Shown piece by piece: positions 1-64,000 of a stretch of 64,000 nt of DNA (position 1 is its first letter; every line of letters starts with the position of its first letter). The stretch is from Lytechinus variegatus (lineage: Eukaryota; Echinodermata; Echinoidea; Temnopleuroida; Toxopneustidae). The notes under the pieces are model-generated. The model did no database searches and was not told the origin of the DNA. It saw nothing but the letters and a program-made list of their open reading frames with translations. The stretch lies in assembly GCF_018143015.1 (NCBI RefSeq), contig NC_054740.1, positions 10,283,140-10,347,139 on the forward strand, given 5' to 3'. The translations under genes and the position numbers were made by a program.

Positions 1-712
1 TTTGGGAATGGCAATTTTCCCTCAATAACCAACTTATCACCATGATCACGATTTATACAATCCGATACGTGCATGGCTCAAGCTCTTTTGAGATTGATGT
101 TGAAACGGCAGATTTTTTACAGTCGTCAAGCTGCATGTGAATGATGTTAATATCATGGGGGTTTAAATACGCAATCCCCATGGATAATTTTCATTATATT
201 TCATTTTAACAAAAGCAGAATACGTATATAAACAGTTTGTGTACAGATTCAAGAAAGTATCTATGTCGCTGAATAGAAATTCCGGAATGTTTTGATAATA
301 TTTCAACGTTACCAATGAATAATTACGACAGTTGTGAATAATATTCATATCTTCCACATAAAAATATTGTATTTGTCATTAACCAAGGAAACATAGTATC
401 GTATAATGTTCTTGCGAAAAATTGCCCCATCTCGAAAATTTGCTCTCAATAAATAATATAGGGAGCCTACATAAAATATTATCTCGTAATAAATCAAGTA
501 GAATAGCATGTGCACCAGCAATGAATTGGTCGTTACTCGTGAAAGAAAAATCAAAGCGAGTCGTGAGTATTGTGTCCGACCGATAAAAGTGATCAATATC
601 AGCCATAATTCTGGTAGATTTTAAACAATGTATTGATTGATTTGGACCATTTTTGTCGGACGGACAAAATAATCCACCAACACAATAGTTATTTTAACCA
701 ATCCTTAAATTT
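1..712. other. Unassigned AT-rich DNA
   Basis: No convincing gene, RNA or repeat boundary is visible. The open frames here are short, overlap on the same strand and have no recognisable motif. A repeated element begins at 713. Confidence 0.6.
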
Positions 713-1407
713 GTCTCACCTGCATAGCAGAGTGAGACTATAGGCGCCGCCTTTCCGACGGCGATGGCGGCGGCGTCAACACCAAATCTTAACCTAAGGT
801 TAAGTTTTTGAAATGACAGCATAGCTTAGAAAGTGTATGAACCTAGTTCATGATACTTGGACATAAGGTTAATCAAGTATTACTAAACATCCTGCTTGAG
901 TTTCACGTCACATGATTAAGGTCAAAGGTCATTTAGGTTCAATGACCTTTGGCCAAATTGGGGGTATCTGTTGAATTACCATCATAACTTTGGAAGTTTA
1001 TGGATCCGATTCATGAAACTTGGACATAATAGTAATCAAGTATCACTGAACATCCTGTGCAAGTTTCAGGTCACATGATTAAGGTCAAAGGTCATTTAGG
1101 GTCAATGAACTTTGGCCAAATTGGGGGTATTTGTTGAATACCATCATAACTTTGAAAGTTTATTGGTCTAGTTCATAAAACGTGGACATAATAGTAACCA
1201 AGTATCACTGAAAATCTTGTGCGAGTTTCAGGTCACATGACCAAAGTAAAAGGTCATTTAAGGTCATCGAACTTATGCCATTTTAGAGGTAATTATTGGA
1301 TTGCTGTCAAACTTTCAAAGTTTATAGATATAGTGTATAAAATGTGGATATAGGGATAATCAAGTATCACTAACAAATTTTATTGAATCGCGTGATGCAG
1401 GTGAGAC
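713..1407. mobile_element. Non-autonomous inverted-repeat element with internal ~163-bp repeats
   Basis: The stretch starts with GTCTCACCTGCAT and ends with ATGCAGGTGAGAC, a perfect 13-bp terminal inverted repeat. Inside are three tandem units of about 163 bp; the shared word AAGGTCAAAGGTCA occurs at 918 and 1081, with a degraded version near 1243. Each unit also holds a TTGGCCAAATTGGGGGTA-like segment and a CATCATAACTTT segment. No open frame of interest is present, so this is a non-autonomous DNA element. I do not see a clear target duplication, so I cannot assign a superfamily. AGGTCAAAGGTCA is a DR1 nuclear-receptor half-site arrangement; whether it binds anything is inference. Confidence 0.7.
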
Positions 1408-2164
1408 AGCCAGAGACATTCCACTTGTTACATGTTTAGGGGTGTAGTTTCTTACAGTGAAGGCTATGATACCTACATTTATATTTCATTTACTTCATTT
1501 CTTTCCTTATGCCTCTTCCCGCCATTCCCTGACAGGCAAAACCATATGCTGTACATGTCACGAAACGACATCGAAGCTATTGTAAGCCTTTTAATCTGGT
1601 AATCATTCCCAAACATGCAGATACACATCGCGTCCTGTTGACAGATCGCATAATTACGTTTCGGTCCATTATGAAGGAGAGTCGGCTGGACTAGTATTCG
1701 AGTGACCCTTTTCTATATCAAATGGTTATCTCGTATGTTCATTGGATCTAGATCGAATGGCTGACCGTGAACTTTTGTAGTCCCATGCGATTCGACTGAT
1801 GTCTGTTTACTTGAGTTTGTTTGTGAATACTGAGAAGCTAATATAAGTTCCAAGGAAAAGGTAAGCTTTTAGCCAGACTGAGATCAGAATAATAATCATT
1901 TAAAAAAAAAACGTTGATTTCAGGGATGAAGTTGGAAATGACTTGCCTGACTTTTGGCTGGAATGGCTGCTAATATGTCTTTTTTATATTCTGTTGGCTC
2001 GATTCTCTATTTGTTATAAATATCTTAATTGAAAGCTTATGAAAAGGATAAGACTTGGAAAGAGAAACTCAATGCAAGTTTGGGAACAGTTTGATATTGA
2101 AAAAAGGTTTTAAAATTCATATTTTTGTAACTATGTGTTTATTGCCCCAGTCATCGGCTAATCA
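1408..2164. other. Unassigned DNA
   Basis: No coding frame, RNA gene or clear repeat is recognised. The stretch separates the 0.7-kb inverted-repeat element from the first SINE copy. Confidence 0.5.
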
Positions 2165-2346
2165 CAATCTCTGTGTGTGTGTTTGAGTTTCGTCAGACGT
2201 GTATCAATCAGAAATAATTATTTACGTCTGGGATGGACCTTTAACGTCACCATCCGAAAGACGTGACCAGGGCTCGAACCTCGAACCTCTGCATCAATTT
2301 GTAACTTCCCCACAGCTTGGATTACAGGCGCACGCCACAACGCCCA
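2165..2346 (-). mobile_element. Pol III-type SINE, copy 1
   Basis: This copy is nearly identical to the one at 5914-6105. Read on the minus strand it begins GGGCGTTGTGGCGTGCGCC, continues CTGTAATCCAAGCTGTGGGG, and carries a tRNA-like B box GGTTCGAGCCC. It ends in a tail containing GACGTTAAAGGTCC and then a short CA repeat. An A-box-like TGGCGTGCGCC lies near the 5' end. The first ~45 bases resemble the start of 7SL RNA or Alu (GCCGGGCG...GCCTGTAATCC), while the B box is tRNA-like, so the parent RNA is unsettled. No target duplication is obvious for this copy. Confidence 0.7.
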
Positions 2347-2369
2347 GTTTAGTTATGGCGTGCAAGCAC

Positions 2370-2850
2370 CGGTAAATTGCCAATTCGTCTACTGCCATCC
2401 CGTCCACTCACCACATGGTCTACATTCATTTCGTCTAATGCCATTTCGTCCATCAACATTTCGTCTACCACCCATTTCGTCCAATCACCATTTCGTCTAA
2501 TAGCCATTTAGTCTAATAGCCAGTTAGTCTATAGCCAATTCGTCTACAACCATTTCGTCTAAATCCATTTGGTCTAATGCCAAATCGTCCATTAACCAGT
2601 TCGTCCACCGTTCATTTGGTCCAATAGCCATGTCGGCTAATTTCAGTTGGTCCAATATCCACATCGTCTACTTATCAACTCGTCCAATTGCCATTTCGTC
2701 TAATAGTCATTTCGTCCATCAACCATTAGGTCCAATAATCAGTTCGTCTACCAACCAAATCGTCTACTAACCATTTCGTCCAATTCCCAAATCGTCCAAT
2801 AGCCATTTAGTCTAATAGCCATTCGGTCCAATAGCCATTTCGTCTAATAC
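2370..2850. repeat. Degenerate ~20-22-bp tandem array (CATTTCGTCTAATAGC type)
   Basis: Roughly two dozen imperfect copies of a CATTTCGTCTAATAGC-like unit run without interruption. Units vary between GTCTA and GTCCA and between AATAGCC, AATCACC and AACAACC. The same unit occurs in the opposite orientation at 5365-5835, and again at 19785-20130, 21490-21780 and 63120-63700. It forms the left arm of the foldback-like region that ends near 5835. Confidence 0.8.
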
Positions 2851-3399
2851 AAATAATTTGCGTTATCCGAGGAGGGGAGCGAAATGACTTTAATACCTTG
2901 AAATTATTGATGATATTAGTTTAAAAAAAACCCTAAAAACTATGATGATAACTACTATCGCAAGGGTCGATTCAGTGGGTACAGCAATTCAGGCACCCCC
3001 ACCCCCCCTAAAACGCACACACACACGCACGCACACACATATAAAAGGGGGAACTAAGATGGGGAAAATGGAAAAGGGTCCTTTTATTTTAATTTGTCGC
3101 TCAATTTTTATTTTAAAAAAAGAAAGGAGAATATTGTATTCCGATATCAAAATACGATAAACAGATGAAAGACAATATAGCCTTTTAAAGAAATATTATT
3201 GATCAATATACCCCCACCCCCCAAAAAAGAGCTCTTCCCGATCTGTCCTATCTTCTTTCCCTGTACTATCCTCTCCCTTTTTGTTCGTTTCCCGTCGCTA
3301 GAAGCCCGCCTGCGCCTAAAATAAATGTAGGCCTAGTAGTATTGACAATAACGATGAGTATAATGTTTGTGATATACTCATGCTGTAGCAATTAATGGA

Positions 3400-3590
3400 T
3401 ATAATAATAAGAATGATAATCATCATAATGATACTAATAAATAATAATAATAATGATAAAATTCACAATAATACTACTACTAATAATAATTATGATGATC
3501 ATATTACTAATATTAACAAAAATGATAATAATAAGGATAATCATAATAGAAATAATATACATAATTAAAATAATTACTACTACGTAGGCG
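3400..3590. repeat. AT-rich trinucleotide microsatellite (AAT/ATG type)
   Basis: Runs of AATAATAAT and GATGATAAT-like triplets dominate this stretch. It is simple sequence without coding sense. Confidence 0.8.
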
Positions 3591-4779
3591 CGGATCCAGG
3601 AGTTTACAAAGGGGGGGGGGTATTGAAATCACTAGAGTAGATTTTTGGTCGCGAGTATATAGGCCTGCCGGGTATAATTATAACACATCCCTTTTGCGGA
3701 TCTAGCTTTTGCTAATGGGGGCAGGGGGGGGGCTGTTGCTCGAAAAATGTTCATTCATTTATATATTCCCCTGTCTGCGGATCGAAGAGGGTTTTTTCCG
3801 TGTTTTTTTTATATTTTTGCTTGCGCGAGCTGATCTTTTTTTTTTATAAACATTTTATTTCATGTAGGCCCACTATTATTTTACACATAAAATCGTAAGT
3901 CTTGACACTGTTTGAAATCCTGAACATTTCTCTAGATTAATAACTAATGCGAGGATTGCAAGCGCGCAGCGCGAGCTGAGAATTTTCCATTTACTGACAT
4001 GAAACAGAGGCGTTTTAAGGACTGCGTTTAGGAATTCTTGAAGATACATATTTTACTTTTGTAAATGCAACATCACAGTGCGAGCTGAAATTTTCCTATA
4101 TTCAGACCTCAAAACGGGGCACTTTAATCACTTTTTGTAAATTTGTACATAATACACATCTAAATAAACAATGCGAGCACGGGTCGAAATTTGTGATATT
4201 CTGACATGAAAAATTACGTTTTAAGGACTGTTTGTAAGCATTCATAAAGTGGATACATAGGCATTTCGAGGAGGGCAAAGCGTCCGCCCCTCCTTATTGA
4301 CGGCCCCAAAAAAGAGAAAAGGGTGGGGAGAAAAAAAGAGAAAAAGGGGAGGGAAAAGAAAACGGGGAATGAGACGAGAAAAAGCTGAAGGAAGGAATTA
4401 GACATTGACAATCCACGTCACTATATATCCAGTTTAGAAATGAATATACAAACATGTGCACGGCGAGTTAAAAAAAATGATATTTCAGGACACTTTGAAC
4501 ACTCCCTGTAATACAGGATACATAATTATCTTAAAATGAACAATTACTGCAATTATTGCCGAAAATGTTGGTTAATTGACATAAAGAAGTAACAGATTAA
4601 GGATTGTTTGAAGGAATTCAAGAAGAGATGGATGTATCATAAATAAAAATGTGAGCGCGCAGCAAGAGCTGAAGCTGTTTCCCTATTTTCAGATCTCAAA
4701 AATGTGAGATTTTAATCATTTTTCTTTTGTTATTATGTACAGGATACATATCTCAATAAATTATTAATGCGAGCGCGAA

Positions 4780-4960
4780 GCATGAGATGTTTCCCTTTCT
4801 TTTTTTCCTTTTCTTTCTCCCTCTTCCCTCTTCTTTTTTTTCCTTCTCTCTTTCTTCCCCATTTTTTTCTCTTTCTCTTCTTCTTTCCCTCTTTTTTTCT
4901 CTCCCTTTTCTTTTCCTCTCTTTCCTTCCCCTTTTTGGCGCCCCCTTTCGCCTACCCCGG
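4780..4960. repeat. Polypyrimidine tract (C/T only on + strand)
   Basis: About 170 bases are nearly pure C and T, mainly TTTCTTTT and CCCTTT words, followed by a C-rich and G-rich segment. Open frames across it on both strands are composition artefacts. Confidence 0.85.
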
Positions 4961-5364
4961 GGGCCCGGAACCCCAAAGCCCCCCCCCAGAATATGCGCAT
5001 GAATATGAGACGGACCTCACTAATCAACCAGCGTGCAGCCTGATCTGATTTTTTTTTATTCAGATTTAAAAACGATACGTTCTTATATTTTTACCAACGT
5101 GCCAGAGCACGTTGTCCGCTGGCGACATCGCCAGTATACCATTCCGTTTTTCCTCGCCCGTATCGTGTATGTATAACCTCGATAAGACACACATTGCTTC
5201 CCCCTTTGGGTGGAAAACACTTCCATAATGCAAAGTAATCAATGACGAACAACACTAGTCAACAGTGATAAAATAAATCAAGAAGTTGAAGAGAATTGGT
5301 AATTAATTAGGCCCACAATCGCGAATAGAGTCGACTCGGGTCGTAGAGGGCGCTAGTGCAGCAT

Positions 5365-5835
5365 AGTAGACCAGTATGCGTATTAGACGAAATGAATATT
5401 AGACGAAATGGTGATTAGCCAAAATGGCAATTGGACATATTGGTTATTAGACCAAATGGCAATTAGACCAAATGATTGTTAGCCGAAATGAGTTTAGACC
5501 AAGTGATAGTAGACCAAATGGAACATGGACGAAATGAAAGTAGACCAAGTGGTTATTAGACCATTTGGCTATTAGACCAAATGGGAATAGACGTAATGAT
5601 AGTGGACAAAGTGGCTATTGGACCAATTGGCAAAAAATACCATTAGACCAAATGGCTATTAGACCAAATGATAATAGACGAAATGGCTATTAGACGAAAT
5701 GGCTATTAGACGAAATGGTGATTGGACGAAATGGTAATTGGACCATGTGGATAGTGGACCAACTGATGGTAGACGAAATGATATTAGACCATGTGGGTAG
5801 TGGACAAAATGGCAGTGGACGAAATGGCAATAAAC
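5365..5835. repeat. Degenerate ~20-22-bp tandem array, inverted copy
   Basis: Units read GGCTATTAGACGAAATGG-like, the reverse complement of the units at 2370-2850. It forms the right arm of foldback-like region A. Confidence 0.8.
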
Positions 5836-5852
5836 CCAAGCACCTACACACA

Positions 5853-5909
5853 CTAGTCTGCTATGCAGACTCTGAATGGCTCGCTGTTGCTGGTTGAAAG
5901 GGCGGGCTA

Positions 5910-5940
<31 letters not shown>

Positions 5941-6148
5941 ATTTGAGTTTTGTCAGACGTGTATCAATCAGAAATAATTATTTACGTCTGGGATGGACCT
6001 TTAACGTCACCATCCGAAAGACGTGACCAGGGCTCGAACCTCGAACCTCTGCATCAATTTGTAACTTCCCCACAGTTTGGATTACAGGCGCACGCCACAA
6101 CGCCCGGGCTAAGCGAGCCACAGTAGACCTAGTCTGCTATGCAGACTC
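5853..6148. mobile_element. Small MITE split by a SINE
   Basis: CTAGTCTGCTATGCAGACTC occurs at 5853 and again at 6129, and the segments TGGCTCGC and GCGAGCCA face each other between them. Removing the SINE at 5914-6105 and one copy of its duplicated target leaves an element of about 100 bp. AGTCTGC-TAT-GCAGACT is itself a hairpin. A related element without the SINE appears to lie at 9922-10118. Confidence 0.55.
5914..6105 (-). mobile_element. Pol III-type SINE, copy 2, with 10-bp target duplication
   Basis: The SINE is bounded by GGGCTAAGCG at 5904-5913 and again at 6106-6115, a perfect 10-bp direct repeat that marks the insertion. On the minus strand it starts at 6105 with GGGCGTTGTGGCGTGCGCC, has the B box GGTTCGAGCCC, and finishes in a long CA repeat (seen as (GT)n on the + strand). 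This boundary shows that the CA repeat is the SINE's own 3' tail. It matches copy 1 (2165-2346) at nearly every base. Confidence 0.85.
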
Positions 6149-6159
6149 CTTGATTCAGC

Positions 6160-7284
6160 TATGGTACACACACTGCAGATGTGAGTCCGCATCATATTTA
6201 TTAGTCATGGATTTTTTGTTGCCCCCAAGCCCACCCCCATATACCAGTGCTGAATGCCATGCCTTTGACCTGTTATGATTGATGAGACTTTTCAGTCATT
6301 TTAATAATATCACAGGGATGAAGGTATATCCCTTTGTTCGATTCCCCCGAGTATTCATTAGATCACATGCATATGGACGGATGACATAAATGTCTCCTTC
6401 AATCTCCAGTTTATTATCAGCTTCTGTCTTTCTTTTTATCACCTATACATAAAAATAATCATGGACTTACTATTTGAATAAAATGAAATAAAGTTCTCCT
6501 CCTCCTCCTTCTTCTTCTTCTTCTCCTCCTCCTCCTCCTTCTTCTTCTTCCTCCTTATCATTCTTCTCAATCCTCTTCCTCCCTATTTAATCATGTTAAC
6601 CGTCTTCTGCCAAGGCAACTTTTGAAATAATTCTAAAATTACCCCCACACCTTCCTGGTATTAAGATGGTATATCATTGCCCTGAAAGGACATGTCCAAG
6701 TTTGTCAGGTTTGTTAGAAATGGGAGAAACATATTAATCAAGGTTTGGAAACAATAACGTAAAGTAATGATTTCTCATATTATTTCATATGACGTCCCTA
6801 GCGGGTAGCTCTTCCATATAACCTGTCTACTCAAAATGATGAGAGCGATTGCACCTATGCATTTGGCATTATCACCAAACACACCACTTTATACACGTTA
6901 TTATGAGCAAATGCCTTCATTCGTCATTAATCCTTGAAAAATACAATAAATTGACTTATTGGACATGTTGGAGTGCTGCTTGCATGTGAAAATAGATATT
7001 CTAAAAATTCACAGTTCTGATATTACATGACGTTGATAATCAGGTCTATGTTCATGTTTTTTTCCTGCCTTTATACTAGAAACAAAACAAAACAGCTTCA
7101 AATTTAACCTGTATACAAGGGCGTGCGGGGGTGCACGTGCACCCTCCCGCGGCTGAGGCAGAGGAGTTCAGAAACTGGCAAGCAAAATGAAATTCGTACG
7201 CCTTCTTCTGCTTTCAACAGTTGATTTTCCAAACTTTAGTTCCACCTCCCCAAGATGTGCACTTGGGGTGCACTCCCACCACTT
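6160..7284. other. Unassigned DNA with a CTCCTT microsatellite
   Basis: A (CTCCTT/CTTCTT)n microsatellite lies at about 6496-6560. Nothing else is recognised. Confidence 0.5.
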
Positions 7285-7286
7285 TA

Positions 7287-7509
7287 CACTCTAAAAAAGG
7301 GTTACCCAATATTGGGTAAAATGGGAACATGCATGTTTGTTGGGTAAAAACATACCAAATACTTTCGCAATGTTTCGCAATGTTGCGTTGAAATTTACCC
7401 TATATACAAACATGCATTTCGCCCAATATTGAGGAAAAAATACCCAGCAAACATGCATGTTCCCTTTTTACCCAATATTGGGTAATTTTTTACGCTCTGT
7501 TTTAGAGTG
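7287..7509. mobile_element. Palindromic MITE, CACTCTAAAA termini, TA duplication
   Basis: The element opens CACTCTAAAA and closes TTTTAGAGTG, with TA on both sides (7285-7286 and 7510-7511). The arms continue inward with TTACCCAATATTGGGTAA on each side and a GGGAACATGCATGTTTG / CAAACATGCATGTTCCC pair. The 223-bp unit is a long imperfect hairpin. The TA duplication fits a Tc1/mariner-type non-autonomous element. Confidence 0.8.
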
Positions 7510-7511
7510 TA

Positions 7512-8718
7512 GTTCCACCTCCTCATGATGTGCACCTTTCTACCCTCAAACCAGCCTACGCCCTTGTGTATATACAAACTTGACCGACCTATTTCCAAGA
7601 ATCTTCTAATACTTTCATGACTTTGGTTTAGTCAAAATGAATACTCAGGATTGTTAACGATGCTCTATTTAAAAAAGAAAACAAAGTTTCTGCGACATAT
7701 ATTTTTTCTAGTTTCTAGGTTGTCATATGAAACTCCGAAATGGTATGTAATAATCATAATACAGGCCCATCTACAGTTCGTATACTTTCACAGCCTTGCC
7801 ATGGGTTGCATTATGGGACTTTCTACACATGTAAACAGTCTGTTGTCGTCATGGTCGTTGGCAACCCATATCTCGCAATGCAATTTTGATCATTTCATAA
7901 GGTATAAATTTTTCCTCACTTTGTTGGGATTTTTTTTTTCATTTCAAAACAGATTAGATAGTAATGTATGTTTCTAGGTCGGATTCTACAAGTTTATCTT
8001 TAAAATGGCCTTCGCGACCAACGGGCAGTAACCATGCATGAAAATAAATTGTGAAATGACTTATACAATAATTGTGTCGATGAGAGTTTTCGTACCGCGA
8101 TGCAGAATGAATTCAAGAAAATGAAAATGTATTGTCAAATTGCCCTTCATGACAAAGAGCAATCAAGATGTCTTGTGTAGCTATTATAAAAACAGCAGTT
8201 TCGTCCCGGACTCTGGAGAAACGAAATTTTGCAATGTCTTGTCAGCAAACTAACTGCTGTTCCGGTTCATCAATTTCGACACAGACTTCTTGTTTGCTCT
8301 TTGTCATAATATAAAGGAAAAGTCTCAAATAAGAAGTGTTCCATTTATTAATTTGAAAATTATTCTGCGTCACGGTGCGAAAACTACCGATTGAGAATTG
8401 TTAGAACATCATTACGTCAATTTTGTCCCTTTTCCGCAAAAGAAGAGTGTATATTCTTCATCCTCCATTAATAATCTCTCTTATCTTGCCCAAAACATTT
8501 TTCTTGAACTTGGAATAACGAATGAAATATATGAAGAGTTTGTGTAATTAGATTACGAAGATTCGTCAATTCTTTGTGTGAGGTGATTTATTTTTGTCAC
8601 CTTTTCTCTGAAACTTCGCAGGTATACGCTTGCCTGGCTGTGGCGAGTGTGGCGAATGTCATCTTCGATTATTACCCTTAATATCATGCCTACTAAAAAC
8701 CCTCGAAACGTTAAGTTA
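7512..8718. other. Unassigned DNA
   Basis: Short open frames exist (the longest is 108 codons at 7651-7977) but show no motif or splice-supported structure. Confidence 0.5.
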
Positions 8719-8720
8719 TA

Positions 8721-8818
8721 GTCACACCAACGAAACCGACTCCATACCGATCAAAGATATTACTCTATTTCCAATAGCATACTATTGGTCGGTGTGGAGT
8801 CGAAATCCTTGGTGTGAC
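8721..8818. mobile_element. 98-bp hairpin MITE, TA-flanked
   Basis: It begins GTCACACCAACGAAACCGAC and ends with the near complement ending CCTTGGTGTGAC. TA occurs on each side (8719-8720 and 8819-8820). The inner arms pair ACTCCATACCGATC with GGTCGGTGTGGAGT. A diverged relative occurs at 17634-17719. Confidence 0.75.
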
Positions 8819-9589
8819 TACCCCATCAGGTCATGCAAAGGCCATTTATATAATTCAGATATCCACGGAGGGATATGAATATGAAAAAATATATTATGAA
8901 TGTTACCGACCCCTGCATTTTCCACTTTTAATATCGCAGCTCTGCGGACGCCACTCCATCGAGTGCCCCTTGGGGTGCCGTATACCCAACCCCTACCTTC
9001 CGCCCTCAAATTGATTATTTTCTAATGATGTATTATTTTGGTTTACCGCATCGGGATATATCTCTTCCCCCTCTTTCACCAAGTTCACTTTCATGTGAAA
9101 AGCCATGCATACACGACGGCGTCCGTCTTTTCAATCAAAATTGCTGATTCTGCATCTTGTTTTCTTTCATGGTTGACGCAATGAAATTAACCAGTTCCCC
9201 TTTTTGTATCACTTAAAAGGATTTTTTTTTAATAATCAAGAACTAAATTAGTGGTTATCACGTGGCTTTCATCTCTATAATAAATGAATTAAGAAAGTTC
9301 ACTTATAGGGTACAGAGATGTTTATCGTTTATTCATTCCTTTGTTCATTTTTTTGTCAGACTACTTTGCTTCTCCTTTTGAGGAAAGTTTCTTTCAGAGG
9401 GGGGGGGGCGTTTCATGAAAAATTACAATAATTCTGCAATTATGGTCACTACCATGGACACCTCGATTGGTTTCTGAACCCTCTCATTAACCTTTATGAA
9501 ACATTGCACAAACATAAATGGGTATATAAAGTGCACATATCCGAATTGTTACATGGAGGTGCTCAAGGCCTATATAATCCCAGCTAGGC

Positions 9590-9762
9590 TAGTCTATCAA
9601 TTACAGTGCTTACAGCTGTCGGGTGACATTTAACCTCACTTGGGTTGAGTGCAGCATATTTTGGATCACTTTTTTGCTGAAGGAAATTGCGCTATGGCTG
9701 GCATTCGAACCCACGACCCTCTGTTTCGAAGTCCTGAGACTTATCCACTGGGCCACAACGCT
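9590..9762 (-). mobile_element. tRNA-Arg-like SINE
   Basis: On the minus strand the head reads AGCGTTGTGGCCCAGTGGAT, then an anticodon-arm-like stretch GGACTTCGAAAC and a T-arm with the B box GGGTTCGAATGCC. The A box GTGGCCCAGTGG is tRNA-like and the closest parent I can suggest is tRNA-Arg. A non-tRNA body follows (CAGCAAAAAAGTGATCC..., then GCACTCAACCCAAGTGAGGT). The acceptor arms pair only in part, so this is a SINE rather than a tRNA gene. I recall this family as abundant in sea urchin-like genomes. Confidence 0.75.
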
Positions 9763-9921
9763 TCACATTAGCCGATGACTTTTATTTCTTAGATTTATGC
9801 AGGATTTTAGGGAAATAGTTGATGAGCGAGTTTGATTTCGCTTCATTTTCAGATGGTGATAAGATGAAGAGGGGGTTAAGGCGCAGGCGGACGAATAGTA
9901 GCTATTGGTCACGGGTTGACT

Positions 9922-10118
9922 CTAGTCTGCAGGCACAGACCTTGGTCTTCGCGAATCGCATAGTGCAGAATGCAGAGTCTGAATTGGTGAGACTAGATTT
10001 ACTATGATGTGCTGTGGCTGGCTCTGATTTGATACAGACACGGTCTTTGGAGTCTAGTCTTCACTCTAGACCTGTTATTGGTTGAAGTGTCAAATACAAG
10101 TCTGTGTCTGCAGACTAG
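9922..10118. mobile_element. 197-bp MITE with 19-bp terminal inverted repeats
   Basis: CTAGTCTGCAGGCACAGAC at the left faces GTCTGTGTCTGCAGACTAG at the right, with 18 of 19 positions complementary. Subterminal TGACTCTAGTCTGC and GGAGTCTAGTCTTC words lie nearby. There is no coding potential. It appears related to the SINE-split element at 5853-6148. Confidence 0.65.
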
Positions 10119-10136
10119 GGCGACTCCGCATCTCTC

Positions 10137-10400
10137 TCAATTCAATTCAATCATGGTTTATTTCATATAAAATATATTATTTCATATACACAGCCAGAAG
10201 GCTTAAATTAGCATGTTTACAATAAAACGTTAACAAGTCGTGGATAAAAGTAACAATTACAATTTTAACATGTAATGTACATAGATAATAAATAATTTTT
10301 AAAGAGCAAGTGTACATAAAAAATAATTAAATGTAATAAAATAGAATGGAAAATACAATATTAAATAGTGATGAATATTAGGCTCTTAAAAATTCAAATA
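10137..10400 (-). mobile_element. Probable 3' tail of a non-LTR retrotransposon
   Basis: CAATTCAATTCAATCATGGT on the + strand reads as ACCATGATTGAATTGAATTG on the minus strand, a short (TTGAA)n terminal repeat after an AT-rich body. This is typical of CR1/L2-like 3' ends. No coding part is attached, so the family call is inference. Confidence 0.4.
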
Positions 10401-13052
10401 TCAATTGGATTGAAATGGAGACAAAAACAATGGCAAAAATTTGAGTTGATTTCAAGGGTATGAAATTTCGGTGATTTCGAATCCCGTCTCTATGGATGCA
10501 TTTTCTTTTTGCTATATTTTGCGTACCAGCCCACCATCGTGACTGTGAAATAGAATAAACGAGATATTTGATATGGTTGCAAATATCTAGTTAAAATTGA
10601 TAATTTCCTGAATGAGAAATCGAGTTTAATTGTTTGAATACATGTACTCCATCTTGTTCGAAGAGTTGTCGCATCCCCATGACGGTCGTGTGAAGTCGGT
10701 CGTGTTAAAGTGATTGGTTAACAATGGTTTGACTTTTAAAAAATCTGAGCTAGAAGGTTACACTTGTCACCTGTGTCTGGGATATGTTACAAAATTGAAG
10801 CCCAGAAAAATTGCGTTCGAAAGTAATTATTTAGTGCTTCAAAAATTGAAATATAAAGTGACCGGAAACACCATATTAATTTCATCCCATACACTTATGT
10901 GTACTATTTAGGCGTCTATAAGACGCCTATTTACAAAATCGGGGTTTGCCTTGTAGTTTTAGCTTTTCATTCTCAATAATGGTTGTTTTCAGGGTTTATT
11001 AGTTCTAATACATGCACTTGTACACATGTTTCATCTTGGTTTGAGAATTTTTTAAATCGGCTGCTCACAAAGTTAAACAATACCTTTAACAATGTTCTCA
11101 ACTTGGATAGCCTGCCTTTGCTGTAATTAATCGGGTAAAAAAAAATCCTCAACCCTCTCAATTCCCCCGCTGTTCCTCTTCTGATCTTTCCTCTCCCTAA
11201 ATCTGAATCAGATGTTTCGGATGATCTCCCCGATAACTGAGAGAAAATGGATGGTTTCCTGTGAGAGTTCAAGACGTTTGTGTCTTCAATGAAGGATGAA
11301 GGTGATATTCTGAACCCCGATACACAACACTTAGCGACTGACCGTAGTCTTATTTTTACGACTGATCGTGCACATTACTCAATGCAATCAATTACAGAAA
11401 TCAAAAGCGCGGTCAATCGTTAAGTTTTGTGTAAACGGGCCCTGATTGGTAGTTGGTTGAGGTGTCAATTGAAGAGGGTTCGAAACCCATGGGAAGGAGG
11501 GGCCAATGTGGTTCTGATGACAATGATAGTGACGTACCATGAATTCAATTAATGCTCTTGGAGACCAACGAGATGACCTTGACTTTTATATTTTATTATT
11601 TCTTTTGAGTTAAGAAATCGGTGACCTTGATAGGCGAGGGCTGTATTTCTTAATGAATGTGAGATGAGGAAAAGGGGAGCCGTTTGTTTCATCTGGGAGG
11701 TTTTGACCGCCCCTCTCTCTCTTGACGATAGTTGCAACAAACATGACAAAGGGAAAGGAAAGGGGCGGGAGGACGGAGGGGGTGGGATGGTGGAGAGATA
11801 CAGGACTCCTCTCCTGGGAGGGGGAGGAAGGGTACCGGGGGACAAGGATTGGTGGTGACCATTGACCTCTTTTTTATAGAAAGAAATGTTGCCCCTCGTG
11901 ACGAGGGTTGCCAGGTACGCCACAAGTAGGGGTGTAGGAATATAGATGGGAAGAGGGGAAATGTTTCTTTTAAAAAAGACTCTGAAAGGACTGCCGGGAT
12001 GGGGGGGGGGGCTCGTTTAGCCACTGTTTTAAACACGAATAGAAGATGCAAAGAATGTGGATTAAATCCCCTAATACTGCAATGATACGGTCAATTACAA
12101 ATGCAAACATGAAGTAAACTACACCAGGTGGACGACTCGGCTCGGGAGGTGGGGCGCAAATTAACCTTGCGATACGGCCAAGGCCGATACCTAGCCTTGA
12201 ACTTACCGTGCCTTATAATGGCATGTTACTTTGTAAGAAATCCGCTTCCAATTTCAGTATCTGATTTTTCCATTTTCATCCTCCTTTGGCTTGGACATTA
12301 TTTTCTCGCATAGTATATTTTCAAATATCTATAATTCTATTTCTTATCTTGGGGATGACGAGATACAGAAAGTGGTGCATGTGTTAGCTGAAAATTTTCC
12401 CGGCATGTCTGGGATAATATAGGCATGATTAATGTTATTGCTCTTCATTTATCTATTTTATCATATCTCCGGACTGACCTGACTTGTCATTCATACATTA
12501 TTTTTATAATTAATTTTCCCTCTCTCATGTCACACACTCAGAAGTACAAAGTGGTATGAAATATTATATGGGCGATTATTAAATCCCTTGGTCCTGTAAC
12601 TGCCCTGCATATCAGTTCCTACGGCCATACAATATATATCCATCATATTATTTCTATTTGAACTTTGTTTCTTCTTTTACATAATCCCTTTGGCATCTTT
12701 GTTTTGTTTTTCATGGCATATCATAGCGAGCACTTCGTTGTTATAGTTCTCGTCATTCTCTCCTACTGCCCCTTCCCGCCTCTTTTGAGATGCGGGAATG
12801 TTAATTGTGTATACAATGCGATCCCCCTTTACTGATCCTAAATGATGCTGACCTTCTTTTTGACATGTGACTAATTGCTTCAACACTACATCACGTGACA
12901 GTGATAAACGATAATCCGACAAGCCGTCATCATCATCATGTTCGTTGCGCAGATCTAAGCATTGATGAAGAAAGCTCCTTGCATGGATCTATGCCATGTA
13001 AACAGTGTCCTCTGAAGGTGACGCAACAATAAACGATGTACACTGTTAGAAA
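10400..13052. other. Unassigned DNA with a purine-rich patch
   Basis: 11660-11860 is rich in G and A (GGGAAAGGAAAGG-like), which keeps frames open on both strands without coding sense. No gene or RNA is recognised. Confidence 0.5.
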
Positions 13053-13659
13053 ATAAAAGGACAAGTCCACCCCAACAAAAACTTGATTTGAATAAAAAGA
13101 GAAAAATTCAACAAGCATAACAATGAAAATTTCATCAAAATCGGATGTAAAATAAGAAAGTTATGGCATTTTAAAGTTTCGCCTATTTTCAACAAAATAG
13201 TTATATGAACGAGCCAGTTACATCCAAATGAGAGAGTTGATGACATCACTCACTCACTATTTCTTATGTATTTTATTATATGAAATATGAAATATTTTTA
13301 TTTTCTCGTCATTGTTATGTGATATGAAGTTTCATTCCTCCCTGAACACGTGGAATTATTTTAACATTTTGTGCTTCAGGCAAGGAGGTCCTAATCGTCA
13401 AATTCGTAAAAATTGAAATATTGTATAATTCAAACAATAAAAAACAAAAGAAATAGAGAGTGAGTGACATCATCGACTCTCTCATTTGGATGTAACTGGC
13501 TCGTTCATATAACTATTTTGTTGAAAATAAGCGAAACTTTGAAATGTCATAACTTTCTTATTTTACATCCGATTTTGATGAAATTTTCAGCATTGCGCTT
13601 GTCTGATTTTTCTCTATTGATTCAAATGAACATTTTTCTGGGGTGGACTTGACCTTTAA
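13053..13659. mobile_element. ~600-bp palindromic MITE (AAAGGACAAGTCCACC family), copy 1
   Basis: The left end reads AAAGGACAAGTCCACCCCAA and the right end GGGGTGGACTTGACCTTTAA, so the ends are inverted. The arms continue through AAAATCGGATGTAAAATAAG against CTTATTTTACATCCGATTTT and ATGACATCACTCACTCACTA against TAGAGAGTGAGTGACATCAT. Copies 2 and 3 lie at 33874-34487 and 34543-35050, and a fragment at 44927-44956. Ends at TTAA are compatible with a TTAA-targeting superfamily, but the outer boundary overlaps the repeat, so this is not proved. Confidence 0.8.
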
Positions 13660-16600
13660 GTTCCTCTGCAGAATCCCCATCCTTTCTCTGTTTCAATGTC
13701 CTTTCTTGTTCTCTGTTGTCACTATGCCCAGCACTGGCGTGCAGATAGGGAGGGGCGGGGTCTTGGGAGCAATGTATTCCCAATGTATTACGACCAAGAT
13801 ATAAGAAAAGTAAGGAAAATTAAAAGGTCAAAGTATAATCGTATTTAATGTAAGATGTCAAAATGTGTCACAAAATTAGACTTTTGTATTGAAAGCGAAA
13901 AAGAAATTGCTCGCTCGCTTCCCCCTCTCGCAGATCTGTAGAAATTTTGCCTCATACGCCATGTCTGCCCCCTTGAAAATTTGTAGCTGGTTACTTTACT
14001 GATGCCCACTATCGTATCTGATTCCTACTCTCTTGCAGAATATTGTCTGCATGCAGACCCATATGGTTTTTCTGGAAGCCATTGAATATCCTCAGAAGAT
14101 CAAAGGATCATTAATATCACCAGCCCTACAACCGGAGCTGGGGTATGTTAGAGCTCTGGGGCCCGTTTCATAAAACTTTTATTTAAAATAAATGCAATAA
14201 CAGTTTTAAGCTACTGAAATCCTTTAATCTGATTGGCTAATAGAAATAAATAGAGCCGTGCAGTACATTGAAACAATGGGGGGGGGGCACTCATCTACAT
14301 AGCCTATTGTCATAACACGGTGAGCGAACAGAAAAGCGCTTAAAAGGGGTTGAATGGGTTTTTTTTTAGATTAGGACACATTTTAGAATGTTAAAATAGC
14401 CAAAATGAGGGTAAAATGCTGTACATTTCAAAGGAATACAAACAAATAAACACTGAGAAAATGGTCTGTTTGTGCTCTTTCTAGAGTGTTACTCAAATCT
14501 CAATCACTCTCAGGGTTTTCGTTTCTTCAATTTTGTTAGAATTTTCGAACATACAATTTTTAGGGAGTGAATTCAGAGAGAAAAGTGGAGATACAAAGCA
14601 TGTCTGAATACTTAAGGGCCAATGATTTGACAAATTGTGAAAAAACATGTTTAGGGGCATTTATGGTCAGCAGGTTAGGATGTGCATATCGTTGAAAGCC
14701 CCCGTGAAAGCCCCTCACTGAGCTGTTTTTCCTCCTTTGTCATGCTATCGTTCGTGGGTCTTTCGTGTTGTCATTTTGATGGCGTATTTTCAACAAGCTA
14801 TATAGATACAAAAAATTGATTGATAAAAAAACACGGATTTTTTTTAAATATTAATTCGAAACCGACTCAAAGCCGACTGATGATATTATATTGTTTGTCG
14901 GTTATGATTTGGTTTTGCGGGTTGGACTGAAGCATTATAGGAAAGCCTGTCCGGTATCACGGCTGACTCATTCAGTTTGGAGAGGACTTCCCCCAGAAAA
15001 ATAAGGCCATAATAATGACTCGGCATATGATGATGGTGCAATTATGTGAGAGGGGAAACACGGTTTAGGAAGGAGACTGGGGGTGGAGAATAGATACAGA
15101 GAGAGAGGGGGAGACAGGGGAGACACTGGCGTATAGATGGGAACTTACGCCACTGCCCCCTCAACCCTTCAAATGGGGCGACCACGGGCCAGCCAAAAAA
15201 AAAATCAAAGGGGAAAGAAGGAAAGAAAAAGGGTAAAGCTTGGCATTGGGATTATTTTTTTTATATTATTTTATGACAAAATTGGCTTTTCATTTTAAAA
15301 ATATCAAACTTCGCTCGCTCGCCACTTTTTATAAAATCAGTCGCCATGTTGTGCCCCTTTATTTTTATTTTCTATTTTATTTAATTGTTATCATGTTTAC
15401 TGGAGGGAGGTCGTTAGGGTGGGTGGGTTGCGGGAGAGGGATAAATCAAGTTTTAGAATTGATTGCCGACAAAGTTGCGTAATAGTAAATTATTACACTG
15501 AGATTAGTGTTTACCAATGTTTGTTGGAATTTATCCTATGTCGAGGGGAAAATTTAAGCAAACCACCTCAGAAATACTTCAATAACGTTTGTCAAGATTG
15601 TATGACTAATGAGCTTCTCCCTGGCCTGAATTTTGGCGTCTTCCTTTAAAAGATGTTGAAAATTAATGATGAGATAAGTATGCCATTTCCATCAAGGTTG
15701 TCATGGTTTTGTGGGAAGAATTTTGTCGAGTGAATGATAGATTCTCCAGAACATTGTCCCTGTGTTCATGTTTTGCTGATGAATTTGTAAAAAAAAAGTT
15801 TAGGGAATTCCTTCACGTATGTCGTCTTGAGATGCAACTACTTTCTGAAGTATTTTGCATGGTGATTTTTTTTTCTTTCATATCGGCGGCGTTTGATTTA
15901 AGGGAGAGTTGTATGATTTTTAAAGAAGAAAATGAATTGAGGGAGAGGGAGTAGAAAAAGAAGGGGAAAAAGAAGAAGAAGATAAAAAAAGAAAAAGAAG
16001 GAGGAGGAGGAGAAAGGGGAGGGGAAGAGGAGGGGGAGGAGAAGAAGAAGAAGATCAAGCTGACGATGACAATATATTATTTAGAAATAGATAAAGAATG
16101 AAGAATGAAGAGATCGAAGAAATGAGGTTAAAAAAAGGAGGTTAGTTTACGTCCATGCGATCGCCATGTTCATGTCATTGGAGGAAATTTGTAATCTCCC
16201 CTTGTCAAAGATGAGCTAGAGGATCACATGAGACGTAAAAGGGGCTCCACTAAAAGATTGTGAATAGTGGGGTAGGGGCGTCTTCCTAAAATTCATTTTA
16301 AAAGGCTAACAAACCACGGATGGATACTTGCGTTCAATACAAAAAAAATATTTCAAATTTGAAATTCAACTTCTTGTCTCAACTGCGCAAAAGATGTCTC
16401 TGTTTCTGTTCAGGATTTTTATTGGGGGGCGACCCCCTTTTGTACCGAGCGCATGGTTCTTCATTGACATTGGGGAAATGGTAGATTTTGAAGGTCATGC
16501 GAAAGCAAGAATTAGCCCTGACCTTGTTGCGACAAGAACTTGAAGAAAAGCCAAAGTATTATGAAAAAAAAATAAAGAAGAGAAGAAGAAAATAAAAACA

Positions 16601-17633
16601 AAACACGCGCAGGAAGTCAGGTATGCCATTGACGGGATAAAGTTAGGGAAGGTCAAAGTATCGATTAGCTACCGATAGCCATCGTCTGCTCTATAAAATG
16701 TGACGTAAACTTGGCAGAGGTATGGTTCCCGCCAAAAAGGAAAATTAAGAATGAGATGTTTGTAGCTGGTGTTAAAGGATGTTCTAAATTGGTGTACACC
16801 CTCAAACTGTAATTCATAAAATGGTTCCAGGTTTTTAACTCATTATTCATCCGATACAAGACAAGAAAAAGAAGACAATGTGATAAGAAAAGATTTGTTT
16901 TCCAACCAAGTATTGTCTCCTTCAATTTTTCTGATTGCTGTTGTGTCAAACCAAATTTCCTTATTGCTTTCTCTGTCACATCGGTCTGGGACAATCATGG
17001 GTAGAAAATGGCGGGAATGAGTCGCAAGTAGTAATTCTTATTCATATTTTATTTAACATTATTTTGTTTGATATGTTTGCCGGGTTAATTGTCCCTGAAT
17101 TTGGATTTCATCGTTGATGGTGAGCTATAAGTATTAATGATGATGTCGCACCCACATGAACAAAATGAGCATAAGGAAACTCACTATGGTAATGATTGTA
17201 AAACATATCACTGAAGGTTTGACAAAATACACACCAAACAATAACTGTTTTATGAACTCTTACTTCTGTGAGTTATGTGACGTCACATGAGAGTGCCAGA
17301 GTGCTGTGTTTTGTTTTGATTTTTTTTTATGTGCGTGTTTTGCACATTAGGATTCTTTACCTCCACAATACTCAGATGTCTCTTCAACGAGAATTCTCCA
17401 GGGCTTCCCATTGTTTTACGTGTTACAGAATTCTGTCAAAATTCCTGGTAAATTGCAATGCATTAGAAAATTCAGCGCTGGCTACGGATAAACAAGAAAT
17501 ACTTGAAATTCATTCGTGCCTGGTTATAAGAGGTATCGTGTTGGGGCCAATATAGACCGCGTACAACGAATATTACATCTAGGTTAACACATTTTAACCC
17601 TGGATAGAAGATTCATGCCATGCTTTACGCTGC
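13660..17633. other. Unassigned DNA with a GA-rich tract
   Basis: 15940-16055 is a GA-rich microsatellite-like tract (GAAGAAGAAG, GGAGGAGGAG). G-run motifs occur near 13745 and 14278. The open frames are short and show no domain, so I find no gene. Confidence 0.5.
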
Positions 17634-17719
17634 GGTCAATCCAACAAAACCGACTCCAGACCGATCAGTGATATTACATTATCTCCAATGACATACTATC
17701 GATCGGTTTGAAGTCGGTA
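17634..17719. mobile_element. Diverged relative of the 98-bp hairpin MITE
   Basis: GGTCAATCCAACAAAACCGA followed by CTCCAGACCGATCAGTGATA aligns with the start of the element at 8721. CGATCGGTTTGAAGTCGG aligns with its right arm. The outermost right end is missing where the SINE at 17722 begins. Confidence 0.55.
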
Positions 17720-17721
17720 TC

Positions 17722-17850
17722 GCGGAGGTGCCGTGGCTGAGTGGTCTAAGGTTCCTGGCCATACATGGAAAGTCCGGAGTTCGATCCCCGGCCGCGGCCG
17801 TGAGAAAGGCATTTAATCTACATTACTCTTTTATCCTGCTTTCAAATAAA
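17722..17850 (+). mobile_element. tRNA-headed SINE (Leu/Ser-type A and B boxes)
   Basis: The head reads GCGGAGGTGCCGTGGCTGAG, then TGGTCTAAGG, with the A box TGGCTGAGTGG and the B box AGTTCGATCCC. The first bases pair loosely with the CCGCGGC that follows the T-arm. The variable region and anticodon arm do not fold as a clean tRNA, and the sequence runs into a non-tRNA body (GTGAGAAAGGCATTTAATCT). It is therefore a SINE head rather than a working tRNA. The 3' boundary is approximate. Confidence 0.65.
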
Positions 17851-17859
17851 TGGAAATGC

Positions 17860-19460
17860 TGTATGCATTATTGGTAACAAGGTGTGCACTTGTTTTAATA
17901 AAAATAAATAAAAAAATCGTTGATGTGACTGTTGCATTCGCTAAACCAACCTCTTCAGCACTAGCATACCTGAAAGGGGGGGGGGGGCAGACTGCCCCCT
18001 CCCGACAACCCATTCAAGGGACGTACCCCTGACGAGTCACAACTGATCCCTGACGAGCCACAAGTTCATTCACTGGGCGGCGCCTGGGCAGGTAGGGGCG
18101 AGACTATACAAATATAAAGCTTTTTCTTCTCAGTTTAATAATATTGATGTGGAGTCACATTGTCTATACCTTTCTTTTTTTTATATATACATTTTTGTTT
18201 CCCAATAAATTATTCATCGGTCTCGCCCCACTCGCGACCTTTAATGAGTCTTGTTCATTGGTTGTTCATTATTTTTGTTCTTTCTACCGTGCCATTTACA
18301 ATCATCCCAAACTAATAATGAAACTCTCCGTACTGAGCCTATAAAATAAGTTTTATATCCATTAGAAATATATTTGTCCCTCCTTTGCGCTAACACTGTG
18401 ATGACTTCATTTCATGACCGTCTATGCCAACTTGTTTGGACACCCCTTGTCATATTATATAACAAGCTACGATTTCAAGATGTGAAGCGCTTAGATCGCT
18501 CTCATTTTCGTATTTTTATTTTTATTGTATGTACTTCGCTTATAACCTTGTTATATTTCCTATAATTCGCGGAAATGAATCAACGTTACTGCACGCGTTG
18601 CGATAGTCGGAATTGTATTATAAAGTAATCGCTGCACAATGAATTACGTTGAAAATTTCATGTTTTGCTGTATCGTTACTACTGTATAAACTAAATTACA
18701 GGTTGAGAGGTATTCCATAATGTTGCACCCCGACAATCGATTGCAACACGCTCTCCCATTGGGGGGTTAACGCGCCTAAGCAATTTAATTAGCCAATGGA
18801 TTCGTTTCTTATAGAAAAGACTTCGACAACACCCCCGCTGCGTCACTTCGCGTGCGAATTTTTCAAGCTGTGCGTCGCCGCGCGAAACTTCAAAACGAGT
18901 GTAGCAGCGAGATTTTAGGAGGTCAAAGCTCCTCGAATTGGTCAAATGTTCAAGGTTAAAGTACTCTACAACCCGAGGGAGGTACATACACACAGTTGTA
19001 GGATAAACAAAAACATAAATACATTAGTACCAAGATCACAACTACGTCTTAAAATAGGATAAACAACATAGATATTTCCCATCAAATTTTCAACATTTTG
19101 TAGGATATCATGCTGATAATGAGAGTACAAGACACAGCTTTCATCATGTTTGTCTGATTTGGATATCGAATTATAGTTTTATCAATTCAAATAAATATAT
19201 ACTGTTTGCAAATGAAGGACATAATTGTTTGTCCTTCACAGTGATACCATGGTCACATTATACATGCGACTTTAAAAAGGATGACGATTATCGAAAAAAA
19301 ATGTATACTTCGGAAATTTGTCAAACTTGGGCTGAGGTTCAGGGTCGTCATTTATTGTCCGAGAGATGCGAGAATCGTTCAAAAAAGTTCAAACTTTTAA
19401 GAAAATTTATGCTTATCTAACACGACAGATTTGCTGTGACATTCATTACGAACCCCTGCA
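17860..19460. other. Unassigned DNA
   Basis: It contains a G-run and C-run motif near 17980 and a CpG-richer patch at 18715-18975. No coding frame with any motif is seen. Confidence 0.5.
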
Positions 19461-19509
19461 TATTTATGGTGGCCCTGAAGGGACATCGCATATAGACCAA
19501 ATCGCGAAT

Positions 19510-19723
19510 ATTCACGACGAAATTGGCGACGAAATTCACGACATCGTGAATTTTGTCGCCAATTTCGTCGCGAATTTCGTCGTGAATTTGAAATTCACGA
19601 CGAAATTGGCGACGAAATTGGCGACATTCGCGACATCGTGAATTTCGTCGCCAATTTCGTCGCGAATTATTCACGACGAAATTCACGACGTCGTGAATTT
19701 CGTCGCCAATTTCGTCGTGAATT
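19510..19723. repeat. CGTCGTGAATTT/CACGACGAAATT nested-palindrome array, left arm
   Basis: About 17 twelve-base words of the form AATTTCGTCGTG or AATTTCGTCGCC and their reverse complements alternate in runs, so the array is palindromic at several scales. One centre is AATTCACGACGTCGTGAATT. The array is CpG-rich. Because the period is a multiple of three and few stops arise, frames stay open on both strands; that is a repeat effect and not a gene. Confidence 0.85.
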
Positions 19724-21832
19724 TGTTTTGCTTGCCTGGGCGGTATGCGGCCGGGTTGAAACCAACTCGCCTGCTGCTAATTCGTCCACTCACAACAGGG
19801 TCTACATTCATTTAGTATAATGCAATTCTGTCCATTAACTTTTCGCCTAACAACCATGGTCCAATAACCATTTGGTCCAGTCATCACTTCGTCTTATCAC
19901 CAGTTCGTCTTTGACCATTTCGTCTCATAACTATAGTTGGTCTAATATCAATTTTATTTTCCTTAATTTCGCCCAATTAACACTTACTTCAATTAGACCA
20001 AATGGCACGTGGAATAAATGGCAATTGGACCAACTTGGTTATTAGACGAAATGGCAGTTAGACCATGTGGACGTGGACGAACTGATGGTAGACCAAATGA
20101 TGGCAGACGAGTTGGCATTAGACAATTGAAAGTATACCATTGAAACGACAGAACGATGTCCACTGCTATCCATATAGGCGGATCCTGGGGGGCCGAGGGG
20201 CCCGCCTCCCCCCCACGGGGGGAGGCGGGGGGGGGGGCCGGAGCAATAAAACATGAAAAAGGGTAGGAATTAAGAAATAAAGAAAAAAAGAGGGAATTAA
20301 AAGAGAGGAGAAAAGAGCTAGAAGAGGACGACGAGTGAAAAAAATAAGATGAGGGGAAGACATGGAAATAAAAAGAATCTTTCATGTCACTCACTATCAA
20401 ATTTTTGCTCGCGCTCGCATTGCCTATGTTCCAGGGGCGGATCCACAGCCTATTGTGTTTGTATAGGCCTCCATGCATTCGCATATTGTCATCATTTCAC
20501 TTTTCCCTGGGTTAGCACATTGCATCCCCTACCCTATAATCTGTTCCTAATCCCTATAATCTGTTCCCATGGCTACCCCTCACCACCGTGTAGAGAGTTA
20601 TATAATACCCTGGACCCTGCGTGGTTTCATATGTTCCTTGACCAGCAGCGAGAGCAGTCATGTACGTGTGTATAGCCTTCGCCATATAGGGGGGGGGGTA
20701 TCATTTTTCAGTCATATTTTCCCCGATCGGCCGCTCGAAGATGATCTTTGGTTTCTGTGAAGAGGGGGTCTTCTTAGCTTTATTCTTACAAATCAACATA
20801 AAAATATATCCTTATTTATATAATGTGAGCGCGATACGCGAGCTATTTTTTTTGAAATCTTATGTATATTTTCCTAAAATTTTAACATTCTTTGCAATGT
20901 TTGTTTTCCTAAAAAAGATATGTGCATGCAAATAAATAATTATTACGAACGCGAAGCGCGAGCAGAAATGAACTGGTGGAAATTGAAGGTAAATGTTAAA
21001 GACTGCATGCAGTTAGCACGAAGACGTTATATATTTTAAAAATCAAATAATGTGAGCGCGATGCGCGATCTGGATTTTTTTTACATTTTTACCTAAAAAA
21101 AGGAGAATTCTAAGGACTTTTTGTAACTTAAACAGAATAGGTATATAATAAACAATTGATGTGAACGCGAAGGGCGAGCTAAAAACTTTTGACATTTCTA
21201 CATAAAGAATGGAAATTTTTAATCAATTTTTGTAATCGTAAGCAGGATAGCTATATAACTAAACAATCATATAGTGACATGAAAGATTCTTTTTATTTCC
21301 ATGTCTTCCCTCATCTTATTTTATTCACTCGTCTCGATCTTTTCCTTTTCTCTTTTCCCTCTTTTTTTTTTGTTTTTTTCCTTTTTTTGCTCCGCCAATG
21401 GGGGGGGGGCGGGCCCCTCGTCCCCCCTGGATCCGCCTATGCATATGGATAGCAGTGGACATCGTTCTGTCTTTTAAATGGTTAATTTTCAAGTGGTCTA
21501 ATGCCAAGCCAGTAATGCCAAGTGATAATTGGGCGAAATTAAGGAAAATAAAACTATATTAGACCAACTAGTTATGAGACGAAATGGTCAAAGACGAACT
21601 GGTGATGAGACGAAGTGATGACTGGACCATATGGTTATTGGACCATGGTTAGGCGAAAAGCATAGAGATATAATTTTTTTATACTTAATGGCGAAAAGTG
21701 ACAGACTTAATTGCATTATACCATGGACGTCCATGATTATACTAAATGAATGTAGACCCTGTTGTGAGTGGACGAATTAGCAGCAGGCGAGTTGGTTTCA
21801 ACCCGGCCGCATACCGCCCAGGCAAGCAAAAC

Positions 21833-22041
21833 AAATTCACGACGAAATTGGCGACGAAATTCACGACGTCGTGAATTTCGTCGTGAATAATTCGCGACGA
21901 AATTGGCGACGAAATTCACGATGTCGCGAATTTCGTCGCCAATTTCGTCGTGAATTTCAAATTCACGACGAAATTGGCGACAAAATTGGCGACGAAATTC
22001 ATGATGTCGTGAATTTCGTCGCCAATTTCGTCGTGAATATC
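21833..22041. repeat. CGTCGTGAATTT/CACGACGAAATT nested-palindrome array, right arm
   Basis: This is the inverted counterpart of 19510-19723 at the other end of element B, with small differences in word order. The innermost ~100 bases are reverse-complement identical or nearly so to the left arm. Confidence 0.85.
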
Positions 22042-22090
22042 CGCGATTTGGTCTTTATGCGATGTCCCTTCAGGGCCACCATACATATTC

Positions 22091-23396
22091 GGCGATTTTT
22101 TGGATCATAAAATGCGAATGTGAGTCAGACTTTGCCATTTTTCGGCATTGATTCTAATCTTCCGCAAATCGTTCACATTCGTTTTGAAATCGGATGTTAG
22201 GACTTTGTCTATTTTTTAACAAGCTTATCAGAATTTCCTTTTTGAGAAGCCACGAAAGTGTAGCTAGAAGAGCATGTAAGTCAAACAGACATCACACGTA
22301 CTTGTACTATTGTAGAGCGCACATTCAGCGACAAGCTGGATGCGCGTCTTTGATTTTAGCGGCTTCATTCGCCCTCCGTAATTTATATGTTGGAAAAGGT
22401 AATGAAAAGTACAAGGGTATTCCATTTATTTGATTGATTTGCTTTATGTTTTATACGTGTACAAAGTTGTACAATCACTGACAAATGTAAAAATTGACTG
22501 AACAATAAATTGGGGTTTCTCCTTACTTTCTTTACAGGAAAACAATAAAAAAAAACGTTACTTTAATTGTTGAGATTTAGATCCCCGCTCGGTGCGCTCG
22601 TTCGTATGATTTCAAGTTTCAATTAAAAGTAAATGTCGAAGTAATACTTGCCAGTATTATCCGATCTAATGAATTCAAGACACGAAAAGTGGGCTAGGTT
22701 AAGACGCAATTAAGTAATGAACTCACGTGCAGCAGAAATACCCATGTTTACATCCCTAATTAGGTTACACAAACCTGGTTAATTCTCACTAGTTCCTCTT
22801 TTCTCAATGTTTTTAAGTCTTGGACTAGTTACTTTGTTCAGATATTTTTGTACTGAAACTTTATTCATTGATACTTGATGAAGCTATAGAATTTGGACTT
22901 GAATAATTGTCATGAAAAATAAAAACCTTAATCGAACAAAAAAGAATCGAAGAAAACTCTAAGCCGTAATCCGAATTGACATTTCGGGAGCAACGTCGGC
23001 ATGGTCGGACACACCTGTTCGATCCGAAAGATTGCTGACAAATTAATGCGATGTAAGGTTAGCTGACAGGCTCAATAATTGTGACCCCAAATTAAGTTAT
23101 TTAAAACCTGCCCAATCAATCAGAATCATGATGATTATGATCTCTCCAGTGGCAACTAAAGAAGGTTCAGTCCGTGGATGTTTGTTGAACTTCACCCCCC
23201 TCCCCTCTCCCCTCTCCCCTCCTTGACAAAACTTTTGTAGTTGGCATAATCATGAAAAAGAAACAGGGTCATATTTTGTCCTGAAAGAAGATTATTTCAT
23301 GATGTCACAATTGTTTATTAAACCAATGGAAATTGCTCTATTTTTGGAGATTCTGTCACTGTGGTCATTATAGAAGCTGTTGTTGATATTTACTAT
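22091..23396. other. Unassigned DNA upstream of the metalloproteinase exons
   Basis: I looked here for a signal-peptide exon of the metalloproteinase and found none that ends at a phase-0 donor. The missing first exon may lie further upstream. Confidence 0.4.
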
Positions 23397-23592
23397 AAAC
23401 TCTTAAAACGTTGGGCAACATAACAATAAAAAAAAATTGTTAAAAAAGTTATCCAACTCTGGGTAGTTTTCAATACTGTGCAGTTTTCACCCAAAGCACA
23501 CATTATTGGTTTAAAACTACCCAAAATTGGGTAAAGTTTTAATCAATAGTATTGTTGTGTGGACAGTATGTTGCCCAACATTAAGAGTGTAC
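23397..23592. mobile_element. Palindromic MITE related to the CACTCTAAAA group
   Basis: AACTCTTAAAACGTTGGGCA faces TGCCCAACATTAAGAGTGTA, with further pairing of AACTCTGGGTAGTTTT with AAACTACCCAAAATTGGGTA. The layout matches the element at 7287-7509. It lies just upstream of the first recognised metalloproteinase exon. Confidence 0.6.
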
Positions 23593-23813
23593 TTTAATTT
23601 GAACAAATTGAGGTTGGCCGGGTTCAAATCCTATTCAATCGGTTAATAGGGGCAAATGCTTCTTTCTGTTATTTTTCTTTATCAATATTTTTTATCTTTA
23701 TTCTTTCTTCTTTAGATATTTATTGTTGACTTGTTAATTGACTATTTGGTGAAATATCTTTCAAACGTAGTAGACTATACATTTGACATGGTTTACGTTG
23801 TCTCTTTTTGCAG

Positions 23814-24199
23814 CAATTTATGGAAAAGTACAAATATCTGGAGGACCTAACTCCACCTAGTCAGCTGGTCGCATCTCGCGACGATATGCAGCGGTCGTCG
23901 CAGACGTACACGACCACGCCAAGCAAGAAACGGGTGATGTCCAAACTAGATCAACTCCAGACGTACCTCCGTGTCCCCGTCACCGGGCGCATCGACGAAG
24001 CCACGATCGAAGCGATGCGACGACCACGATGCGGCCGAGCCGATCCGGACATCGCCGAGCTGAACGAAACGGAGAACGAAGGTGAAATTGATGTGCAGGA
24101 AGAAGAAAATAGTGGAAGACGGAAGAAGCAGAAAAGACGGCGACATAAACGATATGCACTCGCAGGCGATAGATGGAGTAAGAAGCATATTACATACAG
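23814..24199 (+). CDS. MMP exon: prodomain, cysteine switch, furin site
   Basis: The acceptor is CTCTTTTTGCAG and the donor CAG|GTAAGA. The exon begins in phase 0 at [29 protein letters not shown] followed by EATIEAM is the prodomain helix region, and PRCGRAD is the switch whose cysteine caps the catalytic zinc. An acidic linker ([14 protein letters not shown]) precedes [13 protein letters not shown], after which the mature enzyme would begin [16 protein letters not shown]. The acidic-then-basic linker is longer than in most MMPs. A furin site at this position implies activation in the secretory pathway. Confidence 0.93.
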
Positions 24200-27100
24200 G
24201 TAAGAAAATTTGTAAATTATCAGGATCCTTTGACCCAATTTGAAACGACATCATAGTATCAGATTCGATGTGAAATCTGGCATTTTTTCATAAAAGAATA
24301 ACATACATGTTACATTCTTCTTGAAATTGAATGATTTATAATTACTGAGATATTTCATATATCTGACAAACAATGTGTGTCGACGCTGGAAGAGTGAATG
24401 CTATTTGCCAAACTTTCGTCAACTGATCTCAAATAACTTTTTCTTCCAAACTTTGAAATATTCATGAGCTTACAAATGTTTTAAAATGTCAAATCTTTTG
24501 AATGAGCCTTGAACAGTACAGTGCCTCTAAGTCTACTGGTGATTTAATGAACCAAACGTTAAATAGTTCCGATATTTAAACACTTTCAGAGCTTCGATTT
24601 TCGTGCGTTTTCTTTTTTATTTCAATTTTTGTGACAAATGACTATAACAACATGAACTCGATATATCGAGGATGTTACAGGTTAGATTAAAAAAATTATC
24701 ACAAATGTAAATCTAATCAACTTCATTTCCTCCATCTCAGAATTGATAACTACCCGACCAGTGTTTGGATCCCACGAAAGAAGGTCCAGGACTCTATCTC
24801 GAGAGCGCTCCAGATGTGGAGCGACGTCACCCCTCTCGAGTTCCGTATGCTCGACGACTGGGACATCGATGACGAGGACGCCGACATCTATGTCTCCTTC
24901 TCCAAGTACCGCCACGGCGACCCGTATCCATTCGATGGGCCGGACGGCACCATTGCCCACGCCTATCTGCCGAATGGACAATTCGGCGACCTCGACGGCG
25001 ATGTCCATTTCGATGACTCGGAGTACTTCTCTTATGATGGCGAATCGGGTAATGCTGTTGTGTTTTAATATTTGGTTATGTGTTTTACATGGAAATCATC
25101 ATTGAGTTCGCAAAGTGGGTTGGGTCACCGATAGGCTATTAGAGGGAACAAAATCATTGTATACATGTTGTAATTATCCTGTCCCCCTTTTCTTCCTGTA
25201 TCCCTCCTTCTTTTTTTATTCTCCTATTTTCTTATTATTCTCTTTATTCATGTTGTTCTTAATCTTCTATTTTTTCTTCTTCTTGCATGTTTTATATTAT
25301 CTACGTCAAGTCATGTATACTTTTTTTAAGCACACACGACTTTTCATGAAACATCTAATACATAGTTTTGCCTTTATAATACATTCTAATATATAAATGA
25401 ATTGTTAATTCTCTTCTTCATGGTGCAGGCTATAATCTATTTAAAGTGGCAGCCCACGAACTTGGACATAGCCTCGGCCTTGAACATTCGCACACCATGG
25501 GTTCGATCATGGTTCCAGACTACGCGGGTTTTAAGGGCGATGATAACGAATTCAAGTTGGGCGATGACGACATTAGGGCGATTCAAGTACTATACGGTGA
25601 GTTTTCTATAAAAACATCAAAATATGGGTACAATAATTTAATACCCAGCAAAAAATTGTGGTGCTAACCGATGAACAAAGAGGACCATGCTAGATATTTC
25701 GGTGTGCAATATACAGTATTATGGGTTTTACAGCATGTACAGCGCCTTTGGTTAATATTATTCTTTGACATTCTTTGGTATTATATTTTCAACCTCTAGG
25801 GTGTAATATTAACACCTCAGGATGTGGTTTTCTCTAGGGACACCAACTGATGACAGTTTCAACACAAAAGTTTTTACAAAACACTTTAAAATAATACTTT
25901 TTATAACATTAAAATTGCATATTAATGTACAGCACAATATACTTCCTTGAAAAAATTTTGATTAGTTTGCAACGGGTGTTGAGTCACTTAAGGCCGAGAA
26001 AAACTTGTTGCAAAAATAAAAAGAATTGAAATAAATACGTTCAGAGTATCATCTGTCTTCAAGCTCATTAGTCTGTTTAGAAGTCAAAACTTGATTTTTT
26101 TTTATTTTAGGCCTACAAGAAAAAAGGGTAAGGAACTTAAGAAGAAACACCGTCTTATTTATCCCCCCCTCCCTTTCCCCCCCCCCCCCCCCCCCCCCCC
26201 TCTCTCTCCCTCCCTCCCCTTCTCTTCTCTTATCTTCTTCTTTGCAGGTGATCCCAGTATACCTCGTTATAAAGGCAATCCAAGAGCTGAGTGCAACAAG
26301 GCATTCGACGCCACAGCGCTAATAGATGGGACATTATTTGTATTCAGAGTAAGATTGTATTAATGCAGGCCAAACAAATTCTATACCCTATTTGTCTTAA
26401 TGATTACATTTTGAATTGAAATAGTTTCTTTGTTTGCATAATTTAGATTGAATGAGTAGAGGCCTTAAAAGTAATTGAGCCCCAAACTACCTATTCGTTG
26501 AGCCTACTATGCGAGCCCGGATGGTGAAGAGTCATCAACGCCAAGGCATTATTTTGGCATATTCAAGGTCCATGGCATAATGTAGGTGGATGATGAATAA
26601 TTATCAAAACTAATAGCCAGCCGCTTTTTATTGAAAAAAATAATTTGGAATATTAGAGCACTTGAAAATTGTGAAAAGTAAAAAAAAAAAAAAGTTGCGT
26701 TGGCCGGGAGTCGAACCCGGGTCAATTGCTTGGAAGGCAACTATGCTAACCGCTATACCACCAACGCTTCGGTGGAAGAAATGGTAACCAACCAATATAC
26801 AAACTAAATAGATTTGTAGCCCCCTGTACTGGGACGTAAGTATGTTAGGTACACAATAAGTTATATTTTCAGTAATACTACGCTAAATACATTTCACAGG
26901 TTATTTCATTTCTTTAAAAAAACAAGGTTAAATATTGAAAAGTATGGTATCTTCAAAGTGAAAATCAGAAGGAAAGAAGTTTCATATATTGACCGTAGAG
27001 GGCGGCAGTCCACTCACCGATTTAGTTCGAGTGTGAGTCGCCAACATAATTCGGTTTGGGTGATGTTTGTTATGGTAAATTTCTAACTGGGGGGCGCCGG

Positions 27101-28436
27101 GGGGGGGGGGCGTCAGGTGTACATAACAACTGTTGTGCACTGGCATAGCAAAACACCCCGCTCATTGTACCATCCATTGAAAGAGTTTTGCTATTCTTTG
27201 GAAACCCTTAGTTATGGGGGACCGCGAAGTCAAATTCATCTATTCTAACACTAGAGCAGCATGTGCACTGATGGATCCCAATTTGAGGGTGGGGCACTGG
27301 AATACAGTCCAAATTTGAGGCTGCTCCCCCCCCCTTTATTTAAACTGCGAGACGGCCCCCTTTTTTCAAGATTAAATTGTATAATAATTACTTATATTTT
27401 TCCAATTCTCTGTAGGATCGACGTTTCTGGCGATTGAAGAAGATCGGAAAAATAATGTCACCAAAGAAAGGAGAGAAAATAGCGCGGAGATTTCCCAAAA
27501 TGCCGCATAAAATAGACACCGTTTACCAAAGAAAAGATGGTCATATTGTAGCTCTTAAAGGTATGCTATTTCCGTTGAATGTTGTTTTATCATCATATCG
27601 GGCGATATTAAACAGTTACTACACACCATCGAGAGCATAATAATTACACACGCAAGGTATAGACTACTGAGTATTCTAACTTGGATTGTTAGTGTGTCTA
27701 TTTAATGTCCGAGCAAAAACGATGGTTATTTTGTTTCATAATAATTTTATGATAGAGTTGTCGATCCTTCTTATTACGATCAACCACGTAGTCCTATACT
27801 CTCATCTCAAAAACTATGACCGATCAATTAATGATTCACAATACCATTCAGTCATTAAATTTCCTGATGGTGGGTCACGTGCTGGATAATGTTTTCTTTT
27901 CTTTAAATGAATTTATCTAAAATCCTCGGTATTTTGTTTTATTTTTTATCTTGTATAGTTTCACAATCTCTATTTGTGATACCTTGTTTTTATTCTTCCG
28001 GTCACTTTTTCTAACTCTTTCAATTATTTTTAATCCTCTATTTTTCAAAATTTGAAAAATCATAAGGACGGTTGCCAAGCCCCCCCCCCACCGGGTGCTA
28101 CGATACGTATGTATGGCGGTCGAGACACACATTTTCAGCCTATTTCCGTTACATTATTTAGAAAGCCATTGAAATTCCCATTTTTCCATGACGAAAATTT
28201 TGCGTTTAAGAGCAGTATACCCCAAGTTTCCCTTATCATCAAATCTCTTCTCAAAACCCTATTGCCCTCAAGCATGAAATTTAAGTATAGAAACACCTGT
28301 TTCTTGACCTCGGTCCGAAGATAATACACCCCGGTCACAGCAGGGGGCCACACACGATGGATTGCATTCTGTTGAGTGCATGGAGTTCCATGTATACACG
28401 CGTTGATAGAAACTTTTTTCTTCCTTTCTTTCTTTT

Positions 28437-28467
<31 letters not shown>

Positions 28468-30472
28468 CTCTCTCTTCCTTCCTTCCTTCCTTTCTTTCGT
28501 TAAGACTGTATCGTTGCGCGAGTGAACGGCATGCATCCCATATTTTCTTGCTGTACGGACAGAAACTAGATGGGATGCATCGCGGTCTTGCATGCTAAGC
28601 ATACCGTAATTTTTATTCCGCATACTTTCCTTATTTCGAGGTCGATTTTCTTCGTTCGAAATTGAAAATGGACTAGTATTGGATGTCTGAATGTAATATG
28701 CCTTTGAAAACGTGATTAATATCGAATACAATAATTTCATTCCGAAGATCCTTCTACAGGCAGACAAGTCTTACGTAATAGCACAGCTGTTGTTTATCGT
28801 TTCGTCCTTGGCTCAACGCTCGTTTAGCTGGCCCGTGGTGGTGAAATCGAGACAAGGGGAAATCGAGACCTGGCCAAGATGGGTTTATCGGGGTTTGAAA
28901 AGTTGTTTGAGATTTGCAAACGCAAAACGGGGTATGCCACCGCAGTTTGCAGTCCGAAGTGAGGTCGAGAATCAAACGGGAAATTTTCGTAATGTCCAGA
29001 GACCCTCAAATTTGTGGTTATGCATGCCTGATCATGAACTACTAAACCCGATATGCGATATGAATCAAGCAAGACCCGCGCGTATTTTTTTTTCGGCTGC
29101 TCCATTATATAGCCGCTACCATGCGACGATTGAGTTCAGGGCTCCGGAACACAAAGGTTTGCGATGAGTTGCAAGTATGAAAGAACCGCACTGATTGGTT
29201 CCCAGTCAGTATTTTAAATAGAGTGCTCGTGCAACGACGATCTTGATTGGTCATTGGTATTTAGCGATTGATTGCAAACCTTTTTGTTACGAAGCCCTGG
29301 ATACCCCCCCCTTTTTGTGTGTGGTCAGTTCCAAAGCATTGCATTTTTAGTTATTGTTGATCGAAGAACCGTTTCTGAGACCCCCATTTTAATACCAAGA
29401 ATTAGTTCCAGAGCCCCCTATGTTCGCCTTTTGTGTGGCACAGGTTTCATGTTATAATTCGAGTAGCCCCCCCCCCGTGGGTCGCCCCAACGCCGGGGCA
29501 TAAAGCTATTTCGTTAAATTTTTTTATTGTGATCATCGAACATTATGTGATCGAAGGTAAAAAAAAATACTTAAGATATTTATATTCCTATAAATTTTAC
29601 GCAAATAAATATATCTCAATTGTTCCCAACAGGTCATTTGATGTGGATTTATAAGGGTAAGACATTGTTACCCGGTTTCCCGCGCTCTGTCCGGACCCGG
29701 AACATGCCGGGTCGCGTGGATGCCGCTCTCCACTTCCGGGCCTACAACAAAACTTATTTCTTCCGGGGGCCATACGTTTGGCGCTATGATGAAAAGAGAG
29801 AATACGTTGATGGTGGATTTCCGAGATTGACGAAAGATGTCTTCGCGGGGGTTCAGACGCCCGTCAATGCAGCGTTCCAATATACTGATAGTAAGTAGGC
29901 CTACACCTCAGCACCTGCCCCCCCCCAAAAAAAAAGAACAAGAAGGAGGAGAAGCAGAAGATTGAGTTCATTGCATTTATAAGTGCACCCCCGAAGTATG
30001 TAAATTAAATAAATGAATGAATAAAAATAAGATAATGATAATGAAATAAATAAATTATATTAAACAAATAGATGAATATACGAATGAACAAAAAAATAAA
30101 TAAATAATAAAGGATAAATAAATGAAAATAGATGAGTAAATATACTTATATATACACAGTATATTTATAAATAAATAAAAGGTTAATAAATTAACAAGAT
30201 ACATATAGTTTAAAAATGAGAAGGAATGTTTTTACATGCACCCCTTCTTCAGATGAATATGATATACAGGATATATTATCATCATTATGTTTTCCTTTCT
30301 TTTCTTTGTAGAAAATCTTTATTTCCTCCAACGTAAGAAGTACCAAAAATACAGCACAGAACACCGAAGCGCCGATCCCGGATATCCGCGGTACTTTGGC
30401 GAGGATTTCATCATGTGCACAACCAAAAACTATAAGTCTGATAAATCTAAACAGGCCAAAGTCAAACAATGA
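23814..30472 (+). CDS. Secreted, furin-activated matrix metalloproteinase (M10A), 7 exons seen, 5' exon missing
   Basis: The protein is a zinc endopeptidase of the MMP family, predicted to cleave extracellular matrix or other secreted proteins outside the cell. Exons are 23814-24199, 24741-25048, 25429-25596, 26248-26348, 27416-27560, 29633-29890 and 30312-30472. All junctions are GT-AG and the phases match, giving 508 residues after an unseen first exon that should carry the signal peptide. In order there is a peptidoglycan-binding-like prodomain, the cysteine switch PRCGRAD, a polybasic stretch ending RRRHKR (a furin-type site), the catalytic domain with [11 protein letters not shown] and the Met-turn SIMVP, a short hinge, and a four-bladed hemopexin domain bounded by CNKAFDA and FIMCT cysteines. 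The tail is hydrophilic and shows no membrane or GPI signal. The domain order and furin site resemble MMP28/MMP19-type secreted enzymes; the exact orthologue is not settled. A tRNA-Gly lies antisense in intron 4. Confidence 0.95.
24741..25048 (+). CDS. MMP exon: N-terminal half of catalytic domain
   Basis: The acceptor is CTCCATCTCAG and the donor TCGG|GTAATG; the exon enters with one base completing an AGA codon. It encodes [20 protein letters not shown] and, further on, the structural zinc and calcium segment: [20 protein letters not shown] and then [12 protein letters not shown]. The histidines and aspartate expected for the structural zinc (H-x-D, H, H) are all present, as is the DGP calcium loop, so the fold looks intact. 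Confidence 0.93.
25429..25596 (+). CDS. MMP exon: active site
   Basis: The acceptor is TTCATGGTGCAG and the donor TACG|GTGAGT. It encodes [19 protein letters not shown], holding the three zinc-binding histidines and the catalytic glutamate, followed by [12 protein letters not shown] with the Met-turn and [12 protein letters not shown], the usual last helix of the catalytic domain. The stretch before GLEH matches the consensus HExxHxxGxxH exactly. Confidence 0.95.
26164..26200 (+). repeat. Poly-C run in MMP intron 3
   Basis: A near-continuous C run followed by TCTCTC and CCCTTCTC forms part of the polypyrimidine tract before the acceptor at 26247. Confidence 0.85.
26248..26348 (+). CDS. MMP exon: hinge and start of hemopexin domain
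   Basis: The acceptor is CTTCTTTGCAG and the donor CAGA|GTAAGA. It encodes [20 protein letters not shown] and then [13 protein letters not shown]. The cysteine in AECNKAFDA is the first half of the disulphide that closes the hemopexin propeller. The preceding intron ends in a long C run and pyrimidine tract (about 26164-26247). The hinge is short. Confidence 0.9.
26697..26767 (-). tRNA. tRNA-Gly (anticodon TCC)
   Basis: The minus-strand sequence runs GCGTTGGTGGTATAGCGGTT, continues with the anticodon loop CTTCCAA, and ends with the T-arm CCCGGGTTCGACTCCCGG and CCAACGC. The 7-bp acceptor stem (GCGTTGG with CCAACGC) is perfect, the anticodon stem TTGC/GCAA pairs, and the B box GGTTCGACTCC is intact. 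A run of T follows the 3' end on the minus strand, the normal Pol III stop. It lies in intron 4 of the metalloproteinase, antisense to it. There is no intron and no SINE body, so it looks like a working gene. Confidence 0.93.
27416..27560 (+). CDS. MMP exon: hemopexin blade I-II
   Basis: The acceptor is CCAATTCTCTGTAG and the donor AAAG|GTATGC. It encodes [20 protein letters not shown] and later [20 protein letters not shown]. The segment FVFRDRRFWRL across the junction is the typical first hemopexin blade. The reading phase leaves one base to be completed by the next exon. Confidence 0.9.
28421..28500 (+). repeat. (CTTT)n microsatellite in MMP intron 5
   Basis: CTTT repeats pass into CTCT and then CCTT repeats. 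The rest of the 2.1-kb intron 5 shows nothing else I can name. Confidence 0.9.
29633..29890 (+). CDS. MMP exon: hemopexin blades II-IV
   Basis: The acceptor is AATTGTTCCCAACAG and the donor GATA|GTAAGT. It encodes [20 protein letters not shown], then [20 protein letters not shown] followed by [17 protein letters not shown], and ends [20 protein letters not shown] and VWRYD are textbook hemopexin blade words. Confidence 0.92.
30000..30190 (+). repeat. AATA/AAATAA microsatellite in MMP intron 6
   Basis: Repeated AATAAATAAATGAATA-like words fill most of the short intron between the last two exons. Confidence 0.8.
30312..30472 (+). CDS. MMP terminal exon
   Basis: The acceptor is TTCTTTGTAG. The exon encodes [20 protein letters not shown], then [20 protein letters not shown], and stops with TGA at 30470-30472. 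The cysteine in FIMC is the partner of the one in AECNKAF. The last 15 residues are lysine-rich and hydrophilic, so the enzyme is predicted to be secreted. I see no strong AATAAA just after the stop. Confidence 0.92.
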
Positions 30473-32251
30473 TTGGTATCGATATCTCAGAACGATAAAC
30501 CTTCTACACTCATCGGTCAATCGGGTATTGCTTACCGGTTTATTACACATTGCTCGGTTCATCTTTGAACCGAATTAAGAGGTAAATAATTCTCTTCTGG
30601 TATTGTGACCCCGATACGAAACAGGACAGGGAAAAGTGCCCGGGTGATGTCAATTTTTTCAAGATGGGAGACCCGTGTGGCCGACCCATTGGAATTTTAT
30701 CGTCGACTTTACAAAATATTATGAAGGCTTCTGGTTTATTTTAAGTATTTTTTTTCTAAAGAAGCCTATGTCAGTTTTGTACACTTGACCTCTCTCCCGA
30801 TCTATCCATGTCTCCGCGCTTGCCACGAGTTACTTGTTGCATGCTGTCGATGATATTGTTGGTGAGGTGTTGTTGCTGCTGTTGTTGTTAGTGTTGTTGT
30901 TATTTTGTAAGTTCCTCTATCTCTACTTATGTGGGCTGTCGCTATTGTCAGCGAAATAATTGCTATGTGCCCAGGCAGAATGCACCCGTAAGCCAGGCTC
31001 ATGTCCCCCCCCATCATTCATCATTCAACTTGAAATCTATAATTTTTATTCTGGGAAAATAAGAATTGTGTCTCCCGAAGCATGTAGTCTTTTTTAATTC
31101 ATCTCTACCATCGATCTTATTTCAATCTCGTAAAAGAAAACACCTTCATTGTAAACAGGTAAATCATCGTTTTCCCTGTCCATGAAGAAATGTCCCTGGC
31201 CCTTCCTTTATATTTTTTATCTCTTTTTCACCCCCCCCCCCTCCCGATAAAAAGCCCACACAAAGATGGGCTTAATTGTAAAATTTACTCAGGAAGATAA
31301 AGAGCGGGGGGCAGGGGCTCAAGGGGGCCCTCATTCATTTGCTCGTATATCGTAATAATCATTGAAAGCCTGTATTGACATGGGGGAAAGAGTCATAGCT
31401 GTTGTGCATTTTGAGCTACACCCCAAATGTATTAATGCATGTTCTCATTCGTAGTGAAGCTCGAATTAATGCCACCCCCTCCCAGTTAACAGAGGCTTTG
31501 ATCCTGGGGGCAAGGGTGATCGCCCCCATGAAAATATTTGGGGGATTACAAATCGATTTGCCACCCCCACCCATAATTCGGACAACTTGAAAAACTATAA
31601 TATGCAATCATGTTGAAAAAAAAAACAATGAAACCATTGTGCCTAAACATGGCATAAAAATACATTTAAAAAACTAATCTTGTCAATTTTTCGGTGCACT
31701 TTGCGCAGAAATTGCTGTAATGTAATTTGGAGAGCGCACCGATTTGTTTTTTCAGTTGCCCCCCCCCCCTTACGAAACGTGGACCGACGCCCCTACCCGT
31801 TAAAATATTACATTGTTACCAATGCAAGTACATCGTTGATAACAAGATGTACCTTCCAGAGGTTCACTTGAACTTTTAAAACCCCATAGGTCTTCGACTT
31901 CATGCCGTTGTCTGGCTGTTTTGAAGATTTTTTTTCCTTAATCAAGCCTTGCCGCTTCCTTGCCCTTCAACACCCGTCACGTTCTGGCGAAAGATTTAGT
32001 CTAAGAGATATAATATTTAATGGAGAGCCTGAATCGTCTGCATGCTCATTGTGAAAACAGGGAGTTTTTGCAACTATACAACGAGAACAGTTTCCGCAAC
32101 GTTGTAAATCTATTGAAAATGCATCGAATCACAATAGACAGCGGAGAGGCCTTTGTCGAAATTGGTTCGGAGCAGACAAAAATAATTGATATATACCTTT
32201 TGTCCAGAGTCACGGACAAACGGCTATTTTGATTCACTGGTTTTCGACAAA
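30473..32251. other. MMP 3' flank and unassigned DNA
   Basis: The 3' UTR end cannot be placed; I saw no strong AATAAA soon after the stop. G-run and C-run dispersed motifs occur near 31010, 31235, 31500 and 31755. No gene is recognised. Confidence 0.45.
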
Positions 32252-32460
32252 CACTCTAAAAACAAGAAATGTTAACTTAACATTTAAAGGTTTGAGGAGT
32301 GACAACATTTTCTAAATGTTGCATTTACCACTTCGAGTGGTTCTACCCAACATTTAAAATGTTGGATTCAGCTTTATACAAGGTTGGATTTAACATTTGG
32401 GAACGGTTGTCACTCCTCCAACCTTTCAAATGTTAATTTAACATTCGAATTTTTAGAGTG
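32252..32460. mobile_element. Palindromic MITE, CACTCTAAAA group
   Basis: It opens CACTCTAAAAACAAGAAATG and closes ACATTCGAATTTTTAGAGTG. Inner arms pair AAAGGTTTGAGGAGTGACAA with TTGTCACTCCTCCAACCTTT. The termini are the same as those of the element at 7287-7509, although TA is not visible on both sides here. Confidence 0.75.
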
Positions 32461-32844
32461 AAGATTTCTTTGTCATGAAAAACTTTGACAATAGATTCTC
32501 TGCGTTCCAGAAGGTGTCTGTGTAGTGTTGCGGGGCCGAGTGCATGCACCAAGACCCTTGATCGCCATAGGGGGTGTATAATACCGAAAACCCGTTCCCC
32601 TAACATGCCTAATAAAATATATTCTACCACTCCTCCAAATTTATATGATTTAAAATCATACATTGACGGTTCTTCATTTCGTTATTTATTGTATCATATT
32701 CTTCATTTTTTGTACCAGTTAAATTAAATCTTTTCTGGTTCATCCATTCACAACATGCACAGTCATTAAACATGTTAAAATGAACTCTTGATAATATGGA
32801 TGATAAACAAGCATTATCATGTTTACTATATATTTATTCTTACA

Positions 32845-32990
32845 CTGGGAAAACGTTGTTTAAATTCCCATCACTCTAACAACTATTGTTTAAACATTTA
32901 TAACAGCTGTTTAAAATTTTGAAACAAGTTATTTACAATCACAATAAGAGTTTAAACAACTTGTTGTTAGAGTGACAGGGTTAAACAATG
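32845..32990. mobile_element. Short inverted-repeat element
   Basis: ACGTTGTTTAAATTCCCATC and then ACTCTAACAACTATTGTTTAA face TTTAAACAACTTGTTGTTAG and then AGTGACAGGGTTAAACAATG, so about 145 bp form an imperfect hairpin. It is probably another small MITE; ends are approximate. Confidence 0.5.
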
Positions 32991-33873
32991 TGCTATTTTT
33001 TTAACGACGTAACTTTTTTTAGGATTTCGAAGTCATAAATAGTGATTTTTCAGATTGAAATCCATTCTCGGACTCCCAAGTAATAAATGTTATCTCGGCG
33101 AATGTGATCTGATTGATGCACAGTGCTATATTTGCATTGTAATAATCTTACATTTTATTTTCAAAGAGTGTGTGATATTATGCTTGGAAATTTATTGATA
33201 AACAATATTGCCTGAATTTGGCGACACCTCAAATTTGCAATTATCGTTATTGGATCGTTGATGATTAAAAGTGTTAATACATGATTCGAAAAATAGTAAT
33301 AAAGACTTATTCGTACAAGTCAGGATAAAATTTGACTATGATTATGATTGGGGTTCGACTGCAAGACAGTGTTCGATCATGTCGATATTTTTAAACAATA
33401 AAGTTTAATTTTTGATATTCAATCCTCAATAAATCAAGCACGGTTGTTTAAACTGGTGAATAACTACTGTTGTATAAAATTTCAAACATTGTTTATTATT
33501 GTGTAATATAATGACCATTCATCTTCTGCCGTGACAAGCAAACGTTATTCATTATGCCTATTTTGAATAGAGGTCCTTATGATAAGTGACATTCAATGTA
33601 CAATATGATTAGCGGAGCTTCCTCGATTTTATGAGTAACAACTCGATTTGGGATAGTTTTATGAATAGCGGCCATTATGATTAATGGAGCAATACGTTAT
33701 CAAGATTATGGCAAACAAACAGAATGCAGTGTCTATAGCGTCTCGTCTGCTATAAACGTGTTTCATTATTATGTCAAATTTTCAATTTAAATAAGCCAGG
33801 ATAAATTTCTAATTATTGAATTCATTTCTTCCATTTCAAACATAATACAAAGTAATGTGATTTGAATACAAAT
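32991..33873. other. Unassigned AT-rich DNA
   Basis: Nothing recognisable is seen between two clusters of MITEs. Confidence 0.5.
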
Positions 33874-34487
33874 TTAAAGGACAAGTCCACCCCAACAAAA
33901 ACTTGATTTGAATAAAAAGAGAAAAATTCAACAAGCATAACACTGAAAATTTCATCAAAATCGGATGTAAAATAAGAAAGTTATGACATTTTAAAGTTTC
34001 GCTTCATTTCACAAAACAGTTATATGCACATCTCGGTCGGTATGTAAATGAGGGAACTGATGACATCACTCACTCACTATTTCTTTTGTATTTTATTATA
34101 TGAAAAATAAAACATTTTGATTTTCTCGTCGTTGTCATGTGAAATGAAGTTTCATTCCTCCCTTAACACGTGAAAATCCATTATTTTAACATTTTGTGGT
34201 TCAGGCAAGGTGGTCCTAATTGTCAAATTCGTAAAAATTGAAATATTGTATAATTCAGACAATAAAAAACAAAAGAAATAGTGAGTGAGTGACATCATCG
34301 ACTCTCTCATTCGGATGTAACTGGCTCGTTCAAGTAATAACTATTTTGTTAAAAATAAGCGAAACTTTGAAATATCATAACTTTCTTATTTTACATCTGA
34401 TTTTGATGAAATTTTCAGCATTTTGCTTGTCTGATTTTTCTCCATTGATTCAAATCAACATTTTTCTGAGGTGGACTTGACCTTTAA
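33874..34487. mobile_element. ~600-bp palindromic MITE (AAAGGACAAGTCCACC family), copy 2
   Basis: The left half is almost identical to 13053 onward (AAAGGACAAGTCCACCCCAA, then TTGAATAAAAAGAGAAAAAT). The right half ends GAGGTGGACTTGACCTTTAA. It contains an insertion-like GCACATCTCGGTCGG segment relative to copy 1. Confidence 0.8.
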
Positions 34488-34542
34488 GGATTGATATTTT
34501 AAAGGAAAGCAGTATAAAATAGAGCATGATTATGGACAATCA

Positions 34543-35050
34543 TTAAAGGACAAGTCCACCCCCAAAAATTGATTTGAATAAAAAGAGAAAAATCCAACAA
34601 GCACAGCACTGAAAATTTCATCTAAATCGGATGTAAAATAAGAAAGTTATGACATTTTAAAGTTTCGCTTAATTTCACAAAACTGTTATAAATAATATTA
34701 TGCACATTCTGGTTAATATGCAAACGAGGAGAGTAATGACGTCATCCACTCACTATTTCTTTTGTATTTTATTATATGAAATATTATAAATCTGTAAAGA
34801 ATGAAATAAAAAAAAATGTGTAATTCAAACAATAAAAACAAAAGAAATAGTGAGTGATGGACATCATCGACCGACTCATCATGTCACTGAGTTGTGCATA
34901 TCACTTTTTTGTGAAAAATAAGCGAAACTTCAAAATGCCATAACTTTCTTATTTTACATCCGATTTTGATGAAATTTTCAGCGTTATGCTAGTTTGATTT
35001 TTCTCTATTTATTCAAGGAAACATTTTGCTGGGATGGACTAGACCTTTAA
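34543..35050. mobile_element. ~510-bp palindromic MITE (AAAGGACAAGTCCACC family), copy 3
   Basis: It lies only 55 bp after copy 2 in the same orientation. The ends are TTAAAGGACAAGTCCACCCC and GGGATGGACTAGACCTTTAA, with CAT before and TG after. It is shorter than copies 1 and 2 in the centre. Confidence 0.8.
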
Positions 35051-36598
35051 TGTAAATGACTAACGAGGGGATCCACGATGAATTCTGAGTGTAAATCCCT
35101 TTATTATATAGGGGCTGTATAATGACGATTGATTGATTGATTAATTGATTTATTGATTGATTGATTAATTGATTTTGTAAGGTATTATAACAGGTACAAG
35201 CACAACCTAAAATATGAAAATACCTTGAAAGGATAGCCCATCAAAGCCAACTATCAATATATTATTTTGAATAAATCACAGGTTTGGTGATAAAAATCGT
35301 GTAAATATTGTATCAAATTAATATCGCTGAGCACTGAAAACCTCGTATACTGTACTATGTAAGTCTTATTTGCACTGTCAACATGGTCAATGAGTATAAG
35401 AACGAGTGAAGTACAATATATATATTTCATTTTTTTTAGTTTGTATTTTGTTTAGACTTCGTAGTTAGTAGATAATATATTCATCAGCTTCAATGTTTCG
35501 ATTATGATATTAGAATTTACTTAAAATTTATTGTTCTGAAATATATTACTTTTTATGAAAAAAATAATTTATGAAACATATTGAGTCTTTTCTGAAATCT
35601 TTTATTTTAACTGCTATCCTATGCGATATTTTTTTACGAAACGTGAATTATGCATAGAGAAAACTATTCTAACGGCTTTTTTTTTCTTAATGATCGAGAG
35701 GAGAACTTATTGAATTTTAGTTGTTAACCTATACTGTTGAATTAGCCTTCTTAGTTTTGTTTGCTTTGTTTAAGTTTTTGTATTCTGTTATTATAAATAA
35801 ATCAAGGACCTTCATCATGTTCATGCAAAGCAGCGCAATAAGACTACTGACGAAGTCACGATGACATGAAAAAGACGTATATAGTGAATCGATGAGTAAA
35901 TAAATAAATGATGAAATAAACCGATTATGGGGGGGGGCAAGCAAAATGCAATGAGAATATTAGACAATACAAAAATGTAAAATATGAATATGCAACTATA
36001 TGCTGCATTTATATACAATTTCATTAATCAAAACGATTTGTCCTTTTTTAATGGTCGAATAAGTTTATCCAACATGAATGTGTATAGTCTTCCAATCATG
36101 TAAACGGTGTTGAACGTGTGGGGGGTTTGTATCGAAAGAAATAATTATAACTCTGTAAAGCAGGTACGGGAAGATCGTATATAGTTAAGAATAAGTGGAA
36201 GTTTCTTATTAAAAAATAAATGAATTGGATGTACAAGTGATTTTATTGTTTTCTTAGTTTGTGTGTGTTTGTGCAGTGGCGATGTGGGCCAAAACAGACT
36301 TGATGGGGGCATAATGTGGGGGAAAATAGCCTTTTTAAAATGAAAATCCAATTTGACATAGGGTGTGACATATTGAACAATTAATATCACATCATTCACC
36401 CATGGCCAGCCGGGTTCGGAGATGTGAGAGTGGGGAGAATAGAGAGAAGGAAAGACATATATATATGTGAGAGAGAGAGAGAGAGAGAGAGAAAAAGAAA
36501 GAAATGCCGATAGGAAAGAGCGTGATAAAAAGAGAGAGGAAGGGAGAAAAGAGAGGTAATTGGCGGATTTTGTTGACGGCCATCAGAACACGGAAAGT
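35051..36598. other. Unassigned AT-rich DNA with short repeats
   Basis: A GATTGATT repeat (about 35127-35175) may be the tail of a LINE. A GA repeat occurs at about 36470-36492. No gene is recognised. Confidence 0.5.
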
Positions 36599-36667
36599 GT
36601 TTTCCTCACGGTGAAATTTGTTTTGTTTATATATTATAAACAAAACAAATTTCACCGTGAGGAAAAT
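36599..36667. repeat. Perfect palindrome, 32-bp arms and 3-base loop
   Basis: The left arm 36600-36631 (starting TTTTCCTCACGGTGAAATTT) is the exact reverse complement of 36635-36666, with TAT between. A single-copy perfect hairpin like this is unusual. It could be a young element, a cruciform site or a fold-back sequencing artefact. Confidence 0.9.
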
Positions 36668-37760
36668 GATAAAATATGCTTAGACCAAAGAGATATTGAC
36701 AATGAAAAGAAATCTTTGGCTTTCGAATAAGGACAATAGGAAGAATCAATCCGGAAAGAATGACGTACCCTTCATCATCAAAAATAACTTTTAGAATTCT
36801 TTGTTTTGCTGCAGTGGGGAGTGAGTTGCAGCAGTGCGTTGCGAGTACTGTATATAAAAGTAAACTGCGAGTTTTCTTTGTGTAGGATAACAAGAGATGG
36901 CGCTGTTCACAATCGATAGCGGTTTTTACATTCGATTGCGATTTTCGATACTTTGACCGAGGACCTATTTGGTTCTGAACAATATTATAGGCACCTAAGA
37001 CCGCCACTTTCGGTGGTCGCATTCATATAAGGGCATTTTTTTTAATGAAAAATAGGAGACTTTGGGGAAAAAAGCTACACTGCAGTCTGGCGCAGATTAA
37101 GAGGAGGGTCAACCGAACAACGGTGTACCAGGCTTTTGTGAGCCAAAATAAGGATTCCTTTTTGAAGGATTTAGGAAATGAGCAAGGGAAGTATTATTCT
37201 CGTTGCCGATTATCTTTGAGGGGGTAAGAATAAAGGGTAATTTCGGTATTTTTTTCTTAAGTTATTTTGGTGAATGTGGTCAAATTGTTATCTTTTAGGA
37301 ATGAGATCCCCTTTTCTCAGTCTTACTGACTGTGACGATTTCCTTTAGTCTCATTAAAAAGAATATTTTTTTAAATAATGGGTGTAATGGGAGAGAAATT
37401 CAATAAACAATGAAAGGTGAGAATTCTTCACTGGGCCCCTTTACCGTCACTGCAAATTTGGGTGAAGATTAATTTGCATGTAAAAAATGCATATAAAAAT
37501 TGTAATCACACCACAAAGAAGTTCACCCTGGTGATAAATTGAGTTCAGTGATGTAAAAGCAGACAAAGTGGAGAAAAATATTGGCACTCGTAAATCCATC
37601 AAGAAATACAGAGAGCTATGTATTTTTTTTTAAAGAAGGTAATATCCAGACTTGTATCACAGTTTATTACAAGAAAACCAACTCGCTGTGGAACACAAGT
37701 GATATAAAAATACATTGAAAAAAAACTAATACATTCAATTTCTCATCAGTTGTTTGTACT
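36668..37760. other. Unassigned DNA
   Basis: A 131-codon minus-strand frame (36627-37022) has no recognisable domain and overlaps the palindrome. Nothing else is identified. Confidence 0.45.
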
Positions 37761-37770
37761 GTATATATAT

Positions 37771-37839
<69 letters not shown>

Positions 37840-37996
37840 GTGATGATCAAGGACCTAAACATTGCGTGGGTGCTTCAGTGAGTAATATATTGGCGAAGAA
37901 GCTCAAAAAGCATTGAAGCGGGAGACGTAGCCTGGATTTCTTCAACTTTTATTAATACAAGCTTTCGGCCATTTAGTTCGGCCTTCTTCAGGTATC

Positions 37997-38053
<57 letters not shown>
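37761..38053 (-). mobile_element. Penelope-like element terminal fragment between (TA)n runs
   Basis: On the minus strand the sequence reads CCTGAAGAAGGCCGAACTAA, then ATGGCCGAAAGCTTGTATTA, followed by an AT-rich stretch and CCAGGCTACGTCTCCCGC. CTGAAGA, a GGCC/GGCC stem and GAAA in that order match the conserved core of hammerhead ribozymes (CUGANGA...GAAA) found at the ends of Penelope-like retroelements. The fragment lies between two TA microsatellites (37761-37836 and 37999-38053), a common setting for these elements. No reverse transcriptase is attached. Strand and family are inference. Confidence 0.4.
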
Positions 38054-38054
<1 letters not shown>

Positions 38055-39036
38055 ATATAACCCTATCATATTGCAGTATGAATATAATAATTTAAAATAA
38101 TACCTGGAGACATTGCATAATAACATTTTATTGCAATAAAACTGATGATTCCGATAAAAATAAACTCACCGCCCACACTTCTCGATTCCTATACTATATA
38201 GCTGTCCTCTAGGCCTACAAGCATCTATATCATTTATTGCAAACAATAATGTTTTGGGCTGTATACTTATCATGGACCAGATCTGACGGTATTATCGGAA
38301 ATAACACAACAATCATTAAAAAATACATCAATATAAACAACTTAATAGCTTAACTTGTTTTCATGTTATGCTAACTAATCAATATCAGATAATGCACTGT
38401 AAAATTATAACAATTGCAAAGTCGTAAGTTCAGAGGTATTATAATCCCATGGGTATCAATAATTATTGAGCATTAGTAGAACACATAATTAACTAGTCCA
38501 TATCAAGCATAGAGGGATACTTGAATGCATGAAGGAATTTTTGAACAAAAGCTATTATTATCTATAAAGCCAGTTCTGTAAGACCAATAACGGTATAAAC
38601 ATTTAAAGATTTGTGACGTCAATATGAGAGTAGGCTCCCCCGTAAATGTCATATAAATTTCAGAGCATGTTGTTATTGTTGTTGTCAGGTTGTTTATTTG
38701 GGTATTAACATTCAGGTATGAATATTGATGCTTATTTAATTGATAATTCTTATGTTGTGGTTATGGTATGACGGTCAGTGCTGCTTAAATAGAATTCATA
38801 GGAAATGATCATCCCACACACACACACACGCACACAAATCCCCTGAAAAGTGAAAAGGGTCCTAATTAACACAAACAGCATTTAATTACTCTGCCAATTT
38901 GTTATGTTGTGAGAACCTTCATACAACACTGCAGATACGTATACCGAGCAATAAAAAAATCCTTTGGATGACTTTGTAGGCCTACGTAATATTTTTCTCC
39001 AGCAACCCTATCCATGCTATCTCTCTCCCACTGACA
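38054..39036. other. Unassigned DNA
   Basis: A short CA repeat lies near 38815. Nothing else is recognised before the LINE 3' end. Confidence 0.5.
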
Positions 39037-39400
39037 TTTTTTTTTGTTTTGAAGTAGTATTTATTAAAACATTCAGTTCAAAATCATACATACAATAGTA
39101 AATTAACAAAACATTGTTCACAAAGTCAAATAAATAATTATTCATAATACAAAAAAGAATTGTACAAAAAAAATACAGAATATAACATTCGCGTCATCAG
39201 GAACAAAATAGTTATAACAAAATAATTCATAGTGACGCAATTGAACTGAATGAGTAAAACAAAGTAAAGCCCTCCTATCCCAACTGCCCCTCCCCCCACA
39301 TCCCATCCAAGCCCAGGAAGCGCGACCTGCTTCCCTCCCCTCAACCCTACCCTCCATTTCAGTCTAACTGTATGGTTGAACTTTCTTAGCCTCAGCATCC

Positions 39401-41760
39401 CTAGAAAATAAACTTGTCCCATTTTCTGAAATGATTTGTTAATAGACCTCTCTGTTCAGCTAGTTTTCTTTCTTCAAGTCTATCTTCTTGTATTTTTTCC
39501 TTGATATGGTTAAGGGTCGGTGGATCTTTTGTGTTTCTACTATTTTTTAAAATCATATACTTTATGAGGATTATTATGTGATTTAATAATTGAGCCTCTC
39601 CTTTAGTTGACCCTTCCACGCCTACGTGTACACCTTTTTTATCTATATTTGTAATGATAGGGAGTTGAAGCATGTTCCCACATTCTATCCATATAGTTTT
39701 TATTTTATCACATGAAAAGAATATATGATCATATGTTTCTTCTTCTTTACTGCAGAATGAACATAAATCATCTGTTGTCATTTTAAATAAATATAAATAT
39801 TTTTTTGTGTATAGTATATTGTGTAATATTTTAAATTGAAATTCTCTGAGTCTGCTGTTCAGAGTCGATTTTCGTGGTCTTAGAAAAATATCAGATATAT
39901 CCTTGTTTGTTAAATTATATTTTTCCTCAAGTTTTTTAAATGCTTGGGGTATATCCGATTTCATACTTACAAGAATATCATATATTCTTTTTGATGTGAT
40001 GTCTTGCAAGTCAAAAGTCCTGCCTTTTAATTGAAAATCCAAAATTAACTCACTATCTATAGAACTTTGACCCCTTTTTTCAGCGAGTCCTTCCAAAAGT
40101 ATGGAATGTTATTAAAAATTTCGAGTATCTTTTCTATTTCAAAACGATCCAAACCCATTTTTTGAAAGGTCGAAATAGACTTAATCTTCCCATCTTTATC
40201 TACAATATGATGGAGTTTATAAATTTTCTTTAAAAACAGCTTTTCATTATAATATGTTTGTCCTTTCAAACGGATGAACCTATTATTGAAAATGATCTCA
40301 TTTCTTTTATTCTTCTCTTCTTTAAGTAAAAACAATTTCTTATTGAACCATACATCTAACATTTCTGTATAAAATTCTGGCAGTTCAAATCCTATCAAAT
40401 TCATTGTGAGGTTACTAAAAAAAATTAGCAATCCTCCCATATCGTGTGCTAAGTATCTGAAATATTGTTTCCATTTCATTTTTGGCTCTCCCATTATAAG
40501 TCTTTTAATCCACATAATTCTTTGTGTCTTAATGAATAACTGAAAATTTGTCATTTTTAGACCAGCATGACCATAATCTAAATAAACAATGTCTCTTTGA
40601 ATTTTATCTTTACCACCCCATAAAAATCCAAAGATCAGTGTATTAAGATCCTCTATTACCCATGTCGGGACAATGGTAAGAGAAGAAATGTATATCAATT
40701 TAGATAGTACAAATGTTTTAATTAACTGAATTTTGCCCATTAATGTCAAATCCCTTTGCTTCCACCACATCAAAATTTTCTTTATTCTACTAAGTATTTC
40801 TTTGTAATTTATTCTTACTTGACTTTCTCTATCTAATGAAAAATATATACCTAAGATCCTAACCATCTGCTCCACTTTACCAAAAGGTAAAATTTGATCT
40901 ATTTGTTCATGGTGTCCCAGTAACATAATAAAGGTTTTATCTTTATTCATCCTCAAACCTGACGTTTCGGCAAAACATTCGAACAGCATATCTAACTTTT
41001 CAATGGACCGAGTATCTTTTACAAAAATTGTCATATCATCTGCGTATAAAATTTGCTTAACTTCTGTATTTCCAAACTTGATTCCGTGAATTTCTGGATC
41101 AAGTCTTATTCTGTTAGCCAAAATTTCAATACATAAAATAAAGAGATAGGGGGATAACGGATCTCCTTGTCTTACCCCTCTCCCTATATCAAAGTAACCT
41201 GTTGAAATACTGCCATTGAAAACACAACTTTCAGCTTTTTTATACAAAGTACTTGTCCATTTACAAAATGAGGGTCCAAAACCAAACGTTTGCAAGACTT
41301 TAAACAAAAAACAATGTGAAACCGAATCAAATGCCTTTTCAAAATCAATGGCCAATAGATATGCCGATATATCATTTTTTACTGAATGAAAAATCATGTC
41401 ATCTATAAGTCTTATAGCTTCCCCAATATTCCTTCCTTTTAAATATCCTACTTGGTCGACATTGATTATTTCATGCAACACCTCCTTTATTCTTATTGAT
41501 AGTACCTTCGCCAAAATTTTGTAGTCTACATTTAACAGTGAGATGGGCCGATAATTTTTAATATGTAATGGATCCTTTCCTTCTTTATGAATTAAGGTAA
41601 TAGTTGCTTGTCTTTGTGATGGCGAAAGTTCTCCTCTCATAAAAGCATTATTTAAAGCATCAACTAAAACATCCCCAATTAGCGGCCAAAACACTAAATA
41701 AAATTCTACGCTAAGCCCGTCATTACCCGGTGATTTATTTAACTTCATCCCTTTTAAAGC
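39401..41760 (-). CDS. LINE ORF2 3' half: reverse transcriptase and C-terminal region
   Basis: The product copies LINE RNA into DNA at a nicked target site. Visible RT blocks in order are KSPGNDGLSVEFY, TLIHKEGKDPLHIKNYRPIS, the block AIDFEKAFDSVSH, RGVRQGDPLSPYLFILCIE and the active-site ILYADDMTIF. The C-terminal part includes RPRKSTLNSRLREFQFK and a zinc-knuckle-like CSFCSKEEETYDHIFFSC. The frame is complete through 41760-40057 apart from the missing upstream half. One frameshift near 40060-40095 moves the C-terminal part into a second frame (40096-39401). L1/Tx1-like is the best clade call from the motif set; it is not autonomous because the ORF is split. Confidence 0.9.
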
Positions 41761-41761
41761 A
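41760..41761. other. Target-site duplication CA, left copy
   Basis: CA at 41760-41761 matches CA at 52774-52775. The LINE coding sequence shows that one CA pair was present originally, so a 2-bp duplication flanks the insert. Confidence 0.8.
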
Positions 41762-42360
41762 CACCCACAAAAAAAAGTGAGTCACCTTGACTCACTTTGG
41801 CGAGTCACCAGTTTGTCCGTATAGCGAAACACTTTTACGAATATGTGAGTCACCATGACTCATTAAAGATGAGTCTGATCATAGAAGACTCATTTTTAAT
41901 GCATCATAGTGACTCATCTTTGCCTTGCAGACTCATTTGTAATGAGTCATGGTGACTCACATAATCTAAAGACTCACTTCAAATGAGTCACCTGACTCAT
42001 TTAAAGTGAGTCATTAAGACGCAGACTCATTTTTAATGAGTCGTGGTGACTCATATAATCGCAAGACTCACTTTAAATGAGTCACATTGACTCGTTTGAA
42101 GTGAGTCAGTAAGACTCAGACTCGTTTGGAATGAGTCACGGTGACTCATGTGATCCTTCTAGTGTGTCGTTATACGGACAAACCAGTGACTCATCAATGA
42201 TGAGTCAGGGTGACTCACTTTTTGCCTAGGTGAGTCACATGACTCAGATGGTTTTACTTAAATGAGTCATTACTTCTGTTCGTAGATCAAGCCTCTTGAC
42301 TCACTTCATGTATGAAGAAGTGAGTCAAGGCGACTTAACTGAAAATGAGTCAAATACATA
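41762..42360. repeat. Left subterminal TGAGTCA/TGACTCA array
   Basis: About 30 GAGTCA or TGACTC words occur in roughly 580 bp, many as perfect TGAGTCA, often in facing pairs such as GTGAGTCACCATGACTCATT. Inside is an inverted pair: CCAGTTTGTCCGTATAGCG near 41809 faces TACGGACAAACCAGTG near 42175. TGAGTCA is the AP-1 (TRE) consensus. Confidence 0.85.
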
Positions 42361-44064
42361 TGTGATAATTACACCAAAAGAAAAGGGTGTAAAATGATGC
42401 CAAATAAAATAAATGGTCTGTTGTCATCATAGGGGCTTTTCCAAAAATGATTAATAACATTTTCCAAGTAAACATGATCATCAGCAAAATTGAATGGATC
42501 AGGAAGTCTCATTGCATGCTTTAGATGTGCCGATTATGATGGACCTACAACCAACAGATCAATAGCCTAATGCTAACTTAACAGACACATCACAATCAGT
42601 TAAAGCAAACGAACTAGAATGTATAAATGCATTGTACATGCCATCTGATTTATTTCCTCTCAACAATAAATCTCCAGAGTCACCATCAATATTACCAAAA
42701 CAAAAGTGACCATTATGCATCCGTGATGTAACCACAACAGACAGAAATGTGTTTCATGGGATAAATGTTTAAGAGTTTACTTGAAAAATAATTATGGTTG
42801 CTGTGCATTTCTTTCTATAATAAAATCTATTCTCAAGCATAGAATCCAGTCACCAAACATGTAAATAAGTGCACTGCTACCTCTCATCAAATAAAAAATA
42901 AAACTATCAAGAGAGAGAGTCATAGATTTTATAACTGATTGGCAACATGGTTTAACCGACTAAACAAAGATAAAGCTGTCACAAAACGTCAATTTTTCAA
43001 ACTTAAGCATACGTACAAACACAATTTAAATTTAAGAATCCCCATGCATGACACGGGAATTCCCCAAATGTCAATTTTTGCTGTAGGAAAACCCACAAAA
43101 ATATTTTACTACTAATAGTACAAGACAATTTCAAAATGTGCAATTTGGATTTTCAATTAATTTTTAAAGCACTTCGCAGAATCCCCCATTCTTAATACCA
43201 TTTCTCTCACTGTGAAGCCCTGGTATTTTCCGCAAAATCTGCCTCCTATAGCAGCTGTATCTTCAAGCAGATACTGACCTTTTCTATTTAAATATATTTG
43301 TGCAATTTTTTTTTTAAAGGCAATGATAATTGTGGTGATTGGGCTATTAAGCAATACCTTTGACATGCTTGGAAATGTGCAGATTGGCTTAAAACTAATG
43401 GCAGTGCTTTGTCAAATTTATAAAATTAGTTTCAAATCAGTTGCATGTGCTTACCATCTCAATAAATGTAAACATTGAGAATTGTTTCCATCATGTACTG
43501 ATGTTGGAAGCCATAATCTTGAAAAGTGCCTTTGTATAATTCTTGGAATTAAATACTAAGTTGCTTGAAACTTACAAACTAACTAAAATTCCATAGAGAA
43601 CCTTTAAAATGTTGTAATTCTTCAAATTTGTGGTGTTAAACTTATTTACATGTACAGTAACAAAATGTGTACAAAAATAAAAAAGTAGAATATTAATAGC
43701 TTAGTCTTCAATTCCCCCCCCAAAAAAAAAATTGTTGACCATCTGATCTGTAAAAATTTTGGGTCCAAATATCTTTTCTTTTTTGTGTGTGCAAAATCCT
43801 ATTTTATCTGTGACAAAAATTTCATTAAGCATTTATACGTAATTCTTGGGATATGAAAAGATTTCCAATTCAAGGGCCACTGAAATTGTACTGAAGCAAA
43901 GCGAAATAATGCACATACTTGATGTCTAAATTCACGGTCAACCTGTCGTATCTATTTCAATCTATTTTGCACATAAAAGACAGATACAACACCTAAGGTG
44001 ATTGCACGTAGAGAAAGTGTGATCAGCTGTGTTGCAGTAGCATCACCCAAGTAATTAATTTCTA
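42361..44064. other. Element interior, unassigned
   Basis: AT-rich sequence between the left array and the decayed gene. One 69-codon minus-strand frame at 43157-43366 has no recognisable motif. Confidence 0.5.
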
Positions 44065-44926
44065 TTAAACTGAAGAACTACTGGCATCAGCATTTCGGAC
44101 AGCATTTAAGTCATACAGGCTTCTTACGACCTTGGATGAGGGTTGAGATGTGGAATCTATGTTCATCAGAATCTTCTGAATGAATGTGAGGGTGTTACCC
44201 ATCTTGGGGGTGTATGATCAGTTGAATACATAATGGGCCGACATAAGCAGAGAGACTGCTGACATGAGGTAGGTGGTTTTCTCGCAGATGACTTCATTCT
44301 CTGCTGTAATATAGGATGATTGCAGAATTTCCGTGAATTTTTCATGATCACTGCTCAGAGTCAGACCTGCACTGTCGGGCTTACTTTTGTAGATGATTTT
44401 GGCGATTGGTCCGTTTTTTATCCTAAAAAAGGGAAACATAAGTGAGAAATGCTGATTAGTTTATTTCTGGTAATGTACACAAGGCAAATTGGTTGATCCT
44501 AGTGAAAATGATAATTTCAAGGTTATGCTAATACATATACTGCTAACTGTACTGTAGTCCAAGATGTACTAGTATGATATTAAATGAAACACCATAGTAT
44601 TTACTTTGATACTTTACAAATTGTAGCCTAAAGAACCGCAAGACTTACAAAATTGTAACTGTAATAAAGAATTTCTTAGCCATGGTTGAGTAAGTGTTCA
44701 CTATGAATTATCATCCAAGCTCTATCAAATTACATGGATGGAAATGAATAATAAATTGGACTCAGAGTTGAGAAATGTACTACTTTCTTGGAAACACCAA
44801 AACATCAAGTTGAACAGTTTGTATAGCCATCAAATCATTTATATACAAGTGGAACGCCTCTGGCAGTCTCGCCTGCATTACTCAGTTCAATATAGCAGCA
44901 GTGCTGACTTTGATGGTCAAAGTTCA

Positions 44927-44956
44927 TTAAAGGACAAGTCCACCCCAACAAAAACA
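44927..44956 (+). mobile_element. Fragment of the AAAGGACAAGTCCACC MITE
   Basis: TTAAAGGACAAGTCCACCCC continues ACAAAAAC, matching the left tip of the MITE at 33874. The following bases differ, so only the tip is present. A related stretch near 27170-27250 shares CCATTGAAAG...AGTTATGG words with 44985-45060. Confidence 0.6.
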
Positions 44957-46097
44957 CTGACATGGCAACACACCTGGCTCATGACATACTCCATTGAAAG
45001 TGCTTTTGTTTTTTGGAAGCCCCCCAGTTATGGCCGCCACAAGTTACAGTGAGGTGAAGTCGAATTCACCTATACTTTTCTTAAGCCACTTCAAAAATTT
45101 CTAAGTGCCTTTTAAATCTGAAGTACTATTATTGCAACTTTCAATTAGAATAATATTAGCAATGAATTAATATTTTATTTATTTTTTTTTTTTTTGGGGG
45201 GGGGTGAAAATTAAGATATAGGACCTACTCTTCACTTTAAACCCCTATGAATTAAACCCTGGTGTGATATTGGTTTATAGGCTTCAGGAGGATGTTCTCA
45301 ATTTATGAATCAACTCTGGAGATAATTTGAGATTCAATAAATCAATTATCACGAAAATTATACTGATGTGTAATCTTCTTTACATTGATGCTAAACAAAA
45401 GTTAGCAATCAAAATACTTAATCAAATGGGCAAAATCTAATCCCTTATTCTCATAAGTAGAATTCTATGGTAGGCAATGTTCTTTTCTTAATCTTTCGAA
45501 GGTTAGGATCTCACTGTGATAGTGAGTAATACATCATTTCAAAACTTATTAGAATTTCCTGTGTTAAAAGAGAGATTAAATCCAATATCTATTTCTTCTG
45601 ACTTTTTAAGAGTTTTGTGGTGCCAGGTCTCATATGGCCTGTCAGTTGAGCTATCTAAATGGACATGCCTGCGACAGCTTCACTCACTCACTCAAAATTC
45701 TGCTGATATTTGTATAAACCTTAAATGAATTTTAAGCATCAAACTTACCTGGCTATGCTGACAAAGCAATGCCTTCTCTCCAAAAATAGTAGGAATCAAC
45801 AGAAGTGCTCCACATGATTTGATCACTGCAAAGAAAAAAAAAATGAAGACTAAACTCAAGCAATGTAAATCGAACTCCAGAATATCAGTATTTTTGTGGT
45901 TGTCCATTCAGAAATATTAAAAATATACAGTATACAATATACATTTTGACCAACTGGCCTGGGTCATCCTTCTTTAACCATTTGAATTGCACATCAGGTA
46001 TAAATAGAAGAGTACACTTTGGAGCCATGTAATTATTGTCTTTCTCTCTCTTGAAATTAAAATGGGGCATATGGATTTGGGGCTGGTAAAACTCGGC

Positions 46098-46122
46098 GGG
46101 GGGGGGGGGGGGGGGGGGGGGG
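46098..46122 (+). repeat. Poly-G run (25 G)
   Basis: An uninterrupted run of 25 G in the intron between pseudogene exons 2 and 3. Such runs are length-unstable and error-prone in assembly. Confidence 0.9.
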
Positions 46123-47665
46123 CAAGTACAGTAACTCTTTAACCATTTTCAAAGTTTTCCTCCCAAGAATAAAATTATTGCAAACCCACTCCTTATCAAA
46201 CATCTCAATAACATACTTTTCCTGGTGTCTTCATTTTCTGCTGCTGCAGCCAAGATCAGGTTTTTGAGCTCCAAACCTTGCTTGGGAGTCTTGCATATCT
46301 CTAGTAATGGATCAGCATATTCAAATGTCCTGCTTCCAACTTCTGCTTAGTTGGGTCCTCTGACAGTCTCTCAAACTCTTTCAACATCAAATGAAAAGAA
46401 TAAAGAGGGAATTTAAACAGGGCAGTCTTATGTTTCTCTGCGTGAAAAAAAAAGAAAAAGAATAGGTGTGTAAAAAATGGCTCAATCAAGAATAATTTTG
46501 AAGACTATGTGCAAATCTCTACACTCTTGATAAAATGACCCAACTGACTCCAGTCTTTCTTTGTCTCCACGAGTTGGAATCACTTTCATTCTATATATAC
46601 AATAATCAATGTATTGAATTCATATGGAAATTTATTGGTGAACAATTACATACAGTTCTTGAAATGGGCCTATCACTTAACCCATTCACAAAGATAAGTT
46701 TTTGCATGAGATGCTCAGTGAAATTGTCCCTTACTTGTCAGCAAGAACAAAAATTCTATTAATTAAGAACGAAGAGTAAATATTTTGCTCTTGTAAATTT
46801 TAGTACTTTGCAAATTTTGATCTCCTTTAACTATCATAATTTTAAGCCTGTACACGCTACTTACTGCATTGAGTGTGAAATGGTAGGACCTTTAGATTCT
46901 TCTCGATCAACAGACATGATATGATTGAGATCAGATAAAGATTAAAATTTCAAACTTTCTAAATATTATGTTTTCACACAATTTATTGATTATTTCAAAG
47001 ATGGATACTAATAAACTAGGTTAAAATACAGAATGTGATTGCATGATCCTAGAAATGTGAACATACCCATTTCTATAAAACTTATAGCTCCAATTCTAGT
47101 TAACCCTAACTAGGCCGGTTTTTTTTTGGCTGTTCTGTGGCCGGGAGCGGGGAGGGGGGGGGGGGCGGGGTTGATTCAACCCCCCGGCCTGTTTAGGGTT
47201 AAGCATGGACTTGCTTATTGCAAGAATAGACCCTTGTTACACGTAAATCTAATGATAGATTCTTGAAGTTTCTTGATCTGTATTAACGCTGATTTGAACT
47301 TACCTCATCTTCATGGAAAAGGTAAGGGTACATATCCTTCAAGTAGGATTCAGTCCAGTTGCTGTTGATGATACCCTTGCGCTTATGGGCATAAGTTAGT
47401 AGATTGTCTATCATCAAGCTGTCCTGTCTTGTTTTTCTGGATTCATTCTGAAGCATCTTGATGTGAGCATTGATCGTTTCTTCATCCTCACTTTCTGGGG
47501 ATGCAGGAAGGTACTTTCTTTATGCCATACATGTGTTTGCCTGCAGCTTTGTCTGGTTTGGGTGTAGTCCCCTTTCTTTGCTTCCATTTGTCCTAATGGA
47601 TTATCACGTTCATGACATTTCCTGCAATTCCTGAATCTGTTGCGTAGTGACTTCTTCCAGTAGCC

Positions 47666-48680
47666 CTGTAAAAAAATAATAATAAAATTATAAAAAACAA
47701 ATAAAATGTGCAAAAAAGAAAAAAAATGAATTGGAAATATTCTTAATGTTATTTTGATGGGATAAATGTGACATATGCTTCAGATAGTGACTGCATTTCC
47801 AAGTTAATAAAAACAAACACCACATCCATTCAAGATGGGGGCTCACATCTCAACATTATCTAATAAAAATATTCATCTTAATTATTGTTGGGAAAGGGGC
47901 ACTTATCAAATTAAAAACACCTCAGTAGACCAGGAATAGGTCCTACAGTACAAATCTACATTTTTCTGTGAGAAGGAAATGCATGTAGTCTAGACTCACC
48001 CAAGGGTTCATTACATGCCTGCCTGTGGGGAATCTAGGACTATATGGAATGCCAATGCTGTACACAGCACACAATTTAAAAAATCATTAAAATATCACTT
48101 TTGTGACCATAATACTAATTTCTGTACAGTTGCAATTCATTTTTCATTAGTAGCTTGGGGTAATTTTCGTATTCACCAGAGCACTTGAAAACTTAAATTT
48201 TGGGCATATTTTTGTGTACGCCCTCTATTAGTGGAAAAATAAAGGCAAGACAATTGTAGTTTTTCAATCTCTATTTTTAATTAAGAAAAATTAATTTAAA
48301 GAATCAAATTTAATTAAGAGACAAGTTACATGTATGTGATAAATAGCTGTAATGGAACCTAACATTGTCAAAAAATTAAACATTAGTCCCAAAGAAAAGG
48401 AGAAAATAGGCCAAACATTGCCAACCTTATTTCACCACACAGGGGGCAGTAACACTAACAGAGAACAAGGTTATATCATAACCTTGTTCATAGAATGAGT
48501 GGTCTAGATTTGATCTACCTGACAAAAAAAACATAGGGATCGATATGTGAGAGTCATTTTGAACTCAGATTATATCGATAGGCAAGTGACAAATAATAGT
48601 AAGTGCCAGACCTATCATCCAATAAGAGCAAGAATTGAAAAATACAGGAACTTGTTCTTCTCAGTAGAGCATGATCGGTT
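47666..48680. other. Element interior upstream of the pseudogene, unassigned
   Basis: The minus-strand branch would contain upstream exons of the decayed gene, but I cannot place any with confidence. Confidence 0.4.
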
Positions 48681-49268
48681 CATCACGGACGGACATTTGA
48701 TAGATTTTGAAAGTTTTGAAGGCTTGTAACAAATTAGGAATAAGATGAACAAGGTTCCTTTGTGTTTTATAGTGAAGGGTAGGACAAAGTATGCTGAATG
48801 ATGAAAAAAGTTTGTTGCCATGGTTACCTACAAACATAGGTATCCACTAAATGTGCCATATCACGGACGGACATGATAGAAATGTGGTTTTTAGAATTTT
48901 TGTACATTTTTATTGTTTCTATCTAAACAGCTTTACATGGACCAATAATTGTTAATGCAACTAACACTCGGGTATGTTAGCTTCTATGTTCAGCATATTG
49001 AATTCTTAACCAATATCAAACTTTTGAGAGAATTGCAAATATTTTCCATCACGGACGGACATCACGGACGGACACTATCAAAATACAATGGAAGAACTCT
49101 GTAAGAAGTTCTTAATACTTTTTTTGGTAAACAAATGCTATTGTATTGATGATTTGTACATATTTAAATAATATTAAACAGTATTAGTGGCACAATCAAG
49201 TTGCTACAACTTCAATCAAGTTGCTGCAACTTGATTTAAGATGAAGCAACTTGATTTCTATGCTAGAC

Positions 49269-49757
49269 CCCGGGGGGCCACTTCCATTCACGAGTGGATA
49301 CCATGCGCGACCATGGGGTCTCGAAAAGCACCCTAATCACGTAATTTCCATATTCTGAAAATGCACCCCTTAACAAGTATTGGCGTGTGAAACCCTACCC
49401 TTAACAAGTATTGGAAACAAAACGATACTCTTGGCAAATATTCCCTGAAATTAACCCCTAAACAAATACAGGAATGTTTTATTGTTCCGGGTCCTTCGGT
49501 CGTCGGCTTTACAGTAGTTTGGTTTAGTACGATCCCACCTTCTGCACCTCATCATCCCCGCAAATTCGACCCTACACTGTAAACACGTAATTTCCTAGTG
49601 AAATACATGTAGATACCCTGTTTTCAATATTTTTGTGTTTTTGACACCCTTATCACGTTACGTACGTAACGTGCCCTATCGTTAAAAAGACATCCTTTTT
49701 ACGTGTTTTTTGGTCGTGCATGGTATCCACTCGTCAATGTAAGTGGCCCCCCCTGGG
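49269..49757. mobile_element. 489-bp MITE with 8-bp target duplication
   Basis: TGCTAGAC flanks it on both sides (49261-49268 and 49758-49765). The ends are CCCGGGGGGCCACTTCC and GGCCCCCCCTGGG. Inverted arms include ACGAGTGGATACCATGCGCG and, facing it, CGTGCATGGTATCCACTCGT. The interior has AACAAGTATTGG words. An 8-bp duplication fits hAT or a similar group. I recall this repeat as widely scattered in deuterostome invertebrate genomes. Confidence 0.9.
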
Positions 49758-50344
49758 TGCTAGACGCACAGTATAATCTAGACATACGATTGCTCTAAAC
49801 ACAGTTCTTGTCAAAATCGAATGTAAAGAATATTGTCTTTTTAAATTGTAGAATACTAGTAGGTTCAAAATCCACAGCTAGTTGATTAATGATCATGTTG
49901 ATTCAAGTATTTTTTTTCCAAAAAGATGTTTTTTTAAGGTCCAAAAACTAAATTGAAAAGATCAATAGGTTGCTGATCCTTATGCTTGTTTGTTGGATCA
50001 ACACTTGTCAGGGGCTCTCTTTAAATCCATCTTTTGCACATACAAAGCGGAGACACCCCATAACATAAACAGCCCTCATGTATTTAGGCCCTGACCGAAT
50101 CCAAAAATGAACTTGATATTCCAATCCAAAGCTTATTAAAACTTCTAAACACTGCAGTGCAAGCTTTATGCATTTTCACAGTTTACCAGATAGCAATTTG
50201 CTTAAAATTAGCTCCAAAATGGACTTCGAAAAAAGGTATTCATGTAATTTTCACAAACCTCAAGACTGTGATGTCATGTTCTCTTAGAAGCATTGTGAAG
50301 CCATAGGTTTGTACATGGAAAAATTGATTTTTCTGCTTATCAGA

Positions 50345-50545
50345 TTATGCATTGCATTCTACTTCTTCTCCATCACTTTCTGCAAGCTTGAATTGGTAAA
50401 ATCTACAGCTTTGGACTTGTTCTTGCCATACTTTGTTTCCCGCTTTTTTGGCATATACATGTACATGTAGCTTTTCAACTCTATCTGCATTCCAATAATG
50501 TTTAAAAAAAAATTCTGACAACAATATAGCCCCAATAACGGCCAA
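50345..50545 (-). other. Possible degraded exon, uncertain
   Basis: Two overlapping minus-strand frames read protein-like: MPKKRETKYGKNKSKAVDFT (with a nuclear-localisation-like PKKR) and ADRVEKLHVHVYAKKAGNKV. An acceptor-like AATGCAG lies just upstream. I cannot tell which frame, if any, belonged to the decayed gene. Confidence 0.2.
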
Positions 50546-52439
50546 ACAAAGATATCACAAAAAATTGTGAAGAGTTAATTGTAGGTTTATTCCATTTGAG
50601 TTCTGAATAATTCTCAGAGCCATTTTTCACTGCAATTAGAAGCTAAAATCAAATTCATAATCTACTCAGCAAAGTTTCTCATTTGCATATATGAATCTTT
50701 CCACAAGTATTTCACTCGTCCGTCCATGATGAAATTAATGTCCATCCGTGATCATTTTTGATTGATTTATTATATGCATAAAATGTATGGATTTTAGCTA
50801 CATGTTCAAATAAAATGATGTACAGTGTCCAGTGAAATACTTCTACACACTTTTATTTCTGTTTATATTCTGATAAAGAATAAAAAGCTGAATCCATAGA
50901 CATTATCCTAATAAAAATGATCACGGACGGACATTAATTTCATCACGGACGGACGGAAATGTTAACATCTACAAGGAAAGTTTACTTCCCATATTTTTTT
51001 CCTGCTAATATGTTTGATGATAGATAAATGTTCAGAGTGCAAGACCATTAAAAAAAAATTGGAGTAACTTTGAAAACAATAAAACTAGAGTGAAATGAAT
51101 TTGAGTGAATTAACTTTGTCCGTCCGTGATGAAATTAATGTCCGTCCGTGATCATTTTTGATTGAGTTTATGATATGGATAAAATGTATGGATTTCAGCT
51201 ATGTTCAAATAAAATGATGTACAGTGTTTAGAGAGATACCTCTAAACCTTTTTATTTTTTATTTCTATTCTGATAAAGAATAAAAAAAACTTTTCATCTT
51301 TTTTTCCATCACGGACGGAAATTTCAAAATGGAAATGTTAACACCTACCAAAAAAAATTACTTCCCAATATTTTTTTTCTACTATATTATGTCTGATAAT
51401 AGAGTAATGTTCAGAGTGCAAGAACATCCAAACCAAATTAGAGTAACTTTAAAAACAATAAAACTAGAGTGAATTTAATTTGAGTAGAAATGTCCGTCCG
51501 TGATGAGAGGTAGCAGCACCCCCATGAATAAAATGGACTATTCCGGTACTTTCGGAATCATCAATCTTGATGAAACTTTGTTTTTTGAAACCTGAGATAT
51601 CAAAGATTATTTTAAAAGCAAATTTGATAAAAGTACCTTAAAAAAAAAAATTTCACCTTAATGTGAACCCTTAACCGATCATGCTCAGTACCGGTACCAT
51701 CATCAATCATATGGAACCACCTGATTTACATTGAATAAACTCGCCATCGACAAACTCATTCAAGAATGCCATCGAAAAGACCTTCTAATCATCCCTTCGC
51801 CCTCCCTCAAGCTCACCCGATCTCAGGCTCATCCGATGCGTTCATGCCCATCAGGGCCCTGCATCGTACACATCCAGATCCAGATTATAGGCCTAACTGT
51901 TATGTGGTAATCTGTTTCGTAGGGTCAGGTGTCCGGACATTTTATATTTTTGAAGCCTTCTTTTTTGTCTTTTGATTAGCTTACCCTAAAAATATGAATT
52001 CAATAGTTGTAATCATCTTCTATTTTGTAATTCTCTATAATATTTCCTACATTTTGTACTAAAAATTGATGAAACTTCGCCTGTAAATTTCTTTGACTTG
52101 CTAAAGTCCGGACACACAACCTGTCCGAACACACAACAACACATATCTAGGCCTACACTCAATTAAACAGACGCGCAGCGGAGCTACACTACAGCCCTAC
52201 AAGCATGACAAGTACAGCCATATAGCACACACACATACACGCATCCGTCTGGTGCACGAAATCCCGCACGTAATCCTCTCAAAGTTCCACAAATCATCAC
52301 CTAAATTGAGAATCAATTATTCTTGTCCACCAAATTTCCTCTCATTCTCTTCAGCAAATTAATTTCTCAGCGGCCTACAGGTGAAATGAACAAAATTATT
52401 CTCAAAACTGCAGGATTAAAACGATTTTACTCACAGTAT

Positions 52440-52505
52440 TCTCTTGATCCAATTCAGCAATGGCGACGTCAAACGGGAATGTTCGCGCGATGGTTGACGT
52501 CATAG
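52440..52505 (-). promoter_or_regulatory. CRE-like sites near the right end of the 11-kb element
   Basis: TTGACGTCATAG holds a perfect CRE (TGACGTCA at about 52494), and GCGACGTCAAAC about 25 bp away holds a CRE half-site. The patch is CpG-rich next to AT-rich DNA (GCGCGATGG, GCATGCGCGCAC) and lies upstream of the minus-strand decayed gene. This is where a promoter for it would be expected; the role is inference. Confidence 0.35.
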
Positions 52506-52534
52506 CGTGCAAGTAGCGCATGCGCGCACGGCTT

Positions 52535-52773
52535 TATTCTTAATTGACTCATTTTTTTTTTGTAAATGAGTCAATCGCCGATCTTGACTCATTTTTTACA
52601 ACTATGTGAGTCAGTCGGAGCATTCTGCAAGTGAGTCATTTCGTTATTGACTCACTTGTTAATTACAGATGAGTCAACTAAGACTCATTTAATTTTGTTA
52701 GTGAGTCAAGTTTCGCCTGACTCACAAATATTATACATAAATGAGTCACATGACTCACTTTTATCTGTGGGTG
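52535..52773. repeat. Right subterminal TGAGTCA/TGACTCA array
   Basis: About 12 GAGTCA or TGACTC words in 230 bp, ending ATGAGTCACATGACTCACTT then TTATCTGTGGGTG. It mirrors the left array with the opposite terminal orientation. Confidence 0.85.
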
Positions 52774-54190
52774 CAGCTAAACATTCACCTTCCGTAATTT
52801 TCCCTTCACATGATTTCATCGATTCTTCTGATAATTTTGTTACATCGGAGAAAAAGTCATCAAGGATTTTATCATCTCTCTTTGCATATAACATGCTATA
52901 AAAATTCCTTATTTCATTTTTTATTTCCTTTTGATCAAAAGTTAATCTATCTCCTATTGATAATTTACGTATATTTGTTTTCTTTTTGTTGGATTCCATT
53001 AACTGAGTGAAGTACCTGGTATCCCTTTCCCCGCTTTCATAAAAAGAAGCTCTCGATCTGATTTTAAGACCTTCGCTCACATAATCATAACATGCCTTTA
53101 ATTCTGTCTTTTTATTCTCTAATAAATCGATTGATTGTTTATTCATATTTGTAGTTAATCTCGTTTGAATACCATCAATTTCTTTTTCTAAATCTTTGAT
53201 TTTCTCTCTTCGTTTCTTAGCCTTTTCCTTTGAATATTTCCGAGAAAAATTGCCGATTTTCATTTTCAAGAAATCCCAAAAAATTATCTTATCTTTGATT
53301 TCTTTTTTAAAAGTTTCTTTCAAATTGATAATTTCGTCTTTCATTTGTCGAGTAAAATCACCGTCTGTACACAGACTATTGTTAAATTTCCAATAAGTGC
53401 CTTTAGATGTTTGAATTGACTGAGAGGGTTTATTAAAGAGTTGAAATACAACCGCCGAGTGATCTGGTGCTATAGACGGTATTATATCACATGTTAAAAC
53501 AAATTCTCTAAAACTTTCTGTAATAAACCAATAATCTAACCTGCTTTGCATAAAGGGGTTAATTTGTCTAAAAGTATACTGTCTCTTAACGCCATTAATT
53601 TCCCTCCAAATATCAACTAAATTTAAATCACATACAAAATTATCAAAGTTCTTCTGAAAAGAAGACTGAAACTGTCTTGTATTATTTCCCATGTAGTCTA
53701 AGTCAATATTCCGTACTAAATTAAAATCTCCTCCCATAATGAGAGGAACACCTCGATCATGTTTTTCTTTTAAAACTGTATTTAAATTGTGTAAGACTGT
53801 GTTTCTCTCCATGTTATGACCTTGAACAGGGAAGTACACATTAACTAAAGCTAACTTTATATCTTGTAATATACATTCCATAATTATAAACCTTCCGTTT
53901 TCGTCAGTCTTTGTGTCCAGAATCTGAATACCTAACTTGGAGTTGATTAGTACACTAACCCCCCGACTATGACATGTACCATGACTATAGTATATGTTTC
54001 CATTCCACTCAGAACCCCATGCTTCTTCGATTTCCCTTGTACTAAAAGTTTCTTGCAAGAAAACTACGTCTGCTTTCTTATCCTTCAACCAAGTAAAAAT
54101 TCTTTCTCTTTTCAACTTATCTCTTAAACCTTTCACATTCAAAGAAAGAAAACTGCAATTAACAGATAAACGATCCAAATCCATAAACAA
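52774..54190 (-). CDS. LINE ORF2 5' half: apurinic-like endonuclease
   Basis: The product is the nicking endonuclease of an L1-type LINE. Visible motifs in order are FLSLNVKGLRDKLKRERIFT, the block ADVVFLQETFSTREIEEAWG, GVPLIMGGDFNLVRNIDLDY, the block QYTFRQINPFMQSRLDYWF and IIPSIAPDHSAVVFQ. After the domain is a coiled-coil-like basic stretch (RREKIKDLEKEIDG). The frame begins MFMDLDRLSVNCSFLSLNV near the usual start of ORF2 and is open for about 470 codons before it runs into the insert at 52773. It pairs with the RT half at 39401-41760. I did not find ORF1. Confidence 0.92.
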
Positions 54191-55008
54191 GAAAAAGAAT
54201 GACAGATATTATATACCTCAAAATATTCCAGAGATGCTGAGACGAAGCTTGTTTCGAAAAGGGCCCTTCGAGTAGGGTTCCGAAAGATTATTTACGACAA
54301 GAGAGATCTAAAAAAACGCACCGATGTGGAGACTGATAGCTTGACACGCTCCACCCCCCCCCCCCCTCCCATTCATTTCTTAAAGTCTTCTCTCCCCTAA
54401 ATAAAAAAAATAAAAAAAACCTCATTAACTAAGGCACCTGTCTGTCTTTGTAGAATTAAAACAAAGCATTAAATAAAGAGAAGAGTTATTTTTACCTATC
54501 TTTTGTATCTATTCTCGTTCATCTATTTACATATTTACAATTGTACTATCTAGCTTTATTCAAATGCCGAAACTACGCTCATAAAACAAAACAAATTCAA
54601 AACTATCAGTCAAGAAAATTCATTGAGAAAACATCACAAGGCATGTCCGCCGACCTCTTTTATAACCTGACTTCAGTTAAGAAACAATGCCCTTCGAATA
54701 AACAAACCTTTCCTTTCTTGTCTTTTATGAAACCATCAAAATCAAATCAAATGCCTAGAGCTATCTTTAAATAACCAGGGCAAATTATTTCCTATGTCGG
54801 TCTTATATGACTATTGTTACAATAACACTGGTTAAAACACTATCAGAACATATCCCTTGAAACTTTTAATTGCCTTAAAAAGAAAATAGAATCGAACTAG
54901 AATTTTACCATACCAAAATCCCAGCACTGGCTTTTAATGCCAAGGGTAGCAATTAAAGTATCCATGGAGCTTAAGCGGTCAAAGCCATTAAGTGTCAACC
55001 AGAGTGGG
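54191..55008. other. LINE upstream region or unrelated flank
   Basis: No ORF1-like protein is visible on the minus strand. A C run lies near 54352-54366. The LINE may be 5'-truncated or its leader may be unrecognised. Confidence 0.4.
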
Positions 55009-55483
55009 ATACCTTCTTTAAGAACCATGCAATATCATTGCTCCGAGAAACATTTTTTTTCCTTTTCAAATCTTTGAAATCAAATTGTAACCTTTGTACA
55101 TTGGCTTGCTCATTATCATGCCTATACCCCCTTTCAGTTCCTTATTAAAATATTCTCAGAGTGCGGGGAAAGAGAAGATCACACCACACTTACATGTGGT
55201 TGATGACCTGTGGCAACTCATGAGTGATCACGAAAAGACCACACCCACTCGATCTGGCACGATCTGTATTCTAATCAAGTGGTTTTAAAAAAGCCATAGA
55301 AAGGCCGTGTCAGAACCAACTATGCATGAAAACAACCTGGGAATGACTTTCACCTCTTAGATAATAAAATCCTAAAATATGTTATACACTACCAGTAGCA
55401 ACCTTCTATTGATATAAACAGCAGCAACCTTCTATTGATATAAAAGGCAAACGTTTTCAATGCATATAATCAGTGGCGGTAAT

Positions 55484-55604
55484 CAGTGGCGGACCGCGAC
55501 CCCGAGGAGACAAAGCACTGGGGGGAGGGGGCACGGCATTATTCACAAACAGTGCAGTGCCCCCCCCCCACGCCTCGTCCCGTCCGGGCCACAGTCCGCC
55601 ACTG
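55484..55604. mobile_element. 121-bp hAT-like MITE in tandem unit 1
   Basis: The ends are CAGTGGCGGAC and GTCCGCCACTG. The inside is a G-run/C-run hairpin (GGGGGCACGGCATT facing AGTGCCCCCCCCC). A partial duplicate CAGTGGCGG lies just before it. Confidence 0.8.
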
Positions 55605-56382
55605 CATATAATAATAAAATATAAAGAGCTATGGGAACTAATACCCCGGTCACACCCGCCCCACGGCGGCCGCACAGCGAGCCGAAAAACAGCCATTCTA
55701 AAATTATTTGTACCAGCTATACATATAGATGATTTTAGTAAAAATGAATAAAACTGCCGCTTCCGACCCGCCGCACGGCCGCCGCTGAACAAATGCGACC
55801 ACGGCATTAAAGTCACATAAAAAATACAATAGAATCTGAGAATGTTAACATTCCTACCTTGCACTGAAAAGTGCGTCTGAGTGGTCCAATTTCCAATGGT
55901 ACCCAATCCAGAATTTTAAGCATAAATAATAGGCCTATATCTGTTTAAATACATGTTTACAATAGCAGAGAATGTCGTTGACATACATTTCTTGTCATTT
56001 ACAGTGGATGTGACACTCACAATTGCTAATATTGCCTATTCAACATTTAGTACATACACAACAGGCCAACATAATTAAATGACAAACAGAATGGAATACC
56101 TTCTTTAAGACCCAAACATCATTGCTCCAAGAAACATTTTTTCCTTTAAAATCTTGAATCAAATTACAACCATTGTACAGTGGCTTGCTCATTATCATGC
56201 CTATACCCCCTTGCAGTTCTTTTAAAAAAAGCCATAGAAGGGCCGTGTCGGAACCAATTATGCATGAAAACAGCCTGGGAATGACTTTCACCTCTTACAT
56301 AATAAAATCCTAAAATATGTTATACACTACCAGTAGCAAGCTTCTATTGATATACAAGGCAAACGTTTTCAATGCATATGAT

Positions 56383-56502
56383 CAGTGGCGGACCGTGACC
56401 CCGAGGAGACAAAGCACTGGGGGAGGGGGCACGGCATTGTTCACAGACAATGCAGTGCCCCCCCCCCCATGCCTCGCTCCCCCGTGTCACAGTCCGCCAC
56501 CG
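56383..56502. mobile_element. 120-bp hAT-like MITE in tandem unit 2
   Basis: CATATGAT before and CATATAAT after are a near-perfect 8-bp duplication. The ends are CAGTGGCGGAC and GTCCGCCACCG. Confidence 0.8.
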
Positions 56503-57261
56503 CATATAATAACAATAAAAAATAAAGAGCTATGGTAACTAAAAGTCACATAAAAAATACAATAGAATCTTAGAATGTTGTTAACATTCCTACCTTGCAC
56601 TGATAAGTGCCTGTGATAGTCACAATTTCCAATGATACCCAATCAAGTATTTTTAGCATAAATAATAGGCCTATATCTGTTTAAATATGTTTACAATAGA
56701 AGCAGAGAATGTCGTTGACATGCATTTCTTGTCATTTACAGTGGGTGTGACACTCACAATTGCTAATATTGCCCTATTCAACATTTAGTTCATGCACAAC
56801 AGGCCTACATAATTAAATGACAAACAGAATGGAATACCTTCTTTAAGACCCAAACATCATTGCTCCAAGAAACATTTTTTCCTTTAAAATCTTTGAATCA
56901 AATTACAACCATTAGACAGTGGCTTGCTCATTATCATGCCTATACCCCCTTTCAGTTCCTTATTAAAATATTCTCAGAGTGCGGAGAAAGAAAAGATCAC
57001 ACCACACTTACATGTGGTTGATGACCTGTGGCAACTCATGAGTGATCACGAAGAGACCACACCCACCCGATCTGGCACGATCTCTATTCTAATCAAGTGG
57101 TTTAAAAAAAGCCATGTAGGGCCGTGTCAGAACCAACTATGCATGAAAACAACCTCGGAATGACTTTCACCTTTTACATAATAAAATCCTAAAATATGTT
57201 ATCCACTTCCAGTAACAAGCTTCTATTGATATAAATAGCAAACGTTTTCAATGCATATAAT

Positions 57262-57382
57262 CAGTGGCGGACCGTGACCCCGAGGAGACAAAGCACGGGG
57301 GGGGGGGACACGGCATTGTTCACAAACAATGCAGTGCCCCCCCCCCCACGCCCCGCCTCCTCCGGGTCACGGTCCGCCACTG
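57262..57382. mobile_element. 121-bp hAT-like MITE in tandem unit 3
   Basis: CATATAAT before and CATATAAC after mark the 8-bp target. The ends are CAGTGGCGGAC and GTCCGCCACTG. Unit 4 has no insert at the matching point (near 58145). Confidence 0.8.
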
Positions 57383-58499
57383 CATATAACAATAAAAAAT
57401 AAAGAGTTATGGGAAAAAAAGTCACATAAAAAAATACAATAGAATCTGAGAATGTTAACATTCCTACCTTGCACTGAAAAGTGCGTCTGAGTGGTCACAA
57501 TTTCCAATGGTACCCAATCCAGAATTTTAAGCATAAATAATAGGCCTATATCTGTTTAAATACATGTTTACAATAGCAGAGAATGTCGTTGACATACATT
57601 TCTTGTCATTTACAGTGGATGTGACACTCACAATTGCTAATATTGCCCTATTCAACATTTAGTACATACACAACAGGCCAACAAAATTAAGTGACAAACA
57701 GAATGGAATACCTTCTTTAAGACCCAAACATCATTGCTCCAAGAAACATTTTTTCCTTTAAAATCTTTGAATCAAATTACAACCATTAGACAGTGGCTTG
57801 CTCATTATCATGCCTATACCCCCTTGCAGTTCCTTTTTACAATATGCTCAGAGTGCGGGGAAAGAAAAGATCACACCACACTTACATGTGGTTGATGACC
57901 TGTGGCAACTCATGAGTGATCACGAAGAGACCACACCCACCCGATCTGGCACGATCTCTATTCCAATCAAGTGTTTTTTTGTTTTTTTTTGAAAAAAAAA
58001 GCCATAGAAGGACCGTGTCAGAACCAACTATGCATGAAAAAGAAAACCTCTCAATGACTTTCACCTCTTACATAATAAAATCCTACTATATGTTATACAC
58101 TACCAGTAGCAAGCTTCTATTGATATAAAAAGTAAACGTTTTCAATGCAAACAAACAACAACAAAAAATGAGCTATGGGGACCAAAAGTCACGCTAAAAA
58201 TATAGAATCTGAGAATGTTATTTTTCTTGTTGACATTCCTACCTTGCACTGAACAGTGCGTGTGATACAATTTCCAATAGTTCCCTATCCAGTATTTTTT
58301 AGCATTAAAAAAAGAAAATCAATAATAGGCCTATATCTTTTTAAATATACAAATAGAAACAGAGAATGTCGTTGACATAAATTTCTTGTCATTTACAGTG
58401 GGTGTGACACTCACAATTGCTAATATTTCCCTATTCAACTTTTTAGTACATCCCTTTCCTTCTTTCCTCCTTTTCTCTTGGTTTGAACTTCAAGTTTTC

Positions 58500-58628
58500 C
58501 ACCACTGATCGCGATACTTACCAAACGATACTTTCGTTTATCGTCAATTGCGCGCGCTCATTTGCAGCAGGTCATCTGGTGGTTCCCCTTTGCATTTTGC
58601 ACGCGAGTACCCTTAATTTTGTGCAAAA
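58500..58628 (+). promoter_or_regulatory. Candidate promoter and 5' UTR
   Basis: The patch is richer in CpG than its surroundings (GATCGCGATAC, TTGCGCGCGCTC, GCACGCGAGT) and lies directly ahead of an ATG in good context (CAAAAATGGC) followed by a consensus donor. No TATA box is obvious. Confidence 0.3.
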
Positions 58629-58679
58629 ATGGCTGATTTAGAGGAGAGAGAAGACACCCCTTCACCCCTTGGGAACCCG
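58629..58679 (+). CDS. Candidate first coding exon (17 codons)
   Basis: ATG at 58629 opens a 17-codon frame, MADLEEREDTPSPLGNP, that ends exactly at a strong donor CCCG|GTAAGT in phase 0. The codon composition is acidic and protein-like. I cannot identify the gene. Downstream acceptors in phase 0 (for example near 59655, 60392 and 61035) all lead to stops within a few codons, so the next real exon may lie outside the window. Confidence 0.35.
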
Positions 58680-61600
58680 GTAAGTAATTGTAGACCAAGA
58701 TGATGCTATTATTGTTTAATTTTGTTGGTTTAAGTTTGTTTTATGTGGTCTTGAAGTTAGCGGCGTTTTATTACCCGTCGTCATTTTCATTCATTTGTCT
58801 TGGTCGGTCCCACGTATTGGTTTGGGTGTAATGTATGTTTTGACATGATAAACACTGTCACTGAACAAAAGAATTGTGATGACTGAAAGCAAGATGTTGA
58901 CATTGATGAGATTGAGAGGCTGATGATGTCGTTGTTGGAGAGTGTTGTAGCTGTTTCAACTAAGCAAACAATATCTCATGACGAGATGTCATTTTTTCTG
59001 AACTTTTTTTTTACTTGAAAGTTGAATTAAATATAAAAAGAGAGGCAAATTTAAAAAGTTCAAATTTCAAGCAAATTTCAGATTTCAGAAAATTTAGTCA
59101 GTCTTTCAGAACAGAATTCATTCACACAAAAGAGTTAAACAAAAATCACTTTTGATAAAATGATACTGAGTTCCATTCATTTGTGCTCTGTTTTCATTAT
59201 GTAGGTATGTTGCAAAAAAATAAATCTCAGAAATAAGGTAGGCACGGCCGTAGTCACTAGATGGCGCTGTCGCGGAAGTGCTCAAAATTTGTACGTAAGT
59301 TTCGTCCGCTTGTCAATGAGTGAAATCGCATAGCGATGCGATATCGTCAAAATTAAGCCCCTGTCAGCGCGGATGAATATGATATTTTCTCTTTGTGATT
59401 GTCCTCCCGTGCGATGAAAAATATGTCATCGTAATGCATAGGACTTTCGCGAGCTACCGAAGTCATTTTCGTGCCCCAAATTCCATGAAATCTTCCAAAA
59501 ATAACCATGAAAGTGTCGGTAAGTCAAAAGTGTCGTGAGTTGCTCTCAATTCTTACCTTATTTAGTTGTATTTCTTGCAAAATGGGTCTCGAAGTGTTCT
59601 GGATTTTCCGTTGATTGTGAAACTTGAATTGATTTCCTTTCTGTGTCTTGCAGTTAAATTGCAGCGCGGGGAATCGCATAGGCTGTGGAAGCCCTTCTCA
59701 GTGAGGTTTACAAGCTGAGCTGCCCTTGAATTTGGTCGAATTTCGAGCCATTTTTATCGCGCGCACGGGATGAATAATTAACATAACAATTAGCAGATTA
59801 GAGATCAAGATTACGTCACGTACGTGCGTACGTGTGATACACAGAAATGAAATAGAACTTGAATCACACGGAATCACAGTCAAGAAATGCTTTGTTTTCT
59901 TTGTTTGCTAAATGATTTCCTGAATTTAAAATCATGAATAAACACCAGAGTAATGACATGAAGGAGATAATCATGGTCATATGAGGAATAACTAAATATT
60001 TTCTGAAAACGAGTGAATATGATGGGGCAATAATGTGCATGCACTGGAAAATGAACATTCACCTCACTGTCAGTGCCGTGGTGTCAGTCACTCAGACACA
60101 GTGCTTTACTGTCTTTTACTGGCATTTTCTTTGCACTGCCGCCGCCACTGGTTTTTCTTTTGCCAACTAGATTAAAACTCATTTATATATTAATATGTTT
60201 ATTGCAATTTTTGAATAAATGGTAATACAAAGTGGAAAAAAAATGAAGATAAAAATAATTTGGACTAAAATATGCCATCACCCCCCCCCCCCTCTAAAAA
60301 ATACTATCTTGAATGACTCGTTTATTTAATTTGCATTGAAAAAATAAATAATTGTATTTATGCACTTTTTTATTTCTCATTCTTTCTGCCAGAATATCAG
60401 ATGCCATCATGAATAACCTCACCTCCAGATTGAACTCCTATTCCTAAACATCTTGACAATGACTATCTACTGAGATATCTTGCCTTCTTGAGATTGGAAG
60501 TTTTAAGTTCAAGTCAGAGTGACCTAAGGCCCTACTAACAAGAAGAATCCAGATTTACATAAAAACAAATCCCACGAAAGATACAAACTGATTTTACTCT
60601 TAATGTGTAGTGTGTATGTGAGACTCTGTTTGTGTTTATTTTGAGGAGGACCTCCTGTCTCTGTTTTTATTATTTTATTGACTGAATGAATGATCAATAC
60701 CTAAAAGTGAGAACTGATTTTTGAGGAGAGTACATTAGTGTATGGTTTTGAGTGAATTTGATTTGAGTAACTGTTTTTCTTTATTATTTTTCTCATAATT
60801 ATTATTTTGCCTTTTATTTTCTATTTTCAGTTATATATTGTCAGTTACATTAAGTTGAACTTCCAAATTTGATCAAAGTGTTCAATTCTTGGGATAGAAT
60901 TTTATCAGGTAATAAAACTGAGTTTGATAAATCTAAAAAAGGACACTGAAAAAAATATGAACACTTGGAGATGCTCACTAAGAAGAGGAAAAAACATGAA
61001 AGGAAATGGAACTTAAGTGGATGTTATAGCATGCCTTTCGCAGATCTCCAAGCACCAGGAATCATAGGTGGCGGAAGTGGGGGGGGGGGAGTATCCCCCT
61101 ATATTTGAGGGTTTTTTTTTTTTTTTTTTTTTGTTGATAACCTTATTTTTTAATTTTTTTTGGCTTGTCAATTTTCAATTTTGTTTCCTGTGTCCCCCCC
61201 CCAAGATATTATTTGGTCACTATCTTTTTTTTTCGGGGGGGGGGGTCAAAAGATTTTGGCGGTTCCCCCCTAAAATTTTTGGCTTCCCCTACCAATGCCA
61301 GGAATGTTGATGTTCAACTGAGAGTTGCTGAAGTGGAATCTCCGTTTGTCTGTGAACTTGTTATAGAGAATGATTATTCCAGGACAAGTTAGATGATATT
61401 ACCCAGCCCATAGCATACATCCCAACAATGGAATGGAGGCAATATACCCCTGTAATACATGAAGTATCATATTATCTTTAGGTTGGTTTGGAAAGTAAGT
61501 CCTCTAGTCAATATTAATGTCTGCCCAACAAAATGGTACTATCTGGCAATTTGGTGGTTCAATCACAAGCAGAAAAAGTTTAGTAAATTGACACTAGTAA

Positions 61601-62050
61601 GACAATTAAACAAATATAATACAGCCAAACTGTCTGACCCCTTACTTGACTACTGACTTAACTAATTATTGAAAAATGACAAGGGATGCTTAGGCCCTTT
61701 GTAACCATTTCATTGGGCAGACTGAAGCAGATGACTAGAATTCATACTTTCATGAAGATGAAGGAACATCAAAATGATTATTACAATTTAGCAAATATGA
61801 ATTTATAACACTGTCATGGTTATAAAAAATAATGAATTTCTATCAAGTAAAATGACAATACAATGTAAGACATAACTGCAATAAAGTAATTTCATTTCCA
61901 AAAGATATCTTCCATAATTTAATAACCAAATTTCTCAAGATAATATTTCTTCTGCACAGTGTATGAAATGCTCAGTGTAAATCATGCTGTTTATAAATCT
62001 CTAGGAATTTTTTTTTTTCAAAATGAAAATACATGTAAACTTAATCAAAA
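58680..62050. other. Possible first intron and unassigned DNA
   Basis: Contains a C run near 60281 and a G-run/C-run dispersed motif at 61063-61280. No domain or exon is supported. Confidence 0.45.
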
Positions 62051-62051
62051 C

Positions 62052-62243
62052 CAGGGGTGGTGGATCCAGGATTTATCCTGGGGGGGGGCACATTTTCAGG
62101 ATGAAAATTTGTCAAGCAAAAAAGGGCCTTATGGGGAGGGGGGATTCTTTGATGAAAATTGCGTATTTTCATTACATCTTGACTGTAGCTCTCAAAGGGG
62201 GGGGGTTGAGCTAGATGTGCCCTCCCCCAGATCCACCAGTGAT
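62052..62243. mobile_element. hAT-like MITE with GGTGGATCCAGG ends
   Basis: CAGGGGTGGTGGATCCAGGA faces CCAGATCCACCAGTG, with GGGGGGGGCACATTTTC against GATGTGCCCTCCCCC. Inner arms pair TTCAGGATGAAAATTTG-like words. The CAG...CTG-type ends and G run match a dispersed family seen also near 3590, 20175 and 21400. Confidence 0.65.
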
Positions 62244-62869
62244 AAAAATCAACATTTATGAAAGATTGCATACCTTATATTCTGAATTGGTAAATTCAAT
62301 GCATATGTCTACAAAATGAAACTGACATGTTTGGATAAATTGCTTATTTTTGTTTCAAGAAAGAATTCATCAATAACAGCTTAGAGTTATTGAGAAAACA
62401 TCAAGAAAAAATAATATTCTGATATGCAATAACTATATCTATTTTATATATGCTTTTTTTTTCCAAAAATTTAATCCTTGACATGGGGGGCTGGTTTAGT
62501 AGTCAAATTCACCCCCCCCCCCCCCGTTAAGTAAAATGCTTTATCAAAATAAGATTATGCTATCATTTATAAATTACTGCATTTTGGAGCCCATTAAAAT
62601 TCAAAATGAATCATAGAGGGCAGTGCCACACCTTATTCACTGAAATTAAGGAGGGGCATGCACAGCTGAAAAACTATCAGCAGGGGCAATAATTTTCACT
62701 GCAATGTTAGATATCCTAAAAAAAATCCTGAAAACACATAATTAAAATGAAATTAAACTCCCAGGAAGTGCCCCTGTATACTATTACAGCCGTTGACCTG
62801 TATATTCTCAAGGGGTTCAAACAAAGATTGATCTGGCATTGGAAAATAAAAGGAAATTAATTAACACCG

Positions 62870-62900
<31 letters not shown>

Positions 62901-63119
62901 CTTCAACATTTTTTTGTTGTTTGCTTCTGCTTGCAACTTTATAAATTTACCCGATACACCTTTCAAAACTTTTGGCTCCATTATCATGATTATGCCACTG
63001 TTCAAATATTATTTATTTGGAAACCAATGCTAAAACTATAAGGTGAAATGAAATTACATAAAGAAAAAAATATATATTTCACAAAGTATAAAATCATAAT
63101 GATGTAGGTCATGTTGAAA
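62244..63119. other. Unassigned DNA with C runs
   Basis: C runs at about 62511-62525 and 62870-62899 (30 C). No gene is recognised. Confidence 0.5.
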
Positions 63120-63700
63120 TTAGACCCTGGTCTGGACTCAAAATTAGATCAAGTGTAGTGTAGACCAAATGTAAATTAGACAAAGTGTAGACCAAATGGC
63201 AATTAGAATTTTTTTAAACCAAATGGGTCAAGCCCATTTGGTATATGTATAAAGACTAAAATATATGTATATAAGTTAAAAAATATAATTAAGTAGCCTA
63301 GGTTGTGCTGAAATTAGACCAACTGGACATTTCACAAAATGAGAATTAGACCAAGTGTAGACCAAATGGGTTTAGGGGGGTTTAGCCCATTCGGCATTAG
63401 ACTAAATGAGAAGTGGGCAAATTGCATGTGAACCAAATGAATATACATATTTACAATGTGGAACTGCATGATATAAAGCCAATTTTATGTACCAGTATTT
63501 GACAAAGTAAAAAAATATATAATTATATAGGTTATGCTGAAATTAGACCAACTGGACATTTCACTAAATGAGAATTAGACCAAGTGTAGAGCAAATGGCA
63601 ATTTAGTTGACCAAATGGGTTTAGCCCATTTGGCATTAGACCAAATAACAAGTGGGCAAACTGCATGTAGACCAAATGAAAATACACCAGAAAACACATT
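63120..63700. repeat. ~20-bp array relics (TTAGACCAAATGG type)
   Basis: TTAGACCAAGTGTAGACCAA and TTTGGCATTAGACCAAAT-like units occur in three blocks (about 63120-63245, 63305-63430, 63535-63690). Each block repeats ATTAGACCAACTGGACATTT. The unit is related to the arrays at 5365-5835 and 21490-21780. It may be one arm of another foldback element whose partner lies outside the window. Confidence 0.6.
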
Positions 63701-64000
63701 TCACAAGTTGGGACTGATATAGAGAGCCGTAGCAGACGACGGAGATGGGTACATGATCTGCGTCCGCAAAAAACGCGCACGCATCTATGTACTAACATGA
63801 AAAACAGCATATGGGACGTTCTGACTAAAAATCGCACATGCGGGGCTATTTGAGAGTCACAGCAGAGGACGGCTAGCAGACGCCGACGGGCGCGCGCATT
63901 TAGCGAGCACATCGTGATCGTTTAAACTATCGATAGTAAGGACAGTGTATTAACAGGGACCCGCGATGTCTATGACTTTTTCGACCCATGTTGGTGCTAT
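63701..64000. other. Unassigned DNA at window end
   Basis: CpG-richer sequence with repeated CAGCAGAGGACGG and GTAGCAGACGACGG words. No gene is recognised. Confidence 0.4.

Follow-up and report, generated by a model that had tools for sequence, protein, structure and literature searches.

The 64,000-bp stretch of sea urchin DNA analyzed here (the window) contains an inserted element whose two ends are packed with TGAGTCA, the heptamer of the AP-1/TRE element. This raises the question of what kind of element it is, and of whether the words at its ends are read by host AP-1 or by a protein of the element's own.

Ends, target site and copies of the element

The window copy of the family spans positions 41762 to 52773, with the termini CACCCACA starting at 41762 and TGTGGGTG ending at 52773, both read directly in the sequence and bordered on either side by CA (Table 1). 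It splits a LINE reading frame, and joining its flanks with a single CA restores that frame (...ECLAALKGMKLNKSPGNDG...). The first-pass annotation had claimed these termini and the 2-bp CA duplication, and had called for other copies as a test of the ends. Both claims agree with our comparison, in which the two termini, including CACCCACA, are present in all 17 family copies compared. The 2-bp flanks match in 16 of these 17 copies and in 20 of the 22 with both ends readable, one of the 20 (C1_46.63) being a segmental duplicate of C1_47.1, and differ in the other two.

The same genome holds 27 left ends (96 to 100% identity for 26) and 22 right ends of near full length (93 to 100% identity across 298 or more of 301 bases). 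The copies, about 27 in number, are dispersed, supporting a mobile DNA with 23-bp imperfect inverted ends, 2-bp duplications and subterminal repeats. Its amplification is recent: pairwise divergence among ten close copies is 0.13 to 0.72%, and movement was therefore recent as well. Moreover, three copies (C7, C14 and C16) share an internal insertion of 852 to 861 bp (99.8 to 100% identical) and lie at different sites, so they transposed after acquiring it. Older copies share extra segments, of ~610 bp in C4_1.79 and C1_47.1 and of ~480 bp near position 1230, in which no frame of 90 residues was present among the copies whose frames were listed.

The length of ~11 kb does not hold for the family, since the extra ~3 kb of the window copy is a nested insertion for which the 16 other copies in the comparison show no match; the shortest copies measure 7.95 kb.

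Table 1. The element, its parts and its target in window coordinates
Feature	Positions	Strand	Basis or detail
Target LINE, reverse-transcriptase part (RVT_1), split by the insertion	40057..41761	-	domain scan of 40060-41730
CA target-site duplication, left copy	41760..41761	.	flank sequence, frame rejoining
Left terminus CACCCACA with A-run and first site, 23 bp	41762..41784	+	21/23 identical to inverted right terminus
Left subterminal array	41778..42352	+	24 TGAGTCA and 8 TGAGTC with other last base; orientation mostly alternating, ~10/14-bp spacing
Broken multi-exon passenger gene remnants	44218..47660	-	exon pieces near 44218-44440, 46149-46504, 47283-47660
Nested 3,020-bp insertion	48667..51686	.	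inverted ends GAGCATGATCGGTT, AGTA either side, own repeated motif CACGGACGGACA
Right subterminal array	52544..52757	+	11 TGAGTCA and one TGAGTCT
Right terminus, inverted = CACCCACAGATAAAAGTGAGTCA	52751..52773	-	comparison with left terminus
CA target-site duplication, right copy	52774..52775	.	flank sequence
Target LINE, endonuclease part (Exo_endo_phos)	52774..54208	-	domain scan of 52850-54205

Coding content and superfamily

No transposase had been found in the window element at first pass, and the wider search gave the same result for the family. The part of the frames scanned against Pfam revealed neither a transposase nor a DNA-binding protein belonging to the family; the scan covered seven peptides from the stop-to-stop frames of one 7.96-kb copy and seven of the frames of at least 90 residues in six more copies. 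A genome-wide profile search with PF02992 gave at least six matches, none inside a family copy, a negative that bears on these copies only, no autonomous copy having been found. Among the 74 genome matches to the outer site pair pattern described below, none revealed an autonomous element with the same array.

The passenger gene, possibly SAMD3-like, gave no significant match in Pfam or PDB for the pieces scanned, and nothing relevant was among the papers listed for SAMD3 with transposon. We rejected a candidate first exon at the right end, since its frame is broken in 4 of 17 copies, interrupted in C15_3.8 and not found in C4_1.79; a bacterial-style promoter scan of this end found none and is not informative. 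The sole transposase hit within a copy, DDE_3 in C5_22.3, was rejected as the family's own because it sits in a 2.3-kb stretch unique to that copy among the 17, and therefore in a nested foreign element. In C10_22.59, a 585-residue frame lies within that copy's own 4.5-kb insertion. The 26-kb copy C8_23.0 was considered as an autonomous candidate; in the 6 kb read, it follows the standard element to position 7400 and then continues into unmatched sequence.

The earlier assignment as CACTA-like is borne out by the anatomy, whereas membership lacks support, the family having yielded no transposase; the superfamily, CACTA-like as judged from this anatomy, is unproven. The family end is CACCCACA in 17 of 17 copies, where a CACTA or CACT start is expected, and a diverged relative has the end CACTCACC. 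The duplication of 2 bp in 20 of 22 copies departs from the plant CACTA rule (3 bp) and follows that of the animal TRC elements (2 bp). Short subterminal repeat arrays in both orientations, a CACTA trait, are present.

These departures leave some room for another cut-and-paste superfamily, such as the ISL2EU-like or Mirage-like elements, which make 2-bp duplications. Such an assignment, which we consider rather unlikely, would account for 2-bp instead of 3-bp duplications, for CACCC in place of CACTA and for the lack of a PF02992 match inside any copy. It would sit less well with CAC...GTG ends that adjoin long arrays of short repeats in both orientations, or with the CACT end of one relative; moreover, animal CACTA-related TRC elements have 2-bp duplications too (PMC1636069).

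The subterminal arrays and their repeat unit

The proposed ~30 left and ~12 right words are close to our counts. GAGTCA occurs 42 times in the window element, both strands counted together (26 left, 11 right and 5 between), and TGAGTC with any last base 32 times at the left and 12 at the right. Many had been described as perfect TGAGTCA; 35 are so, all at the ends (24 left, 11 right, 0 between), where chance would give 0.08 (left 640 bp) and 0.03 (right 250 bp); three more lie in the 52,988 bases of the window outside the element. Conservation between copies, which the first-pass annotation had set as a test alongside shared ends, is seen for the words as well: each of the 17 has 19 to 25 TGAGTCA at the left and 8 to 11 at the right.

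Genome-wide, the triple TGAGTCA..TGACTCA..TGAGTCA gave 338 matches versus 2 for the reversed control, and those of the matches that were listed, which all come from contig C1, fall within family copies. The pattern AAAAGTGAGTCAN{1,8}TGACTCA gave 74 matches versus 0 for its control, all 74 within end arrays of the family or its two relatives. The diverged relative with the end CACTCACC keeps the outer pair AAAAGTGAGTCATGTGACTCA, and the second diverged relative keeps the array.

The repeat unit forming these dense arrays at both ends is an asymmetric 10-bp word, AARTGAGTC(A), and is thus longer than the heptamer. AP-1 response elements have a palindromic TGA(G/C)TCA core with both half-sites. 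Four end sequences contain 53 exact sites, and 20 more with the last base changed; AP-1 could, by prediction, occupy many of the end sites. Among the 53, AA occupies positions -3 and -2 in 28 versus the mirror TT in 4, A is at -2 in 35 versus T at +2 in 12, and the core is preceded by a purine in 49 and followed by a pyrimidine in 34. One-mismatch sites differ at the last base in 20 cases and at the first in 6, and 13 of those 20 retain the upstream AA. Eight TGAGTCT sites, which lack one AP-1 half-site, differ hardly at all between old and young copies. The reference copy has nine TGAGTC sites with a last base other than A: seven keep that base in every older copy aligned there (one with a gap in one copy), one reads TGAGTCA in 1 of 7 older copies, and the TGAGTCG site does so in 3 of 7. 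The nearly fixed TGAGTCT variants and the one-sided word point to a putative dedicated reader, and the one-sidedness suggests that the word may be read mainly by the element's own machinery.

In the left array, +- pairs at 9 to 11 bp occur nine times and -+ pairs at 13 to 15 bp seven times, counts that none of 5000 random placements reached for either kind of pair; the relative C17 has 6 and 8 such pairs, again reached by none of 5000. The right array has no 14-bp spacing, and its two +- pairs are unexceptional (reached in 318 of 5000 placements). Over both arrays, changed cells number 17 of 3772 in cores versus 106 of 9700 in spacers, and variable columns 13 of 238 versus 60 of 612 (Fisher p 0.04). 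The p-values overstate the significance, because the sites of an array with a 94-bp tandem unit are non-independent. The better conservation of cores comes from the left array (13 of 2575 versus 96 of 7175 cells), the right showing no clear difference (4 of 1197 versus 10 of 2525).

The tandem unit, present in 2.4 copies in the left array, and the lack of a core-spacer difference in the right one are in line with tandem-repeat drift without any reader. We nevertheless hold drift to be highly improbable, given that the same word recurs at both ends and in two diverged relatives and that left-array cores are conserved above their spacers.

The probable reader of the arrays and known systems

The feature is probably a young, apparently non-autonomous, CACTA-like cut-and-paste transposon in a LINE, with AARTGAGTC(A) read by a dedicated element protein. 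A transposon that our searches did not recover would encode this DNA-binding protein and provide it in trans; the protein may act as a dimer on tail-to-tail site pairs ~10 bp apart. It would read the word at both ends and pair these ends for the transposase, in the manner of TNPA on maize Spm. On this view, the match to the AP-1/TRE heptamer would be a property of the element's word, and occupancy of many sites by host AP-1 could follow as a by-product.

Alternatively, host AP-1 (Fos/Jun bZIP dimers) might be the selected reader, the ends having evolved as AP-1 arrays for opening, transcription or mobilization where AP-1 is active. The 35 perfect heptamers in the two arrays of the window copy, the core conservation above spacers in the left array and the purine that precedes 49 of the 53 cores, as AP-1 prefers, are in line with this. 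There is also a human precedent, in which a transposase-derived protein that does not itself bind the TRE is tethered to AP-1 (PMC3459987). However, the extended site is one-sided (only 34 of 53 cores are followed by a pyrimidine; T is at +2 in only 12, versus A at -2 in 35), seven of the nine non-A sites of the reference copy keep their base in all aligned older copies, and centers 9 to 10 bp apart are probably too close for two simultaneous bZIP dimers. Hence, we regard AP-1 as an improbable selected reader. That both ends are genuine AP-1 platforms, at which host AP-1 opens or synapses the ends or drives an end promoter, seems to us equally doubtful. If it were so, mobility would depend on AP-1 activity during stress or development, and each copy would have carried ~35 TRE words further through the genome. 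The initial view of the repeat unit as a host bZIP consensus is weakened, the unit being longer and asymmetric, with eight nearly unchanged TGAGTCT sites.

For an animal CACTA-like element, AARTGAGTC offers a reader motif that is precise and can be tested. Since the family is young and all 74 outer-pair matches lie in it or its relatives, it is also a natural case in which to test whether the word that a transposon uses for its own binding can serve as an enhancer or sponge for AP-1.

Maize En/Spm and other plant CACTA elements have short inverted repeats starting with CAC; their subterminal motifs are reiterated in either orientation and are recognized by the element-encoded TNPA (PMC2613891). 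The family resembles them in its CAC-starting inverted ends and its subterminal repeats in both orientations; it differs from them in its 2-bp rather than 3-bp duplication, its CACCC end and its repeated word AARTGAGTCA, and its copies yielded no tnpA- or tnpD-like gene. With the animal CACTA-related TRC elements, represented by SmTRC1 of Schistosoma (2-bp duplications in 7 of 14 copies), it shares the 2-bp duplication. TRC ends, in contrast, start with CCC and TRC elements have a transposase, whereas none was found for this family; the term "subterminal" is absent from the main text of that report (PMC1636069). Like the human CSB-PGBD3/MER85 system, the family ties a DNA transposon to AP-1 sites. 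There, however, a transposase-derived protein without TRE binding of its own is tethered to AP-1 elsewhere in the genome (PMC3459987), while in this family the TRE-like words form the repeats at the element's own ends. Finally, the family word includes the AP-1/TRE heptamer, but its unit is longer, one-sided and often TGAGTCT, with a regular pair geometry in the left array.

The window insertion and its copies in the genome

The window element (window, G000:C1:10283140-10347139) belongs to a real family of recently active, apparently non-autonomous, CACTA-like transposons with dense subterminal repeats. It interrupts the minus-strand frame of a LINE, leaving reverse transcriptase on one side and endonuclease on the other. 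The termini and the 2-bp CA duplication proposed in the first-pass annotation are present, and the duplication receives independent backing from the target, since rejoining the flanks with one CA yields a single open LINE frame through the junction, ECLAALKGMKLNKSPGNDG.

Features of the window copy and genome matches of its second passenger exon
Feature	Position	Strand	Details
Element	41762-52773		left end CACCCACA, right end TGTGGGTG; CA flanking each side; read in sequence
LINE reverse transcriptase	frame 40057-41781	minus	left of insertion
LINE endonuclease	frame 52706-54208	minus	right of insertion
Passenger-gene exon pieces	44218-47660	minus	
Nested insertion	48667-51686		3,020 bp; inverted ends GAGCATGATCGGTT; AGTA each side; repeated CACGGACGGACA motif
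Seven equal-score exon matches	C3:27115154, C4:328530, C9:8732075, C9:16321445, C13:4138039, C15:23634899, C19:8618524		

End searches of 869.6 Mb of genome (33 contigs) gave copy counts that are lower bounds. The first 301 bases matched at least 27 places over 280 or more query bases. Identity is 96-100% at 26 of them and 73% at one; eight, the window copy included, reached the top score at 100% identity. The last 301 bases gave at least 28 matches, 22 at 93-100% over at least 298 bases and six partial or diverged. The terminal pattern CACCCACAN{3,14}TGAGTCA occurred 59 times versus 18 for its reversed control, and 46 of the 59 are family ends, judged by letters.

The expectation that other copies have the same ends is borne out by end-to-end comparison of 17 copies (16 fetched plus the window copy): both ends are present in all, and the 2-bp flanks (CA, TA, TT, TG, AT, AA or AG) match in 16. 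Among five further copies readable at both ends, flanks match in C11_24.58, C8_42.98, C1_49.87 (right end TGTGGATG) and C1_46.63, and mismatch in C8_23.0. The total of 20 matches in 22 copies with both ends readable, which leaves out C1_1.36, with its truncated left end, and any copy for which a single end was seen, stands for 19 independent sites, because C1_46.63 has the flank of C1_47.1. The exception among the 17 is C1_0.217, whose left end at C1:217188 adjoins inverted left-end sequence. This copy is a composite (G000:C1:210531-225565) of two family right ends facing outwards, with unmatched outer flanks, CA versus AT. Three copies on C1 (G000:C1:46525222, 46630598 and 47137074) have the left flank GCCCACGAA in common, probably through duplication of this region subsequent to the insertion.

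Age, nested insertions and passenger exons

Substitution distances of the ten youngest copies are 0.13-0.72%, and the seven older copies differ from them by 1.1-3.7%. Four of the 17 measure 7,943-7,967 bp; the other 13 span 8.4-12.4 kb. The nested insertion of the window copy is matched by none of the 16 remaining copies of the comparison; with its repeated CACGGACGGACA, it is perhaps a second element having its own subterminal word. An internal insertion common to the C7, C14 and C16 copies (852-861 aligned bases, 99.8-100% identical) is absent from the other 14, and since its carriers occupy different genomic sites, they moved as a unit.

The passenger gene, a set of broken exon remnants, gave nothing significant in Pfam and PDB searches. 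All 27 genome matches of its C-terminal piece fall within family copies. The second exon, at the loose cut-off of E 10, gave 87 matches, 69 in family copies and 18 elsewhere. Of the latter, one on C2 is a 62% relative, and seven that tie in score (33% identity, open frame of 164 residues) are probably another repeat family with the same passenger gene. Each of the 25 longest family-copy matches to this exon (query joined from two copies) holds at least one stop, so no intact copy was seen. A different exon occupies the diverged C8 relative, about 250 bp inside its end (L066:340-560, in the sequence of that relative). This exon has 22 matches, of which two fall in the C8 relative and its duplicate and 20 are at 32-55%, in several cases clustered (e.g., 42-55% on C1, C4 and C17); it is possibly a captured host exon.

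The subterminal arrays and their proposed reader

The window copy holds 24 perfect TGAGTCA words in its left 640 bp, 11 in its right 250 bp and none between. These words persist between copies, as the first-pass reading would have it, with 19-25 on the left, 8-11 on the right and 0 or 1 between across the 17. They also occur in two diverged relatives, C17_6.79 and C8_12.37 (end CACTCACC), the latter having a duplicate, C8_11.34. The outer-pair pattern AAAAGTGAGTCAN{1,8}TGACTCA has 74 genome places versus 0 control matches, all 74 within the family or these relatives. A triple pattern has 338 matches versus 2 in the control; among the matches listed, all are on contig C1 and in copies.

Relative to the reference copy C9_20.7, changed cells over the 17 copies number 17/3772 in the core versus 106/9700 in the spacers, and variable columns 13/238 in the core, 60/612 in the spacers and 730/7110 in the body (core versus spacer, Fisher on columns, p 0.04). 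The overall difference is due to the left array (13/2575 versus 96/7175 changed cells); the right array alone shows no core-spacer difference (4/1197 versus 10/2525). That the end arrays have no reader at all is, in our estimate, very improbable; because the conservation signal rests on the left array, this alternative gains slightly and our preferred reading, an element-type protein acting in trans, loses slightly.

A host AP-1 consensus had been proposed as the repeat unit. Binding by AP-1 would be possible, since the heptamer is indeed a perfect TRE, but the unit is longer and one-sided, and TGAGTCT is retained. Four end sequences together contain 53 exact sites; 28 of these have AA at -3,-2 and 4 have the mirror TT, a purine precedes the core in 49 and a pyrimidine follows it in 34. 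Among one-mismatch sites, those altered at the last base (20, of which 16 are TGAGTCT) outnumber those altered at the first (6) at a binomial p of 0.009. The reference copy has nine TGAGTC sites whose last base is not A. Its eight TGAGTCT sites are constant in the seven older copies, except for one TGAGTCA in one copy and one gap in one copy; its single TGAGTCG site is TGAGTCA in three of the seven. Orientation alternates in 24/31 neighbouring sites of the left array, where site centres lie ~10 and ~14 bp apart in 9 and 7 pairs (6 and 8 in the C17 relative), all four counts being reached in 0 of 5000 random placements. The right array lacks this geometry, with 2 and 0 such pairs, counts that 318 and all 5000 of the placements, respectively, also attain. 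These site p-values are too small, because sites are partly tandem duplicates and the relatives have common ancestry. The one-sided unit, the unequal half-sites and the alternating, spaced orientation argue against AP-1 as the reader that shaped the array; the AP-1 match, real as a sequence, is probably secondary.

Transposase and proposed mobilisation

In the literature on CACTA/EnSpm, AP-1 and transposons, and sea urchin elements (titles and abstract openings of the best matches, in one case 20 of 1,110), we found no report of this family, nor any CACTA element described as having subterminal repeats of AP-1 type. At least six PF02992 transposase hits occur in the genome, with open frames of 610-846 residues; that search gave no hit inside family copies, and the genome pattern search placed no outer-pair pattern near these hits. 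A single transposase domain turned up in a family copy: a DDE_3 (Tc1/mariner-type) fragment at element position about 7989-8519 of C5_22.3, within an insertion private to that copy among the 17 compared.

We favor, with reasonable confidence, a recently active, apparently non-autonomous CACTA-like transposon whose subterminal word is read by an element-type protein in trans. For maize Spm, passages of PMC2613891 describe TNPA as binding the subterminal repeats, with TNPA and TNPD both required. By analogy, a protein made elsewhere would bind AARTGAGTC(A) at each end, a transposase would cut at CACCC, and family copies would be mobilised in trans.
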